63,648 nt of DNA. Source: Lampropedia hyalina DSM 16112. Lineage in GTDB: Bacteria; Pseudomonadota; Gammaproteobacteria; Burkholderiales; Burkholderiaceae_C. The notes under the pieces were generated by a model, which did not search any database, had not been told where the DNA came from, and saw nothing but the letters and a program-made list of their open reading frames with translations. Positions within the stretch are counted from its first letter, which is position 1, and every line of letters begins with the position of its first letter. This document shows, in pieces, positions 1-63,648 of this stretch. The position numbers were made by a program, and so were the translations under genes. The stretch is taken from the NCBI RefSeq assembly GCF_900129055.1, contig NZ_FQUZ01000018.1, positions 1-63,648 of the forward strand, read 5' to 3'.

Positions 1-279
1 CGTGGCAGTCAGTATGCCAGTCAGGCCCACCGTGACTTGCTGGCCAGGCACCAGTTGGTGGCCAGCATGAGCCGCAAAGGCAATTGCTGGGACAACGCAG
101 TGATGGAGCGCTTCTTCCTGAACCTGAAGATGGAGCGTCTCTGGCAGCGCCGCTATGCCAATCACCAGGAAGCCATGGCCGACATCAACCATTACATCGT
201 CGCTTTCTACAACACCCACCGGCTGCACTCCAGCCTGGGATACCGATCTCCTGCTCAATACGAGAAAGCCAACACCTGA
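1..279 (+). CDS. IS3-family transposase OrfB, C-terminal part (partial)
   Basis: The reading frame is open from base 1 and gives 92 visible residues before TGA at 277-279. It begins with RGSQYAS, the region after the second catalytic aspartate of DDE integrases of the IS3 group. It continues with SRKGNCWDNA and the conserved MERFFLNLKMERLW, which carries the catalytic glutamate. It ends with the typical YNTHRLHSSLGYRSPAQYE tail. The protein cuts and joins element ends during transposition. The N-terminal part is outside the window, so whether the full element is intact cannot be judged. Confidence 0.92.
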   Translation, partial: RGSQYASQAHRDLLARHQLVASMSRKGNCWDNAVMERFFLNLKMERLWQRRYANHQEAMADINHYIVAFYNTHRLHSSLGYRSPAQYEKANT

Positions 280-316
280 AATGCCTTATCTCGGTGTCCA
301 CTAAAACTTGACCACA
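1..316 (+). mobile_element. IS3-family insertion sequence, 3' end (partial)
   Basis: The left edge of the window lies inside an insertion sequence. It holds the end of an IS3-type transposase followed by about 37 nt of non-coding terminal sequence. IS3 elements usually end in CA, so I place the right boundary near 316, after TTGACCACA. The left part of the element is outside the window. The sequence directly after it is the interior of a TonB-dependent receptor, so the element most likely interrupts that gene. The exact boundary is inferred and could be off by a few bases. Confidence 0.75.
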
Positions 317-329
317 ACAGGATGACGGT

Positions 330-1631
330 ATGCAGGTTGCCTTCGGCATGGGATCCACAGTACTCAAGCCCCCGAGTAACAACAGTATTTCTGTCCATGG
401 TGCTGATTACATGGGGCGCGATAAAACGGTCATGGTTCGCGCCGAGTACGACATTACGCCCGAAACCATGATCTATGGCGCATGGGGAAAACGCACCGAT
501 GACCACTTGGCCACCTTGGGGTATCCGACTGTCCAGCCTAATGGTGACTTCACGTTGAGAGCGACAACGGCCAGATATGCTTATGACACACAGGCTGGAC
601 ACGCTGGATTGAACACTCGGCTCAAAACCGGTACGGTGGGCCATCAGCTTGCGTTCAGCGTCAATTATTTTGACGAAGACTATGCGTCAGCGGGTGCCGT
701 TGGGGCACCGGGCACATCAAATATGTATCAGCCCGTTCCTTTGCCTATGCCTGTTGCTCCGGGGGCAGCGCAGAAAAGTACGGATACGCGCTTGACCAGC
801 TTCGCGCTGGCAGACACGATTTCTTTTTATGATGATCGTCTGCAACTGACGCTAGGTCTTCGAAAACAGCAAGTCAAGACGTTCAACGTAGCCAGCAATG
901 CCTTGTATAACAAGAGCGCAGTGACGCCCATGGCTGGTTTGGTCTTCAAACTGCGCGGCAATGTGTCTATCTACGGCAACTATATTGAGGGTCTTACCCA
1001 AGGGCCGACTGCGCCGGAAAATACAGGGCTGGACAATGCCGGCGAAGTCTTTGCTCCCTACAAGACCAAGCAACAAGAAGTGGGGGTGAAGGTGGATTGG
1101 GGTAACCTGACGACTACGCTCAGTGCTTACCAGATTGCCCGTCCTAATCCGATCACTGAGAACAACATTTACAGTCTTGATGGAGAGCAACGCAATCGCG
1201 GTATTGAATTGAATGTATTCGGCGAGCTAAACCGTTCCCTGCGTCTGCTGGCAGGTGCCACCATCATTGATACCAAAGTGACAAAAGCGGTCGGTGATAC
1301 GCTTGGGAAAAAACCAAGTGGTGTTCCTGCAACTCAGTTGAAGTTTGGGACCGAATGGGATACACCATTCGTACCTGGTTTGACCCTGACGGCGCGTGCC
1401 AGCTACAGCTCATCACAATACCTTGATGGCACCAATACCAAGAAAGTGCCAAACTGGAACCGCCTGGATTTAGGGGCGCGTTATGCGACACAAATTGCTG
1501 GCAAGGATGTGGTGTTTCGTGCCAATGTCAATAATGCCTTGGACAAGGACTACTGGGCAGCAGTGAACTCAGGTTATTTGGTGTTGGGAGCACCACGCAC
1601 CTGGACACTGTCCGCAACAGTGGATTTCTGA
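330..1631 (+). pseudogene. TonB-dependent siderophore receptor, 3' part, truncated by an IS
   Basis: About 433 residues of an outer-membrane beta-barrel receptor. The frame is open back to the IS junction (codons from 318), so the ATG at 330 is probably not a native start. Signal peptide, TonB box and most of the plug domain are missing; a full FhuE/FcuA-type receptor has about 700-800 residues. The visible part has the alternating polar and aromatic pattern of barrel strands, including an RNRGIELNVFGEL strand typical of siderophore receptors. It ends in TLSATVDF, the terminal aromatic residue being the usual BAM signal. The next gene, a PepSY membrane protein, starts one base after the stop, which fits a ferric-siderophore uptake operon. 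Without plug and signal sequence this copy should not make a working receptor. The missing 5' part may lie beyond the IS, outside the window. Confidence 0.8.
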
Positions 1632-1632
1632 C

Positions 1633-2796
1633 ATGCGTGCTGCCACGCTGAAAGGCTGGTTGTGGGTACACAAGTGGAGCAGCCTTGTCTCGATGCTGTT
1701 CATGCTGATGCTGTGCCTCACTGGCTTACCGCTGATCTTCTCGGATGAAATCAGGGCTTGGCAGAGTCCGCCGCCCACCGTCGAAGCGGTGGCACCCGGT
1801 ACTATCGCACCGGCACTGGAGACATTGGCTCATCAAGCACTGTCTGTCAGGCCAACGGGGCATATTCTGGTGAGCATGACGTTCCGTGAACATCAACCGC
1901 AAACCGTTCGAATCGTTACATCAAGCACAGGCGTGCTGCCTTCTCCTGGCATGTACATCCAGGCATTCGATCAACGCAACGGAAAGTTGTTGCCGCGCGC
2001 CGAAGCCCCCACGGGGTTCAAGTGGGTCATGCCTTTCATGCGGGTCATGCGGCAATTGCACGTTGACATGTATGCAGGGCTGCCGGGCATGTTGTTCCTA
2101 GGTTGCATGGGTTTGCTGGTATTTGTCGCAGTGGTTTCGGGTGTCGTGGTTTACGCGCCCTTCATGCACAAGCTCGACTTTGGGACGGTGCGTACCGATC
2201 GTGCGCCACGTTTGCGTTGGCTGGACTTGCACAACTTGCTGGGCATAGTGACTGTGGTATGGGTATCTGTGGTTGCGCTGACCGGCGTAATCAACACGTT
2301 GGCACCGCTTATTACCAGCCACTGGAAAGCGACGGACATGGAGCAGGTCATCAGGCCTTATCGCCAAATGCCACCCGTAGAAAACCGCATCGCGGTGGAA
2401 AAAGCCTTGACTGCTGCCCGTGCCGTGGCACCGGACATGCACTTGTTCAATTTCATTTTCCCCGGCACGGCACTCAGCAGCCCACACCACTACGCTGCGA
2501 TGTACGAGGGCAATACGCCACTGACCAAGCGTGTCATGTCATTTTCTTTGGTCGATGCCAGCACAGGCGAAGTGGTTGTTTTTGTGCGCATGCCTTGGTA
2601 CATGAAAACGCTTTTTGTGTCACAGCCGCTGCACTTCGGCGACTACGGTGGCCTGCCGCTAAAGATCATCTGGACGCTGCTGACGCTCATGACCATCGCA
2701 GTGCTGGGCAGTGGCATTTACCTGTGGCTGAAAAAGCCCTCGGGAGGAAAAGCCAAAATACGCCCACTCAAAAAAGCAAAGGAGTCCATCACATGA
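1633..2796 (+). CDS. PepSY-domain inner-membrane protein (iron-regulated, PiuB-like)
   Basis: 387 residues with a PepSY-associated membrane topology: a first helix at about residues 15-37 after the LKGWLWVHKW start, two central helices around 150-175 and 200-225 (the latter after WLDLHNLLGIV), and a last helix near 345-370. Family members lie next to TonB-dependent siderophore receptors and are thought to help release iron from the ferric siderophore, probably by reduction at the inner membrane. Conserved histidines, such as those in LHVDMYAG and LDLHNLLG, could bind heme. The gene starts one base after the receptor stop and overlaps the next gene by ATGA, so all three were probably one operon. 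The role is inferred from family and context. Confidence 0.85.
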   Translation: MRAATLKGWLWVHKWSSLVSMLFMLMLCLTGLPLIFSDEIRAWQSPPPTVEAVAPGTIAPALETLAHQALSVRPTGHILVSMTFREHQPQTVRIVTSSTGVLPSPGMYIQAFDQRNGKLLPRAEAPTGFKWVMPFMRVMRQLHVDMYAGLPGMLFLGCMGLLVFVAVVSGVVVYAPFMHKLDFGTVRTDRAPRLRWLDLHNLLGIVTVVWVSVVALTGVINTLAPLITSHWKATDMEQVIRPYRQMPPVENRIAVEKALTAARAVAPDMHLFNFIFPGTALSSPHHYAAMYEGNTPLTKRVMSFSLVDASTGEVVVFVRMPWYMKTLFVSQPLHFGDYGGLPLKIIWTLLTLMTIAVLGSGIYLWLKKPSGGKAKIRPLKKAKESIT

Positions 2797-3014
2797 ACCA
2801 CTCGCTGTGGATAGTCTTCCGCTGGCCACTGCTGATTGCTGTGGTAAGCATGGTCGGTCTGATCTCGGCACTGGTGGGTGATGGCGTGTGGGATGCGCTG
2901 TCATGGGCCTCACTGGGCTTGCCTGCGGTGGGCTTCAGCCTGTGGTGTTTACTGCCTTGGGTTCACCAGTTGGTACGCAGCCGTCAAAGCGGAGTCAGCG
3001 AACCATATCAATGA
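2793..3014 (+). CDS. small two-helix membrane protein of the siderophore operon
   Basis: 73 residues starting MNHSLWIVFRWPLL, with two hydrophobic stretches at about residues 8-30 and 38-60. The ATG overlaps the PepSY stop (ATGA), and GGAG lies eight bases upstream. Small proteins of this kind often follow PepSY proteins in proteobacterial iron-uptake operons and have no known function. I do not recognise a catalytic motif. A helper role to the PepSY protein is inferred only from the overlap. Confidence 0.7.
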   Translation: MNHSLWIVFRWPLLIAVVSMVGLISALVGDGVWDALSWASLGLPAVGFSLWCLLPWVHQLVRSRQSGVSEPYQ

Positions 3015-3124
3015 GGACACAGCTTGGAACCGAAGGCGAAACCCATCTTCCAGTGGTTTTTTCTGCAAACAATTTATATCAGATCACAACGATGCGTAAT
3101 GCGTCGGTGGCGCAGCATGCGATG

Positions 3125-4036
3125 CTATAAGTGAAAATCACCCGCAGCTTCTGGCTGGTAGAGCACTTTCTCGATGCGTATGCGGTGGGTTTGGTCTGAG
3201 ATGCGCCAGTCGATGGCATCACCTTCCTGGTAACCCAGAATGGCGGTGCCGATGTCGGAGAAAACCGATAGTTTGCCAGCACTGTCGTCTGCGTCTTTGG
3301 GGTAGACCAAGGATACTTCCACTTTTTCATTGTTCAGGTGCAGCAAGGCCCTGGAATTCATCGTGATGACACTTCGCGCGACCTGTCGTGCATCGACCAC
3401 GATGGCTCGCTCAATTTCGTGCTCCAACTCGAATACAGTTGGCCCCTGCTCCATCGCCACCAGATTCCTGAGCCTTGCCTTGTCGCTTTCGGTGACGTGA
3501 ATTCCGGTGGGGTGGCCCACGGCATTGTCACGCAGTAGCCGAAAATAACGCGCCGAGGTCATGGAAAACGATTGCAGCGTGGGCGTTTCGCCTTGGAGCA
3601 GGAAGCCACAGCGCAGGAAGGCATTCACCGAGCGCGTGTTGTCGGGGTGAATCTTGGCGATGAGCTTTTCGGCCCGCATATCGAAGAAGGCAAGTTTCAT
3701 GCCTTCGCGGATGGCACTGGCACCCAGCTTGCGACCCCAGTTGTCGCGGTTTCCGATGGCCAGAACGATTTCGCAGTCTGTGCCAGTCTTGACGAGACGC
3801 ACGAACCCCACCGGCACGTCATGTCGGTCGTAGGCCATGAAGAACCGGCCACTCTGGTTGAACAAATGGGTCAGGATGGGCAACTGAACCCGGCCAATGA
3901 CCTGTTCGATGAAGCGGGAGACGTGTCGCGAATCGCTCAGGTAGCGGATGACGCACTCGTCTTCCAGCCAGTCCATCAGATGGAGCGCGTTGGTCCGGGT
4001 GATTTCTGGACATAGCGCAATGAAAGGCTTACTCAT
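3125..4036 (-). CDS. bifunctional GNAT acetyltransferase / Rnk-type GreA-GreB C-terminal domain protein
   Basis: 303 residues with two fused modules. Residues 1-165 form a GNAT acetyltransferase; the stretch around GFVRLVKTGTDCEIVLAIG and the following NRDNWGRKLG fit its central strands and acetyl-CoA loop, and IHPDNTRSVNAFLRCGF is the classic GNAT C-terminal motif. Residues 175-303 match Rnk, the regulator of nucleoside diphosphate kinase: a short helical part followed by a GreA/GreB C-terminal domain with VSLVYPKDADD and GTAILGYQEGDAIDW. Rnk-like domains can bind RNA polymerase near the secondary channel. The target of the acetyltransferase is unknown. The gene stands alone, opposite to its neighbours, with an AT-rich stretch in front of it. 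Confidence 0.85.
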   Translation of the reverse strand: MSKPFIALCPEITRTNALHLMDWLEDECVIRYLSDSRHVSRFIEQVIGRVQLPILTHLFNQSGRFFMAYDRHDVPVGFVRLVKTGTDCEIVLAIGNRDNWGRKLGASAIREGMKLAFFDMRAEKLIAKIHPDNTRSVNAFLRCGFLLQGETPTLQSFSMTSARYFRLLRDNAVGHPTGIHVTESDKARLRNLVAMEQGPTVFELEHEIERAIVVDARQVARSVITMNSRALLHLNNEKVEVSLVYPKDADDSAGKLSVFSDIGTAILGYQEGDAIDWRISDQTHRIRIEKVLYQPEAAGDFHL

Positions 4037-4073
4037 ATCTTCACCACATTTGGTTGCAAGAATGAAAGCCCTT

Positions 4074-4089
4074 CATGGCCGTGGCCATG
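4074..4089. other. perfect palindrome upstream of the GNAT-Rnk gene
   Basis: CATGGCC-GT-GGCCATG is a near-perfect 16-base palindrome 38 bases upstream of the GNAT-Rnk start. A second small inverted repeat (CTTTC-AA-CGAAAG) follows at about 4096. They could be an operator or a 5'-UTR hairpin. No known regulator is recognised. Confidence 0.3.
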
Positions 4090-4239
4090 ACGGTTCTTTC
4101 AACGAAAGTCGCCATTATAGGCCGGTATGACAGGGTTCGTGAAAAATGATACGCGACAGCATAAGTTCATGCGCAGATTTTCTTTGCATGCAGAGAAATA
4201 AAATCCCTCGGAAACCACAGAGAAAGAATTTTCAACTTA

Positions 4240-4269
4240 TTGATAAGTAAAGATAATTTTTATTATAAA
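4240..4269 (+). promoter_or_regulatory. candidate sigma-70 promoter for metY copy 1
   Basis: TTGATA at 4240-4245 and TATAAA at 4264-4269 are 18 bases apart, in the AT-rich 380-base gap (4037-4415) between the GNAT-Rnk gene and metY. No riboswitch fold was recognised in this gap. The start would give a leader of about 140 bases. Confidence 0.45.
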
Positions 4270-4415
4270 TTCCGCCGATGAATATGCAAATAAAAACAGA
4301 TAATCACTTTTTGGCTATTCAACTTCCAGTGGTTTTCATATAAGCCGACTGCATGGTGACATCCCGAATAATGCCCTGACATTTTCGATCACCCCTTCAA
4401 ATCAGGAGATTTTGG

Positions 4416-5711
4416 ATGTCCGAGCAAGAAAAATCCCAATGGCAGTTCGACACCCTGGCGGTGCATGGCGGCTACCAGCCCGACCCCACCACCAAGGCCG
4501 TGGCCGTGCCGATTTACCAGACGACTTCGTTTGCCTTCGACAACGCCCAGCACGGGGCCGACCTGTTCGATCTGAAGGTGGAAGGCAACATCTACAGCCG
4601 CGTGACCAACCCGACCAACACGGTACTGGAAGAGCGCATTGCCGCGCTGGAAGGCGGCATCGGCGCACTTGCGCTGGCGTCCGGGCAGGCGGCCGTCACC
4701 TATTCGCTGCTGACGATTGCCGAGGCAGGCGACAACATCGTTTCTGCTTCCACGCTCTACGGTGGCACCTACAATCTGTTTGCCCATACGCTGCCGCAGA
4801 TCGGCATCGAAGTGCGCTTTGCCGATACCCGCCAGCCAGAGAGTTTCGAGGGGTTGTTCGATGCCCGCACCAAGGCGGTATATGTGGAATCCATCGGCAA
4901 TCCGCTGGGCAACGTCACCGACATTGCCGCGATTGCCGACATCGCCCACCGCCACGGTGTGCCGCTGATCGTCGATAACACCGTCGCCACCCCCTACCTG
5001 CTGCGCCCCTTCGAGCATGGCGCAGACATCGTGGTGCACTCGCTCACCAAGTACCTGGGTGGCCACGGCACCACGCTGGGCGGCGCGATTGTCGATTCCG
5101 GGAAATTCCCCTGGGCCGAGCACAAGGAACGTTTCAAACGCCTGAACGAACCTGAGGTGAGCTACCACGGCGTGGTCTTCACCGAAGCACTGGGAGCCGC
5201 CGCCTACATTGGCCGCGCCCGCACCGTGCCACTGCGCAACACCGGCGCGGCACTGTCGCCCTTCAATGCCTTTTTGATTCTGCAAGGCATCGAAACCCTG
5301 AGCCTGCGCATGGAGCGCATCAACGCCAACAGCCTGGCCGTGGCGCAGTTCCTGCAACAGCACGACAAGGTGGAGTGGGTCAGCTACGCGGCCCTGCCCG
5401 ATCACCCCGACCATGCCCTGGCACAGAAGTACCTGGGCGGCCATGCGTCTGGCATTCTCACCTTCGGAGTCAAGGGGGGCCGTGCCGGAGGCGAACGCTT
5501 CCTCGACGCACTGCAACTGTTCACCCGACTGGTCAATATCGGTGATGCCAAGTCGCTGGCCACCCACCCCGCTTCCACCACCCACCGCCAGCTCTCGCCC
5601 GCAGAACTGGAAAAGGCCGGGGTCAAGGAAGAAACCGTGCGCCTGTCCATCGGCATCGAGCACATCGACGACCTCATCGCCGATCTGCAACAGGCACTGG
5701 CTGCCGCCTGA
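4416..5711 (+). CDS. metY: O-acetylhomoserine sulfhydrylase, copy 1
   Basis: 431 residues, full length for the Cys/Met-metabolism PLP family (MetY type). It uses O-acetylhomoserine and sulfide, or another thiol, to make homocysteine in the cytoplasm. The start ATG follows CAGGAG with good spacing. [15 protein letters not shown] at the N-terminus and SRVTNPTN are family signatures. The PLP lysine is K212 in [11 protein letters not shown]. The C-terminal [15 protein letters not shown] and [12 protein letters not shown] are also conserved. A second gene at 29933 encodes a close paralog, with an identical 280-nt internal tract (5064-5343). metQ follows directly, linking the gene to methionine supply. 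Confidence 0.93.
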
Positions 5712-5750
5712 CCCCCATCCACCATGAGTTTGCCCTCCAGGAGTCCACCC

Positions 5751-6578
5751 ATGCCCCACCATCCCATTCGCACCCTCTCCCGTACTCTTGCCAGCCTGCT
5801 GCTGGGCACAGGCATGCTGCTGGCAGCCGTGCCTGCCAGTGCCTCGGAACCGCTGGTGATTGCCGCCGATGCCCTGCCCCATGCGCAAATTCTGCAACAG
5901 GCCAGCAAGATCGACCCCAGCCTGAAACTCAAGATCGTCGAGTTCCCGAATGGCGTCAATCCCAATGAACTGCTGGCCGGCGGTGATGTGCAGGCCAACT
6001 ACTTCCAGCATGTGCCCTACCTGCGCCTTCAGGAACAGGCCCTGAAGCAAACCTTCGCCGTCGCAGCCACCGTTCACATTGAGCCGCTGGGCATCTATTC
6101 CCAAAAACACCAGAGCCTGAAGGATATTCCCAGCGGCGGCATCGTCAGCCTGCCCAACAACGCCAGCAACCTCAGCCGCGCCCTGTTCCTGCTTCAAGAC
6201 AATGGCCTGATTCGCCTCAAGCCGGAGTTCAGCGACCCGGCCACGCATCTGGCCAAGCCTGCCGACATCATCGAGAACCCCAGGAACCTGACGATCAAGG
6301 AAGTCGATTCGGCCCTGCTGCCACGCACCCTGCCCGATGTGGCCCTGGCCATCATCAACGGCAACTACGCGCTGGAGGCAGGTCTCAAGCCCGCCAAGGA
6401 TGCGCTGGCACTGGAGAAAGTGGCCAACAACCCGTATGCGAACGTGCTGGTGACCACCCCGCAACTGCTCAACGATGCCCGCATCCAGCAACTGACCAAG
6501 GTGCTGGAGTCGGCAGAGCTGGCCCGCTTCATTCAGAACCAGTACGAGGGTTCTGTCATTGCGGTGAATCCGCACTGA
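5751..6578 (+). CDS. metQ: MetQ/NlpA-family methionine-binding protein
   Basis: 275 residues. I chose ATG 5751 because AGGAG lies seven bases upstream; an in-frame ATG at 5724 has no clear Shine-Dalgarno. A cleavable signal peptide (LASLLLGTGMLLAAVPASAS) is followed by the mature NlpA fold, with NPNELLAGGDVQANYFQHVPYL and GIVSLPNNASNLSRAL characteristic of MetQ. It binds D- or L-methionine in the periplasm for the MetNI ABC transporter. There is no lipobox cysteine, so it is predicted to be soluble and not lipid-anchored. metN and metI are not next to it. It follows metY by 39 bases and is probably cotranscribed. Confidence 0.9.
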   Translation: MPHHPIRTLSRTLASLLLGTGMLLAAVPASASEPLVIAADALPHAQILQQASKIDPSLKLKIVEFPNGVNPNELLAGGDVQANYFQHVPYLRLQEQALKQTFAVAATVHIEPLGIYSQKHQSLKDIPSGGIVSLPNNASNLSRALFLLQDNGLIRLKPEFSDPATHLAKPADIIENPRNLTIKEVDSALLPRTLPDVALAIINGNYALEAGLKPAKDALALEKVANNPYANVLVTTPQLLNDARIQQLTKVLESAELARFIQNQYEGSVIAVNPH

Positions 6579-6659
6579 CCTTCGCTGTCGTTTTCGCAAA
6601 GGCGATAGAAGGGCCAAAGGCGCAACAGCACCGCCATGGTGCCGGGCTTGTTTTCATGC

Positions 6660-6692
6660 TCTGCCCGGTGCCTTCTGCCGGGCAGATACAAT
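6660..6692 (+). promoter_or_regulatory. hairpin and -10-like box upstream of bamD
   Basis: TCTGCCCGG and CCGGGCAGA (6660-6686) form a 9-bp stem, followed at once by TACAAT (6687-6692) 60 bases before bamD. The -10-like box has no good -35 at normal spacing. The hairpin lacks a T run, so it is not a standard terminator for metQ. Confidence 0.3.
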
Positions 6693-6751
6693 GGGCAGGC
6701 TTCGGACATGCCAGATGCCCGCCTTCTTCGTTTTCCCCAAGCCCAACGACT

Positions 6752-7573
6752 ATGCGCATTGCCTCTTCCCTCCGCCTTTTCCCTGCCTTCCGCCTCGGTG
6801 CCGTGGCGACTGTGGCCATTTTGCTGACCGCCTGCGCCACCCAGAACGAAGACCCGACGGCCACCTGGAACCCTGACAAAATCTACACCGAAGCCCAGGG
6901 GCAGATGAACAGCAGCGGCTACGACAAGGCCATTGAACTGCTGGAAAAACTCGAAGGCCGCGCCGCCGGAACCCCGCTGGCCCAGCAGGCACAGATCGAC
7001 AAGGCCTATGCCCAGTACCGCAACGGTGACCGCGCCCAGGCCATTGCCACGCTCGACCGCTTCCTGATGCTGCACCCCACCAGCCCGGCCGCCGATTACG
7101 CGCTGTACTTGCAGGGCCTCATCAACTTCAACGATGACCTGGGCATGTTCAGCTGGCTGACCAAGCGCGACCTGTCCGAGCGCGACCAGCGCGCCGCCAA
7201 GGATTCCTTCGAGTCCTTCAAGGCTCTGGTGGAACGCTTCCCCAACTCCAAGTACGCGCCCGATGCCCACCAGCGCATGCTGTACATCGTCAATGCGCTG
7301 GCCGCCTACGAAGTCCATGTGGCCAGCTACTACTACTCGCGCGGAGCGTATGTGGCCGCCATCAACCGTGCCCAGCAGGCTTTGCAGGACTACAAGGATT
7401 CGCCCGCGCTGGTCGAGGCCCTGCACATTCTGGAACGCTCCTACGACGCGCTGGGCATGACCGATCTGCGCGACGATACCCGCCGCGTCATCCGCTCCAC
7501 CCTGCCCCCAGCACCCAACGCCACCACGGATGCCGCCCCGAAACGCTCCTGGTGGAAGCTCTGGGGCGAATAA
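6752..7573 (+). CDS. bamD: outer membrane protein assembly factor BamD
   Basis: 273 residues. A lipoprotein signal peptide ends in the lipobox LLTAC with Cys28 as the lipidation site, and no earlier in-frame start gives a better signal peptide. The mature part consists of TPR-like repeats, such as QIDKAYAQYRNGDRAQAIAT and the conserved GLINF and DQRAAKDSFESFKALVERFP segments of the BamD/ComL family. BamD is the essential lipoprotein of the BAM complex that folds beta-barrel proteins into the outer membrane. The gene faces rsgA with an 18-base gap. Confidence 0.95.
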   Translation: MRIASSLRLFPAFRLGAVATVAILLTACATQNEDPTATWNPDKIYTEAQGQMNSSGYDKAIELLEKLEGRAAGTPLAQQAQIDKAYAQYRNGDRAQAIATLDRFLMLHPTSPAADYALYLQGLINFNDDLGMFSWLTKRDLSERDQRAAKDSFESFKALVERFPNSKYAPDAHQRMLYIVNALAAYEVHVASYYYSRGAYVAAINRAQQALQDYKDSPALVEALHILERSYDALGMTDLRDDTRRVIRSTLPPAPNATTDAAPKRSWWKLWGE

Positions 7574-7591
7574 GGCAAGGGAAGGGCTTTC

Positions 7592-8563
7592 TCAACGCCC
7601 CTGCAATTCCGCCAGAAACCGCTGGTATAACTGGTAGCGGCTGCGGGCAATCGCACCGTGGGTCGCTTCATCTTGCACCACGGCCTGCACCGCACAGCCC
7701 GGTTCGTGAATGTGGGTGCAGTTGTGAAAGCGGCAGCCCTGGGCATGGGCGTGGATGTCTGGCATCCAGCGGGTGAGTTGCTGGGGTTGAATGTGGCGCA
7801 GTCCGAATTCCTGAAAACCCGGCGAATCCAGAATGGCGGCACGCCGGGGCGCGGCCACACCATCTTCGTTTGCATCCGGCAACCAGTACCAGGTGGTGGT
7901 GGTGGTGTGCCTGCCGCTGTTGAGTGCCTGCGAAATGGCCGCCGTCTGCGCCTGTGCCTCGGGAATCAGGCGGTTGATGAGGGTGCTCTTGCCCACTCCC
8001 GACGGCCCCAGCACCAGCGTGCGACGCTGCTGCAAACGCGCCTGCAAGGCCGCAAAGTCCGTGCCACCCGATGCCGATTCCAGCTGCAACCGCAGCACCG
8101 GGTACAGTGGCTGTGATTCGCCATCCTGCATGACGCGGTAGGCCGCCAGCCGCTGCCATGCCTGCGCGAATGCGTCGGGCACATCTTCCTTGTTCAGGCC
8201 AATGATGGCAGCAATGCCCTGCTCCTGCGCGGCAATCAGTGCCCGTGCCAGTTGCCCTTCGGAAAACACCGGCTCGGCCGCCAGCAGCACCAGAATCTGG
8301 TCGATGTTGGCCGCAAATGCCTTGGTGCGCACTTCGTCTTGCCGGTAGAACAGGTTGTCGCGCGGCAATACGGCTTCAATGGTTCCCTCCTCGCCCTGAC
8401 CGGCGGGCGCGGCGCGCCACTGCACGCGGTCGCCCACCACCGCCTGGCTTTTCTTGCCGCGTGGATGGCAGATGCGGCGCGAACCATCGTCCGATTCCAC
8501 CACGCAATGGCGACCGTGGCTGTTCACCACCAGACCGTGCAGCAGGGCATGGGTTTGCGTCAT
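7592..8563 (-). CDS. rsgA: small ribosomal subunit biogenesis GTPase RsgA
   Basis: 323 residues. The start MTQTHALLHG at 8563 overlaps the upstream protease stop by ATGA, which decides it over longer readings. The order is an N-terminal OB fold, a circularly permuted GTPase with G4 NKED (124-127) before the P-loop GPSGVGKST (186-194), a G3-type DSPG, and a C-terminal zinc region with CRFHNCTHIHEPGC. RsgA checks maturation of the 30S subunit and needs the ribosome for GTPase activity. It is translationally coupled to the M48 protease gene. Confidence 0.95.
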   Translation of the reverse strand: MTQTHALLHGLVVNSHGRHCVVESDDGSRRICHPRGKKSQAVVGDRVQWRAAPAGQGEEGTIEAVLPRDNLFYRQDEVRTKAFAANIDQILVLLAAEPVFSEGQLARALIAAQEQGIAAIIGLNKEDVPDAFAQAWQRLAAYRVMQDGESQPLYPVLRLQLESASGGTDFAALQARLQQRRTLVLGPSGVGKSTLINRLIPEAQAQTAAISQALNSGRHTTTTTWYWLPDANEDGVAAPRRAAILDSPGFQEFGLRHIQPQQLTRWMPDIHAHAQGCRFHNCTHIHEPGCAVQAVVQDEATHGAIARSRYQLYQRFLAELQGR

Positions 8564-9876
8564 GTCGTGGCTCCTGTGGCTTGCGGCTGCATCCGTGCCA
8601 GCCGCTCGGTGGCCGGTGGATGCGAGTAATGGAAACGCGCATACCACGGGTCGGGCGTGAGCGTGGCAGCGTTGTCCTGGTAGAGCTTGAGCAGCGCGCT
8701 GGCCAGATGGCGGCCTTCGGTCTGGCGCATGGCGTAGGCATCGGCCTCGAACTCGTGTTTACGCGACCAGAATGCCCCCAGCGGCTGCATCAGCCCCCCC
8801 AGCACACCGGCCATCAGAGCGAACAGCAACAGCCCCAGAGCCTGCGGATGCGCCAGCACCTGGGCGTTGTCGCCCTGCACATGGATGCCCATGCCCGCAA
8901 AGAACCACGGCTGCTGCATCAGCCAGCCCAGCATTGCCAGCCCCAGCAGGCTCAGCAGCCCCATCGACAGCATGCGCTTGGCAATGTGCCGGTGCTTGAA
9001 GTGCCCGAGTTCGTGCGCCAGCACCGCTTCGACCTCGTCGGCATTGAGCTTTTGCAGCAGGGTGTCGAAAAACACCACCCGCTTGGCCGTGCCCCAGCCG
9101 GTGAAGTAAGCGTTGGCATGGGCACTGCGCCGACTGCCGTCCATCACGAACAGGCCCTTGGCGGCAAAGCCGCTGCGCTGCATCAGGGTCTCGACGCGCT
9201 GTTGCAGCACCGGGTCTTGCAGCGGCTGAAAGCGGTTGAACAGCGGTGCGATCACGGTGGGGAACAGCCACATCACCAGCGCATTGAAGCCCATCCACAA
9301 CAGCCACGCCGCCAGCGGCCATGCACTGCCTGCCGAGTGTATCAGCCACAGCACGGCTGCCGCCAGTGGCGCGCCCAGCAGCAACCCCAGCAGCAGCGAA
9401 CGCCCGGTATCCATCAGCCACAGCCCCAGCCGCATCCGGTTGAAGCCAAAGCCCTGCTCGATGCGGAAGGTCTTGTACCAGCCCCAGGGCAAGGCCAGCA
9501 GCATGGAGATGCCCGCAAAGACCAGCACCAGCGCGATCTGCTGCGCCAGCCCCGTGCCCATTGCCTGCCGCAAGGCCGCATTCAGGGCATCGAGGCCCCC
9601 GCCCAGCGTCCAGAACAGCAGCAGTGCGGCCGACCAGAGCAGTTCCCACAGTCCCAGCCGCACCGTGGCGACGGTGTAATCGGCCGCCTTCTGGTGGGCG
9701 GCCAGCGCGATATGCGAGCGAAAGGCGGCGGGCACGGCCCCCCGGTGCTGCCGGACATGGCGCATCTGGCGCAGTGCCAGCACCGCCTCGATCAGGCCAT
9801 GCAGCAGCACCAGGGCCAGCCACGTCCATGCCAGCCCCGAGGCCAGCGGCATTGCATCCCACGACATTCCTACCAT
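8560..9876 (-). CDS. M48-family membrane protease (Ste24/CAAX-protease-like)
   Basis: 438 residues, with about five to seven hydrophobic helices and the zinc motif HELGHFKHRH in the middle. The downstream conserved glutamate lies in KHEFEADAYAM. The N-terminal region resembles the peptidase M48 N-terminal domain, with GFGFNRMRLGLWLMD. Family members are integral-membrane zinc proteases; yeast Ste24 processes prenylated peptides, while bacterial substrates are mostly unknown. MSWDAMPLA nine bases downstream is an alternative start. The gene overlaps rsgA by four bases. Confidence 0.88.
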   Translation of the reverse strand: MVGMSWDAMPLASGLAWTWLALVLLHGLIEAVLALRQMRHVRQHRGAVPAAFRSHIALAAHQKAADYTVATVRLGLWELLWSAALLLFWTLGGGLDALNAALRQAMGTGLAQQIALVLVFAGISMLLALPWGWYKTFRIEQGFGFNRMRLGLWLMDTGRSLLLGLLLGAPLAAAVLWLIHSAGSAWPLAAWLLWMGFNALVMWLFPTVIAPLFNRFQPLQDPVLQQRVETLMQRSGFAAKGLFVMDGSRRSAHANAYFTGWGTAKRVVFFDTLLQKLNADEVEAVLAHELGHFKHRHIAKRMLSMGLLSLLGLAMLGWLMQQPWFFAGMGIHVQGDNAQVLAHPQALGLLLFALMAGVLGGLMQPLGAFWSRKHEFEADAYAMRQTEGRHLASALLKLYQDNAATLTPDPWYARFHYSHPPATERLARMQPQATGATT

Positions 9877-9956
9877 GCAGTCTCACTTACCCGGACATGC
9901 GCCCGAAAAAAACCAACCGGTGGCCGACGGACACAGCGGTTGGTACATCTTAGAAC

Positions 9957-10109
9957 GAATGGCACTTACTTAAGCCTGTTTCCCGTCATTCCGGGCTTGA
10001 CCCGGAATCCAGTGACAAAGCAAGCTACGAAAAACGAAGGTGTTTTCTCTTCACGTTGTCACTGGATTCCGGCCTGTGCCGGAATGACGGCGTTAAGTAA
10101 GCGGCATTC
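9957..10109. repeat. palindromic intergenic repeat (MITE/REP-like)
   Basis: The gap between the protease and argG holds a 153-base nearly palindromic unit. The outer arms GAATGGCACTTACTTAA and, reverse-complemented, GAATGCCGCTTACTTAA match at 15 of 17. The inner arms are GTCATTCCGGGCTTGACCCG and the complementary CCGGCCTGTGCCGGAATGAC, each containing its own small hairpin. The rest is a short AT-rich centre. This inner motif is a type of intergenic repeat common in proteobacteria. No coding sequence is seen inside it. Confidence 0.75.
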
Positions 10110-10129
10110 AGCTTAGAACCTGTTTCCGA

Positions 10130-11536
<1,407 letters not shown>

Positions 11537-11549
11537 TTAACAAGGGAAT

Positions 11550-12878
11550 TCAGGATTTTAACGCCTGCTGGTAAACCGCCAGACAGCGTTGCCGCGCCAG
11601 CGCGTGTTCCACCATCGGCGGCGGGTAGGCGGGTGTGCCGAACTCGGGAACCCACTGGCGGATGTAACGCTGCTCGGGGTCGAACTTCTGCGCTTGCAAG
11701 TGCGGGTTGAAGATGCGGAAGTACGGTGCGGCATCGGCTCCGCTGCCTGCGGCCCATTGCCAGTTGCCCACGTTGGCGGCTTGGTCGTAGTCCAGCAGCT
11801 GCTCGGCAAAGTAACGCTCGCCCCAACGCCAGTCGATCAGCAGGTGCTTGCACAGAAAGCTGGCGGTGCTCATGCGCACCCGGTTGTGCATGAAGCCGGT
11901 GGCATGGAGTTCGCGCATGCCCGCATCCACCAGCGGGTAGCCGGTCGTGCCGCTTTTCCAGCGGTCGAACTCCTCGGGCACATTGCGCCAGGCCATCGCG
12001 TCGTAGTCGGGTTTGAAGGACTGATCGACCGAGTGCGGGTAGTGCCACAGCAGCATCTGGAAAAAATCGCGCCAGATCAGCTCGTTCAGGAACGCATCGC
12101 TGAGCGTCTGCGCCTGCCGGGCCAGGGCGCGGACGCTGCCCGTGCCAAAGCGCAGATGAATGCCCAGCCGGGAGGTGCCCTCGATGCCGGGAATGTCGCG
12201 CTGCTCGGCATAACGGCGCAACAGGCCGGGCGAGACGGCAGGTGGTGCGAAGCGAATGCCAGTGGCCTGAAAGCCCATATCGGCCAGCGTGGGAATGCCG
12301 CCCTCGCCTGCCTCAGCGCGTGCGGCCAGATGGGCGGTGTATTTTTCGCTCGGATAGGATTGCAGATAGAAGTCGCTGAGGCGACTGCGCCACTTCTTGC
12401 TGTAGGGCGTGAACACGGTGTAAGGCGTGCCATCGTCCTTGAGCACTTCGTTTTTCTCGAAGATGACCTGATCCTTGACGCTGTGCCAGGCCGCGCCCTG
12501 CCCGGCCAGCAGTCGCTGCACCGACAGATCGCGGGCCAGCGCGGCCGGTTCGTAGTCGTGGCTGGTGAAGACGGCGATGACCTGCGCGGGTTCTGCCAGC
12601 AGTTGCCCGAACACGGCCAGCGGCGCGCCAATGCACACGCGCAGTCCCGCACCCTGGGCGGCCAGTTGCCCGTCCAGATGGCACAGTGCCTGCTGGATGA
12701 AGTCCACGCGCCGGTCGCAGCGGCTGGGCAATGCTTGCAGGATGTCGGTATCGAAGATGAACAGGGGCTGCACCCGCGCCCCGTGCTGGCGGGCGTGGCG
12801 CAAGGCATGGTACAGGGCGGCGTGGTCGTGCAGGCGCAGATCGCGCCGCAACCAGCACAGCACAACCGGCCCGCTCAT
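11550..12878 (-). CDS. phrB: deoxyribodipyrimidine photolyase
   Basis: 442 residues of a class I cyclobutane pyrimidine dimer photolyase. The N-terminal antenna domain starts VVLCWLRRDLRLHDHAAL, and the FAD-binding C-terminal domain has ELIWRDFFQMLLWHYP, GYPLVDAGMRELHATGFMHN and DYDQAANVGNWQW. It repairs UV dimers using blue light. The start MSGPVV overlaps the upstream stop by ATGA, which supports it and suggests coupled translation with the spermidine-synthase-like gene. Confidence 0.95.
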   Translation of the reverse strand: MSGPVVLCWLRRDLRLHDHAALYHALRHARQHGARVQPLFIFDTDILQALPSRCDRRVDFIQQALCHLDGQLAAQGAGLRVCIGAPLAVFGQLLAEPAQVIAVFTSHDYEPAALARDLSVQRLLAGQGAAWHSVKDQVIFEKNEVLKDDGTPYTVFTPYSKKWRSRLSDFYLQSYPSEKYTAHLAARAEAGEGGIPTLADMGFQATGIRFAPPAVSPGLLRRYAEQRDIPGIEGTSRLGIHLRFGTGSVRALARQAQTLSDAFLNELIWRDFFQMLLWHYPHSVDQSFKPDYDAMAWRNVPEEFDRWKSGTTGYPLVDAGMRELHATGFMHNRVRMSTASFLCKHLLIDWRWGERYFAEQLLDYDQAANVGNWQWAAGSGADAAPYFRIFNPHLQAQKFDPEQRYIRQWVPEFGTPAYPPPMVEHALARQRCLAVYQQALKS

Positions 12879-13663
12879 GCGGTTTCCCCGGTGGTCGCAA
12901 AGGCTTGCAGCGCGTGCGGCCACAGGCGGGCGGGCAGTTTCCAGCGGCGTTCGATTTCTTCGGCGCGACTGCGCAGCAAGGCGGACGACACTTCGCTGCT
13001 GTCGCGCCGTGCCAGCACGATGGCATTGCCCTCGCGCGTGGGCTTGAAGTGCCAGACGGCATCGGCCCCGAAGGCCTGGGCGATATGCTCCAGACTGCGC
13101 CGGAAGCTGGCGGTGCGCCCAAACAGGTTCACGGTCATGCAGCCCTGCGCGGTGAGCATCTGGCGGCAGTGGGCGTAGAAGTCGGGGCTGTCAAGCACCG
13201 GGGCGGCGGCTTCGTCATCGTACAAGTCCACCTGCAAGGCATCCACCGTGCCGTGCCAGTCGCTGTCCTGCACGGCCAGTTCGGCATCGGCCACCAGCAC
13301 TTGCAGCCGTTCGTCGTTGGCGGGCAGGCGAAACCAGCGCATGCAGGCGGCCACCACCTGCGGGTTCAGTTCAATGGTTGTGGTGCGCATCCCCAGGCGT
13401 TTGTAGCAGAACTTGGTGAGCGCGGCCGCGCCCAGCCCGAGCTGCATGGCGTGCAGTTGCGGTACGTCGTCGGGCGGCACGAACAGCAGCCAGGCCATCA
13501 TGCGCTGCACATATTCCAGCTCCAGATCGATGGGCTTGGCAATGCGCATGGAGCCTTGAATCCAGGGGGTTTCCAGATGCAGGTGGCGCACGCCGCCATC
13601 TTCGGAAATACAGACTTCGGGCAGTTCCAGAGGCGGACTCTTGGACGGGCGGGCGGGTTTCAC
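12875..13663 (-). CDS. spermidine synthase-like (class I methyltransferase fold) protein
   Basis: 262 residues with the spermidine-synthase/methyltransferase Rossmann fold. HLHLETPWIQGSMRIAKP is the N-terminal beta part, LGLGAAALTKFCYK replaces the usual glycine-rich loop, TTTIELNPQVV carries the acidic ribose-binding residue, and VDALQVDLYDDEA is the motif after the cofactor site. The family transfers aminopropyl groups, but divergent stand-alone members like this one often have unknown substrates. The gene overlaps phrB and lies 21 bases after the glycosylase gene. Confidence 0.75.
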   Translation of the reverse strand: MKPARPSKSPPLELPEVCISEDGGVRHLHLETPWIQGSMRIAKPIDLELEYVQRMMAWLLFVPPDDVPQLHAMQLGLGAAALTKFCYKRLGMRTTTIELNPQVVAACMRWFRLPANDERLQVLVADAELAVQDSDWHGTVDALQVDLYDDEAAAPVLDSPDFYAHCRQMLTAQGCMTVNLFGRTASFRRSLEHIAQAFGADAVWHFKPTREGNAIVLARRDSSEVSSALLRSRAEEIERRWKLPARLWPHALQAFATTGETA

Positions 13664-13684
13664 AGGGATTCCTCCGGGGCAATA

Positions 13685-14299
13685 TCAATCAGACAGGGGC
13701 AGCAGTCCAGCCATGCGCATGGCCTGCCGCCAGGCTTCGAGCTTGCGGGCGAACGACCACGAGGCATTGGCCGGGCTGGAAGACGGCAGGCGCAGAGTCT
13801 GCGCGGCCAGATCACGGGTGAGGCGGGCATGGCGGTGGCTTTCGCCGCCGTTGTGGGCAATCAGGCGCAACTGCGGGCACTGCGCCGCCAGCACGGGAAA
13901 ATCGTTGAGGCGGGCATTTTCAATCGCGCTGTCCAGACTGCCCTGCCGCTGGCAACTGGCATAGACATCCCACAGCCCCACGCCCCGCTCCAGCAGCCAG
14001 GCACAGCGTCCGGCGTAGTCGGTGGGTTGCGGGTGCTCGGGCCAGATGGCCGCCAGCAAGGGCCAGAACTGGTTGCGCGGGTGCGCGTAGTATTGCCCGG
14101 CCTGCAAGGAGGCCACGCCGGGGAAGCTGCCCAGAATCAGCACGCGAATCTGCGTGTTCACCAGCGGCGGCAGGCCCTGCAACGCGGCCGGGTCTGGGGC
14201 GAATGGCAGTGGTGGATGCTTAGAATCCGCCTTGCGCTGCATCCCATTGGCAGGCGCGGGCTTACCGCAAGGGTTTTGCAAACCTTCCCTGGAAGTCAT
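13685..14299 (-). CDS. DNA-deoxyinosine (hypoxanthine) glycosylase, uracil-DNA-glycosylase superfamily
   Basis: 204 residues. RVLILGSFPGVASLQAGQYY followed by AHPRNQFWPLLAAI is the signature of the hypoxanthine-DNA glycosylase branch of the uracil-DNA-glycosylase superfamily. GLWDVYASCQRQGSLDSAI and a C-terminal LPSSSPANA motif complete the fold. The enzyme would remove deaminated adenine from DNA. The start at 14299 overlaps the TatD stop (ATGA); a shorter start at 14243 (MQRKADSK) is possible. It shares a transcript direction with photolyase and TatD nuclease, all DNA-repair functions. Confidence 0.82.
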   Translation of the reverse strand: MTSREGLQNPCGKPAPANGMQRKADSKHPPLPFAPDPAALQGLPPLVNTQIRVLILGSFPGVASLQAGQYYAHPRNQFWPLLAAIWPEHPQPTDYAGRCAWLLERGVGLWDVYASCQRQGSLDSAIENARLNDFPVLAAQCPQLRLIAHNGGESHRHARLTRDLAAQTLRLPSSSPANASWSFARKLEAWRQAMRMAGLLPLSD

Positions 14300-15140
14300 G
14301 CCTGCCTTTCTGTCGATACCGCCATCAGCCCGGCCAGGCGGGGCAAGGCTGCCAGCGCGTTGCGCCGGGTTTGCGCCATCCATTCCGGCACATCCACCTG
14401 GCGCAGGGCCGCCACTTCGGCCGCAATGCGCGGCAGTTCTGCCGGGCTGTTGCGCCCAGAAGCTGCGCCTTGTGTGCGTTGCCTGGCATCGACATACAAC
14501 CAGTGTGGAGGAATGTCGGGGGCATCGGTTTCCATGACGATGGCATCGGCAGGCAGTTGCGCGGCCAGTCGGCGCAGTTGCAGCGCGCGCTCGAACGTCA
14601 CGGCTCCGCCAAACCCCAGCCGAAACCCCATGTCCAGCAAGACCTTGGCTTGCTGGAAGCTGCCATTGAAGGCGTGGGCAATGCCGCCCTGGTCGAAATG
14701 CAGGGCGCGAAGCGGCTTCAGCACCCGATCCACCGAACGGCGCACATGCAGAATCACCGGCAGCCGTGCGGCCTTGGCGAGTCGAAGCTGTGCATGGAAA
14801 AACCGCTCCTGCCGCTGCTCATCCAGCGGCACAAAGTAATCCAGCCCGATCTCGCCCACCGCCACCAGATGCGGGTCATCGGCCTGTTGCCGCAATGCCG
14901 CCTCCAGCGTGGCCAGATCGTCCTCCTGAGCCTGGGGCGTGTACAGCGGGTGAATGCCCAGCGCGTAGGCATCGCCCCCCTGGTGGGCGCACTGCCGTGC
15001 ATCGGCAAAGGTGCTGGCGGCCACCGCCGGAATCACACAACAGCCCACTCCGGCCTGCCGCGCGGCTTCGCGCACCGCCAGACGGTCGGGCGCGAATTCG
15101 GGTGCGTCCAGATGGCAATGGGTGTCGATCCAGCCGCTCA

Positions 15141-15141
<1 letters not shown>
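14296..15141 (-). CDS. TatD-family metal-dependent deoxyribonuclease
   Basis: 281 residues. The metal-binding motif DTHCHLD is at residues 6-12, GIHPLYT is in the first third, and VGEIGLDYF carries the bridging glutamate. LPVILHVRRS and GIAHAFNGS are conserved, and METDAPDIPP has the catalytic aspartate. TatD enzymes are 3'-5' DNases with a TIM-barrel fold. The ATG overlaps the lolD stop by one base (TGATG), so it is probably read on the lol transcript. Confidence 0.92.
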
Positions 15142-15837
<696 letters not shown>

Positions 15838-15845
<8 letters not shown>

Positions 15846-17094
15846 AGCGCAAAGCCTCCGCCGGGTTGATGCGGCTGGCACGCCAACTGGGGTACAGCGT
15901 CACCACAAAGGACAGCAACAGTGCCACCGCACAGATCATCACCATATCGCCCACCTGCGGATCGCTGGGAATCTGGCTGACCAGATACACGTCCTGCGGC
16001 AGAAACTGAAAGCCCAGCAGCCGCTCGAAAAACGGCACGATCACATCGATATTGCAGGCCACCAGCAGCCCCAGCAGCAGCCCGGCCACGGTGCCGATCA
16101 CCCCCACCAGCGCACCCTGCACCACAAAAATCGCCATGATGCTGGCCGCACTCGCGCCCAGCGTGCGCATGATGGCAATGTCCGACCGCTTGTCGGCCAC
16201 CGTCATCACCAGCGTGGCCACCAAATTGAAGGCCGCCACCGCCACGATGATGGAGAGAATGATGAACATCATGCGCTTCTCCATCTGCACGGCCACGAAC
16301 CAGGTGCGGTTCTGCATCGTCCAGTCGCGCAGCAGCAGGCGGTCGCTGAGCGTGCCCGCCAGCTCCCGCACCACCTGCGGGGCGCGGTGCAGATCATGCA
16401 GTTTCAGGCGGATGCCGCTGGGGCTTTCCAGCCGGAAGATGCGCTGGGCATCCTCGTAGTGCATCATCAGCAGGCTGGAATCGTATTCGTAGTGGCCGGA
16501 ATCAAAGGTGCCCGCCACCGTCACCTGCTTGAGCCGGGGCATCACGCCCGCCGGTGTCACCTGCCCGGATGGCGCGACCAGCGTCACCTTCATGCCCTCG
16601 CGCACGCCCAGCAGATCGGCCAGTTGCTTGCCCAGAATCACGTTGAAGCTGCCCGGCTCCAGGGCGGCGAGTTCCTGCTGGCGCATCTCGCCTGCCAGTT
16701 CCGTCACCTGCGGCTCCAGCACCGGGTCGATGCCGCGCACCAGCACGCCGCGCATGTCATCCCCCCGCGCCAGCAGGGCCTGCACGGCCACAAAGGGCGC
16801 AGCTCCCACCACCTCCGGGTGCTGCATGGCCTCCTGCGTGGTGCGCTGTACATCGTGCAGCGAGCCTCCGGCAGGCGCGAAAACCTCGATGTGCGAGACC
16901 ACGCTGAGCATCCGGTCGCGCACATCGCGCTGAAAGCCGTTCATCACGCTGAGCACGATAATCAGCGCGGCCACGCCCAGCGCAATGCCGATGGACGACA
17001 CGCCCGCGACAAACGACAGCAGCCCCTTGCTGCGGCTGGTGCGCCCCGCCCGGGTATAACGCCAGCCCATTGACCATTCATAAGGTGTTTGCAT
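15838..17094 (-). CDS. lolC: lipoprotein-releasing ABC transporter permease LolC/LolE
   Basis: 418 residues. It starts [17 protein letters not shown], the typical LolC/E N-terminus, followed by the first membrane helix ([20 protein letters not shown]) and a large periplasmic domain at about 50-270. Three C-terminal helices lie at about 275-400 with the conserved [19 protein letters not shown]. It extracts mature lipoproteins from the inner membrane together with LolD. Only one permease gene is present, as in many bacteria with a single LolC/E/F-type protein. A TTG six bases upstream is less likely as start. Confidence 0.93.
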
Positions 17095-17303
17095 ACACAA
17101 CCATCAAAACCCATCACGCGCCCGGCATGCCGCCGCACCCGAAACGCAAAGGGGCGATTGTGGCATCAAATGCCTCGCTACCCTGGCTGTGGTCAGGAGC
17201 AACCGAATACCACCCACAAAAAACCAGGTATCCGATCTTGAAAAAAACGTTTTCCTGTACCATCTGACCCCTGTTTTCAACCCTTCAGCAAGAGAGTCCC
17301 CGC

Positions 17304-17801
17304 ATGAAATCCCTTCTGTCCCGCACCCACCTTCTGGCCGCTGCCGTGATGGCCCTGTCCGTGACCGCTCTGGGCCTGCCTTCGGATGCCCACGCCAAGC
17401 GCATGGCCAGCAAGAAGCCAGCCCGTGCGGCAGCCAAGGCCCCTGCCGCTCCCGCCAAGCCCGCTGCTCCCGTAGCGGCATCCCGTTCTGCCACCAATAC
17501 ACCCGCCGCCTCGCAGAACACGGCACAAACGGCCACTCCCGCAACCCCTGCGGCCGCCGCACCTGCTACAGCCAATGCCGCACCGGCAGCCGCCGCTCCC
17601 GCTGCGGGCGGCCCTGGCATCGGCAGCACGATTGCCGGTGCAGCCGTTGGCGCGGTGGTCGGCTCGCTGGCCGGCAATGCGATTGCCGGTGCCATCGGTG
17701 GCGAAGAAGAAGCCGCTGCCACCGAAGCCACGGAGCAAGCTCCTGTGGCTGAAACAGCCGTGGAAGCGGCTCCGGCTGCACAGCCAGCCGCTGCCCAATA
17801 A
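17304..17801 (+). CDS. secreted Ala/Pro-rich protein with glycine-zipper segment
   Basis: 165 residues. A signal peptide (LLAAAVMALSVTALGLPSDAHA) precedes a low-complexity region at 30-110 made mostly of Ala, Pro, Lys and Thr. A glycine-zipper membrane motif follows (GIGSTIAGAAVGAVVGSLAG, then NAIAGAIGGEEE), and the tail is acidic. The zipper resembles those of Rick_17kDa/SlyB-like envelope proteins, but there is no lipobox. The function is unknown. The gene stands alone, with AAGAGAG upstream and a strong terminator downstream. Confidence 0.75.
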   Translation: MKSLLSRTHLLAAAVMALSVTALGLPSDAHAKRMASKKPARAAAKAPAAPAKPAAPVAASRSATNTPAASQNTAQTATPATPAAAAPATANAAPAAAAPAAGGPGIGSTIAGAAVGAVVGSLAGNAIAGAIGGEEEAAATEATEQAPVAETAVEAAPAAQPAAAQ

Positions 17802-17822
17802 TTCCGTCTTGGGCACACCATG

Positions 17823-17863
17823 AAAAAACCGCCGGATTCATACACGAATCCGGCGGTTTTTTT
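17823..17863. terminator. bidirectional intrinsic terminator
   Basis: ACCGCCGGATTC-ATACAC-GAATCCGGCGGT is a perfect 12-bp stem with a six-base loop. It has six A's on the left and seven T's on the right. It would end transcription of the glycine-zipper gene on the plus strand and of tRNA-Pro on the minus strand. Confidence 0.93.
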
Positions 17864-17878
17864 CAATGGGAAACCAAA

Positions 17879-17955
17879 TGGTCGGGGTGAGAAGATTCGA
17901 ACTTCCGGCCTCTACGTCCCGAACGTAGCGCTCTACCTGGCTAAGCTACACCCCG
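17879..17955 (-). tRNA. tRNA-Pro (anticodon CGG)
   Basis: 77 nt. The acceptor arm CGGGGTG pairs with CACCCCG, and CCA is encoded. The anticodon arm is CTACG-TTCGGGA-CGTAG, giving anticodon CGG (codon CCG). The T arm has GTTCGAATC. The gene lies downstream of ihfA/rnfH, a usual place for tRNA-Pro in beta-proteobacteria. Confidence 0.96.
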
Positions 17956-18050
17956 ATGGCCTGTTGTTTTGAACAGGCGAATATTGTAATACTTTTCTCC
18001 AGCCAAAACGTGCTGGGTAAATGCCTGCTTGATACTAGGCAATCGCGCGC

Positions 18051-18407
18051 TCAATAGCCAGGCTTGGCATTCTTGCGCTGCTGGGCAAACAACCCGGCTC
18101 CACGCGCACCCTGCTGGGCGAAGCGGGTGCGGCGCGCGAGTTTGGGATCAACGGTCAAGGAACGGTAGGCTTCCACCCGGCTGTCAGTGGTCAGCACGGT
18201 ATCGAGCGGGCATTGCCGCCCCCATATTCCCCAATGCCAGTCATGCCCCATGTCCTGCTGGCCTGCCTCGGCTTGCAGTTGCGCCAGCACGGCATCCCGG
18301 GCTTGCTGCAATGTGGCCCCGCATGGCAGATGCAGCACGACTTCCCTGACCTGGCCCGCCGATGGCGACACCACTGCCGTGATGCGCATGGAACGTAGTG
18401 TCGGCAT
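18051..18407 (-). CDS. rnfH: RnfH-family ubiquitin-like protein
   Basis: 118 residues in the longest reading; ATG 18389 (MRITAVVSPSAGQ) is at least as likely a start. The beta-grasp pattern VVSPSAGQVREVVLHLPCG and the conserved VEAYRSLTVDPKLARRTRF identify the RnfH/UPF0125 family, small ubiquitin-fold proteins of unclear function. In many proteobacteria rnfH follows the toxin gene ratA near smpB; neither is here. It lies downstream of ihfA on the same strand with a 30-base gap. Confidence 0.82.
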   Translation of the reverse strand: MPTLRSMRITAVVSPSAGQVREVVLHLPCGATLQQARDAVLAQLQAEAGQQDMGHDWHWGIWGRQCPLDTVLTTDSRVEAYRSLTVDPKLARRTRFAQQGARGAGLFAQQRKNAKPGY

Positions 18408-18437
18408 GAGAAAGGCAAATGGGCAGCAGACAGGCCA

Positions 18438-18764
18438 TCAGGATGCCGGTTGCACCTGCTCCTTGAGCTTGTTGCTGGCGTGGAAGGTGACGACGCGGCG
18501 TGCATCGATAGGGATGACCTCGCCGGTGCGCGGGTTGCGACCGGGGCGCGATGCCTTGGTGCGAATCTGGAAGTTGCCAAAGCCGGAAATCTTCACGTCC
18601 TGCCCACCAATCAGGGTATGGGAAATGCGCTCGAAGAACGCATCGACGACATCCTTGGATTCGCGCTTGGACAGGCCCAGGCGTTCATACAGCAGTTCGG
18701 CCAGTTGCGCCTTGGTCAGGGAGTTGGATTCGGTGTTTTCGTTGTTCAATGGTGCGTCGCTCAT
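18438..18764 (-). CDS. ihfA: integration host factor subunit alpha
   Basis: 108 residues of the HU/IHF family. [20 protein letters not shown] is the N-terminal helix pair, [15 protein letters not shown] is the dimer core and [20 protein letters not shown] is the DNA-bending arm with its conserved proline. IHF, a heterodimer with IhfB, bends DNA sharply at specific sites. The N-terminal extension ([13 protein letters not shown]) is slightly longer than in E. coli. It follows pheT by 138 bases, as in the classic pheST-ihfA arrangement. Confidence 0.95.
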
Positions 18765-18902
18765 GGTTGTCTTTCGTCGTCGGTCTGACTGCTGCAAAAG
18801 GAGATTGTGCCAAACAATCGCAGGCTGAGGGGCAATCGCGTGGCAGGCGAAAACAGCCCGCACGGCGGGCAGGCTGCATTCACAGGGGAAAGGCCTTGCG
18901 CA

Positions 18903-21359
18903 TCAGGCGCGCAGGCGTGCCCCCAGTTGCGTTTGCAGGCTTTGCAGCGCGGCCTGCAAGGCAGCGTCGATGTCGGCCTCGGCCAGTGCGGCTTCCTTGC
19001 TGCCCAGGTGCAGGCGCAGGGCCATGCTTTTCTCGCCTTCCCCCACGCCACCGCTGCTTTGGCCCGGGGCCGGGCGGTAGATGTCGAACAGGGTCACGGT
19101 GTTGATGAGGGCCTGGTGCGCGCTGCTGGCAATGGCCTGCTGTATCTGCGCCAAGGTGACGGTTTCGGCCACCACCACGGCCAGATCGCGCTCCACCTGT
19201 TGGAAGCGGGATATTTCCTGCGCCAGCGGAATCGGGCGTTGCAGCACGGCATCGAGTTCCAGCTCGAACAGCACGGGAGCCTGTGGCAGTTCCCATTGCT
19301 GTCGCCAGCGCGGGTGCAGTTCGCCCACGAAGCCGATGGTTTTTCCATCCAGCACGATGCGGGCACTGCGGCCGGGGTGCAGCGCGGGGTGTTCGGCGGC
19401 CTCGAAGGTGGCTTGCAGCGGAGCCAGCAGGGCTTCCACGTCGCCCTTGGCATCGTAGAAATCGGCCTTGCGTTCGGTGTGTGTCCACTGGCGGCCTGCG
19501 CTGTCGCCATAGGCCAGGGCGGCCACGCGCATGGGCTGGTGCACGCCTTGCACGGTGGTATCGGTGGTGGCGACGCTGTCGTCGCGCAGGAACACGCGGC
19601 CCAGTTCAAACAGGCGCACGCGGCTGGCGCGGCGGTCGAGGTTGAACTTGAGGGCCTGGAGCAGCGACCCGAGCAGAGTGGAGCGCATCACGCTCATCTG
19701 GCTGGCAATCGGGTTGAGCAGGCGAATGGGGTTGGCGTTGCCTGCCAGTTCGGCTTCCCAGGCGGCTTCCACGAAGCTGAAATTGATGGTTTCCTGGTAG
19801 CCCAGATCGGCCAGCAGGTGGCGCACCGCGAACTTGCTGCGGCGATTTTCAGGCTGCGCACGGGCCGATATGGGAGCCTGTGGCGGTGTTTCCGGCAGTT
19901 GGGAAAAGCCGATGATGCGTGCCACTTCCTCGATCAGATCGGCCTCGATGGCCAGATCGAAGCGGTGCGGCGGCGGCGTGACGCGCAGCACTTCGTTGCC
20001 GTGCTCGTCCACCTCGCGCTGGAACGGCAGGCCCAGCCGCTGGAAGGCATTTTCGCAATCGCTGCTGCTGACGGGCATACCAATGATGCGGGCGGCGCGC
20101 GCCACCCGCAGCGTGACGGGCGGATTTTCGGGCAGTTGCAAGGTCTGGTCGTCGATGGCGGCCACCTGGGTCTGGGGCGTGCCGCAGATGTCCAGAATCA
20201 GTTGCGTGATGCGTTCGATGTGCTCCACCGTGAGGCTGGGATCGACCCCGCGCTCGAAGCGATGCCCGGCATCGGTGGAGAAGTTGTAGCGGCGCGACCG
20301 CCCCTGAATGGCCTGAGGCCGCCAGAACGCGGCTTCGACATAGACGTTCTGCGTGGCATCCGAGACGGCGGTGGCGTTGCCGCCCATGATGCCTGCCAGC
20401 GATTCGAGTTGCTGCTCGTCGGCAATCACACCCACCTGATCATCGACCTCGATGGTGTTGCCGTTGAGCAGTTCCAGCGATTCGCCCGCCTTGCCCCAGC
20501 GCACTTGCAGGCTGCCGTGAATCCTGTCCAGATCGAAAATATGACTGGGGCGGCCATACTCGAACATGACGTAGTTGGAAATGTCCACCAGCACCGACAC
20601 GCCGCGCTGGCCACAGCGGGCGAGCCGATCCAGCATCCAGCGTGGGGTGCTGGCCTGGGCGTTGATGTGGCGGATGATGCGGCCCGAAAAGCGTCCGCAC
20701 AGATCGGCGGCCTGAACCTGCACCGGCAGGGTTTCGTCCAGCGTGGTGGGTACGGTCGCAATCGCCGGGGTATGCAGTGGCGTGCCGGTCAGTGCCGCCA
20801 GTTCACGCGCCACGCCGTACACGCTCAGGCCGTGTGCCAGATTGGGCGTGAGCTTGAGGGTGAACAGGGTGTCGTCCAGGTTCAGGCTCGCGCGGATGTC
20901 CTGCCCCACCGGGGTGTCGGCGGGCAGTTCCAGCAGACCGCCGTGGTCGTCGGCCAGTTTCAGTTCGCTGGCCGAGCACAGCATGCCGTGGCTGGCCACG
21001 CCGCGCAGCTTGCCCAGCTTGATCTTGAAGGGTTTGCCATCGGCACCGGGTGGCAGCACTGCGCCGACCACGGCACAGGGAACCTTGATGCCCACGCGGG
21101 CATTGGGCGCGCCGCAGACGATTTGCAGCAGCTCGCCCTCGCCTGCCGCGCCCACGTCCACCTTGCAGACGCGCAGGCGGTCGGCATCGGGATGTGGCAC
21201 GGCCTCGCGGATTTCGCCCACCACCACGCCGGTGAATGGGGGGGCCACGGTGTCAAGCTCCTCGACCTCGAAGCCACCCATCGTCAGGGTGTCGGCCAGT
21301 TCCTGGGTGCTCAGGGCCGGGTTGCAGAATTCGCGCAACCATGATTCTGGAAATTGCAT
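18903..21359 (-). CDS. pheT: phenylalanyl-tRNA synthetase beta subunit
   Basis: 818 residues, normal length. An EMAP-like tRNA-binding OB fold (VVVGEIREAVPHPDADRLRV) lies at about 40-150, followed by the B3/B4 editing region (GRPSHIFDLDRIHG) and the B5 domain. A catalytic-like domain has RLLNPIASQMSVMRSTLL, and the C-terminal FDX-ACB domain (about 725-818) binds the tRNA anticodon. It forms the alpha2-beta2 enzyme with PheS. pheT starts 41 bases after pheS. Confidence 0.97.
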   Translation of the reverse strand: MQFPESWLREFCNPALSTQELADTLTMGGFEVEELDTVAPPFTGVVVGEIREAVPHPDADRLRVCKVDVGAAGEGELLQIVCGAPNARVGIKVPCAVVGAVLPPGADGKPFKIKLGKLRGVASHGMLCSASELKLADDHGGLLELPADTPVGQDIRASLNLDDTLFTLKLTPNLAHGLSVYGVARELAALTGTPLHTPAIATVPTTLDETLPVQVQAADLCGRFSGRIIRHINAQASTPRWMLDRLARCGQRGVSVLVDISNYVMFEYGRPSHIFDLDRIHGSLQVRWGKAGESLELLNGNTIEVDDQVGVIADEQQLESLAGIMGGNATAVSDATQNVYVEAAFWRPQAIQGRSRRYNFSTDAGHRFERGVDPSLTVEHIERITQLILDICGTPQTQVAAIDDQTLQLPENPPVTLRVARAARIIGMPVSSSDCENAFQRLGLPFQREVDEHGNEVLRVTPPPHRFDLAIEADLIEEVARIIGFSQLPETPPQAPISARAQPENRRSKFAVRHLLADLGYQETINFSFVEAAWEAELAGNANPIRLLNPIASQMSVMRSTLLGSLLQALKFNLDRRASRVRLFELGRVFLRDDSVATTDTTVQGVHQPMRVAALAYGDSAGRQWTHTERKADFYDAKGDVEALLAPLQATFEAAEHPALHPGRSARIVLDGKTIGFVGELHPRWRQQWELPQAPVLFELELDAVLQRPIPLAQEISRFQQVERDLAVVVAETVTLAQIQQAIASSAHQALINTVTLFDIYRPAPGQSSGGVGEGEKSMALRLHLGSKEAALAEADIDAALQAALQSLQTQLGARLRA

Positions 21360-21400
21360 GAGAAAAACTCCCTTGGGGCCGTCTTGTGGCGGCGTGGCGG

Positions 21401-22459
21401 TTACTGGAACTGGCGCAGGAAGCGAATGTCGCCATCGAAGAACTGGCGCAGGTCATTGACCCCATAGCGCAGCATCGTCAGGCGATCAGGCCCCATGCCG
21501 AATGCGAAACCGATGGTCTGCTCCGGGTCCAGCCCCATATTGCGCACCACATTCGGATGCACCTGGCCGGAACCGGCCACCTCCAGCCAGCGACCGGCCA
21601 GTGGCCCGCTGGCAAATTGGATGTCGATTTCCGCGCTCGGTTCGGTGAACGGGAAGAAGCTGGGGCGAAAGCGCAGCACCAGATCGTCGCGCTCGAAGAA
21701 GGTGCGGCAGAAATTGGTGAAGACGAACTTCAAGTCCTTGAAGCTGATGTTCTCGCCCAGCCACAGCCCTTCGCACTGGTGGAACATGGGCGAGTGCGTG
21801 GCATCGCTGTCCACGCGGTAGGTGCGGCCTGGGGCAATCACGCGCACTTCCGGCATGGGCTGGCCTGCCGCGACCTGCTGCTGGTATTTCTTGACGTGCT
21901 GGTGGGCATAGCGCACCTGCATCGGGCTGGTGTGGGGGCGCAGATTGTAGTGCAGGCCATTCTCGTCCTTCAGATCGACGTAGAAGGTGTCCTGCATGGA
22001 ACGCGCCGGGTGGTTGGGCGGGTTGTTCAGCGACGTGAAACTGTGCCAGTCGGATTCGATTTCCGGGCCGTCGGCCACATCAAACCCCATGGAGGCAAAA
22101 ATCTGCTCGATGCGCTCCAGCGTGCGCGAAACCGGGTGCAGTCCGCCGGGCTGGCGACGGCGGCCCGGCAGGGTGACATCCAGTGCCTCGGCCTTGAGCT
22201 GGGCCTGCAATTCGGCCTCGGCCAGTTGCTGGCGACGCTCCTGCAAGGCGCGTTCGATGGCCTGCTTGGCCTGGTTGATGGCCGCACCGCGTGTTTTCTT
22301 CTCGTCCACGCTGAGCTTGCCCAGCTCCTTCATCAAACCGGTGATTTCCCCGGCCTTGCCCAGAAACAGGGCCTTGGCATCTTCCAGCGTGGCAGGGGTG
22401 GGGCTTGCGGCAAACTGCTGCCGTGCGCGTTCGACAATGGAATCCAGCTCGGTGGTCAT
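21401..22459 (-). CDS. pheS: phenylalanyl-tRNA synthetase alpha subunit
   Basis: 352 residues. An N-terminal coiled coil at about 1-95 contacts tRNA. The class II catalytic core has motif 2 with [20 protein letters not shown] and motif 3 with [17 protein letters not shown]. It attaches phenylalanine to tRNA-Phe together with PheT. The gap to rplT contains an attenuator-like structure. Confidence 0.97.
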
Positions 22460-22481
22460 AGAACAACAGAAAGGGAGCGAT

Positions 22482-22547
22482 CAAAAAAACAAAGGGCTGT
22501 GCCCTGGAATCTGTTGCCGCAGCGGCAGATTCTTCAAGCCCAGCCCT
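22482..22547 (-). terminator. attenuator-like terminator between rplT and pheS
   Basis: Read on the minus strand, AGGGCTG (22547-22541) pairs with CAGCCCT (22499-22493). An inner stem, GAATCTG with CAGATTC, encloses a small CCG/CGG hairpin. The outer stem is followed by TTTGTTTTTTT and then pheS 23 bases later. This has the form of an intrinsic terminator inside the operon, so it probably tunes synthetase expression relative to the ribosomal proteins. No Phe-rich leader peptide was seen. Confidence 0.65.
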
Positions 22548-22601
22548 GGGAGGCAGTGCCACCATTGTCCCTGACAATGTGTGTCACTGCGGTGACGGCG
22601 A

Positions 22602-22961
22602 TCAAGCTGCCAGCTTGGCTCTGGCCTGTTCCACCAGGCTGCCAAAAGCAGCTTTGTCGTGTATGGCCAGATCGGCCAGCACCTTGCGGTCGATTTCGAT
22701 GGAAGCCTTCTTCAGGCCATTGGCGAACTGGCTGTAGGTCAGGCCCAGTTCACGCGAAGCGGCATTGATACGCGCAATCCACAACTGGCGGAATACGCGC
22801 TTCTTGGTGCGGCGGTCACGGTAGGCGTACTGACCGGCCTTCATGACGGCCTGTTTGGCCACACGGAAGACGTTACCACGGCGACCACGGAAACCCTTGG
22901 CCAGCTTCAGAATTTTCTTGTGACGGGCATGTGCCGTTACACCACGTTTGACGCGAGGCAT
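22602..22961 (-). CDS. rplT: 50S ribosomal protein L20
   Basis: 119 residues, full length. [20 protein letters not shown] and [18 protein letters not shown] are the conserved L20 N-terminus, and [17 protein letters not shown] is the globular part. It binds 23S rRNA early in 50S assembly and in E. coli also represses its own operon. It lies 12 bases after rpmI. Confidence 0.97.
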
Positions 22962-22973
22962 GTGTACTCTCCT

Positions 22974-23177
22974 TTACAGACCGGCAAATGGCAGCATTTG
23001 CGCCATGTGGCCGAGGTTGGTGTCATGCACATTCACTGCGCCGCGCAATTGGCGTTTGTTCTTGGTGCTCTTCTTGGTCAGAATGTGGCGTTTGAACGCC
23101 TGACCGCGCTTGACTGTCCCACCGGGACGCACGCGAAAACGCTTTTTCGCGCTGCTTTTGCTCTTCATCTTAGGCAT
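22974..23177 (-). CDS. rpmI: 50S ribosomal protein L35
   Basis: 67 residues. [20 protein letters not shown] and [20 protein letters not shown] are the L35 signatures. It is a small, very basic component of the large subunit. The start is fixed by the MPKMK sequence. It is the first gene of the rpmI-rplT-pheS-pheT unit here, since infC is not upstream. Confidence 0.97.
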
Positions 23178-23323
23178 GGATGAATCCTGCTTTTTGGTTG
23201 TGCATTCCAGGCGTTTGCAAACCTCTTGCAACCTTTTGTCTGGCCTGAATCCACTTCTTGGTACTTCGCCCTGCGCTGCGTGCCGGCCCAAACCAGCCGC
23301 ATCCGCAAAAAGCGAAGCCGCTG

Positions 23324-23352
23324 ATTATAAACCCGAACACTCCCCCTCGCAA
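23324..23352 (-). promoter_or_regulatory. sigma-70 promoter for rpmI-rplT-pheST
   Basis: On the minus strand TTGCGA (23352-23347) and a consensus TATAAT (23329-23324) are exactly 17 bases apart. They lie about 150 bases upstream of rpmI. With infC absent, this is the best candidate for the operon promoter. Confidence 0.6.
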
Positions 23353-23421
23353 GCCGCTGTGGCACGAGCGCACTACAATCAGCCGCCAGACAGTCCCACG
23401 AGAGAAAAAAAGGAAACCCAA

Positions 23422-23688
23422 ATGGACGACGCATTGCAACACATCGACGGATGCAGCGACCTGGCCGTGGCCACGCAGGTGGATGCGCGTGGGCTGAACT
23501 GCCCGCTGCCGATTCTGCGGGCCAAGAAAGCCCTGGCCACGCTGGAGTCCGGGCAACTGCTGCGCATCTATGCCACGGATGCCGGATCGCTGCGCGATTT
23601 TGCGGCATTCTCGGCGCAGACCGGCAACACCCTGGTGGCGCAGGGCAGTGCCGCTGGCCTGCACTGCTTCGTGCTGCGGCGCAGATGA
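23422..23688 (+). CDS. TusA-family sulfurtransferase-like protein
   Basis: 88 residues. VDARGLNCPLPILRAKKAL contains the CPxP motif with Cys27, which carries persulfide sulfur in TusA/SirA proteins. A two-layer alpha/beta fold follows, with AFSAQTGNTLV near the end. Such proteins pass sulfur to tRNA thiolation, molybdenum cofactor or other pathways. The start follows AAAGGAAACCCAA. It is divergent from rpmI and no partner genes are adjacent. Confidence 0.85.
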   Translation: MDDALQHIDGCSDLAVATQVDARGLNCPLPILRAKKALATLESGQLLRIYATDAGSLRDFAAFSAQTGNTLVAQGSAAGLHCFVLRRR

Positions 23689-23773
23689 TTGCGCCGGGTG
23701 GATTTTGCAGGCATTTTCTTGTCGGAAGTGTGCAACTGGCGCAGAATCGCCGTTTGTCCGATTGGAAAAGCCC

Positions 23774-23932
23774 ATGGCCACCCGCAAAACACCTGCCAAG
23801 ACCGCCGCACCCGCTGCGCAGAAAGCCCCCCGCAGCGGCACCCCCATCCCTTCTGTACCTGCCAGTCCCCCGCCCCAGACCACCTTGCAACCCGATGCAC
23901 CGTGGCCATTCCCCACGCGCCCCAAACCCTGA
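23774..23932 (+). CDS. small Pro/Ala-rich protein, hypothetical
   Basis: 52 residues, beginning MATRKTPAKTAAPAAQKAPR, basic at the N-terminus and proline-rich after. There is no recognisable domain. It fills an otherwise empty gap between the TusA-like gene and the RpfE-like gene, on the same strand. TTGGAAAAG upstream is a weak ribosome site. It may be a real small protein or chance. Confidence 0.35.
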   Translation: MATRKTPAKTAAPAAQKAPRSGTPIPSVPASPPPQTTLQPDAPWPFPTRPKP

Positions 23933-23971
23933 GGCAAAGGCTGTACGCTCCCAGCCCGCCCGGCGTGAACC

Positions 23972-25009
23972 ATGACACCAGCAGACACATCCCCAGCGCG
24001 GGTACTCATTCCCTTTGCATTCACCAGCGATTTTGACGAAGTCCTGCGCCGCGACGGGCTGTCGCTGCCCCACCTGAATGCGCTGCTGCCACATCTGGCG
24101 CAACGCCACTGGCTGGAAGGCGACGAACTCACGCCCAGCCTGCCGCACGAACGCCTGTGGTTGCATGATCTGTACAACCCATCGTCGCCATTGCCTGCTT
24201 CCATGCCGTTGGCGGCACTGCATGCCAGCCAACAGGGGCTGGACGCTGCGGCCAGCGGCTGGGCGTTCATCCACCTGTGCCACTGGCAGGTCACGCCCGA
24301 CCGCATCGTGATGGGCGACCCCGCCCACCTGCAACTGGATGAAGCATCGGCGCGCGCCATGTTCCGCGTCCTGCAACCGTGGTTTGCCCAGGATGGCATC
24401 GCCCTGCACTGGGATACGCCCACGCGCTGGCTGGCCTGCTCGCCACTGTTGGCCGATCTGGCCACCGCCTCGCTGGAGCGGGTCATCCAGCGCGACGTGC
24501 GCCCCTGGCTGCCTGCCGTGCAGGCCGCCCCCATCCTCCAGCGTTTGCAGACCGAATGCCAGATGCTGCTCTACAACCTGCCGGAAAACGATGCCCGCAC
24601 GGCCCACGGCCTGCCACCCGTGAACGCCTTCTGGGTGTCTGGCAGCGGTGCATTGCCCGCCGACTGGAATGCCGCCCCGGCCCCGCGCCTGCCGCGCTGG
24701 AAAAACCTGGACGACCTGCGCCACACAGCCCTGCACGGCGACTGGTACGGCTGGAAAACCGCCTGGGAGCATCTGGATGCCACGGTGCTGGCCGACCTGC
24801 GGCAACGCCACGAATCGGGAGAACCCATCACGCTGGGCCTGGCCGGGGAACGCCATGCTGTGCTGCTGGAAACAGCTCCCGCAGCAGCCGATGGCCTCTG
24901 GAGCCGCTGGCAGGGACACTGGCAAACGCTGCGCCAGCGGCTGTCCGGCGCACGCACCCGCAACAATGCCCACGACACCCCGGCCACACGCCTGCTGCTG
25001 CGGCTGTGA
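23972..25009 (+). CDS. RpfE-like protein
   Basis: 345 residues. Segments such as VLIPFAFTSDF, ALLPHLAQRHWLEGDELTPS and HLCHWQVTPDRIVMGDP match a family found directly upstream of recJ in many beta- and gamma-proteobacteria, called RpfE in Xanthomonas and sometimes misnamed phosphoglycerate mutase. No catalytic site is evident, and the role is unknown. There is no signal peptide. recJ lies 1.7 kb downstream, separated by two unrelated genes. Confidence 0.6.
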   Translation: MTPADTSPARVLIPFAFTSDFDEVLRRDGLSLPHLNALLPHLAQRHWLEGDELTPSLPHERLWLHDLYNPSSPLPASMPLAALHASQQGLDAAASGWAFIHLCHWQVTPDRIVMGDPAHLQLDEASARAMFRVLQPWFAQDGIALHWDTPTRWLACSPLLADLATASLERVIQRDVRPWLPAVQAAPILQRLQTECQMLLYNLPENDARTAHGLPPVNAFWVSGSGALPADWNAAPAPRLPRWKNLDDLRHTALHGDWYGWKTAWEHLDATVLADLRQRHESGEPITLGLAGERHAVLLETAPAAADGLWSRWQGHWQTLRQRLSGARTRNNAHDTPATRLLLRL

Positions 25010-25024
25010 CCGTTCGGCAACCGT

Positions 25025-25576
25025 TCAAATGTTGGCCAGATACTCCTGGCAGGAAATGATGCGGCCATAGGCAAAGGCCAGTGCCGACATGAAGGCCACA
25101 TGCACCTGGGCAGCCGCTACTACCTGGCCACCGAACTCCAGATCGCGCGTGGCACAGGCATCGTGAACCACCGTCACCCGATAGCCCAGATCGGATGCGG
25201 CGCGCACGGTAGCATCGATGCACATATGGCTCATGGCCCCAACGATGGTGACTTCCTCGATGCCGCGCTCGTCGAGTATCTTTTTCAGGTCGGTTTGAAG
25301 GAACGAATTGGGATGGTGCTTCAGGATTTGCGGCTCGCCTGCCTGCGGAGCCACGGCCGCCATGAATTGCGTGCCTTGCGTGCCTGGAGTGAAAATGGGC
25401 CGGGTCGGGTCGGCCGATTCGTGGCGGATATGAACGACCAGACTGCCCCTGGCGCGTGCATCGCCAATGACTTTGACCGCCTGGGCGACCGCCTGTTCAA
25501 TGCCGCTCAGGGGCAGTTTGCCGGTGGGCAGGTATTCGTCTTGCAGATCGACGACGATGATGGCTTGTTGGCTCAT
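25025..25576 (-). CDS. isochorismatase-family cysteine hydrolase
   Basis: 183 residues. The N-terminal AIIVVDLQDEYLPTGKL has the catalytic aspartate. A lysine lies in ILKHHPNSF, and the nucleophile cysteine is in GAMSHMCIDATVRAASDLG. This triad defines isochorismatase-like hydrolases, which act on isochorismate, nicotinamide or other amides. The substrate is not evident. The gene is divergent from the GlxA-type regulator with a 104-base shared promoter region, so that regulator probably controls it. Confidence 0.9.
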   Translation of the reverse strand: MSQQAIIVVDLQDEYLPTGKLPLSGIEQAVAQAVKVIGDARARGSLVVHIRHESADPTRPIFTPGTQGTQFMAAVAPQAGEPQILKHHPNSFLQTDLKKILDERGIEEVTIVGAMSHMCIDATVRAASDLGYRVTVVHDACATRDLEFGGQVVAAAQVHVAFMSALAFAYGRIISCQEYLANI

Positions 25577-25680
25577 GGCATTTCCTTTTCGGTGGGTGAA
25601 GTGGATACGTCTGCATTGTGCAAACACCACGACTGGCCCGAAAGTGGCCATATCGACATTCCATAGGCTAAAATCGACAA

Positions 25681-26709
25681 ATGACAACCCAATCTGTCGA
25701 AATTGGCATCGTGCTTTATCCCGGTGCGCAGTTTTCCGCCGTGCTGGGCCTGACCGATCTCTTTTCCGTCGCCAACCGGATGGCCCTGAAACGCACCCAC
25801 GGCCCACTGCCGCGCTTGCGCATCAGCCATTGGCAACCCACGCCGGACTGCGCCAGCGTCGTGCGCGTATTCGACAGCACACCGCAACCCCAGGAGCATC
25901 TGACCGTATTGCTGGTGCCTCCCAGCCTGGATGCGCCGATTGCGCCGCAGGCCGCTGCACCGCTTGTTCCCTGGCTACGCCAGCAACACCAGTCCGGGGT
26001 GGTGCTGTGTTCCGTGTGTGCGGGGGCCTTTCTGCTGGGGGAAACAGGCGTGCTCGACGGGCGCAAGGCCACGACTCACTGGCTCTATACCAGCCATTTC
26101 CATGCGCGATTTCCGAAAGTGCGGCTCGACACCAGTCGCCTGGTGATCGACGATGGCGACATCGTCACCGCCGGTGGTGCAATGGCCTGGACCGACCTGG
26201 GGCTGCGTCTGGTGGATCGCTACCTGGGAGCTTCGGTGATGCTGGAGACGGCGCGCCTGCTGCTAATCGATCCGCCGGGGCGTGAGCAGTGCTATTACAG
26301 CGCGTTCGCACCCGACCTCAAGCACGGCGACCGCGCCATTCTCACCGTGCAACACTGGCTGCACGCTGCCGATGGGCAGGAGATCGTGCTGTCCCGACTG
26401 GCGGAAATGGCTCTGCTGGAAGAAAGAACCTTTCTGCGCCGCTTCAAGAAGGCCACCGGCATGACCACCGGCGAATACGTGCAGCGACTGCGGGTGGGGC
26501 GTGCCAAGGAACTGCTCCAAACCACGAAACTGCCACTCGAGCGGATTGCCTGGGACATCGGCTATAACGATGCCAGTGCCTTGCGCAAGGTTTTCCTGAA
26601 AATCGTCGGATTGCCGCCCGGCGAATACCGGCAGCGGTTTTCCGTACACTCTCCCGTGCCAACCCCACGCTCCTCTTCCCTCCCTCCTGACTCCGACTGC
26701 CTGCCGTGA
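25681..26709 (+). CDS. GlxA-family (DJ-1/PfpI plus AraC) transcriptional regulator
   Basis: 342 residues. The N-terminal DJ-1/PfpI-like domain at about 5-190 contains [20 protein letters not shown] with the nucleophile-elbow cysteine. The C-terminal AraC-type double helix-turn-helix at about 225-325 has [20 protein letters not shown] and [17 protein letters not shown]. GlxA-type regulators often control catabolic genes for amino compounds. It probably regulates the divergent isochorismatase gene. Its stop overlaps the GTG start of recJ. Confidence 0.9.
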
Positions 26710-28445
26710 AATTCCTGCCCCGCTCCATCCCCCACGATACCGTCACCGCCCTGCAAGAACAGGGGCTTGCCGCATTCTGGGCGCAGCTTTATGCCGCGCG
26801 CGGCATCGGCAGTGCCGCCGAACTGGATTACGCGCTCTCGCGCCTGCTGCCGCCTGCATCCCTCAAGGGGGCAGATACCGCCGCCCAGTGGCTGGCAGAG
26901 GCCCTGGAGCAGGGCCAGCGCGTCTGCGTGGTGGCCGACTACGATTGCGACGGCGCGACCGCCTGCACGCTCGCGCTCAAGGGACTGGAGATGCTGGGAG
27001 CCGAAGCCGGGCAGATCGACTACCTCGTGCCCAACCGCATTCAGGACGGCTATGGCCTGACCCCGTCCATTGCCCAGCGCGTGCACGACAGCGGCGCACA
27101 GGTGCTGCTGACCGTGGACAATGGCATTGCCAGCGTGGACGGTGTGCGCCATGCCCGCGCACTGGGGCTGACCGTGCTCATCACCGACCACCACTTGCCT
27201 GCCGATGAATTGCCCGATGCCCATGCCATCGTCAATCCCAACCAGCCCGGCTGCCCGTTTGCCAGCAAGAACCTGGCCGGGGTGGGCGTGATGTTCTATG
27301 TGCTGCTGGCCCTGCGCAGCCTGCTGCGCGAGCGCGGAATCTTCACGGCCCAGACCCAGCCACGCCTGGACGCGCTGCTGCCGCTGGTGGCACTGGGCAC
27401 GGTGGCCGATGTCGTGCCGCTGGATGCGAACAACCGCCTGCTGGTGGCCCAGGGGTTGGAGCGCATCCGCGCCGGTCGCCTGCCCGTGGGCATGCTGGCC
27501 CTGTTCGAGACCAGCCAGCGGACATGGGCCAAGGCCAGCACCCAGGATTTGGCCTTTGGGCTGGCCCCGCGCCTGAACGCGGCCGGTCGCCTGACGGATA
27601 TGACGATTGGCATCGAATGCCTGCGCACCGACGATGCCAGCCGCGCCCAGGAACTGGCGGCCATGCTGGACGACATCAACCGCAAACGCCGCGAACTGGA
27701 AAGCGATATGCGCATTCAGGCCCAGGCGATTGCCGAGCGGCTGTGCGCCGACACCGGCGCGCATCACACGCAGCCCCCGGCGGCCATCAGCGTGTTCGAC
27801 GAGGGCTTTCACGAAGGCGTGGTCGGCATCGTGGCCTCGCGCCTGAAAGACCAGTTCCACCGCCCCGCCTTCGTGTTCGCCCCGAGTGCCGCCGCCCCGG
27901 ACATCGGCACACTCAAAGGCTCGGGCCGCTCGATTGCGGGTTTTCACCTGCGCGACGCACTCGATCTGCTGGCCAAACGCCACCCCCAGGTGCTGGAGAA
28001 ATTCGGCGGCCACGCGATGGCGGCGGGTTGCAGCATCCGGCAGGAGCACTTCGCACTGTTCCAGCAGGCGATGGCCGAAATTGCCCGCGAATGGCTCCAT
28101 GCCAGCGACCTGCAAGGCATGCTTCTCACCGACGGCGCACTGCCCGCCCAGGCACGCACCCTGGAACATGCCCAGGCGATTGGCCGCTGCGTGTGGGGAC
28201 AGGGCTTTGCCGCCCCGCTGTTCAGCGAGGAACTGGAAGTGCTGGACCAGCGCATTCTGGCGGGCAAGCATTCCGCGCTGAAGCTGCTGCACCACGGCCA
28301 GATGGTCGATGCCATCTGGTTCGGCCACAACAGCCCCCTGCCCCGCACCGCCCACCTGGCCTACCGGCTGGAAGTGAACGAATGGCAGCAACGCAAGCAA
28401 CTGCGCTTCGTCATCGAAGGCTGCGAGGCCCCGGCTGCATGCTGA
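26706..28445 (+). CDS. recJ: single-stranded-DNA-specific exonuclease RecJ
   Basis: 579 residues. The start is GTG 26706, overlapping the regulator stop (GTGA), which gives the usual KFLPRSIP N-terminus. DHH motifs are present: [25 protein letters not shown] and the [13 protein letters not shown] signature. The DHHA1 domain follows with [13 protein letters not shown] and FGGHAMAAG. RecJ degrades 5'-ended single strands in RecFOR repair and mismatch repair. Translational coupling to a transcriptional regulator is unusual. Confidence 0.95.
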
Positions 28446-28631
28446 ATGGCAATGGCCCAAAAAGAAGGTGGTATATTTTTGCCCGGCAGGCGTTGCGCCC
28501 TGTCGTACACAATCCTCACGGTCTGACCCACCTTCCGGCCCTCCCACTTCCCGCCGTGCCCCCTGTCCCGGCATTGTTCAACGCCCTTCGCGCATTCCAC
28601 GCAAGCCCTCACCTTCTGGCACACCACCTCC

Positions 28632-29387
28632 ATGCAAAGCGACAAACAATCGGCCCGATGGCCCTACCCGTTCTGGATTGCCCACCGTGGCGCAGGCAAG
28701 CTCGCTCCCGAAAACACACTGGCGGCCTTCCGTCAGGGCGCGTCCTTTGGCTATCGCATGTTCGAGTGCGACGCACGCCTGAGTGCCGATGGCGTGCTCG
28801 TGCTGCTGCACGACGATGCGCTGGACCGCACCACCAACGGCAAGGGCCTGGCCGGAGAACAGACCTGGGCGGAACTCTCCCAGCTCGATGCCGGCTCCTG
28901 GTACTCGCGCCTGTGGGCGGGCGAACCCATTCCCACGCTGCGCAACGTGCTGCACTGGTGCACCACCAACCACTACGCGATCAACATCGAAATCAAGCCC
29001 ACACCGGGCACGGAAGCGGCCACCGGCAAGGCCGTGGCCAAGCTGCTGAAGAAAGTCTGGCCCGCATACCTGAAGGCTCCGCTGCTCTCCTCGTTCCAGC
29101 CCGAGGCACTGGCTGCCGCTGCCGAAGCCGCCCCGCACCTGCCCCGCGCCCTGCTGCTCGATGAGTTGCCCGACGACTTCTTCAAGACCGCGCAAAAGCT
29201 GCATTGCCAGGCCATCGTGTGCCGTCACCCGCTCTGGAACAAGAAAACCATCAAGGCCGTCCACGAAAAAGGCATGGCCGCCCTCAGCCACACCGTCAAT
29301 GACGAAGATTCTGCCGAACGGCTCATCAAGCTGGGCATCGATGGCATCATCACCGACCGGGTGGATTTTTTCACCCCGATTGTGTAA
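28632..29387 (+). CDS. ugpQ: glycerophosphodiester phosphodiesterase
   Basis: 251 residues. PFWIAHRGAGKLAPENTL has the catalytic histidine and arginine, FECDARLSADGVLVLLHDD the metal-binding residues and second histidine, and AINIEIKPTPG the conserved glutamate and lysine. It hydrolyses glycerophosphodiesters to glycerol-3-phosphate and alcohols. There is no signal peptide, so it acts in the cytoplasm (UgpQ type). The 186-base gap before it shows no other gene. Confidence 0.93.
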   Translation: MQSDKQSARWPYPFWIAHRGAGKLAPENTLAAFRQGASFGYRMFECDARLSADGVLVLLHDDALDRTTNGKGLAGEQTWAELSQLDAGSWYSRLWAGEPIPTLRNVLHWCTTNHYAINIEIKPTPGTEAATGKAVAKLLKKVWPAYLKAPLLSSFQPEALAAAAEAAPHLPRALLLDELPDDFFKTAQKLHCQAIVCRHPLWNKKTIKAVHEKGMAALSHTVNDEDSAERLIKLGIDGIITDRVDFFTPIV

Positions 29388-29392
29388 CAACC

Positions 29393-29842
29393 ATGTCAAG
29401 CCTCGCTCCTGGCCTGCCAAGACCCGTCATACAAGAAGAGCCAACGGGATGCGGAATCGCCTCTGTCGCGGCCATTCTGGGAAAAACCTATGCCGAAATG
29501 AGGACACAGGCCCACGCTTTGGGCATTAGTGCCGCCGATGAATCCCTTTGGTCAGACACACAGTACGTTCGACGCATGCTATCGAACGCGGGCGTAGCAA
29601 CCGCAGCGGATGAATGCCCATTCCTCTCATGGAATGCCTTGCCTGATCTAGCCTTGTTGGCCATCAAGCACCATCAAACAGAAGGCCGAAACTTTTGGCA
29701 CTGGGTGGTTTTCCAGCGTATAGCGGATCAAGCATTTGTTTTGGATTCAGCCAGCTATCTTCCTTGTAATGTCCGTCAGGACTTTGAAGCCATGCAGCCC
29801 GAATGGTTTATTGAAGTCCAACTTGCTCAGCAAGGTTTGTGA
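29393..29842 (+). CDS. C39-like (papain-fold) cysteine peptidase domain protein
   Basis: 149 residues, five bases after ugpQ. QEEPTGCGIASVAAILGKTY matches the bacteriocin-processing peptidase C39 signature with Cys20. FWHWVVFQRI supplies His103 and AFVLDSA supplies Asp118, in the order and spacing of the C39 triad. In known systems such domains cut double-glycine leaders, but there they are fused to an ABC transporter. Here the domain stands alone, with no export signal or visible substrate gene. Its A+T content is higher than that of its neighbours, suggesting acquisition. The protease role is inferred. Confidence 0.65.
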   Translation: MSSLAPGLPRPVIQEEPTGCGIASVAAILGKTYAEMRTQAHALGISAADESLWSDTQYVRRMLSNAGVATAADECPFLSWNALPDLALLAIKHHQTEGRNFWHWVVFQRIADQAFVLDSASYLPCNVRQDFEAMQPEWFIEVQLAQQGL

Positions 29843-29932
29843 TCGACCGTCTAGGCGACCTACCCACATATCTACGGAATAGTTCGCATACTGTTTTCGC
29901 TTTTTTTGTCCTTCCCTCAGGAGATGCACACC

Positions 29933-31231
29933 ATGTCACAGTCCCAGGCCAACTGGAAGTTTGAAACCCTCGCCGTCCACGCTGGCTACCAGCCCGATCC
30001 CACCACCAAGGCAGCGGCCACCCCGATTTACCAGACGGCCTCCTACGCCTTCGACAGTGCCCAGCACGGAGCCGACCTGTTCAACCTGGCCGTTCCCGGC
30101 AATATCTACACCCGCATCACCAACCCCACCAATGCGGTGCTGGAAGAACGCATTGCCGCGCTGGAAGGCGGTATCGGCGCACTTGCGCTGGCTTCCGGGC
30201 AGGCGGCCGTGACCTATGCCATCCTCACCATTGCCGAAGCGGGCGATAACATCGTCTCGGCTTCGGCCCTGTATGGCGGCACCTACAACCTGTTTGCCCA
30301 CACCCTGCCCCAGTTCGGCGTGACCACACGCTTTGCCGATGTGCGCGACCTCGCCAGCTTCGAGGGGCTGTTCGATGCCCGCACCAAGGCCGTGTATGTG
30401 GAATCCATCGGCAACCCGCTGGGCAACGTCACCGACATTGCCGCGATTGCCGACATCGCCCACCGCCACGGTGTGCCGCTGATCGTCGATAACACCGTCG
30501 CCACCCCTTACCTGCTGCGCCCCTTCGAGCATGGCGCAGACATCGTGGTGCATTCGCTCACCAAGTACCTGGGTGGTCACGGCACCACGCTGGGCGGCGC
30601 GATTGTCGATTCCGGGAAATTCCCCTGGGCCGAGCACAAGGAACGTTTCAAACGCCTGAACGAACCTGAGGTGAGCTACCACGGCGTGGTCTTCACCGAA
30701 GCACTGGGAGCCGCCGCCTACATTGGCCGCGCCCGCACCGTGCCACTGCGCAACACCGGCGCGGCACTGTCGCCCTTCAATGCCTTTTTGATTCTGCAAG
30801 GCATCGAAACCCTGAGCCTGCGCATGGAGCGCATCAACGCCAACAGCCTGGCCGTGGCACAGTTCCTGCAACAGCATCCGCTGGTGGAGTGGGTCAGCTA
30901 CGCCGCCCTGCCCGATCACCCCGACCATGCCCACGCGCAGAAGTACCTGGGCGGCCACGCCTCTGGCGTGCTCACATTCGGGGTCAAGGGCGGCCGTGCC
31001 GGAGGCGAACGCTTCCTCGACGCGCTGCAACTGTTCACCCGACTGGTCAATATCGGTGACGCCAAATCGTTGGCCACCCACCCCGCTTCCACCACCCACC
31101 GCCAGCTCTCGCCCGCAGAACTGGAAAAGGCCGGGGTCAAGGAAGAAACCGTGCGCCTGTCCATCGGTATCGAGCACATCGACGACCTCATCGCCGATCT
31201 GCAACAGGCATTGCAGGCCGCTGCCCAGTAA
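29933..31231 (+). CDS. metY: O-acetylhomoserine sulfhydrylase, copy 2
   Basis: 432 residues. The start ATG 29933 follows CAGGAG by nine bases; an ATG at 29924 sits on the ribosome site. The reaction and signatures are the same as in copy 1: [26 protein letters not shown] lysine K211 in [11 protein letters not shown] and [15 protein letters not shown]. The first third differs clearly from copy 1, the central part is nearly identical and the end differs slightly, with two extra residues. It is followed after six bases by waaA. This copy may serve a different thiol or condition. Confidence 0.93.
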   Translation: MSQSQANWKFETLAVHAGYQPDPTTKAAATPIYQTASYAFDSAQHGADLFNLAVPGNIYTRITNPTNAVLEERIAALEGGIGALALASGQAAVTYAILTIAEAGDNIVSASALYGGTYNLFAHTLPQFGVTTRFADVRDLASFEGLFDARTKAVYVESIGNPLGNVTDIAAIADIAHRHGVPLIVDNTVATPYLLRPFEHGADIVVHSLTKYLGGHGTTLGGAIVDSGKFPWAEHKERFKRLNEPEVSYHGVVFTEALGAAAYIGRARTVPLRNTGAALSPFNAFLILQGIETLSLRMERINANSLAVAQFLQQHPLVEWVSYAALPDHPDHAHAQKYLGGHASGVLTFGVKGGRAGGERFLDALQLFTRLVNIGDAKSLATHPASTTHRQLSPAELEKAGVKEETVRLSIGIEHIDDLIADLQQALQAAAQ

Positions 31232-31237
31232 ACGCCC

Positions 31238-32548
31238 ATGACCCCAAGCCACTGGCGGGAAGCCCTGGCCCTGCGGCTGTATTCGCTGGGCGTGTGGGCG
31301 GCCCAGCCCCTGTTGCGCCGCAAGTTGCGCCGCCGCGCCGTGCAGGAGCCGGGCTATGCCGAAGCCGTGCCGGAACGCTTCGGCTGCTATGCCGCACCCG
31401 CCACGCCCACGCCACCGCTGTGGATTCATGCCGTCTCGCTGGGAGAAAGCCGCGCGGCTGGCATTCTGCTGCGCGAGATTCGCCAGCAGCAGCCCAGCCT
31501 GCCCGTGCTGCTGACCCACGGCACGGCCACCGGACGCACCGAAGGCCAACGCCTGCTGGCCGACATCGGCATGGCAGGCGACCAGCAAGCCTGGCTGCCG
31601 TGGGATACGCCAGCCGCCGTGGCGCGGTTCCTGCAACACTTCCGGCCCCGCATGGGGGTGCTGATGGAAACCGAGGTCTGGCCGAATCTGGTGCACGCCT
31701 GCCAAGCCGCCAACGTGCCGCTGTGGCTGGTCAATGCGCGGCTGAACGAGAAATCCTTCACGGGAGCGCGCAGGCTGCCCAGCCTGTTGCCCCCCGCCTA
31801 CCGCGATCTGACCGGCGTGCTGGCACAGACTGAGGCCGATGGCCAACGCCTGCAAACACTGGGGGCGAATGTGCTGGGTATCACCGGCAACCTGAAATTC
31901 GACGAACAGCCTGCACTGGCCCTGCTGCAACAGGGGCAACACTGGCGCAGCCTGAACGCAGGCGGGCATGGCAAACCCGTGGTAGCCATGGCCAGCTCCC
32001 GCGAAGGCGAGGAAGCACTGTGGCTGGATGCTATCCACCGCCTGCCAGACCCGCGCCGTGTGCAATGGATGCTGATTCCGCGCCACCCCCAGCGGTTTGA
32101 CGAAGTGGCAGAGCTGGTGCAAGGCCGGGGCCTGACGCTCTCGCGCCGCAGCCAGTGGCAGGCCGACCAGCCATTGCCCACCGCCGATGTCTGGCTGGGC
32201 GACAGCATGGGCGAAATGCCGCTGTACTACCGGCTGGCCGATGTCGCGCTGATGGGCGCGAGCTTCGCCCCGCTGGGCGGCCAGAACCTCATCGAGGCCT
32301 GTGCCTGCGGCTGCCCGGTCATCGTCGGCCCGCACACCTTCAACTTCGCCCAGGCCGCCGAAGACGCCATTGCAGCCGGAGCCGCCGAACGTGCCCCGGA
32401 CATGCAGCAGGCCATCCACCGCGCCCTGCGGCTGGTACAGGATGCGGCCATGCGCACCGCAAGCCGCGTGTCGGCCCAGCAATTCGCCACCGCCAAGGGC
32501 GGCGCGGCCCGCGCCACGGCACGGCGATTGCTCAGTGCCCTGCGGTAA
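31238..32548 (+). CDS. waaA: 3-deoxy-D-manno-octulosonic acid (Kdo) transferase
   Basis: 436 residues. An N-terminal membrane anchor region precedes IHAVSLGESRAA with the catalytic glutamate, then RPRMGVLMETEVWPNLVHAC and VNARLNEKSF. The C-terminal GT-B half has PRHPQRFDEVAEL, DSMGEMPLYYRLADVALMG and GGQNLIEACACGCPVI. It adds Kdo to lipid A at the inner membrane, an essential step in LPS synthesis. It is tightly coupled to metY copy 2, with no obvious functional link. Confidence 0.95.
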   Translation: MTPSHWREALALRLYSLGVWAAQPLLRRKLRRRAVQEPGYAEAVPERFGCYAAPATPTPPLWIHAVSLGESRAAGILLREIRQQQPSLPVLLTHGTATGRTEGQRLLADIGMAGDQQAWLPWDTPAAVARFLQHFRPRMGVLMETEVWPNLVHACQAANVPLWLVNARLNEKSFTGARRLPSLLPPAYRDLTGVLAQTEADGQRLQTLGANVLGITGNLKFDEQPALALLQQGQHWRSLNAGGHGKPVVAMASSREGEEALWLDAIHRLPDPRRVQWMLIPRHPQRFDEVAELVQGRGLTLSRRSQWQADQPLPTADVWLGDSMGEMPLYYRLADVALMGASFAPLGGQNLIEACACGCPVIVGPHTFNFAQAAEDAIAAGAAERAPDMQQAIHRALRLVQDAAMRTASRVSAQQFATAKGGAARATARRLLSALR

Positions 32549-32563
32549 AGCCGCGATGGGCTG

Positions 32564-33229
32564 CTACTTGTGGCGTTGGCCCGGCGTGGCCGCGCCAGCA
32601 GCGGTTTTCTTCTGGCCGACTTTCGGTTCCTTGCCCTGCATCAGGCGGTTGATGTTGCCGGCATGGCGCATGAGCAAGATGGCCGACATCGCGGCCACCG
32701 CCAGCAGCACCCAGCGGTCGTACGCCCACAGGGTTCCACCTGCGACGATATAGAACAAGGGGGCCAGCAGCGCGGCCAGCACCGACGACAGCGATGAATA
32801 CCGCCAGACCGCCAGCACCAGCACCCAGCTCAGCAGCACCCACAGCCCCAGCCAGGGGCTGATGCCCAGCAGCACGCCCAGGGCCGTGGCCACGCCCTTG
32901 CCGCCCTTGAAGCGCAGAAACACCGACCAGACATGCCCGGCAAAGGCCGCCAGCCCCACGGCGGCCTGCGCCCCTTCCCACAGGCCCCAGCGTGCACCGA
33001 ACCAGCCCACCAGAGCCACGGGCAGCCAGCCCTTGGCGGCATCGAGCAGCAAAGTGAGCACCGCCGCCAGCTTGCTGCCGGAGCGCAGCACATTGGTCGC
33101 ACCCGGATTGCCACTGCCGAACGAACGGGGATCCGCCAGCCCCATGGACTTGCTCACCAGCACGGCAAACGGCACGGAGCCGAGCAGATAGGCCAGCACC
33201 ATGGCCAGCAACAGATAAATGGTTTGCAC
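32564..33229 (-). CDS. plsY: glycerol-3-phosphate acyltransferase PlsY
   Basis: 221 residues. I chose GTG 33229, preceded by GGAGG with seven-base spacing; it gives the usual QTIYLLLAMVLAYLLGSVPF N-terminus. FGSGNPGATNVLR is the first conserved loop and FKGGKGVATALGVL the glycine-rich phosphate-binding loop. Five membrane helices are predicted. PlsY uses acyl phosphate to acylate glycerol-3-phosphate, starting phospholipid synthesis. The C-terminal tail (KKTAAGAATPGQRHK) is longer than usual. An ATG start further upstream would lie inside the repeat element. Confidence 0.93.
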   Translation of the reverse strand: MQTIYLLLAMVLAYLLGSVPFAVLVSKSMGLADPRSFGSGNPGATNVLRSGSKLAAVLTLLLDAAKGWLPVALVGWFGARWGLWEGAQAAVGLAAFAGHVWSVFLRFKGGKGVATALGVLLGISPWLGLWVLLSWVLVLAVWRYSSLSSVLAALLAPLFYIVAGGTLWAYDRWVLLAVAAMSAILLMRHAGNINRLMQGKEPKVGQKKTAAGAATPGQRHK

Positions 33230-33255
33230 AATCGGCCTCCTCAAGCCTTGCTGCA

Positions 33256-33446
33256 CCTGCCCTGCCTTAGGGAAACGCTGAATCATTCCGCCCGGCCGCC
33301 GCATCCCCCTCTCGGGCGGTCTGCTGCGTTGGCTTTTGGGGTCAATAGCACCACTATTGACCCCAAAAACCGCCTTGCAGCCCATCCCGACAGGGGGCGC
33401 GGCGACTCGGGCGGAATGATTCAGCGTTTCCTTAGGGCGGGACAGG
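33256..33446. repeat. long inverted-repeat element, copy A (MITE-like)
   Basis: Two 39-base arms (33256-33294 and 33408-33446) match almost completely in inverted orientation; each contains GGAAACGCTGAATCATTCCG. Between them lies a separate perfect 15-bp hairpin (TTTTGGGGTCAATAG, loop CACCA). No gene is seen in the gap 33230-33481. A shorter version lies at 37544-37609, so this is a dispersed repeat. Confidence 0.8.
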
Positions 33447-33481
33447 CGCGTTCCCTCCAGATTTTCCGAAAACGGATTATT

Positions 33482-34918
33482 TCATGGCTGCGGGGGCGGC
33501 ACAGGCAAGAGCGTGGCGGCAGGCACACTGCCCGATGCGGCGGGCGTGCCCACCAGCGTGGCCGCTGGAGTGGGCGGCGGCGGGGGCATGGTGGCCTGGA
33601 GTGCCGCCTGGTTGCTGGCACTGGCAGCGGCAATGGCAGCCAGGGTTTCGGTGATGGCAGGCAGCTCAACGGCCTGGATGTGCTCCTGCAACTGTTGCAG
33701 GATTTGCAGCGCGTGCCGGGTATTGGCCGCCTCCAGATCGAAGTATTGCTGCAAGGCCGTCTGCACCAGTGCCAGATCGGAACGGGCCGATTCATTCTGG
33801 CGCGCCAGCAGGGCCATGCGGGCATTCATCAGTTGCAGGCGCAGGTTCTCGCGCAGAAAGAACGCCTGATCGGGGGTGAGCAGAATGGCATCCGGGTGCT
33901 GGATGTGCCGCACCCGGAACAACTGGCGCGCTTCGTCGCGCACACCGCGCCACAGCCGCCCCGGCCAGTCGCGCCAACGCTCCTGCACGGGGGCAGCGGT
34001 GTCCTGTTTCTCTGCAAGTTCGGTCACCACAGCAGTGCCCGACACACCCGAAACCCCGGCCACCGTGGCCTCCGTGGCGATTTCCACCGGCTCCAGCGGG
34101 GTCAGGCTGGCGGCGGTTTCATGGGCAGCAGCAGGGGGCTGTGATGCCGGGGCAGCCGCCTTGGACGAGGGCATGGCCGGCGTGGGCAGGTTGCCGGAAA
34201 TCACCGAAGGCGCAGGGGTTGCTTCCAGCGTGGCATGGACATGCCGGGGCTGCGGCAGATCGTGCAACTCATTGCCCACGGCATTGCGCAATGGCAGGCT
34301 GTTGATCTGCTCCAGCAGCTTGTCGATGCGCACCAGCAGACCAGCGGTATCGGTCACGGCGGCACTGGAGAGGCGCACCAGATCGCTGTCGATCGCCATT
34401 TGCAGCGATAGCAGGCGCGGCTGGTCGGAGCGTTCCAGCCGCTGGCTGGCCGTGCGCAGGGCCGCCATCAGCGGCTCGGCCAGACCCGTCAATTGCGCCT
34501 GCTGCTGTGCCAGCCGCAGGCTCAGCTCCATCTCCACCAACTGGTTGTTGGCCCAGTTGCGCGAAATATCGAATGCCAGTTGCTCCAGATTGGAGCGTTG
34601 CAGCGTGTACTCATTCAGGCGGGCATCGCCCAGTTGCACGCGCGTCATGGCATCGCGCGCCAGATCGCGTGCCTGCGTGGCGGCAGCATGGGCTTCCACC
34701 ACCTGGGCCTGGGTCTGGCTGGTTTGCAGGGCCAACTGCTCCTGAATGCGGCTGAGCTTGCGCGACTGGCTCCAGCCCAGCAACAACGCGCCACAGGTGG
34801 TGCCAACCAGCAACCAGAACGCCCACTGCGGCAGCGGCGAAGGATGCTCCAGGGATTGGGCCAGACGCATCAGGGACGAAGCCGATGGCTCCGATGAGGG
34901 GGGTGGGGAAGGCTTCAC
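33482..34918 (-). CDS. hemX: HemX-like protein (uroporphyrinogen-III methyltransferase-like family)
   Basis: 478 residues from GTG 34918; ATG 34870 is an alternative start. A short Pro/Ser-rich cytoplasmic part is followed by a single membrane helix (LPQWAFWLLVGTTCGALLLG). Next come a long coiled-coil region (QEQLALQTSQTQAQVVEA), the HemX-like core with FDISRNWANNQLVEMELSLR and ILLTPDQAFFLRENLRLQLM, and a Pro/Ala-rich tail. HemX usually lies in the hemCDXY cluster and is not a true methyltransferase; its role is unclear. hemC and hemD are not adjacent. Two Ala/Pro-rich insertions make it longer than the E. coli protein. Confidence 0.82.
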   Translation of the reverse strand: MKPSPPPSSEPSASSLMRLAQSLEHPSPLPQWAFWLLVGTTCGALLLGWSQSRKLSRIQEQLALQTSQTQAQVVEAHAAATQARDLARDAMTRVQLGDARLNEYTLQRSNLEQLAFDISRNWANNQLVEMELSLRLAQQQAQLTGLAEPLMAALRTASQRLERSDQPRLLSLQMAIDSDLVRLSSAAVTDTAGLLVRIDKLLEQINSLPLRNAVGNELHDLPQPRHVHATLEATPAPSVISGNLPTPAMPSSKAAAPASQPPAAAHETAASLTPLEPVEIATEATVAGVSGVSGTAVVTELAEKQDTAAPVQERWRDWPGRLWRGVRDEARQLFRVRHIQHPDAILLTPDQAFFLRENLRLQLMNARMALLARQNESARSDLALVQTALQQYFDLEAANTRHALQILQQLQEHIQAVELPAITETLAAIAAASASNQAALQATMPPPPPTPAATLVGTPAASGSVPAATLLPVPPPQP

Positions 34919-34959
34919 GACAGTCTGGCAATCAGGAAAATGGGGAGCACACAGAAGAA

Positions 34960-35586
34960 TTAGCCGATGAGGGAGCGGCCCCCTGCCCAGGCAGCCCAGG
35001 CCAGAAAGCTGAAATAAACCAGCGTCAGGACAATCATCCCATACCCGGCCGCCACCAGCAGGCCATCGCGCTGCGACATGCCTACCGCCAGCAGCAAAAT
35101 GGCAATGCCGGGGAGTGTGTTGGAGAACGGAATCAGTCCCAGCGGCAGCATCAGCAACAGCGCGGCAAAAATCAGTGCCAGGCCATTGACACGGTTCATC
35201 ACCAGGCTGTTGCTCAGCACGGCCAGACGGTGCGGCTTGAGAAAACCATCTACCTTGCGCAACACCCCCACACCGCGCTGGAGTGTGGGTTTGAGCTTGA
35301 GCCAATCGAGCTGGCGGTCGGCCACGAAGGCAGGCAGCCACGGCAGGGTGTTGAGGGTGATGGCTACACCAATGAGCAAAATGGCCGCACCGAACACCGT
35401 GGATACCCCCGGAATGGATACGGGAAACAGAAACGGCAGCGTCATCAGGGCACACAGCATCAGCAGCCCCTGCTCACCCATCAGGGTCAGCAACTCGCGC
35501 ACGCTGATGGTCGGGGACTGCACGCTGTAGAGCATCCGGCTGATGGTTTCACTGGCGGGCGGCAAGGATTGGGGAGATGGTTTCAT
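34960..35586 (-). CDS. ExoD-family exopolysaccharide synthesis protein
   Basis: 208 residues. TISVRELLTLMGEQGLLMLC is the ExoD N-terminal motif, LPFLFPVSIPGVSTVFGAAI the first membrane segment, and LKPTLQRGVGVLRKVDGFLK and RVNGLALIFAALLLMLPL the conserved second half. Four or five helices are predicted. ExoD affects exopolysaccharide production in rhizobia, but the mechanism is unknown. It lies 41 bases upstream of hemX on the same strand. Confidence 0.85.
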   Translation of the reverse strand: MKPSPQSLPPASETISRMLYSVQSPTISVRELLTLMGEQGLLMLCALMTLPFLFPVSIPGVSTVFGAAILLIGVAITLNTLPWLPAFVADRQLDWLKLKPTLQRGVGVLRKVDGFLKPHRLAVLSNSLVMNRVNGLALIFAALLLMLPLGLIPFSNTLPGIAILLLAVGMSQRDGLLVAAGYGMIVLTLVYFSFLAWAAWAGGRSLIG

Positions 35587-35654
35587 GGGTGGGGTCTGCA
35601 AGCCTGCAAAGAGGCGATTCAATGGCGGAAGTGTCCGGCGGACACCGCGAAAGG

Positions 35655-35800
35655 CTTGACATCCTCTCCTGCCTAAAGGCAGGAGATTCCTCCTGCGAGA
35701 CGGCAATGCCCTGCCGCGAGAATGTTGCGTGCTGCGTTCACGTCGCGGTCGTGTGCCGCTCCACATTCGCTGCACGTCCATTCTCTTATTCCAAGACCTG
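35655..35800 (-). ncRNA. candidate omega (re)RNA guide of TnpB
   Basis: In known IS605 elements the guide RNA covers the 3' end of tnpB and the right end, with its guide part reading into flanking DNA. Here that would be about 35800 down to 35655, with guide sequence beyond 35655. The sequence shows the conserved right-end hairpin. The RNA itself and its 5' end are inferred. Confidence 0.4.
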
Positions 35801-36734
35801 CGATACCTTTGGGCCTCTGCGGCGGCAGACTGCCGCACGCAGAACAGGTCTGGGTCGAATACGCTTCGTTCACTTCCTCAAAAACCACTCCGGCCTGATG
35901 GCACTTGTATTCCAAAGCGGTTTTCAACGATGACCAGCCCGCGTCCAGCGTGGACTTGGCCATCCTGGTTTTGACCAGCTTCGCGCTGGCCACGTCGCCC
36001 ACGAAGATGGCGGCGTTGTTCTTCACAAGCTCCGTCGTGAACTTGTGGATTTCGTCTTTTCGGCGGTTGGCTATTTTTGCGTGAATCGCCCTGACGCGCT
36101 TTTTCTTGCGTGCCCGCTGCGCAATGGCAAGCTGCGGCTCCAGTTCCCGATACCAGCGGCCATGCAGCTTCTGGCCCGTGCTGGTGGTGGCGCAGTCTTT
36201 CAGGCCAAGGTCAATGCCGACCGAGGCCGTACCTTCACCCGCTTGGACTTCAACCTGTACTGCCACGTTGAAATACCAGCGGCCACGCGCATCTTCGTTG
36301 AAGCTGGCAGTCTTGAATTTGTACTGGCTCAAGCCGTAGGAATCCCACACACTGAAATAATGGCCGTTGTGATAGACCTGCCCGTTCTTCCAAGAAGCTG
36401 CGCCGGTGTTTATCGGTATCCAGCCCAGGCTACGTTTGCTGCCAGTGGATTTACGCCAGTTCAGCCGGGCGCGTTTGAATTGACGGCGGCGTGTGACGTA
36501 CTCCTGCGCCACACATTGCAGCGTTTGGCTGTGCAAGCCCAGCTCCTTGGCGGCTCCTTTGGTGTACGGATGAATATCGTAGGCGGACAGCCATTTTCCG
36601 CGCTCCCGAATCGATCGGCTGGAGAGCGCATTGATGAAATTCCAGACGAAATTGACCTGCCGCGCCATCTGCAACAGCAGCGACGCGTGCTTGTCCTTCA
36701 CGCGGAGTTTCAGGGTTTTGACAACGGTAGCCAT
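35673..36734 (-). CDS. tnpB: RNA-guided endonuclease TnpB
   Basis: 353 residues. The RuvC catalytic residues look intact: D175 in GIDLGLKD, E287 in VFEEVNEAYSTQTC and D331 in [13 protein letters not shown] zinc finger is formed by C297, C300, C321 and C324. The N-terminal part (VKTLKLRVKDKHASLL, VNFVWNFINAL) is the usual helical recognition region. TnpB cuts DNA guided by an RNA from the element's right end and helps keep the element at its site. The protein is about 50 residues shorter than ISDra2 TnpB, within the range for the family. The stop codon lies in the loop of the right-end hairpin. Confidence 0.93.
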   Translation of the reverse strand: MATVVKTLKLRVKDKHASLLLQMARQVNFVWNFINALSSRSIRERGKWLSAYDIHPYTKGAAKELGLHSQTLQCVAQEYVTRRRQFKRARLNWRKSTGSKRSLGWIPINTGAASWKNGQVYHNGHYFSVWDSYGLSQYKFKTASFNEDARGRWYFNVAVQVEVQAGEGTASVGIDLGLKDCATTSTGQKLHGRWYRELEPQLAIAQRARKKKRVRAIHAKIANRRKDEIHKFTTELVKNNAAIFVGDVASAKLVKTRMAKSTLDAGWSSLKTALEYKCHQAGVVFEEVNEAYSTQTCSACGSLPPQRPKGIAGLGIREWTCSECGAAHDRDVNAARNILAAGHCRLAGGISCL

Positions 36735-36867
36735 GGTGCTGACTTTAACAGAGAGGGTATATTTCCAATGTGTTATCTATGAACCAAAATGGAACCCTTT
36801 GGGTTGCGCGCTCTGTATCCCCGTCGTGAACGACGGGGCTTTCCGCGCACCCTGATAATTCTGCCCC

Positions 36868-37536
36868 ATGACTGTACACACTTCACGCCGTTTTGACTTG
36901 CTGGCCTTTGACTGGGACGGCACCCTGTTCGACTCCACCCAGATCATCGTGCGCTGCATCCAGGCGGCCGTGCAGGATGTCGGCGGGCAGGCCCCCAGCG
37001 ACGCAGCAGCCCGCTGGGTCATCGGCATGGGCCTGACCGAGGCCCTGGCCCAGGCGGCCCCGGATGTGCCCCCTGCCCTCTACCCGCAACTGGTGCAGCG
37101 TTACCGCTACCACTATGTGCAGCGGCAGGATGACCTGAGCCTGTTCGATGGCGTGCTGGACATGCTGACCGCGCTGAAGGCACGCGGCTTCATCCTGACC
37201 GTGGCGACCGGCAAGAGCCGCCGGGGACTGGATCAGGTGCTCGACCACCTCGATCTGCGCGGCATTTTCGACGCTTCGCGCACGGCAGACCAGACCGCCA
37301 GCAAACCCCATCCCCTGATGCTGCACGAACTGATGGACGAATTCGCCACCCCTGCCCAACAGGTGCTGGTGATTGGCGACACCAGCCACGACCTGCAAAT
37401 GGCACTCAATGCGGGCACTGCCAGCGTGGGCGTATCCTACGGCGCGCACGCTGGCAACGGATTGCACGCCTACCAGCCGCTGGCGGTACTCGATTCCGTG
37501 GCGCATCTGGATGCGTGGCTGGCACAGCACGCATAG
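36868..37536 (+). CDS. HAD-IA family phosphatase (phosphoglycolate phosphatase-like)
   Basis: 222 residues. Motif I FDWDGTLFDST, motif II VATGKSRRGL, the lysine in TASKPHPLML and motif IV VIGDTSHDLQMALNAG are all present. A four-helix cap lies at about 20-85. The family hydrolyses small phosphates such as phosphoglycolate; the true substrate is unknown. The gene starts just beyond the TnpB element, so its promoter may be changed by the insertion. sppA follows after the short repeat element. Confidence 0.88.
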   Translation: MTVHTSRRFDLLAFDWDGTLFDSTQIIVRCIQAAVQDVGGQAPSDAAARWVIGMGLTEALAQAAPDVPPALYPQLVQRYRYHYVQRQDDLSLFDGVLDMLTALKARGFILTVATGKSRRGLDQVLDHLDLRGIFDASRTADQTASKPHPLMLHELMDEFATPAQQVLVIGDTSHDLQMALNAGTASVGVSYGAHAGNGLHAYQPLAVLDSVAHLDAWLAQHA

Positions 37537-37543
37537 CCGCAAA

Positions 37544-37609
37544 GGAAACGCTGATTCATTCCGCCCGAGAGGGGGATGCGGCGACCGGGAGGAATGATTC
37601 AGCGTTTCC
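37544..37609. repeat. inverted-repeat element, copy B (short)
   Basis: GGAAACGCTGATTCATTCCG and its inverted partner CGGGAGGAATGATTCAGCGT enclose about 20 bases. The arms match those of copy A at 33256-33446, but the 100-base middle section is absent. It lies just after the stop of the HAD gene. Confidence 0.8.
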
Positions 37610-37673
37610 CAAACCCCATCCACCCGCCTGCCCAAGGCAAAATGGCCCTTTTCCATCCTCCAGGCACCGTCTC

Positions 37674-38741
37674 ATGAGTTCTCAAGACCCCCGCAATCCT
37701 CCTGCAACCCCTTCCGCCAGCGAACCGCCCGATCTCTGGAAAGAACGCCCTGGCCGTCCAGCCACCGACTCTGCACCGACGGCATCGGGCACCGCCGCCC
37801 CCGCATGGGAGCGCGCCGTGCTGGAAAACCTTGCCTTTGCCGCGCTCAAGGAGCAGCGCACCAGCCGCCGCTGGAAAATCTTCTTCCGCTTCCTGATTCT
37901 GGCCTATGTGCTGTTCCTGACCGGCATGATGCTGCTGGATCGCCCGTTCAGTTCCGGCACGGACACCCAGAAACACTTGGGCGTGGTCAAGATCGAAGGG
38001 GTGATTGCCGATGGCGAAGCGTCCAGCACCCAGTACCTGTTCCCCGCCCTGCGCGAAGCGTTCGAGAACGAACACGCCCAGGCCGTGGTGTTGCAGATCA
38101 ACTCCCCCGGCGGCAGCCCGGTTCAGGCTGGCATGGTGCATGACGAAATCCTGCGCCTCAAGGCCAAGCACGAGAAGCCCGTCTATGCCGTCATTGGCGA
38201 GACAGGCGCATCGGCAGCCTACTACATTGCCGTGGCCGCCGACGACATCTATGTGGACAAGGCCAGCATCGTCGGCAGCATCGGCGTGCTGCTCAACGGC
38301 TTTGGCTTCACCGGCAGCATGGACAAGCTGGGCGTGGAACGGCGGCTGATTACTTCCGGCAGCAACAAGGGCTTTCTCGACCCCTTCAGCCCGCTCAATG
38401 CCGATGATGTCACCCATGCCCGCAACCTGACCCGCCAGATACACCAGCAGTTCATCGACGTGGTACGCAAGGGACGGGGCGAGCGCATCAAGGAAAACCA
38501 GGACACCTACAGCGGCCTGTTCTGGACGGGCGAGGAATCCATTCAACTCGGTCTGGCCGATGCGCTGGGCAATGTGCATTCGGTCGCCCGGGACGTGGTC
38601 AAGGTGGACAAACTGGTGGACTACAGCCGCAAGAAGAACCTGGCCGACCAGTTGGCCAACCGCCTGGGCGCAGCCATCGGCCAAGGACTGGGTCAGCAGG
38701 CTGGCTTGCAGAACGTTCAACAAGGGCTGGAGTGGCGTTGA
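37674..38741 (+). CDS. sppA: S49-family signal peptide peptidase SppA
   Basis: 355 residues. An N-terminal proline-rich cytoplasmic part (1-60) is followed by one membrane helix at 68-88 (KIFFRFLILAYVLFLTGMML) and the protease domain. The Ser-Lys dyad is S180 in GETGASAAYY and K232 in SGSNKGFLDP; their 52-residue spacing is that of short SppA enzymes. INSPGGSPV is the oxyanion region. It degrades leftover signal peptides in the membrane. ATG 37674 was chosen because the longer frame runs through the repeat. Confidence 0.93.
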   Translation: MSSQDPRNPPATPSASEPPDLWKERPGRPATDSAPTASGTAAPAWERAVLENLAFAALKEQRTSRRWKIFFRFLILAYVLFLTGMMLLDRPFSSGTDTQKHLGVVKIEGVIADGEASSTQYLFPALREAFENEHAQAVVLQINSPGGSPVQAGMVHDEILRLKAKHEKPVYAVIGETGASAAYYIAVAADDIYVDKASIVGSIGVLLNGFGFTGSMDKLGVERRLITSGSNKGFLDPFSPLNADDVTHARNLTRQIHQQFIDVVRKGRGERIKENQDTYSGLFWTGEESIQLGLADALGNVHSVARDVVKVDKLVDYSRKKNLADQLANRLGAAIGQGLGQQAGLQNVQQGLEWR

Positions 38742-38746
38742 AACTC

Positions 38747-38780
38747 GGTGGATGCCGTGCTGCTACACCACGGCATCACC
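38747..38780. terminator. hairpin between convergent sppA and HAD gene
   Basis: GATGCCGTG (38751-38759) pairs with CACGGCATC (38769-38777) with a nine-base loop, extended by GGTG and CACC. It overlaps the stop codon of the minus-strand HAD gene. There is no T run, so termination is a guess based on position. Confidence 0.35.
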
Positions 38781-39474
38781 GGGGCAACAGCCACTGCACC
38801 AGCGTTGCCAGGGTGTGAATCTGTGGCGGTGGTGCCGTCTCCAGTGGCCACGGCTTGCCTTCGCGGTTGAGCCACACTGCCTGCATACCGGCCTCGCGGG
38901 CGGCCTGTGCATCCAGTTGCGCATCATCGCCCACATGCAGAATCTGCTCGGGGGCCAGCCCGGCGGCATCGGCCGCTGCCTGAAAGATGCGCCGGTCGGG
39001 CTTGGCACAGCCCACCTGGCTGGCGGCAATCGAGGCCACGAAGCAGTCGCCCAGGCCAATCTGGCGCACATTCGCATTGCCGTTGCTCAAGGCCAGCAGT
39101 GGATAGCGGCCCGCCAACGCCCGAAGGGTTCCCAGGCTGTCTTCAAACAGTGTCACCTGCTGGCGGGCGGCAAAGAACACTTCAAACGCTGCATCGGCGT
39201 GCCCGGGTGCATCACCGGCCTGCACCATGACATCCCGGATCATCTCGCGGCGCAGAAACGACAGGTCGTGTCGGCGTTCGGGGTGGCGTTGCACCACGGC
39301 GCGACGCACCTCGCGCGGCAAATCCGGTGTCTGCCACAGTTGCGCCGTGCGGGGCAGGTGCTGCTGCAACCAGTCGCGCAGGGTATTTTCGGCATGCACG
39401 ATGACTGGAGCCACGGGCCAGAGGGTATCGTCCAGATCGAGGGTGATGGCTTGGATGCGGGTTGTGTCAATCAT
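38776..39474 (-). CDS. HAD-superfamily hydrolase (YjjG-like)
   Basis: 232 residues. Motif I LDLDDTLWPV is followed by a helical cap with PREVRRAVVQRHPERRHDL. Motif II is LALSNGNANV, the lysine is in GCAKPDRRIF and motif IV is HVGDDAQLDAQAA. The DLDDTLW form of motif I is typical of a beta-proteobacterial branch near nucleotidase YjjG. It probably dephosphorylates a small metabolite. The start MIDTTRIQA lies close to the divergent psd gene. Confidence 0.87.
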   Translation of the reverse strand: MIDTTRIQAITLDLDDTLWPVAPVIVHAENTLRDWLQQHLPRTAQLWQTPDLPREVRRAVVQRHPERRHDLSFLRREMIRDVMVQAGDAPGHADAAFEVFFAARQQVTLFEDSLGTLRALAGRYPLLALSNGNANVRQIGLGDCFVASIAASQVGCAKPDRRIFQAAADAAGLAPEQILHVGDDAQLDAQAAREAGMQAVWLNREGKPWPLETAPPPQIHTLATLVQWLLPR

Positions 39475-39547
39475 GCGGGCAAGCATACCGGATTGGCCGC
39501 CAACACGCTCTAGAATCGGGTGTTTTGCCGCTTTTGCAAGGTTTTTC

Positions 39548-40423
39548 GTGAATGATCGTCTTTTCATCCTGTTGCAGCATCTGGCTCCCAAGGAGTGGCT
39601 GACCCATGCGGCCGGACGGCTCGCCAGCACCGACCGCCCCTGGGTGGCACAGCGGTTCATCCGCTGGTTCATCCAACGCTACCAGGTGGATATGTCCGAG
39701 GCCCTGCACTCCGACCCCGCGCATTACCGCGATTTCAACGCCTTCTTCACCCGCGAACTGCGTCCCGGTGTGCGCCCGCTGTCCGATGCCCACTGGCTCT
39801 GCCCGGTCGATGGCCGGGTGAGCCAGCTCGGCGGCATCCAGCAAGGCCAGCTGATTCAGGCCAAGGGGCGCAGCTACAGTCTTTCGGCCCTGCTCGCCAG
39901 CCCGGAACAGGCCGAAGGCTTTGCCCAGGGGCACTTTGCGACGCTCTACCTCAGCCCGCGCGACTATCACCGCATCCACATGCCCTGCGACGGGCGGCTG
40001 CTCTCCATGCACCACATACCGGGCGATCTGTTCTCGGTCAATCCGGTCACGGCAGAGGGCGTGGAAGGGCTGTTTGCCCGCAACGAGCGGCTGGTATGCT
40101 GGTTCGAGGGGCCATTCGGGCGTTTTGCCATGGTGCTGGTGGGGGCCACCATCGTCGGCAGCATTGCCACCGTGTGGAGCGGCGTGGTCACGCCCCCGCG
40201 CCACAGCCGCACCGTGCGCAACTGGGACTACACCTGCCCGAACACCGCACCGATCTGTCTGGCCAAGGGCGCGGAAATGGGGCGTTTTCAACTGGGCTCC
40301 ACCGTCATCATGGTGATGCCAGGCCACGCGCCGCTGCAATTCAATCCGGCATGGCAAGCCGGGCAGGCTATTCGCATGGGTGAAGACATGGCGCAGATGC
40401 CAGCCGCTGCCGTGCAGCCGTGA
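39548..40423 (+). CDS. psd: phosphatidylserine decarboxylase
   Basis: 291 residues from GTG 39548, preceded by AAGG; the longer open frame upstream runs into the divergent gene. RDFNAFFTREL, CPVDGRVSQ (with Asp88) and LSPRDYHRIHMP are conserved. The self-cleavage site LGST is at 249-252, where Ser251 becomes the pyruvoyl group. It makes phosphatidylethanolamine at the inner membrane. Confidence 0.95.
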   Translation: MNDRLFILLQHLAPKEWLTHAAGRLASTDRPWVAQRFIRWFIQRYQVDMSEALHSDPAHYRDFNAFFTRELRPGVRPLSDAHWLCPVDGRVSQLGGIQQGQLIQAKGRSYSLSALLASPEQAEGFAQGHFATLYLSPRDYHRIHMPCDGRLLSMHHIPGDLFSVNPVTAEGVEGLFARNERLVCWFEGPFGRFAMVLVGATIVGSIATVWSGVVTPPRHSRTVRNWDYTCPNTAPICLAKGAEMGRFQLGSTVIMVMPGHAPLQFNPAWQAGQAIRMGEDMAQMPAAAVQP

Positions 40424-40429
40424 CCGATC

Positions 40430-41758
40430 TCACCAGTCCATTTCAGACTGCTTGCGCACCTGCACGCTGAATTCTCCCTGCGCCACGCGCACCTGCAAAG
40501 GCTGGCCGTGGTGCAGCAGGCGGGCATCGGTGATGGCGTGGCCGCTGGCATCCGAGACCACCGCATAGCCCCGCTCCAGCACCTTCTGCGGGTTCAGCAT
40601 CTCCAGCCGCAAGGCAGCCCGCGCCAGACGCTCCTGCTCCCTGTCCATCGCCTGGTTCAGGCTGCGTGGCAACTGGCGATCTTGCTGCGCCCATTGGTTC
40701 TGCCACTGCGCCAGCCGCGCCAGACTGTGGTGCCGCATGGCCTGCTGCATCTGTTGCAGGCGTGCATGGTGCAAGGCCAGCCCCTGTGCCGGACGCGCCA
40801 GCCGGGACGTGGCCTTGTCCAGCCGTTGCTGCAAGCCATCCAGATGGCGATCGCTTGCCTGCGCCAGCCGCTCATGCAGGTGCTGGCAGACGGCCAGTGC
40901 CTGCTGGGCACTGGTGGCCACCAGTTCAGCGGCTGCGGTGGGCGTGGGGGCGCGTACATCGGCACAGAAATCCGCAATCGAAAAATCCGTTTCATGCCCC
41001 ACCCCGCTGATGAGCGGCACAGGGCTTTGCACGATGGTGCGTGCCAGTTGCTCGTCATTGAACGCCCACAGGTCTTCCAGTGAGCCGCCGCCGCGCACCA
41101 GCAGGATGGTGTCGATCTGCAAGACCAAACCATCCGGGCGACGCAGGCTTTCTGCACCGATGCGGGCATACAACTGCTGCAAGGCCGCTACCAGCGAAGC
41201 CGGAGCCTGCACCCCCTGTACCAGTGCAGGCACCACCAACACCGGCACATGCGGCGAGCGACGCGCCAGCGTGGTCAGCACATCCTGCAAGGCCGCAGCC
41301 TGGGGCGAAGTCACCACTGCCACCCCGCGTGGCATGGCGCGGGGTGGGCGTTTGCGGTCGGCATCGAACAGGCCTTCCTGCTGCAAGGCCGTCTTGAGGC
41401 GCGCAAAACGGGCGAACAAGGCTCCTTCACCCACTGGCCGCATGGCCTCCACCACCATCTGCAAATCGCCACGCGATTCATACACCCCCAGACGACCCTG
41501 CACTACCACCCGATCCCCGTCACGCGGCACAAAATCCAGCAGCATGGCCGCCCGCTGGAACATGGCGCAACGCAACTGGCCACTCTCATCCTTGAGGGAA
41601 AAATAGCAGTGCCCGCTACCGGCGCGGCTGAAGCCGGAAATCTCCCCCTCCACCGCCAGCGGGTTGAAGCGAGCCTGCAAGGCATCGGATACCGCATGGC
41701 ACAAGGCCCCCACCTGCCAGATGCACGGCGGCACCGCTTCCACAGAAAATGATGACAA
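40430..41758 (-). CDS. xseA: exodeoxyribonuclease VII large subunit
   Basis: About 442 residues if it starts at TTG 41758 (SSFSVEAVPP); GTG 41743 is another option, and the longest frame to 41842 adds a non-conserved stretch. An N-terminal OB fold has VEGEISGFSRAGSGHCYFSL. The catalytic domain has VTSPQAAALQDVLTTLARR, LVRGGGSLEDLWAFNDEQLA and ISGVGHETDFSIADFCADVR, and a long coiled coil lies near the C-terminus. With XseB it degrades single-stranded DNA in both directions. xseB is not adjacent. Confidence 0.93.
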   Translation of the reverse strand: MSSFSVEAVPPCIWQVGALCHAVSDALQARFNPLAVEGEISGFSRAGSGHCYFSLKDESGQLRCAMFQRAAMLLDFVPRDGDRVVVQGRLGVYESRGDLQMVVEAMRPVGEGALFARFARLKTALQQEGLFDADRKRPPRAMPRGVAVVTSPQAAALQDVLTTLARRSPHVPVLVVPALVQGVQAPASLVAALQQLYARIGAESLRRPDGLVLQIDTILLVRGGGSLEDLWAFNDEQLARTIVQSPVPLISGVGHETDFSIADFCADVRAPTPTAAAELVATSAQQALAVCQHLHERLAQASDRHLDGLQQRLDKATSRLARPAQGLALHHARLQQMQQAMRHHSLARLAQWQNQWAQQDRQLPRSLNQAMDREQERLARAALRLEMLNPQKVLERGYAVVSDASGHAITDARLLHHGQPLQVRVAQGEFSVQVRKQSEMDW

Positions 41759-41904
41759 ACCCCAAACTCCTGAAAATACCGGACAGCCCCGATTGTGGCA
41801 GAGGCGCAATCCCTGTCCGCCCCGCTGTCGGGATTCGGCCACACCCTCCAGCCAAAGCCACCGGCTGCACCACGGGCATGTCTGCCTGGTTGATAATGTG
41901 CAGC

Positions 41905-42117
41905 ATGACTTCCGAGCAAACCATCATCGAGATCATCGCGCAGCACGCTCACCTGTCCGAGCGTGACATTCGCCCCGACACGGCATTGAGCTGGAGTTTG
42001 ATGAGCGACATCAACAACGATGTCTGCTTCGCCCTGCTGGCCAATATCAGCACGCCGGATGCCTTGGCCTGCAAGACCGTGGCCCAGTACCTGCACCTGG
42101 TATCGCGCCACACCTGA
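41905..42117 (+). CDS. small helical protein with possible acyl-carrier-protein fold
   Basis: 70 residues from ATG 41905 (MTSEQTIIEIIAQHAHLSER). The start is uncertain, since in-frame ATGs lie further upstream. The pattern EQTIIEIIAQHAHLSERDI, then LMSDINNDVCFAL and ALACKTVAQYLHLV, resembles helices I, II and IV of acyl carrier proteins. The Asp-Ser-Leu phosphopantetheine motif is not present in normal form. Downstream lies the shortened hemY gene, 23 bases away. The ACP link is a weak inference. Confidence 0.55.
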   Translation: MTSEQTIIEIIAQHAHLSERDIRPDTALSWSLMSDINNDVCFALLANISTPDALACKTVAQYLHLVSRHT

Positions 42118-42140
42118 CCGCAGCCTGATCGCCCCACTCC

Positions 42141-42611
42141 ATGCGCAACGCCGTCTGGTTCCTGCTGCTGTTCGTTGCCGCCGCCGCTGCCGCGCTGTTC
42201 CTGGGCGACAACCGCGCCACCGTCACGCTGTTCTGGCACCCGTATCGGGTGGACATGTCGCTGAACTTCGTGCTGCTGATCCTGCTGCTCTTGTTCGCAC
42301 TGGTGCTGCTGGCCCTGCGCACCTTCGCCAGCCTGCGCAAAATCCAGCTGCATGCGGGCATCTGGCGGCAACAACAGCGAGAACGCACCATGCACCAGAG
42401 CCTGCTCAACGCCATGCAGCACTTCACCCACGGCCACCCTGACAAGGCTGTGGCGCAGGCAGAACAGGCCATTGCCAAGGCCCGGCAGATTCAGGAAAGC
42501 ACGGAAGCCACAGACAGCCGCGACAGCAGTGCCGAAACCCTGACAGAATCCGTCATCGAAATGGCAGAATGGATTCTGGCCCAGTGCAAGGCAGATGGAG
42601 CGAAGACGTAG
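42141..42611 (+). CDS. HemY-like protein, N-terminal domain only
   Basis: 156 residues. NRATVTLFWHPYRVDMSLNF followed by VLLILLLLFALVLLALRTF is the N-terminal two-helix HemY motif, and LLNAMQHFTHGHPDKAVAQAE is the first helical repeat. Full-length HemY has about 400 residues with many TPR repeats; here the frame stops after the first, and the next gene on the other strand begins four bases later. It is either a decayed hemY or a short, membrane-anchored derivative. hemX lies 7 kb away. Confidence 0.72.
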   Translation: MRNAVWFLLLFVAAAAAALFLGDNRATVTLFWHPYRVDMSLNFVLLILLLLFALVLLALRTFASLRKIQLHAGIWRQQQRERTMHQSLLNAMQHFTHGHPDKAVAQAEQAIAKARQIQESTEATDSRDSSAETLTESVIEMAEWILAQCKADGAKT

Positions 42612-42615
42612 AGCG

Positions 42616-43182
42616 TTATGGTTCGACCCGCAAGCCCGCTTCCAACCTAACCAACTCCTCGCGTTCATACACCTCGGGCGTATGCCCCTGGGAACGCAGC
42701 CACTTCTGCAACGCCTGCCCGGTTCCCGACGTCCAGCAACGCACCTTGGCTGGCTTGATGAGCCGGTACTCCACCAGCTCGGGGGACAGCTTTACCGTCC
42801 CCCTGGCGCGTGCATGGTAGGCAATGATGACCTGGTTTCTGCGCGCAAAGCCATAGGCACCTATCAACTCCAGATGCTCGGTTTCCAGGTTCGTCTCCTC
42901 GCGGATTTCGCGGGCAATGCCTTCCTCAGGGTTCTCCCGCGCTTCCATGAAGCCGGTAATCAGGCCAAAGAACCCGTCGGTCCACAAGGCATTGCGTGCC
43001 AGCAGGATGCGGCCCTCCAGTTCGACCACAGCCGCCAGCACCGGCGTTGGGTTGTTCCAGTGCGTCCAGTGGCAGGCCGGGCAGCGCAGCCGCTGCACCA
43101 GCCCGCTGTCTTCCTGGGATTCAATCCAGCGCAACTCGGTCGCGCACTGGGGGCAATATCGGATGGAATTTTCTTCTTGCAT
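42616..43182 (-). CDS. Nudix hydrolase with N-terminal zinc ribbon
   Basis: 188 residues. A zinc ribbon at about 9-36 (YCPQCATEL and LRCPACHWT) precedes the Nudix box GFMEARENPEEGIAREIREE (then TNL). This is the NudC/NADH-pyrophosphatase-like arrangement in short form, with the C-terminal SQPWPFP-type NudC signature absent. It probably hydrolyses a nucleoside diphosphate derivative. The start MQEENSIRY lies 10 bases from the stop of cysM, so the two are likely cotranscribed. Confidence 0.87.
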   Translation of the reverse strand: MQEENSIRYCPQCATELRWIESQEDSGLVQRLRCPACHWTHWNNPTPVLAAVVELEGRILLARNALWTDGFFGLITGFMEARENPEEGIAREIREETNLETEHLELIGAYGFARRNQVIIAYHARARGTVKLSPELVEYRLIKPAKVRCWTSGTGQALQKWLRSQGHTPEVYEREELVRLEAGLRVEP

Positions 43183-43192
43183 GGACAACGGC

Positions 43193-44095
43193 TCAGGCAG
43201 GGAATACGCCAGTGGACAGATAGCGATCACCCCGGTCGCACACCACGAACACCACCGTGGCATTCTGTACCTTCTGGGCAATCTGTTGCGCCACCCAGCA
43301 GGCACCTGCGGCAGAAATGCCACCAAAAATCCCCTCCTCGCGGGCCAGTCGGCGGCACATGTCCTCGGCATCCGACTGGCTCACCAGCACCAGTTCATCC
43401 ACGGCAGCGGGGTCGTAAATGGCAGGCAGGTATTCCTGTGGCCACTTGCGGATGCCCGGAATGCGTGAACCCTCGGAAGGCTGGGCACCGATGATCTGGA
43501 TTTTGGGGTTCTTTTCCTTGAGAAAGCGCGAAACCCCGGTGATCGTGCCAGTCGTGCCCATGGCACTGACGAAGTGGGTGATTTCCCCTCCGGTCTGCTC
43601 CCAGATTTCAGGCCCTGTGGTCTCGTAATGAATGCGTGGATTGTCCTGATTGGCAAACTGGTTCAGGATAATGCCCTTGCCCTGGGCCACCAGCGTATCG
43701 GCCAGATCGCGTGCCGCTTCCATGCCGCCGCTCTTGGGCGTCAGAATCAGTTCCGCACCGAAGGCCTTCATGGTCTGCGCCCGCTCGATCGACAGGTCTT
43801 CGGGCATGATGAGCACCATGTGGTAGCCCTTGATCGCCGCTGCCATGGCCAGGGCAATGCCGGTATTGCCGGATGTCGGCTCGATCAGCGTATCGCCGGG
43901 CTTGATGTCACCACGCTCCTGCGCGCGCGCAATCATCGACAGCGCAGGCCTGTCCTTGACCGAACCGGCAGGGTTGTTGCCCTCCAGCTTGGCCAGAATC
44001 GTATTGCCCCGCTGGCGGTTCTCCTCGGCCCGGATACGCTGCAACGCCACAAGCGGCGTATTCCCAATGGTGTCTTGAATGGTTTTGTATTTCAT
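43193..44095 (-). CDS. cysM: cysteine synthase B (O-acetylserine sulfhydrylase)
   Basis: 300 residues, typical of CysM. The PLP lysine is K47 in GNNPAGSVKDRPAL, the substrate loop is EPTSGNTGIALAMAAAIKGY, and the glycine-rich loop is SAMGTTGTITGVSRFL. The IPGIRKWP stretch is CysM-specific. It makes cysteine from O-acetylserine and sulfide or thiosulfate. It adds to the sulfur genes of the window (two metY, metQ, TusA-like) but is not linked to them in an operon. Confidence 0.95.
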   Translation of the reverse strand: MKYKTIQDTIGNTPLVALQRIRAEENRQRGNTILAKLEGNNPAGSVKDRPALSMIARAQERGDIKPGDTLIEPTSGNTGIALAMAAAIKGYHMVLIMPEDLSIERAQTMKAFGAELILTPKSGGMEAARDLADTLVAQGKGIILNQFANQDNPRIHYETTGPEIWEQTGGEITHFVSAMGTTGTITGVSRFLKEKNPKIQIIGAQPSEGSRIPGIRKWPQEYLPAIYDPAAVDELVLVSQSDAEDMCRRLAREEGIFGGISAAGACWVAQQIAQKVQNATVVFVVCDRGDRYLSTGVFPA

Positions 44096-44111
44096 AGACG
44101 TAAATATGCCA

Positions 44112-44117
44112 TATAAT
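44112..44117 (+). promoter_or_regulatory. -10 box of tRNA-Leu
   Basis: A perfect TATAAT lies 18 bases before the tRNA. The -35 region falls in the start of divergent cysM and is poor; TTGTAT at 44085 is too far for normal spacing. Confidence 0.5.
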
Positions 44118-44134
44118 CGCTCCTCTTGACGCCT

Positions 44135-44219
44135 GCCGGAGTGGTGAAATTGGTAGACGCAGGGGACTCAAAATCCCCCGCCGCAAGGCGTGCCGGTTCG
44201 ATTCCGGCCTCCGGCACCA
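44135..44219 (+). tRNA. tRNA-Leu (anticodon CAA)
   Basis: 85 nt with the long variable arm of a class II tRNA. The acceptor GCCGGAG pairs with CTCCGGC, and CCA is encoded. The anticodon arm is GGGGA-CTCAAAA-TCCCC, giving CAA (codon UUG). The variable arm is CGCCGCAAGGCG and the T arm GGTTCGATTCC. Confidence 0.96.
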
Positions 44220-44264
44220 TCATATCGATGATAAAACAGGCGCAAATTCTGCACCATCCAAAGA

Positions 44265-44286
44265 AGCGGCAACAGCCGCTTTTTTT
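44265..44286 (+). terminator. intrinsic terminator after tRNA-Leu
   Basis: AGCGGC-AACA-GCCGCT followed by six more T's is a compact stem-loop 45 bases after the tRNA. Confidence 0.85.
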
Positions 44287-44420
44287 GCGCCCCGCGTTGG
44301 CCTGCATCACGCAGCCCATTCTTCCCGCGTTATCCCCAGTACATGACATTGCCATGACAGGCAGAATGGGCTGATATTGCCCGTTTCGGTGCAACCGTCG
44401 AATGCAAGGGAGATCGGCCC

Positions 44421-46094
44421 ATGAATGAGCACCGCCCCTGGCTGGCCGCCTATCCGCCTGGCGTTCCCGCCGACATCAACGCCGACCAGTACGCCTCGCT
44501 GTTAGAGCTGATGCAGGAAGCCTTCCAGCTCCATGCCGCCAAAACCGCCTACAGCTATATGGGCAAGGATTTCAGCTTCCATGAAATAGATGCCCATAGC
44601 CGCCACTTTGCTGCCTATCTGCAAAGCCTGCACCTGCCCCAAGGTGCACGGGTGGCCGTGATGATGCCCAATGTCGTGCAGTACCCAATTGCCGTGGCAG
44701 GCATTCTGCGGGCAGGTCTGGTGCTGGTGAACGTCAATCCGCTCTACACCGCACGCGAACTGGCCCACCAGCTTCAGGATAGCGGGGCCTGCACCATCGT
44801 CATCATGGAAAACTTTGCCCACACGCTGCAAGCCTGCCTGGCATCGCATGAAACGGCGATAGCCCACACCATCGTCGCCAGCATGGGGGACCGGCTGGGC
44901 TGGTTGCGCGGTGCACTGGTCAATGGCGTGGTGCGGCACGTCAGGCAACTGGTTCCGGCCTTCCATCTGCCACAGGCCACGCCCTTCAATACCGCTTTGG
45001 AACAAGGTGAAGACCTGCCACTGGCGACAGTGCCCATACACCCCGAAGACCTGGCCGTGCTACAATACACAGGCGGCACGACGGGCGTGAGCAAGGGAGC
45101 CATGCTCAGCCACCGCAACATCATTGCCAATGTGCTGCAATCCGAAGCATGGAATGCACCGGCCATGCAGGGCATCCCACCCGATGAACAGCCGACCAGT
45201 GTCTGCGCCCTGCCGCTCTATCACATCTTTGCCTTCACCATCAACATGATGCTGGGAATGCGCACCGGCTCCAGGAACATCCTGCTGCCCAACCCGCGCG
45301 ACCTGCCTGCCGTGCTCAAGGAGCTGTCCAGGCAGCGTTTTCACACCTTTCCGGCCGTCAATACCCTGTTCAACAGCCTGGCCCACCACCCCGATTTCCA
45401 CACCGTGGACTGGAGCCATCTGCGGCTTTCCGTCGGCGGGGGAGCCGCCGTGCAGCGGCAGGTCGCGCAGCTATGGCTGGAGCGAACCGGCTGCCCGATC
45501 TGCGAAGGCTACGGCCTGTCGGAAACCAGCCCATCCGTGACCTGCAACCCCGTCACCAGCAAGGAATTCACCGGCACAATCGGCCTGCCCCTGCCCAGCA
45601 CCTGGGTGCAATGCGTGGACAGCGAAGGCGTGGCCGTGCCGCAGGGCGACGTGGGAGAAATTGCCATCCGGGGGCCGCAGGTCATGCTGGGCTACTGGCA
45701 ACGCCCCCATGACACCGCCCAGGTGACCACAGCACAGGGTTACCTGCTCACCGGCGACATGGGCGTGATGGATGTCCACGGCTATGTGCGCCTGGTCGAT
45801 CGCAAGAAAGACATGATTCTGGTCAGCGGCTTCAACGTATTCCCCAACGAAATCGAAGAAGTCATGATGACCATGGATGGCATTCTGGAATGTGCTGCCG
45901 TCGGTATTGCCGATGAACAGTCCGGCGAGGCCGTCAAGTTGGTGGTGGTGCCCCGAGACCATGCAATCACTGAGGACGACATCCACGCATTCAGCCGCGC
46001 CAACCTGACGGGCTACAAACGCCCGAAAGTGATCGAATTCCGCTCGGAACTGCCCAAAACACCGGTCGGCAAGATTCTGCGCCGACGGCTGTGA
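44421..46094 (+). CDS. fadD: long-chain fatty acyl-CoA ligase (FadD-like)
   Basis: 557 residues of the ANL superfamily. The AMP-binding motif YTGGTTGVSKGAMLSHRN is at about 216-233, GYGLSETSPSVTCNP is the A5 motif, LLTGDMGVMDVHGYVRLVDR carries the A7/A8 hinge aspartate and arginine, and PKTPVGKILRRRL is the C-terminal lysine motif. It activates fatty acids to acyl-CoA for beta-oxidation. GGGAGAT precedes the ATG. It stands alone next to the polysaccharide locus. Confidence 0.9.
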   Translation: MNEHRPWLAAYPPGVPADINADQYASLLELMQEAFQLHAAKTAYSYMGKDFSFHEIDAHSRHFAAYLQSLHLPQGARVAVMMPNVVQYPIAVAGILRAGLVLVNVNPLYTARELAHQLQDSGACTIVIMENFAHTLQACLASHETAIAHTIVASMGDRLGWLRGALVNGVVRHVRQLVPAFHLPQATPFNTALEQGEDLPLATVPIHPEDLAVLQYTGGTTGVSKGAMLSHRNIIANVLQSEAWNAPAMQGIPPDEQPTSVCALPLYHIFAFTINMMLGMRTGSRNILLPNPRDLPAVLKELSRQRFHTFPAVNTLFNSLAHHPDFHTVDWSHLRLSVGGGAAVQRQVAQLWLERTGCPICEGYGLSETSPSVTCNPVTSKEFTGTIGLPLPSTWVQCVDSEGVAVPQGDVGEIAIRGPQVMLGYWQRPHDTAQVTTAQGYLLTGDMGVMDVHGYVRLVDRKKDMILVSGFNVFPNEIEEVMMTMDGILECAAVGIADEQSGEAVKLVVVPRDHAITEDDIHAFSRANLTGYKRPKVIEFRSELPKTPVGKILRRRL

Positions 46095-46116
46095 AGCAGC
46101 GCAGCCATAGAAAGAC

Positions 46117-48282
46117 TCACCGGGGTGCGTCCCCTGCTTCCTGCTGCACCCGGTTGCGCTGCTGCTGGAGATACAGCCAGTCCACAATATCACCGCTGGC
46201 ACGGTAGCCCGATACCGTCGCCTGCAAAATCTGGCGCATGCGGGGATAGTCCTTCGCCTGTACCGCCAACAGCAGTTGTTCCAGCACCGCCTTGAACTCA
46301 TCCCATGGCACGAACTCCTCGTTCGCCCGCATGATCTTGCTGTGTTCGGTGGCCGTCACATTCTCGCCAATCAGCAGTTCCTCGTATAGTTTTTCACCTG
46401 GGCGCAAACCGGTAAATTCAATTTCGATATCGCCCTTCGGATTCTCGGCAGAGCACACCGTCAAACCCGACAGCCGGATGATCTTCTGCGCCAGCTCGGC
46501 AATCTTCACCGGCTCGCCCATGTCCAGCACAAACACATCCCCACCCTGCCCCAGCGAACCCGCCTGAATCACCAGTTGCGCCGCCTCGGGAATCGTCATG
46601 AAAAACCGCGTGATGTTTGGATGCGTCACGGTCACCGGCCCACCCTGTGCAATCTGCTGGCGAAACAGTGGAATCACCGAGCCGGAAGACCCCAGCACAT
46701 TGCCAAAGCGCACCATCGTGAAACGGGTGCGGTTGGGCACGGGCGTCTTGGGCAATGGAAACACAATCACCGATGAAGGCAGCACCGCCTCGGCATCAAA
46801 CAGCACCGGCATGGTTTCCTGACTCAAAGCCTGCAACACCATCTCCGCCAAACGTTTAGTTCCACCCATCACATTGGTCGGGCGCACCGCCTTGTCCGTC
46901 GAAATCAGCACAAAATTGGACACGCCACCTTGAATCGCAGCCTGTGCCGTATACAGCGTACCCATCACATTGTTGAGCACGCCCTCCACCATATTGTGCT
47001 CCACCATCGGCACATGCTTGTAAGCGGCTGCGTGGTACACGGTATCCACGTTCCAGGCCCGCATCACTGCCAGCAAGCGTCTGGGGTTGCGGATAGAACT
47101 CAGAATCGGCACCAGCGTCACCGCCAGGCCCTGACGGTGAATGCGCTGCTCCAGCTCCATCTGAATGCTGTAGAGGTTGTACTCGCTGTGCTCGAACAGA
47201 ATCAAGGTGGTGGCCCCACTGCCCACAATCTGGCGGCACAGCTCCGAGCCAATCGAACCGCCCGCTCCGGTCACCAGCACCACCTGATCCTTGATGCAGC
47301 GTGCAAACAAATCCTCACGGGGCGGCACCGCGTCGCGCCCCAGCAAATCGGCAATGTCCACCGCCTGAATATCACTCACCTTCAGATGGCCATTGGCCAG
47401 ATCGAGAATGGCAGGAATACTGCGCACCTGCACCGGAAACTGCTGCAACTGCTCCAGCACCTCCTTGCGCCGTGTGCGCGATGCAGAAGGAATCGCCAGC
47501 AACACCTCCTGCGCGGCAGTTTCCTTCAACATGCACGCCACCTGATCGGCTGCGTAAATGGGCAAACCCGCCACCACCTGACCTTCGAGGGTTGGGTCGT
47601 CATCCACGAACGCCACCGGCTGCATGGCGCGGCCTGTGCGCAACGCCGCCACCAACTGGTTACCCGCCGCCCCGGCTCCCCACACCGCCACCCGTGTACT
47701 GTATTGTTCCCGGGCAACCGCTGGCCCGTGTGCACCTGCTGCAACGGCAGGCTGCTCCCGCTCTGAATGCCAGTGTCGCAAGCCTCGCTCCAGATCGCCC
47801 ACAAAAAACGCCCGCATCAGCACCCGCAAGCCACCCACCAGCAGCAATGAAAAACACCAGTAATTCAAAATAGCCGACCGGGGAATGGCACGCGGTGCTG
47901 CCGTACCCAGAAGCCACAGCAGAAACACCAGCCCTAGTGTCGCCAGCGTCACGGCCTTCAACACCTGCGCCTGTGCATGAATGCCAAAAAACCGCAGCAC
48001 GGCACGATACAAGCCGAGCCGCACAAAAACCGGAATCGCCACCACTGGGGCCAGCAAAAAACCCAGCCGGTAATCCCAGAGCCGGAACCCCATGCCGGCA
48101 TCCAGCCCCAGCCGCACCAGCAAAGCCAACCACAAGGCAATCCAGAGCAGCCACACATCCACCAGTACCTGAAGCAAACGCTTCTGCCCCCTGGACAAAG
48201 CCAGCATCCGCTGGCGCACCCGCGCCAGTACCGCCAGCACGGAATTCTTGGCCACCCCCATTCGCGTACCGCCCACCTTCAT
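46117..48282 (-). CDS. WbpM/PglF-type UDP-GlcNAc 4,6-dehydratase (FlaA1/CapD family)
   Basis: 721 residues. ATG 48282 overlaps the aminotransferase stop (ATGA). Four N-terminal membrane helices (about 30-150) are followed by a CoA-binding-like Rossmann domain with RVAVWGAGAAGNQLVAALRT. The catalytic SDR domain has LVTGAGGSIGSELCRQI and the active-site STDKAVRPTNVMGGTKR, with methionine and lysine in place of the usual tyrosine. It makes UDP-4-keto-6-deoxy-GlcNAc at the membrane. The adjacent aminotransferase and acetyltransferase suggest a bacillosamine-like product. It is the last gene of the locus. Confidence 0.9.
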   Translation of the reverse strand: MKVGGTRMGVAKNSVLAVLARVRQRMLALSRGQKRLLQVLVDVWLLWIALWLALLVRLGLDAGMGFRLWDYRLGFLLAPVVAIPVFVRLGLYRAVLRFFGIHAQAQVLKAVTLATLGLVFLLWLLGTAAPRAIPRSAILNYWCFSLLLVGGLRVLMRAFFVGDLERGLRHWHSEREQPAVAAGAHGPAVAREQYSTRVAVWGAGAAGNQLVAALRTGRAMQPVAFVDDDPTLEGQVVAGLPIYAADQVACMLKETAAQEVLLAIPSASRTRRKEVLEQLQQFPVQVRSIPAILDLANGHLKVSDIQAVDIADLLGRDAVPPREDLFARCIKDQVVLVTGAGGSIGSELCRQIVGSGATTLILFEHSEYNLYSIQMELEQRIHRQGLAVTLVPILSSIRNPRRLLAVMRAWNVDTVYHAAAYKHVPMVEHNMVEGVLNNVMGTLYTAQAAIQGGVSNFVLISTDKAVRPTNVMGGTKRLAEMVLQALSQETMPVLFDAEAVLPSSVIVFPLPKTPVPNRTRFTMVRFGNVLGSSGSVIPLFRQQIAQGGPVTVTHPNITRFFMTIPEAAQLVIQAGSLGQGGDVFVLDMGEPVKIAELAQKIIRLSGLTVCSAENPKGDIEIEFTGLRPGEKLYEELLIGENVTATEHSKIMRANEEFVPWDEFKAVLEQLLLAVQAKDYPRMRQILQATVSGYRASGDIVDWLYLQQQRNRVQQEAGDAPR

Positions 48283-49469
48283 TCCACCACCGAAGCCTGA
48301 GCCAACACCGTATCCAGTGCGGCCACTGTTGCATCCATCTCGGCTTCGGTCAAAGTTGGATGCACCAACAGCATCACACTGGTCTGCCCCAGTTCCTGTG
48401 CCACCGGTAAACGCTGCGCAGGCCGCCACCCCGTGCCATCGAAGGCCTTCTCCAGATACACCTCGGAGCAAGACCCCTGATATGCCGCAACGCCGCGCTC
48501 CATCAACGCATCCACAATCCGGTCACGGCTCCAGCCCACCGCCAATTTTTCAGGGCGCACATAGAAATAAGCCTTGTACTGTGCATGAGCCGTCTGCCCA
48601 TCATGCGTGTCCAGCAAAGGCACGCGTGCAACCGCATGGCGCGCTGCCGTGCGTGCAATGGCCGCTGCATTCCTGGTACGCAATTGCGTCCACTGCGCCA
48701 TGCGCTTGAGCTGAATGCGGCCAATCACCGCCTGCACCTCCATCATGCGCCAATTCGTACCGAAGCCCTCGATGACCCAGCGAAAGCCTGGCGGGTGCTG
48801 GCGTTCGTACACCGCCTCATAGCTCTTGCCATGATCCTTGTAAGCCCACATGCAAGCCCACAAATCGCGGTCATTGGTCGTCACCATGCCCCCTTCGCCC
48901 CCCGTGGTCATGATCTTGTCCTGGCAAAAACTCCAGGCCCCCACATCCCCCAATGTCCCGACGCTGCGCCCCTTGTAGCGCGCTCCATGCGCCTGGGCAC
49001 AGTCCTCGATCACCTTGAGGCCATGCTGCCGTGCCAGCTCCAGAATCGGATCCATATCGGCAGGCCATCCCGCCAGATGCACCACGATGATTGCCTTCGT
49101 GCGTGGTGTCAATACCCTGGCAATCGTCTGTGCCGACAGATTGCCACTGTCTGACTCCACGTCTGCAAATACCGGAACGGCTCCCGCATTCACCACACAG
49201 GACACACTCGCCATGAATGTGCGTGGTGTCACCACCACCTCGTCACCAGGCCCAATGCCCAGGGCATGCAAAGCCACATCCAGTGCCAGGGTTCCATTGC
49301 CCACTGCCACGGCATGGGCTGCCCCCGTCCAGTCAGCAAACTCCTTCTCGAACATCCGGCACTCGGAGCCTGTCCAGTAGTTCACCCGATTCGAGAGAAT
49401 CACATCCCGCACCGCATCGGCCTCTTCCTGTGTGAACGAAGGCCAGGGAGAAAAAGAAGTATTCAACAT
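48279..49469 (-). CDS. DegT/DnrJ/EryC1-family sugar aminotransferase (PglE-like)
   Basis: 396 residues. The PLP lysine lies in WSFCQDKIMTTGGEGGMVTT, and VAVGNGTLALDVALHALGIG and VIEDCAQAHGARYKG are family signatures. It transfers an amino group to a 4-keto-6-deoxy sugar nucleotide. With the dehydratase it would make UDP-4-amino-4,6-dideoxy-GlcNAc. The 176 bases upstream are AT-rich and contain the MaoC terminator and a possible promoter. Confidence 0.9.
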   Translation of the reverse strand: MLNTSFSPWPSFTQEEADAVRDVILSNRVNYWTGSECRMFEKEFADWTGAAHAVAVGNGTLALDVALHALGIGPGDEVVVTPRTFMASVSCVVNAGAVPVFADVESDSGNLSAQTIARVLTPRTKAIIVVHLAGWPADMDPILELARQHGLKVIEDCAQAHGARYKGRSVGTLGDVGAWSFCQDKIMTTGGEGGMVTTNDRDLWACMWAYKDHGKSYEAVYERQHPPGFRWVIEGFGTNWRMMEVQAVIGRIQLKRMAQWTQLRTRNAAAIARTAARHAVARVPLLDTHDGQTAHAQYKAYFYVRPEKLAVGWSRDRIVDALMERGVAAYQGSCSEVYLEKAFDGTGWRPAQRLPVAQELGQTSVMLLVHPTLTEAEMDATVAALDTVLAQASVVE

Positions 49470-49517
49470 ATCAACTCAACAATGCAATCCAGATGTTTCT
49501 AATCAACACAAGATAAA

Positions 49518-49548
49518 ACTATACGTTACGATGAAGACAGAGTGGTAA
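49518..49548 (-). promoter_or_regulatory. possible promoter for the aminotransferase-dehydratase pair
   Basis: On the minus strand TTACCA (49548-49543) and TATAGT (49523-49518) are 19 bases apart, about 50 bases upstream of the aminotransferase. Spacing and -35 are weak, but a strong terminator lies just before, so some new promoter is expected here. Confidence 0.3.
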
Positions 49549-49583
49549 TTTTACTGATACAAGACAGTCAAGCCATTGAGATG

Positions 49584-49620
49584 GCTCAAAAAAACATCCT
49601 CCCGTGGGGGAGGATGTGTT
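49584..49620 (-). terminator. intrinsic terminator after the MaoC gene
   Basis: ACATCCTCCC (49594-49603), loop GTG and GGGGAGGATGT (49607-49617) form a strong stem. On the minus strand it is followed by seven T's. It would stop the transcript of the upper part of the polysaccharide locus. Confidence 0.85.
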
Positions 49621-49645
49621 CATGGCATATTGTGTGGTTCTGGGA

Positions 49646-50092
49646 TCACACCACTTCAGGAATGTAAAGCTCGGCTTCCCCTGTAACCACGGCACGATCG
49701 TTCACCGTCCCCACGGTCTCGAACAGCACGCGGCGACGCTCCATGTCCACCGACACCACCTTCACGGTAGCCACCACCGTATCGCCAATGTACACAGGCC
49801 GCTTGAACTTCACGCTCTGGGAGATATAGATACAGCCCGGCCCAGGCAACTCCATGCCAAACAACGCCGAGAAAAACCCTGCGGACAGAATACCGTGCGC
49901 AATACGCTTGCCAAACTGCGTCGATGCCGCATACTCATCGCTCAAATGCACAGGATTGCGATCACCCGTCACCGCAGCAAACGCCTGAATATCCGCATCG
50001 GTAATCAACTGCGAACGGCTCACCGACATCCCTGGCTTGATCTCCTCGATCGGCACTCCACGGGGAACTTCCAACACAACAGCATCACTCAT
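49646..50092 (-). CDS. MaoC-family (R)-specific enoyl-CoA hydratase
   Basis: 148 residues of the hot-dog fold. The hydratase motif is AFAAVTGDRNPVHLSDEYAA, with catalytic Asp and His, followed by GKRIAHGILSAGFFSALFG. It would hydrate trans-2-enoyl-CoA to (R)-3-hydroxyacyl-CoA. It sits between the sugar acyltransferase and the sugar aminotransferase, so it may supply a 3-hydroxyacyl group for sugar N-acylation; this is inference. A role in fatty-acid or polyhydroxyalkanoate metabolism is the alternative. Confidence 0.88.
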   Translation of the reverse strand: MSDAVVLEVPRGVPIEEIKPGMSVSRSQLITDADIQAFAAVTGDRNPVHLSDEYAASTQFGKRIAHGILSAGFFSALFGMELPGPGCIYISQSVKFKRPVYIGDTVVATVKVVSVDMERRRVLFETVGTVNDRAVVTGEAELYIPEVV

Positions 50093-50282
50093 TTCAACGT
50101 CTCCTTTGGAACAATTAATCCGCGCAGATGGGAAATAGTGTGTGCAAGCCCAAACCTGAGACTCTCACACCTCACGCCCTCCGCTGCATTCAAGTATATG
50201 CCGGATACACCCCCTTATACGGTAGCCCGCTGCTGTTTGCCCCAATCCAGGGCATCACCTTGAGGGATATTCCTCCTCCATC

Positions 50283-50948
50283 TCACGCCACGGTGGTGCC
50301 CATCACCCTGGCCGGGTTGCCCACCACCGTAGTACCTGGCTCCACACTCCGAGTCACCACCGCACCCATGCCCACCACCGCGCCCCGTCCAATCACCAGC
50401 GGCTTGCCCGGCTGCCCCTGCTTGATAACTGCTCCGGTGCCAATGTAAGCATGATCCTCAATCACCACATTGCCATTGCACTTCACTCCCGGCGCAAAGG
50501 TCACGAAATCACCCACCACGCAGTCATGCGCCACATAGCTGTACAAATTTGCATGAAAATGCCTGCCGATGCGGATATTGGAAGTCAGCGTCACAAACGG
50601 ACTGATCGCGGCCCCTTCTCCTATCGTCACCCCATCCATGACCACTGCATTGCCTGCCTGCACCGTCCATGGCGTGATGCCATCCGCCTGCAAACGTCCG
50701 GCCAGCCTCTCCCGCACCGCACTGTTGGCAATCGCAATCACTGCATGGTGTTCAATCGCGGGAATTTTCAGAAAATCCGCATAACTCAGCACCCGCTGCC
50801 CATTCACCTGTTCTGAATCAGGATGGTCGTCTATAAAAAAAAGACGCTCACTGGCAATACCTTGTGCTTCCAGTTGCCATCTGGCCAACGGCATAACTTC
50901 ACGCCCATAGCCACTGGCCCCATAAACCGCAAAAACCGTTTGGTGCAT
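50283..50948 (-). CDS. PglD/NeuD-family sugar O/N-acyltransferase
   Basis: 221 residues. An N-terminal Rossmann-like part (VFAVYGASGYGREVMPLA) binds the sugar nucleotide. A left-handed parallel beta-helix with hexapeptide repeats follows (AVVMDGVTIGEGAAISPFVT to KPLVIGRGAVVGMGAVVTRS). The catalytic histidine is probably in SYVAHDCVVGDFV. PglD acetylates the 4-amino group of UDP-4-amino-GlcNAc using acetyl-CoA. It lies 14 bases after the sugar transferase. The acyl group used here is not known. Confidence 0.88.
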   Translation of the reverse strand: MHQTVFAVYGASGYGREVMPLARWQLEAQGIASERLFFIDDHPDSEQVNGQRVLSYADFLKIPAIEHHAVIAIANSAVRERLAGRLQADGITPWTVQAGNAVVMDGVTIGEGAAISPFVTLTSNIRIGRHFHANLYSYVAHDCVVGDFVTFAPGVKCNGNVVIEDHAYIGTGAVIKQGQPGKPLVIGRGAVVGMGAVVTRSVEPGTTVVGNPARVMGTTVA

Positions 50949-50962
50949 GATGAATCTTGCCT

Positions 50963-51601
50963 TTAATTCGATGGAATGTCTGTTGAACTTGGGTGCAGTA
51001 AATTCGTATTTGGACTTCCTGTGAACTTCGGCATCGTGGCTTCGCCCTGGGCACTGATGCCATCACGTACCAGCACCTTCTTCACAGTGAGAAAAATGAT
51101 CTTCACATCGAGCCAGAAGGAACGGTGATCCACATACCAAACATCGAATGCAAACTTCTGCTCCCACGAAATCGCATTGCGCCCATTCACCTGCGCCCAA
51201 CCCGTCACCCCAGGCCGCACCTCATGCCGCCGTGCCTGCTCAGGCGAATACAGCGGCAAATATTCCACCAGCAACGGACGAGGCCCCACCAGGCTCATCT
51301 CCCCCTTCAGCACATTCCATAACTCTGGCAACTCATCCAGACTGCTGGAACGCAGAAACTGACCAAAAGGCGTGAGCCGCTCGGCATCGGGCAACGGCTG
51401 CCCATCCGGCCCTATCGCATCCCTCATCGTGCGAAACTTGACCATCCGAAACGGCGTGCCATGCAAACCGGGCCGCACCTGCTGAAACAGCACAGGCGAG
51501 CCCATCGTGCGACGCACCTTCCATGCCACCAGCAGCAGCACGGGAGAAAGCAACAGCAGCCCCGCCGCCGCCGCCACAAAATCAAAACAACGTTTCAGCA
51601 T
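50963..51601 (-). CDS. PglC/WcaJ-type undecaprenyl-phosphate phosphoglycosyltransferase
   Basis: 212 residues. MLKRCFDFVAAAAGLLLLSP is the re-entrant membrane helix of monotopic phosphoglycosyltransferases. KFRTMRDA and SLDELPELWNVLKGEMSLVG (then PRP) carry the Asp-Glu active site and the RPL-type motif. It transfers a phospho-sugar to undecaprenyl phosphate, the first step of repeat-unit assembly. The short form without extra N-terminal helices is PglC-like. A longer start at 51628 is less likely. Confidence 0.92.
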   Translation of the reverse strand: MLKRCFDFVAAAAGLLLLSPVLLLVAWKVRRTMGSPVLFQQVRPGLHGTPFRMVKFRTMRDAIGPDGQPLPDAERLTPFGQFLRSSSLDELPELWNVLKGEMSLVGPRPLLVEYLPLYSPEQARRHEVRPGVTGWAQVNGRNAISWEQKFAFDVWYVDHRSFWLDVKIIFLTVKKVLVRDGISAQGEATMPKFTGSPNTNLLHPSSTDIPSN

Positions 51602-51674
51602 TGCATGGTTCTCTCTGTACACGGCCACGCCACATAGTTCATTTAACAGGCCCTTTCATATTTTGAAAGGCTTA

Positions 51675-52797
51675 CTACTCAATTCCCATTTCCTTCAACA
51701 TCACCGCGTTCACCTTGTGTACATCGTATTTTTCTTCGGCAATCGCGCGTGAGCGTGCGCCCATGCGTTCGATCAGTTCTGGCTTCTCGATGAACTTCAG
51801 CATGGCGGCAGCCAGCGGCTCCACCGACTTGACCGGAACCAGAAAGCCATTGTCGCCATCCACCACTGTCTCGCGGCAGCCTGGCGCATCCGTGGTGATC
51901 ACGGGGCGGCCCATCGCCATGGCCTCCAGAATGGTTCGGGGAGTTCCTTCCGGGTAGAAAGAAGGCAGTACAAAAACCGAGCATGCACCTAGTGCGTTTC
52001 TTACATCATCAAGGCGTCCAAAGTATTTAATTGTTCCTGATTCAATCCATTCATCCAGTTCCTCTTTGGTTATTGCACCAGGATTCTCATCAATCCAGCC
52101 AACGAGGCTGAATGTCACCTCTGGTCGAGACCTTTTTATTAGGTTTGCAGCCTCTACGTACAAGCGGACTCCTTTTGATCCAAGCAACCTGGCAATGAGC
52201 AAAAAATTGATTTTTTCAGGAAATGGTACTGGGGTGTATTGGTCAATCCTGACCCCTGATCCGTTAACAACAATCGAAGGATTTTTTTTCAGAAATTATC
52301 CGGTACTTCTTGAGTAATATTTCATCATCTGGATTTTGTAGAAAAATTTTGCTCGACAAAGAAATAGAAATTTTGTAAAGAATCCTTACTAATGAATTCA
52401 AAAAATCTGAAGCACCTTCCGAGAAAGCATGCCCCAATCCTGATATCAATGAAAATCTGGCAGGAACCCCTGCAAGTCTGGCTGCGATCATGCCATAAAT
52501 CACAGGTTTTACTGTGTACGCGAAGACTATGTCTGGCTGCTCTTTTTTAATCAATCTGTATAAATGATAAAAACTGACAATATCCCTGATTGGATTCATT
52601 CCCGTTCTCTCCATCGGAAAATCAAATCCTTTAATGTTATTTTCGATCATGAAATTCACTATCAAATTATCTTCTTTTATTTTTGGTGCAGATAAACAAA
52701 TTTCATGGCCTTTTTTTGCGACTGCCATGATCAAATCTCCGCGAAAGCGCAACAAAGATTCTGCATATCCGGAAATCATTAAAAACTTCATTTTCAC
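51675..52797 (-). pseudogene. GT4-family glycosyltransferase, split by a frameshift
   Basis: Two frames make one gene. The N-terminal part (52797/52791-52264) begins MKFLMISGYAESLLRFRGDL with a GT-B donor-entry fold; the C-terminal part (to 51675) has FLLIARLLGSKGVRLYVEAA, VFVLPSFYPEGTPRTILEAM and PVITTDAPGCRET, the GT4 nucleotide-sugar site. They are separated at an eight-T run (52282-52289 on the plus strand). Removing one base there restores a continuous frame through ENPSIVVNGSGVRIDQYTP-like sequence. This could be a true loss, slipped-strand phase variation or a sequencing error. The gene is AT-rich, and it overlaps the end of galE. Confidence 0.85.
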
Positions 52798-53843
52798 AAC
52801 TCAAAATTAATATTGCTTTTTTGATAACCAACGGGATTCTGCAACTGCCAACGCCAAGTATCCCGCATCATGTCATGAAGACCGTGCTGGGTCTTCCAGC
52901 CCAATTCCATATCGGCTTTGGTCGGGTCTGCCCAGCATTCGGCAATATCGCCTGGCCTGCGTTCTACCACTTCATAAGGAACAACACGGCCACTGACCTG
53001 CTCGAAAGCCCGTACCATCTCCAGTACGCTATAACCCTTGCCTGTGCCGAGATTCCAGATGCCCAGTCCGGCATGCTTCTGGATGTAGTTCAATGCCTTC
53101 AAGTGCCCATCGGCCAGATCCACCACATGAATATAATCCCTTACGCCGGTGCCATCCGGCGTAAGGTAATCCCCGCCAAACACCGAAAGCTTCTTCAATC
53201 GTCCCACCGCCACCTGGCTGATAAAAGGCAGCAGATTATTCGGAATACCATTCGGATCCTCACCAATCAAACCGCTTTCATGTGCTCCCACCGGGTTGAA
53301 ATAGCGCAGCAATGCCACACACCAGCGCGCATCGCCAGCCGCCAGATCCGTCAGCATTTGCTCGACCATCCATTTGGAACGTCCGTAGGGATTGGTAGCC
53401 CCACCGACCGGCGCAGCCTCACTGATTGGCATCTGCTCAGGCACACCATATACCGTGGCTGAAGAACTGAACACGAGCCGAAATACCCCCGCTTGCGCCA
53501 TTACCTTGCACAACTGCAACGTACCCGCCACATTGTTGTCGTAATACATCAATGGCTCACGCACACTCTCACCCACAGCCTTCAGCCCCGCAAAATGCAG
53601 CACCGCATTGATTGAATGATCAGCAAAAATGCGCGCCAGCAGGGTCGTATCGCGCACATCGCCCTCGATGAAATGCGGCGCACGCCCCGCCAACTGGGCC
53701 ACACGCCGCAAGGACTCGGGCGAACTGTTGCTCAAATTGTCCAACACCAAAACTTCATGGCCTGCTTGCAGCAGGGCCAGTACGGTATGGGAGCCTATGT
53801 AGCCTGCGCCACCGGTTACCAACAAAGTCGAAACAGTAACCAT
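52794..53843 (-). CDS. galE: UDP-glucose 4-epimerase
   Basis: 349 residues. [19 protein letters not shown] is the NAD-binding motif, FSSSATVYG and the downstream [12 protein letters not shown] carry the Ser-Tyr-Lys triad, and [18 protein letters not shown] is typical of GalE. It interconverts UDP-glucose and UDP-galactose, and in some members the N-acetyl forms. ATG 53843 overlaps the preceding glycosyltransferase stop by one base (TGATG). Confidence 0.94.
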
Positions 53844-54973
53844 CACAATTTCCCATCACGCCACAGCGTGTTATAACTCTCGAGCATTCTTGAAAGACTG
53901 AAATTCTCCTCTACGCGCTGCCTTGCCGCAGTACGGCGCAGTTGCCAGCCTTCCGCGTCATCCATTGCCCGCCTTGCTTGCAAGAGTGCATGGGCCAGTG
54001 CTGTGGCATCCTTGGGAGGAACAACCCAGCCGGTATCGCCCACAATCACTGCGGCATCGCCTACATCCGTTGTCACCACCGGGGTGCCACAAGCCATGGC
54101 TTCTGCCAATACGTTGGGGAAGGCCTCACTGCAACTTGAAAGCACATGTACGTCCAGCGCATTCATGACATCGGGAACATCTGTACGTTGCCCCAGCAGA
54201 CGAACTTCATCGACCAAGTTCAAATCAATCATCCATTTTTTTAATTGGTCGTTGCTCGAATCCATCCCTCGCCCTACCAGTACGGCAAAAAACTCAATGC
54301 CTTGCTTTTTTATCTCTGCAAGCGCATGCAATAAATTGCCATGATCTTTTAACGGGTCAAAACGGCCGACCATTCCCAACAGCCACTGGTTTTCCGAAAT
54401 CCCCCATTGTTCTCGCAAATGCCTGCGCGTTTGGAAATTCCAGGAAAAACGACTCAAATCATAACCGTTGGGAATGGCATACATCTTCTCCTCCGCATAC
54501 CCCAAAGCCTGATGCACCTCCACTGATTTTTGCGCACAACACACAATCGCCGTTGGCACCAAACGGCTGATGCGCGCACAAACTTTGGCGACAAAAATGG
54601 TTGAACGCTTGGTGCTTTCAGGGGCCAGCGTTGTATGGTGAATACCCCAGAATATCTTTTTTACTCCAGCCAAACAGGCCACTACTCCGCCAATCAAATT
54701 GGCATGGTACATCCATGTTTGCACAACTGCCGGACGCTCTTTGTGCAACAATCGCCAAAGTTTCCATAGTCCAAGCAGCGTTACCTTGCCTTGCGGCATA
54801 TTCAAGCAGGTGACTTGCACGCCAGCATTGCGCAATAACGGGCCATACTTTCCATTATTCATCATGGAGACAATATGATGAACATTTTCACGGTCGCTCG
54901 TAACCAAGCGATAGAGAACCGCTTCGGCTCCGCCATCGTTGAGGCCTGTGATGATATGAATAACTTTTTTCAT
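53843..54973 (-). CDS. GT4-family glycosyltransferase
   Basis: 376 residues from ATG 54973 ([20 protein letters not shown]), which overlaps the stop of the polymerase gene (ATGA). The N-terminal GT4 loop [14 protein letters not shown] is followed by [30 protein letters not shown] and the EX7E region [20 protein letters not shown]. It adds one sugar of the repeat unit on the cytoplasmic face. Donor and acceptor cannot be read from sequence. Confidence 0.92.
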
Positions 54974-56304
54974 CTTAATGAATTTTTTACAATCGAAGAT
55001 CCTTTGCTTAAAGCAAAAATAATAATTAAGCAAACCAAGACTGAGAAGTTTGATGCGATGACGTGCGATGGGTGGGCATAAAATACTGCAAGGAAAGCAA
55101 GCCTAATTGAAAAGTAGGCCAGGAGCATAATTCCAAACACTCCACCTATTCCCTCACACATGGATTGGATGAATCTTATCAGTATACCGAACATTACGCC
55201 AACTATTGGAATTCCTGCAATGCTGAATTGCATAATTCCAAGCGTGATTAAATCGACTGGGATACTTCCAGTAACACCATAATTTCCTTTTTTTGCACCA
55301 GAAATAACCAATGTGTTTATCTCTGAAATATCATCGAACCAATTTTGCGTCCAAGATGAAGGAAGTAGATGTAGCGGTGAATATATAAAGTCAATAAAAC
55401 CCCTGTATAGAAATTCATCTCTCTGAAATTGCGCAAAAAATCCAACAAATGGAAATGATATTTCTCTCGCAATAAAAAACGCGAAGCTATTTGCTCCTTT
55501 TAATTCTAGATAGTTACTGACTAGGTAGATGATATAAATTGCAAAAATAGAACCAAATAATGCAATCGATATGATTACGGGCGAGGAAATTTTTTTATTG
55601 AGGAGGTAGAAAATAAAAAATGTCGCCAGAAAAAAAACAAATCCAATGCGACCAAGCCAAGAATATAAGACATAAAGGGAAAACAGAAATGCCAGAAAGA
55701 ACCCTAAGATAGTTAACCTTCTTTTCCATCCGCGATGCTGCGCATCATGCCATGCCGAAAAGAAAAGATAGGATGAGATGAGACTCAATCCTCCAAACGG
55801 CTGCAAGAAACTCCAGCTATTATTTATTTCAAAAATTCCTGATCTAATTGTTGCCGAATATTCAAGATAATCAATCCAGCCGCCATATGCTTGAACATAG
55901 AGGTATCTTAAAAAAATCCCTATTATCAAGATAATCCACGCATAAAAAGATAATTTTTTAGAACTTAAGGAAAAATTAATAAAAAAATACTTTTTTATAT
56001 GATTCGAATATTTTCCAGCAACTTGCCATCCAAGAATTATTCCTGCCATCATAATAAATACCGCTACGCTATGAAGAATTAAATAATTTCTGCTATAAAT
56101 TATCCAATTTTCACCTTCAATCCCTTCTGATCCAGAGAAAATTGAGTCGATAACTAGTGACCATCCCATTCCATATATGATGGCGATCGCAGAGAAAGTC
56201 CATGAAATCATTGGAGGGTAAGTGCACCCAGTGGCATATCGTCGCGCAAAAAATGCTGCAACAAAAAAAACAATTACCCCAGAGATTATTGAAATATCAA
56301 CCAT
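54970..56304 (-). CDS. wzy: Wzy-like O-antigen/capsule polymerase
   Basis: 444 residues with about ten to twelve hydrophobic helices and a large periplasmic loop near residues 260-350. The sequence is strongly AT-rich, as is common for polymerases of surface polysaccharides. There is little primary-sequence conservation, so the call rests on topology, position next to glycosyltransferases and a flippase, and the WSWLGRIGF-like helical pattern of this family. It would join repeat units on the periplasmic side. Confidence 0.75.
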   Translation of the reverse strand: MVDISIISGVIVFFVAAFFARRYATGCTYPPMISWTFSAIAIIYGMGWSLVIDSIFSGSEGIEGENWIIYSRNYLILHSVAVFIMMAGIILGWQVAGKYSNHIKKYFFINFSLSSKKLSFYAWIILIIGIFLRYLYVQAYGGWIDYLEYSATIRSGIFEINNSWSFLQPFGGLSLISSYLFFSAWHDAQHRGWKRRLTILGFFLAFLFSLYVLYSWLGRIGFVFFLATFFIFYLLNKKISSPVIISIALFGSIFAIYIIYLVSNYLELKGANSFAFFIAREISFPFVGFFAQFQRDEFLYRGFIDFIYSPLHLLPSSWTQNWFDDISEINTLVISGAKKGNYGVTGSIPVDLITLGIMQFSIAGIPIVGVMFGILIRFIQSMCEGIGGVFGIMLLAYFSIRLAFLAVFYAHPSHVIASNFSVLVCLIIIFALSKGSSIVKNSLR

Positions 56305-56341
56305 TTTCTATGAAATTTTTAGAGAGGTGTGCTTTAATTTA

Positions 56342-57424
56342 TCAATTCATCATGGCTGACAAGTAGTTATCAACCGCAGCATCCACAGAAAAGAAACCGG
56401 CACGCTGCAATGATTTTTCCCCTGCTTCTGGCGTATGCAACATTCGTGCGATCGCAAGTGCCAGCGCATCGGCATCGCCAACTGACACCAACTCGCCCCA
56501 TTTACCATCTTCCAGAATTTCAGCCGGCCCAGTGGGGCAGTTGGTGCTGACCACCGGCACACCACAAGCCATGGCCTGCACAAGGCTGTTGGGAAAGCCT
56601 TCATAACGCGAAGACATAACATATACCGTGCACGCCGCCATCCAGGCGAATGGGTTGTCCTGAAACCCAGGCATGGTCACACTGTCTTGCAAATTCAAGC
56701 GGGCAATGTGTGCTTGTAACGGCTCGCGCTGGCTGCCTTCGCCAAGAATCACCAAGCGGGCATTTTCACTTTCCCTCAGTTTGGCAAACGCCTGAAGCAA
56801 GGTCGGGTAGTCTTTTTGTGGTTCCAACCGCCCGACTGCCAGAATGACCGGCGGTTGTCCTGCTCCCAGCCACGGATGATTTGGGCGGATTTGTGCCTGT
56901 TGCTGTATGGCCTGCAAATCCACCGGATTGGGGATGCTGGTGATGGTGTGCATGGGCAAACCAAGCTGCGTGTTCATTTCCTGTGCAATTCCTCGGGAGA
57001 CGGCAATCACGCCATCAGCCCAAGTGTAAAAAGTGCGCATCAACCACTTGAACAACTGCCCCTGTTTGCCTGTGGACAAACTTGAGAGGCTATTGCGCTC
57101 ACTGACTACCAACCGGGTTTTTACACCCGCCAAGCGGCGGGCCAAGATTGCAATGATATTCGCATGATTTAGTGCCGAGAGCATGGCTTCTGGCCGTTCA
57201 CGCCGCAGATAACGGACCAACGGCAACAAACTGGCCATGACACGTTTGCGGTTCAGGTTGACTATCCTCACTGCTGGCACAACTTCAGCCAGATACGGCC
57301 CTTCGGCTTGCACCAGCACCAAATCGACCTGATGCCCACGCGCAGCAAACCCATTGGCCAATGTCACCATGACCCGTTCGGCCCCGCCGCCGCGCAGAGA
57401 TGGAAGATAAACAGCGATGTGCAT
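56342..57424 (-). CDS. GT4-family glycosyltransferase
   Basis: 360 residues. PSLRGGGAERVMVTLANGFA is the classic N-terminal GT4 motif, VVSERNSLSS and VIAVSRGIAQEM follow, and ILAVGRLEPQKDYPTLLQAF and SRYEGFPNSLVQAMACGVPV form the donor-binding domain. Closest in type to GalNAc/Glc transferases such as PglJ and PglH. It starts directly after the ATP-grasp gene stop, with no gap. Confidence 0.92.
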   Translation of the reverse strand: MHIAVYLPSLRGGGAERVMVTLANGFAARGHQVDLVLVQAEGPYLAEVVPAVRIVNLNRKRVMASLLPLVRYLRRERPEAMLSALNHANIIAILARRLAGVKTRLVVSERNSLSSLSTGKQGQLFKWLMRTFYTWADGVIAVSRGIAQEMNTQLGLPMHTITSIPNPVDLQAIQQQAQIRPNHPWLGAGQPPVILAVGRLEPQKDYPTLLQAFAKLRESENARLVILGEGSQREPLQAHIARLNLQDSVTMPGFQDNPFAWMAACTVYVMSSRYEGFPNSLVQAMACGVPVVSTNCPTGPAEILEDGKWGELVSVGDADALALAIARMLHTPEAGEKSLQRAGFFSVDAAVDNYLSAMMN

Positions 57425-58441
57425 TTATGACTGACCCAATATGTCTTGAATCATGAAGTCTTCTCCTCTGAAATAACCGCCATGCCATTTCAGGGAAGAA
57501 TCCCAGTATCCTTTGCAAGGTAGATAACCTAGAGATGCAAAAGCATAACTCATTTCTACAATCAATGGTTTATTGTCCAGAAAAATAAAATCCAAAGCGA
57601 CTGACTGCGATTTCATTTTTTTTGACACATCGAAAGCCAAAGAAATACATGATTCAGGTATTGAATCTGGATTATAGTCAATTTTCCCACTGCCGGATGC
57701 TCTGAAATCACTTTCCCTGACCATTCTTTTTATTCCGAAGGCTCGTGCGCCAATGATGATGACCCGAATATCGGAATCATTGCCAGGGATAAATTCCTGA
57801 AAGTAGGCATAATTTTTCTCTATCGGAAGCCGTTTGAGAGTTTCATTTCTTTTGAAGGCTCTGAATATTCCACGCGAGATATTAAAAAAAGATTTTGTGG
57901 TTTTGTCGCGCTTGAACTGCCACCATCGCTCCCCCAAAGCAGCCCAGCGCGAGACTGGTGGAAATCCTTTACCAAAGGCTTGTTCTATGAATTTTTCGGC
58001 ATTTTTGTAATTCTTTGCCAGCCTTACGTTGGTGCTGCCTGCGCCACTGCGCAGTTTGAAAACCTTGGGATATGCCGTATTGGCAGCCCATGCCAAGGCT
58101 TCATTTTTATCCAGAAAGACATGGCTTGGAACATGGGGAATGTTCAACGCCTCCATCAGATATTTTTGGGAAACCTTGTCGTCAAAATGCCAACATGTTT
58201 CCGTGTTCGGAAAAACAGCAATTCCCATGCTTTCTATGGACTTGATGATTCCGCGCGCCACGAGCATGTCTTCCGCATAAGTCTGGCTCCAATTCCATAG
58301 AAGAATGGAGCAGCCGCTCAGTTGTTCAATGATGTTGGATTGATGGCAATTGACAATTTTGAATGGGACTCTTTTTTCCGTGCAATACTCTATCCAGCGG
58401 TCGCTGAAGCTGCCTTTTCTTTCGTGAATGGCTAAAATCAT
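57425..58441 (-). CDS. ATP-grasp family protein of the polysaccharide locus
   Basis: 338 residues. The N-terminal part (ILAIHERKGSFSDRWIEYCT) is a pre-ATP-grasp fold. KVFKLRSGAGSTNVRLAKNY is the ATP-binding beta-strand and loop, YFQEFIPGNDSDIRVIIIGA the central part, and SVALDFIFLDNKPLIVEMSY has the metal-binding acidic residues. ATP-grasp enzymes join a carboxylate to an amine or similar group. In this locus it could attach an amino acid or amine to a uronic acid. Substrates are unknown, and the gene is AT-rich. Confidence 0.75.
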   Translation of the reverse strand: MILAIHERKGSFSDRWIEYCTEKRVPFKIVNCHQSNIIEQLSGCSILLWNWSQTYAEDMLVARGIIKSIESMGIAVFPNTETCWHFDDKVSQKYLMEALNIPHVPSHVFLDKNEALAWAANTAYPKVFKLRSGAGSTNVRLAKNYKNAEKFIEQAFGKGFPPVSRWAALGERWWQFKRDKTTKSFFNISRGIFRAFKRNETLKRLPIEKNYAYFQEFIPGNDSDIRVIIIGARAFGIKRMVRESDFRASGSGKIDYNPDSIPESCISLAFDVSKKMKSQSVALDFIFLDNKPLIVEMSYAFASLGYLPCKGYWDSSLKWHGGYFRGEDFMIQDILGQS

Positions 58442-58484
58442 GAGTTTGCCTTTTTATGAATTTTGGATTTTCGATTTATATAAA

Positions 58485-59768
58485 TCATGAGGTTAAATTA
58501 TGGTTTCTTGTTTTTTCATGGCGATAAGCGGCATTTCCGATTAAAAGGATCAAGCCGATGTTTGAAAATAGACTAACCAAAGAAAATGCAGCCACAGCCG
58601 TGGCTGCATTTTCCTGATACCAGTAGATGGTCATTATGGAAAAAACTCTGAGTATGAGTATAAGAACATTTGTAATAAACAGCAGGTTTTGTGCTTCAAT
58701 GACTGGAGCCAAGCGGACTGCTGGTACATTGGCAAGGGCAACCCCGATCCATAATGCCATCCATCTCGCATAATGTCCTGCCTCTCGCCATTCTTCCCCG
58801 AAAACAAAGGCGAAAACCCCAGGGGCAAACCAGGCGGCTGCCCCAATCACTGGGGCAAGCAGCATGAGTCCTGCGGTTGATCGCAAAAGAAGCGGAATGA
58901 GGGCTTTGCCTTGGCGATCCAGTTCTGCATAGCGGGCATATAGAACGTTGCCTACCGCCGAGCCGATGATGTTGCTCGGAAGATTCAAGACACTGCGCGT
59001 CAAGACATACAGACCGGCTGCTGCGGGTGAGAACAGCGAACCCAACATGATTACAGGAACCGATTGGGAGGCTGCATTCAGTACGTCTGTTGGCATGCGA
59101 TAGCGGGGAAAGTCACGGTATCGCCGCAGTAAACGCACCGCTTCGCTTCGCTTGAGTAGAGATGAAGGGGACAGATGCTTGTGCAGGCCGCAACGCAGGA
59201 TGAGTGCCTGGAGGGATGGTGCCAAGGTGGTAACAAGGACGAGCACACCCGCAACAGGGGAAGCCAGTCCACCTAATACCCGCGCCAGATTACTGAGAAA
59301 GGCTTGAATCACTGTTGTAACGCCGACCAGTCGAAAGGCATTCAACCGAGCTGCGTGGAAGTCGGCCACATCCTGCAAGGCGACACAGAACAGAGCCAGC
59401 GGCAGTAACCAAATGAGATTACCCAAAGCTTCTGCGCCGAGCAACCGTAGCACCGGTTGTTGCACCACCAGTAACAGCAGTCCTAACAGACTTGATATGA
59501 CGAAGGCCACTAGCATGGACAGCCGTGCAATTTTTCCTGCATCGTCGTCGTCATCAGCGATGACGATGGCCATCGGGTATCGCAGTGCAACTAAAGGACT
59601 TAGGACGCTTATGAGCGATAAAAAAACTCCCTGCACACCAAAAATTTCAGGAGTGTAAATACGGGTGATAAGCGGGGAAAATGCAAAAACTATTGCCTGA
59701 CCTGCGGCAGTGCCAGTAGCGACTGCCAGAATATTGCGGACAAGCGGAGATTTCCCTGATTTCTTCAT
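58485..59768 (-). CDS. wzx: Wzx-like polysaccharide flippase
   Basis: 427 residues with twelve or more hydrophobic helices. NILAVATGTAAGQAIVFAFS and PLITRIYTPEIFGVQGVFLS are the conserved N-terminus of the polysaccharide-biosynthesis flippase family, and LPSNIIGSAVGNVLYARYAE is in the second half. It would move undecaprenyl-linked repeat units across the inner membrane. Its GC content is closer to the genome norm than that of the flanking polymerase. Confidence 0.88.
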   Translation of the reverse strand: MKKSGKSPLVRNILAVATGTAAGQAIVFAFSPLITRIYTPEIFGVQGVFLSLISVLSPLVALRYPMAIVIADDDDDAGKIARLSMLVAFVISSLLGLLLLVVQQPVLRLLGAEALGNLIWLLPLALFCVALQDVADFHAARLNAFRLVGVTTVIQAFLSNLARVLGGLASPVAGVLVLVTTLAPSLQALILRCGLHKHLSPSSLLKRSEAVRLLRRYRDFPRYRMPTDVLNAASQSVPVIMLGSLFSPAAAGLYVLTRSVLNLPSNIIGSAVGNVLYARYAELDRQGKALIPLLLRSTAGLMLLAPVIGAAAWFAPGVFAFVFGEEWREAGHYARWMALWIGVALANVPAVRLAPVIEAQNLLFITNVLILILRVFSIMTIYWYQENAATAVAAFSLVSLFSNIGLILLIGNAAYRHEKTRNHNLTS

Positions 59769-59811
59769 GTGCGAATTAAAAGTTTATCGCAATAACCAAT
59801 CGATCTGAAAA

Positions 59812-60840
59812 TCACTGGTTGTAAAATCCACGGTACCAATCCACAAACCGCCCCACGCCTTGCCTGAAACTGGTTTCAGGGCAGTAGCCGGTCAGGCGTT
59901 GCAGCAAGCTCGCATCTGCCCAGGTGGCGGGCACGTCGCCGGGTTGCATGTCCATGTAGTTGCGTTTGGCTTTCTGACCGATATGGGCTTCGATGGCTTC
60001 GACAAAGTCCAGTAGGCGCACTTTATCCGAATTGCCGATGTTGATGATGCGGTAGGGAGCAACGGGGGAGAGGCTGTCGCCTTCGATGGCAGATGTGCGG
60101 CTTTCACCTGGTGCGGGCGGAGCCGTTTCCAGCAGCAGCAGAATGCCTCTGGCCAGGTCTTCCACGTAGGTGAAGTCGCGCCACATCTGGCCATGGTTGT
60201 AGATGTCGATGGGTTTGCCTTCGAGGATGTTCTTGGTGAACTTGAACAGTGCCATGTCGGGCCTTCCCCATGGCCCATACACCGTGAAGAAGCGGAACAT
60301 GGTGGTCGGGACACCGTGCAGGTGGGCATAGGCGTGGGCCATGGCCTCGTTGGCTTTTTTGGTGGCTGCGTAGAACGACATCTGGGTGTCGGCCTTGTGC
60401 GTTTCGGCATAGGGCATGGTGTCGTTCGCACCGTAGATGGACGAGGTGGATGCCATCAAGAGATGTTTGACTTTTTGCTGCCGCGCACCTTCCATGATGT
60501 TGAAGGTGCCGATGACATTGGAATCGATATAGGCACGGGGGTTTTCAAGGCTATAGCGCACACCCGCTTGTGCAGCCAGGTGGATGATGCAGTCAAAACG
60601 GTGTTCGGCAAAGCATTTTTCCACAGCCTGCTGATCGGCAATGTCGTGGCGGTAGAAGGTGTATTCGGCCCCGCTTTGCTGCGCGGTGTCTTGCAGGATT
60701 TGCAGGCGCGCTTCTTTCAGGCGAGTGTCGTAATAGTCATTGACGTTGTCATAGCCGACCACGGAGTCGCCGCGTTCGAGCAGCAGTTTGGCGGTGTGGA
60801 AGCCAATGAACCCAGCATTGCCGGTAACCAGGATTTTCAT
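59812..60840 (-). CDS. UDP-glucuronate 4-epimerase (SDR family)
   Basis: 342 residues. ILVTGNAGFIGFHTAKLLLE is the NAD site, GYDNVNDYYDTRLKEARL is the signature of UDP-glucuronate epimerases, and ASTSSIYG and FYAATKKANEAMAHAYAHLH carry the catalytic triad. It converts UDP-GlcA to UDP-GalA. The ugd gene just upstream makes its substrate, with the two overlapping by one base, so this pair forms a uronic-acid module. Confidence 0.92.
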   Translation of the reverse strand: MKILVTGNAGFIGFHTAKLLLERGDSVVGYDNVNDYYDTRLKEARLQILQDTAQQSGAEYTFYRHDIADQQAVEKCFAEHRFDCIIHLAAQAGVRYSLENPRAYIDSNVIGTFNIMEGARQQKVKHLLMASTSSIYGANDTMPYAETHKADTQMSFYAATKKANEAMAHAYAHLHGVPTTMFRFFTVYGPWGRPDMALFKFTKNILEGKPIDIYNHGQMWRDFTYVEDLARGILLLLETAPPAPGESRTSAIEGDSLSPVAPYRIINIGNSDKVRLLDFVEAIEAHIGQKAKRNYMDMQPGDVPATWADASLLQRLTGYCPETSFRQGVGRFVDWYRGFYNQ

Positions 60841-62006
60841 CAGTCTGCTCCAAACAGATCACGGGTGTAAATTTTGTCCTGCACATCGGCCAGTTCGGCA
60901 GTGCTGCGGTTGGCCACAATCACATCGCTGACACGCTTGAATTCGGCCAAGTCTTTGATGACGGTGGAGCCAAAAAATGTATCTTCTGACAACACAGGCT
61001 CATACACCACCACCGGGATTCCCTTGGCCTTGATGCGCTTCATCACGCCCTGGATGGCAGAGGCGCGGAAGTTGTCAGAGCCGGCTTTCATGACCAGCCG
61101 GTAGATGCCCACGGTCTGGGGTTTGCGGGCAATGATGGAGTCGGCGATGAAGTCCTTGCGGGTGCTGTTGGAATCGACGATGGCGCGGATGAGGTTGCTG
61201 GGCACTTGCGCGTAGTTGGCCAGCAGTTGCTTGGTGTCCTTGGGCAGGCAGTAGCCGCCGTAGCCAAACGAGGGGTTGTTGTAGTGCTTGCCGATGCGCG
61301 GATCCAGCCCCACGCCTTCGATGATCTGGCGGGTGTCCAGGCCGTAGGTCTGGGCGTAGCTGTCGAGTTCGTTGAAGTAGGCCACGCGCATGGCCAGGTA
61401 GGTGTTGGCGAAGAGCTTGATGGCTTCAGCCTCGGTGGGGTTGGTGAACAGGGTGGGTACGTCCTGTTTGATGGCTCCTTGCAGCAGCAGGCTGGCAAAG
61501 TGACGGGCACGCTCGGAACATTCGCCCACGATGATGCGCGAGGGGTGCAGGTTGTCGTAGAGTGCCCTGCCCTCGCGCAGAAACTCCGGCGAGAACAGGA
61601 TGTTGGTCGTGTTGAATTGCTTGCGCACGCTTTCGGTAAAGCCCACGGGAACGGTGGACTTGATGACCATCAGGGCATTCGGGTTGATGCGCTGCACCTG
61701 GGCAATGACGGCTTCGACGCTGCTGGTGTTGAAGTAGTTGGTCTTGGGGTCGTAGTCGGTGGGGGTGGCGATGATGACGATGTCGGCATCACGGTAGGCA
61801 GATTCGGCATCGAGGGTGGCGGTGAAATCCAGCGGTTTTTCCAGCAGATATTGCTGGATTTCGCGGTCTTCGATGGGAGATTGCTTCTGGTTGAGAAGTT
61901 CGACTTTGGCGGGCACGACGTCCACCGCAACGACCCGGTTGTGTTGCGCCAACAAGACTGCGTTGGACAGCCCCACATAACCCGTTCCTGCCACTGCGAT
62001 TTGCAT
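60840..62006 (-). CDS. ugd: UDP-glucose 6-dehydrogenase
   Basis: 388 residues, the length of the short E. coli type. [20 protein letters not shown] is the NAD site, and the catalytic cysteine is C253 in [36 protein letters not shown] is also conserved. It oxidises UDP-glucose twice to UDP-glucuronate. As the first gene of the locus, it is preceded by a 119-base gap after murA that is AT-rich and may hold the promoter. Confidence 0.95.
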
Positions 62007-62125
62007 TCCGTTCCCTCAGTTGATTGCTCTGGTGTTGGCAATGATGAAAAAATTTTTCGTATTCTGTATTACTTTGATACCAGCGGGAGCATTTTTTGCA
62101 AGAAAGCCGATCTTTTTGCGAGAAG

Positions 62126-63403
62126 TCAAACCATTCGCTGAATGTCTGCACCGAGTTGGCGCAATTTGCCTTCGATGTGGTCGTAGCCCCGGTCGAGGTG
62201 GTGGAGGTGGTCGATGGTGGTTTCGCCTTCTGCCACCAGCCCGGCAATGACGAGGCAGGCCGAAGCTCTCAAGTCAGTGGAGCTGACGAGTGCGCCGCTG
62301 AGGGTGCTGCCGCCCTGCACGACGGCCACTTTGCCATCGGCCTGGATGTCGGCACCCAGGCGCAGCAGTTCATTGACGTGCATGAAGCGGTTCTCGAAGA
62401 TGGTTTCGGTGATGGTGGCATTGCCCTGCGCCACGCAGTTGAGGGCCATGAACTGGGCCTGCATATCGGTAGGGAAACCGGGGTATTCGGTGGTGCGGAA
62501 GCTCTGTGCATGCAGTTGGCCCGATGCGGCACCGGGGCTGGTGATGCGGATGCCTTCGTCATGGTTTTCGATATGCACACCTGCCTGACGCAGTTTCTCC
62601 AGCACGGCACCCAGGTGTTTGGCGCGTGCACCGCGCAGGAATACATCGCCGCCGGTGGCAGCGACGGCACAGAGGAAGGTTCCCGCCTCGATGCGGTCGG
62701 CCACCACGGTATGGTCACAGCCGTGGAGTTTTTCCACGCCGTGGATGCGGATACGGCCTGTGCCGTGGCCTTCGATCTGCGCACCCATGGCAATGAGCAT
62801 TTCGGCCAGGTCGGTGATTTCCGGCTCTTGCGCGGCATTGGCGAGGATGGTTTCGCCTTCGGCCAGGGTGGCAGCCATGAGCAGGTTTTCGGTGCCGGTG
62901 ACGGTGACCATGTCGGTGGTGATGCGCGCACCCTTGAGGCGGGCCACGCCTCGCGGCAGGGTGGCAATGATGTTGCCATGCTCGACCACGGTTTCCGCGC
63001 CCATCGCTTGCAGGCCACGAATGTGCTGATCGACGGGACGCGAACCAATGGCACAACCGCCAGGCAAGGCCACCTTGGCATAGCCCAGCCGTGCCATCAG
63101 TGGCCCCAGTGCGAGGATGGAAGCACGCATGGAGCGCACGAGTTCGTAGGGGGCTTCCGGCTCGCCGAGGGTGGCGGCGTTGAGGTGGGCGGTGTGGTCG
63201 GCATCGTAGCGCGTCTGCACACCCATGTGACCCAGCAAGGCAAGCATGGTCTGCACGTCGTGCAGTTGCGGCACGTTGCGCAGCGTGACGGGTTCATCGG
63301 TGAGCAGCGCGGCGCACAGCAGCGGCAGGGCCGCATTCTTGGCACCGGAGATGGCGACTTCGCCTTGCAGGCGGTGGCCGCCACGAATAATGAGTTTTTC
63401 CAT
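62126..63403 (-). CDS. murA: UDP-N-acetylglucosamine 1-carboxyvinyltransferase
   Basis: 425 residues from ATG 63403. [17 protein letters not shown] has the conserved lysine (K22) and asparagine, and the catalytic cysteine is C117 in [16 protein letters not shown]. It transfers enolpyruvate to UDP-GlcNAc, the first committed step of peptidoglycan synthesis and the target of fosfomycin. The cysteine predicts sensitivity. The longer upstream frame overlaps the TnpB element and is not coding. Confidence 0.96.
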
Positions 63404-63492
63404 GTTTCGGTCCACACCCGGCATGGCGGGCGGCGTAGAGAGTAAGGCATTCGCCCATGCAGGCTGGGGAAGGAAGCAAGGCGTTATTCTTG

Positions 63493-63648
63493 CTTGACAT
63501 CCTCCCCTGCCTAAAAGCAGGGGATTCCTCCAGCGAGACGGCAATGTCCTGCCGCGAGAATGTTCCGTGCTGCATTCACGTCGCGATCGTGTACCGCCCC
63601 GCAGTCGCTGCACGTCCATTCCCTTATTCCAAGACCTGCGATACCTTT
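63493..63648 (-). mobile_element. second TnpB element, right end (partial)
   Basis: The last 156 bases closely match the right end of the element at 35655. The right-end hairpin is CCCCTGC-CTAA-AAGCAGGGG in form, with compensating changes compared with the first copy. The rest lies outside the window. Confidence 0.9.
63511..63648 (-). CDS. tnpB: TnpB C-terminal fragment (partial, window edge)
   Basis: About 45 residues read from the window edge: [20 protein letters not shown], then [20 protein letters not shown] to the stop. The second half of the zinc finger and the last RuvC aspartate are intact. It matches TnpB copy 1 with a few substitutions (for example Ser-Asp-Cys for Ser-Glu-Cys). The frame is open to the window end, so the gene may be complete. 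Confidence 0.9.

Follow-up and report, generated by a model that had tools for sequence, protein, structure and literature searches.

Results

A bacillosamine-type gene block that encloses a MaoC family gene

The window analyzed here, that is, the whole 63,648-nt stretch of contig NZ_FQUZ01000018.1 (assembly GCF_900129055.1) from Lampropedia hyalina DSM 16112, carries on its minus strand a block of five genes, named by family type, in the order PglC, PglD, MaoC, PglE and PglF. The block begins with a PglC-type phosphoglycosyl transferase gene (50963..51628, the ATG probably at 51601; Pfam Bac_transf, 1.9e-64), followed after 14 bases by a gene for a PglD/WeeI-type nucleotide-sugar N-acyltransferase (50283..50948; assigned from NCBIfam NeuD_NnaD, PDB matches and the residue code described below). 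A spacer of 190 bases (50093..50282) separates the PglD stop from the start of a gene for a putative MaoC/PhaJ-like (R)-specific enoyl-CoA hydratase (49646..50092), and another 176 bases follow MaoC before a PglE-type UDP-4-keto-sugar aminotransferase gene (48279..49469; Pfam DegT/DnrJ, 1.2e-94; best PDB match 7l7x, 2.3e-172). The PglE gene overlaps the last member of the block, which encodes a PglF/WbpM-type UDP-GlcNAc 4,6-dehydratase whose N-terminal part is long (46117..48282, probable ATG at 48282; Pfam Polysacc_synt_2, 5.2e-122, plus CoA_binding_3). Spacing across the block is uneven, with the tight junctions lying at PglC/PglD and PglE/PglF. A terminator-like hairpin of 10 pairs with a T-run sits on the same strand between MaoC and PglE, immediately 3' of MaoC (49594..49617, read from 49617 to 49594); this feature is only suggestive, because the region has six such sites, whereas its shuffled versions average 7.7.

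Profile matches confirm the original prediction of PglF-, PglE-, PglD- and PglC-type genes in one block with a hydratase gene between PglD and PglE, and all four types of the UDP-bacillosamine pathway are present. By family, PglF would dehydrate UDP-GlcNAc, PglE would aminate the product at C4, the PglD-like enzyme would acylate the 4-amino group and PglC would transfer the sugar phosphate. The predicted outcome is a UDP-activated N-acylated bacillosamine that would be placed on undecaprenyl phosphate.

The window MaoC belongs to a sugar-linked cluster

The MaoC gene has an intact reading frame, and its product matches Pfam MaoC_dehydratas (3.9e-23) as well as PDB entries 5cpg (1e-30) and 1iq6 (4.7e-25). 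The D-x-N-P-x-H active-site motif of R-hydratases is present, with D44, N46 and H49 found in all ten MaoC proteins that we term sugar-linked, the window protein included. By its sequence, the window MaoC is a predicted PhaJ-like (R)-hydratase. In a tree of 93 rows, the ten sugar-linked proteins make up one side of a single branch (support 88/69), a degree of clustering equaled in none of 500 shuffles. When the class was searched with the window MaoC, the three best matches other than itself were linked genes, with 222.7 bits before a gap to 178.3 bits. Bulky residues F74 and F78 are shared by 10/10 sugar-linked MaoCs and occur in 2 and 10, respectively, of the 83 others; they are consistent with a short acyl pocket.

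MaoC genes recurrently adjoin sugar N-acyltransferase genes

The original prediction had proposed a survey of MaoC-PglD pairs in other genomes, and this survey returned nine further loci in which a close relative of the window MaoC touches a sugar N-acyltransferase gene. The partner is PglD-type in seven (L065, L066, L093, L109, L129, L144 and L191), LpxD-type in one (L189) and QdtC-type in one (L190). Among the PglD-type loci, L093 belongs to Pseudogulbenkiania subflava and L129 to Malaciobacter halophilus. The start of MaoC overlaps or abuts the acyltransferase stop in all nine, unlike in the window, and the window order PglC-PglD-MaoC-PglE-PglF is repeated in L066 and L191. Recurrence of the association in other genomes indicates that it is more than chance. 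Among 87 fetched MaoC loci other than the window's own, which are a part of all matches, the probes used detected no sugar N-acyltransferase gene in contact with MaoC at 82. In three of these 82 (L022, L023 and L028), a weak hexapeptide match lies approximately 0.7-1 kb away. In L009/L067 (MaoC identity 56%), MaoC adjoins a divergent sugar-phosphate transferase gene, and no acyltransferase was seen.

In L080, L118 and L121, the gene after PglD is a different potential supply gene, for a 3-hydroxyacyl-CoA dehydrogenase; in L080, a Dechloromonas locus, it occupies exactly the slot of MaoC. The L118 protein, the one scanned, has 3-hydroxybutyryl-CoA dehydrogenase as its best model, at 376 bits and below the 408-bit cut-off. 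No PhaB-like reductase was found within 2.5 kb of PglD in 92 loci, some of which have short or cut flanks.

The window PglD differs from its nearest kin at three subtype residues

The window PglD scores 177.9 bits against an NCBIfam NeuD/PglB/VioB cut-off of 160.8, and its closest PDB matches are 4m9c (1.4e-84) and 7l7z (1.2e-78). It combines a PglD N-terminal domain (PglD_N, 1e-7) with a hexapeptide-repeat domain and His141, at the position of the catalytic His of PglD-family enzymes. Relatives of this protein fall into acidic and non-acidic subtypes according to three covarying residues at positions 14, 17 and 140, the first two of which presumably lie in the N-terminal nucleotide-sugar-binding part. 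Covariation is without exception in the rows with letters at these positions (34/34 acidic and 56/56 non-acidic; 3 rows are gapped). The window protein, with Y14, E17 and A140, has the non-acidic signature.

Position 140 is non-acidic in all 11 PglDs linked to a supply gene and in 48 of 82 unlinked ones (Fisher p 0.0046, kinship ignored), where unlinked means that no supply gene was seen, some loci offering only short or truncated flanks. These counts exclude L067 (in which PglD is absent), repeat views of loci already counted, a second copy in G009 (L188) and a 34% match in G1052 (L206). Since 48 of the 82 PglDs without a visible supply gene are also non-acidic, this subtype does not depend on a linked supply gene. 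A test on independent pairs, from which four of the 93 rows (each under 190 residues) were excluded, yielded one pair on supported branches and five on all branches, too few for significance.

The six nearest kin of the window PglD are all acidic, and the window protein has switched all three subtype residues relative to them. Within residues 116-178, it departs from all six solely at 140 and 145; over its whole length, 38 positions are unlike all six, mostly in the N-terminal part. Comamonas terrae (L069) and Variovorax (L070) supply examples of the acidic type. Recombination is not favored as the origin of the signature, because the window protein stripped of the three positions was nearest to acidic rows in each of the four stretches tested.

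In PDB alignments, the residue before the catalytic His is E or D in the acetyltransferases compared, namely PglD, PglB and PerB, and E in 7l7z. In enzymes that use 3-hydroxyacyl donors, it is A or G (three LpxD chains and four LpxA chains), and the LpxD-like protein paired with MaoC in L189 carries S at this place. An acidic residue at this position, which we propose as an acetyltransferase feature (the criterion is unpublished), is replaced by Ala140 in the window protein. The non-acidic signature, including Ala before the catalytic His, is also carried by 4m9c, so the acidic residue may not be a defining mark of acetyl use. The 4m9c protein is WeeI, which reportedly uses acetyl-CoA in vitro.

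Discussion

We consider it probable that (R)-3-hydroxybutyryl-CoA made by the window MaoC is the donor with which the PglD-like enzyme acylates UDP-bacillosamine at N4. The substrate of the hydratase would be a short 2-enoyl thioester, with crotonyl-CoA the most likely candidate, and its product the corresponding (R)-3-hydroxyacyl thioester; the PglD-like enzyme, now of the non-acidic subtype, would favor this donor over acetyl-CoA. The predicted product is 2-acetamido-4-[(R)-3-hydroxybutanoyl]amino-2,4,6-trideoxyglucose. We infer the identity of the donor, its stereochemistry and the control of donor choice by the three residues. Points that weigh against this reading are the PhaB and PhaC genes of the host, the isolated position of MaoC in the window, the many non-acidic PglDs without a visible supply gene, the non-acidic signature of 4m9c and the (S) configuration published for the bacillosamine substituent. 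A dedicated R-hydratase feeding PglD with a 3-hydroxyacyl donor had been proposed for this block, and comparative genomics supports the proposal in part: the recurrent pairing, the MaoC cluster, the dehydrogenase in the place of MaoC and the PglD residue switch suggest that MaoC may serve acyl supply.

Parts of this scheme have precedents. The window MaoC resembles PhaJ in its family and active-site motif and in its best PDB matches, 5cpg and 1iq6; its type differs in that it forms a separate cluster, has conserved residues of its own and lies behind sugar acyltransferases. The anthrose operon likewise has a hydratase within an amino-sugar operon: reportedly an enoyl-CoA hydratase of the crotonase type, on dTDP-anthrose, that would supply a hydroxyacyl group. 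In the open-licence PMC literature, we found no work linking anthrose with an enoyl-CoA hydratase, joining MaoC with bacillosamine, or bringing together an enoyl-CoA hydratase and 3-hydroxybutyryl with O-antigen, aminotransferase and acyltransferase; among the matches listed, no title or opening of an abstract describes an amino-sugar cluster with a hydratase.

As the original prediction stated, 3-hydroxybutyryl amino sugars are known from bacterial glycans, and the bacillosamine form is itself published (PMC9676051). The Acinetobacter genes qhbC, qhbB and gdr, for UDP-D-QuiNAc4NHb, resemble the window in encoding a three-step pathway with a hydroxybutyryl acyltransferase acting on bacillosamine, but in the accessible description no hydratase is named and the acyl group is (S)-3-hydroxybutanoyl (PMC9676051, PMC3628348). 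Indeed, in the available parts of the sources, the 4-N-hydroxybutyryl group of bacillosamine is (S) wherever its configuration is stated (PMC9676051, PMC3210612), whereas MaoC should give (R). In the viosamine island of Pseudomonas syringae (vioA, vioB, vioS, vioR and acp), as far as the source describes it, proposed hydroxybutyryl-donor genes stand beside an aminotransferase and an N-acyltransferase, as in the window; there, supply relies on a ketoacyl-ACP synthase, a reductase and ACP rather than a MaoC-type hydratase, and the sugar is dTDP-viosamine rather than the predicted UDP-bacillosamine (PMC3927599). Hydroxybutyryl bacillosamine and dedicated acyl-supply genes (vioS/vioR/acp) are thus in print, and the claim of a new step narrows to the hydratase route, for which, as for the PglD residue code, no precedent was found in the open-licence literature.

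MaoC may instead feed the acyltransferase with another hydroxyacyl group (longer, branched or dihydroxy C5-C6) or with one on an ACP carrier, which we judge unlikely. Bacillosamine with 3,5-dihydroxyhexanoyl and Shewanella Qui4N with 3-hydroxy-3-methylbutyryl are known (PMC3210612), and the P. syringae supply genes are of the ACP type; however, F74 and F78 favor a short chain, and the L118 dehydrogenase best fits a 3-hydroxybutyryl-CoA model, though below its cut-off.

Somewhat less likely still, the window MaoC could be a mere passenger: a PhaJ-like gene that arrived by horizontal transfer, sits in its own transcription unit and is unused by an acetylating PglD. The 190-base gap and the hairpin fit this account, as do the lack of a MaoC match at 1e-15 in any of nine other genomes of the genus and the arrangement around the nearest PglD relatives (Comamonas and Variovorax; 72-75% by tblastn), where PglE directly follows PglD and MaoC is absent. 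Moreover, a PhaB gene that scores above cut-off lies elsewhere in the host genome, as do two PhaC genes, so that MaoC should not be needed for a supply of (R)-3-hydroxybutyryl-CoA. Against a passenger stand the other nine members of the MaoC cluster, all of which touch a sugar acyltransferase, and the three-residue switch in the window PglD.

It is very improbable that the switch tracks a change of sugar acceptor or of the geometry of catalysis instead of the acyl donor. In favor of this account, residues 14 and 17 presumably lie in the nucleotide-sugar-binding part, and 32/59 non-acidic versus 6/34 acidic PglDs stand outside a visible PglC+PglE operon, but the other 27/59 share that context with acidic ones and so probably the same acceptor. 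In addition, two acyltransferase genes are described in Acinetobacter, qhbA and qhbC, which work alongside identical qhbB/gdr partners and lead to acetyl or (S)-3-hydroxybutanoyl (PMC9676051).

Returning to acyl supply by MaoC, we speculate, more tentatively, that the pieces amount to a code from which the N-acyl group made by a bacterial sugar operon could be read. The three-residue signature would separate acetyl from 3-hydroxyacyl donors, and the adjoining supply gene would set configuration, with MaoC giving (R) and 3-hydroxyacyl-CoA dehydrogenase giving (S). MaoC, specialized for sugar operons, would be a mobile part that has joined sugar N-acyltransferases of three kinds, and in the window an acetyl-type PglD lineage would have been converted to hydroxyacyl use on gaining MaoC, yielding (R)-3-hydroxybutyryl bacillosamine.

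Serotypes and phage receptors are defined in part by the N-acyl groups of surface amino sugars, which are hard to infer from genomes. If a MaoC or dehydrogenase neighbor together with the signature predicts the acyl group and its configuration, prediction of K- and O-antigen structures would improve, and a predictive signature would allow natural acyltransferases to be selected for glycan synthesis. Beside the viosamine island, the block may represent a second solution for bringing a fatty-acid-type intermediate to sugar assembly.

A hydratase gene lies within a bacillosamine-type sugar module

All five genes of the originally predicted block, PglF, PglE, PglD and PglC with a hydratase between PglD and PglE, are present. 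All are encoded on the minus strand, where PglC (50963-51628) is followed by PglD (50283-50948), MaoC (49646-50092), PglE (48279-49469) and PglF (46117 to about 48282). PglD is close to PDB 4m9c, which we take to be WeeI of Acinetobacter baumannii, and to 7l7z; the PDB matches of MaoC are hydratases of the PhaJ type (5cpg and 1iq6); and PglE very closely resembles an aminotransferase of solved structure (7l7x, 2.3e-172). Both 7l7x and 7l7z are presumably Psychrobacter enzymes of diacetylbacillosamine synthesis. Among ten genomes of the genus, own included, MaoC (at 1e-15) and a close PglD were each found in the strain's own genome only, with a 34% PglD relative in one other. The module was therefore probably acquired horizontally.

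The surrounding polysaccharide locus encodes a Wzx-type flippase, glycosyltransferases, a UDP-sugar dehydrogenase, two NAD-dependent epimerases (one GalE-type) and an ATP-grasp protein with a weak RimK match (57425-58441, minus strand), which might add an amino acid to a sugar. By position and look only, 54970-56304, assigned no family by Pfam, is a candidate Wzy. Between PglC and GalE, a family-4 glycosyltransferase gene occupies two reading frames (51675-52202 and 52264-52797, minus strand; each piece was searched separately), broken at a run of eight A on the minus strand (about 52281-52288). Either phase variation or an indel introduced in sequencing or assembly may account for the split.

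The hydratase-acyltransferase pair recurs

A survey of MaoC-PglD pairs in other genomes, proposed with the original prediction, found the pair recurring in order, class and contig searches. Among 399 genomes of the order, 87 (own included) had MaoC matches at 1e-20. G074 and G004, the top two apart from the strain's own, each carry a PglD relative that touches MaoC (58 and 61%). The PglD search of 399 order genomes yielded nine at 1e-50, own included; two of the eight others were these MaoC-linked genomes. At class level, 37 of 369 genomes matched MaoC at 1e-30, own included, and the three best non-own matches (G976, G889 and G734) all lie in sugar clusters. The class search placed MaoC behind an LpxD-like acyltransferase (locus L189), behind PglD in the gene order of the window (L191), and behind a QdtC-like acyltransferase with a DegT-type aminotransferase nearby (L190). 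PglD matched four of 369 class genomes at 1e-50, own included, and one of the three others was the MaoC-linked G889. The family-level MaoC search matched 100 of 299 genomes, own included; 29 non-own loci were retrieved from it, and no pair was seen in any.

When genome contigs were scanned with PglD, 80 loci were kept out of at least 531 relatives, and MaoC is the next gene after PglD in four of them (Pseudogulbenkiania subflava, Malaciobacter halophilus, and Sulfurimonas and Methyloprofundus MAGs); because some loci are cut, MaoC absence is uncertain for part of the 80. A sugar acyltransferase touches MaoC at 5 of 87 non-own MaoC loci with flanks up to 1.5 kb, these being short views of L065, L066, L189, L190 and L191. 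At L067:7271-9350, the start of a MaoC with 56% identity lies some 250 bases away from a divergent sugar-phosphate-transferase-like gene, and no acyltransferase was seen there. In M. halophilus (L129:5291-6657), tandem PglD-type acyltransferases precede MaoC, one close to Campylobacter PglD and the other of the non-acidic subtype described below; the two may attach different acyl groups to one sugar, or serve two sugars.

In all nine other pairs the MaoC start, as chosen here, overlaps or adjoins the stop of the acyltransferase gene by 1-17 bases. The window departs from this: 190 bases separate PglD from MaoC, and a hairpin with a T-run lies 3' of MaoC, so that MaoC may here be a separate cistron. 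Overall, the hairpin scan was not above shuffles (6 versus 7.7).

Sugar-linked hydratases share one branch

A single branch of a 93-row MaoC tree sets the ten MaoCs linked to a sugar N-acyltransferase gene, window included, apart from the rest (ultrafast bootstrap 88, SH-aLRT 69; found in 88% of 200 bootstrap trees). Support is moderate over few columns (134), and four linked rows entered via PglD bait. Linkage takes one change on this tree versus 9.7 in shuffles, with 0 of 500 as low. F74, F78, C87, Y101 and F124 are common to all ten; among 83 unlinked MaoCs, F74 occurs in 2, F78 in 10, and the other three each in 7-14%. Since F78 aligns near Leu65 of PhaJ, a residue that limits acyl length, a short acyl chain is likely for the linked MaoCs.

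Very little separates the MaoC of M. halophilus (L129:6657-7094), a member of the Campylobacterota, from that of a genome of the window's class (L189:6452-6874), the two being almost identical with end branches of 0.023 and 0.03, yet their partners differ: PglD in the former, an LpxD-like acyltransferase in the latter. This suggests that MaoC moves as a separate part, recently between these two lineages.

Three residues divide PglD into two subtypes

Across 93 PglD sequences (82 from L065-L147 without L067, ten from genome searches and one from the window), 34 have E at position 140, just ahead of the catalytic His, and the other 59 have A, G or S. The acidic rows have C/A at position 14 and G/S/A at 17 in 34 of 34, and the non-acidic rows F/Y/H at 14 and E at 17 in all 56 with letters there (three are gapped); among ungapped rows the three positions covary perfectly. 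All 11 PglDs linked to a supply gene (eight to MaoC, window included, and three to a dehydrogenase) are non-acidic, as are 48 of the 82 with no supply gene seen. A phylogeny-corrected test of supply gene against residue 140 had one usable pair, and the link is not independent of descent.

In PDB alignments, PglD and 7l7z have E just ahead of the catalytic His, PglB-type 4m98 and PerB have D, and the 3-hydroxyacyl-transferring enzymes LpxD (A) and LpxA (A or G) have a non-acidic residue. 4m9c carries F14, E17 and A140; if it is WeeI, which reportedly uses acetyl-CoA in vitro, the non-acidic type is not exclusive to 3-hydroxyacyl donors. A PglC and PglE context was seen for 27 of 59 non-acidic and 28 of 34 acidic PglDs. 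Because non-acidic PglDs also stand in this context, the two subtypes probably often share an acceptor, and the donor is the likelier difference.

The window PglD has Y14, E17 and A140. Its six nearest rows (Comamonas, Variovorax and L179; 70-73%) are all acidic, and the PglD tree, by a quick method with weak support, puts it among acidic-type kin. At 38 positions it is unlike every one of the six, but only two of these, 140 and 145, fall within residues 116-178. With positions 14, 17 and 140 removed, it is nearest acidic rows in all four stretches tested, which disfavors recombination as the origin of its signature; the signature looks instead like coordinated substitution.

Proposed acyl supply to the sugar

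A 3-hydroxyacyl-CoA dehydrogenase (PF02737, PF00725), of a family that yields the (S) form, directly follows PglD in 3 of the 80 loci kept in the contig scan: L080 (Dechloromonas aromatica MAG), L118 (Pseudomonas paralactis) and L121 (P. fluorescens). In L080 it lies between PglD and PglE, the exact slot of MaoC in the window. The L118 enzyme, the only one scanned with NCBIfam, best matches 3-hydroxybutyryl-CoA dehydrogenase, below cut-off. At L118:4892-7533, a QdtC-like acyltransferase, the PglD relative and the dehydrogenase stand in succession, opposite to a PglC/PglE/PglF block (61-73% identity).

Pseudoalteromonas and Plesiomonas are known to contain (S)-3-hydroxybutyryl bacillosamine (PMC3210612), and the Acinetobacter qhbCB/gdr module gives it as well (PMC9676051). 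The (R)-3-hydroxybutanoyl group has been described on several other sugars, namely Fuc3N, Qui3N, and pseudaminic and legionaminic acids (PMC3726653, PMC4869667, PMC9676051). The original prediction proposed, as a plausible new step, that the hydratase supplies (R)-3-hydroxyacyl-CoA to the PglD-like enzyme in place of acetyl-CoA. Literature searches, one of them covering 20 of 232 papers, found no MaoC hydratase dedicated to sugar N-acylation in print, nor, in searches aimed elsewhere than residues, the three-residue PglD code. Hydroxybutyryl bacillosamine and hydroxybutyryl N-acylation are already known, as are supply genes within an amino-sugar island (PMC3927599).

Weak points of supply by MaoC are that the strain's own genome holds PhaB over cut-off and two PhaC, another possible source of the same CoA ester; that the MaoC junctions in the window are loose; and that the configuration reported for bacillosamine in the work cited above is (S). 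In our best reading, predicted from sequence, MaoC would convert crotonyl-CoA to (R)-3-hydroxybutyryl-CoA, and the PglD-like enzyme would transfer the (R)-3-hydroxybutyryl group onto N4 of UDP-bacillosamine.
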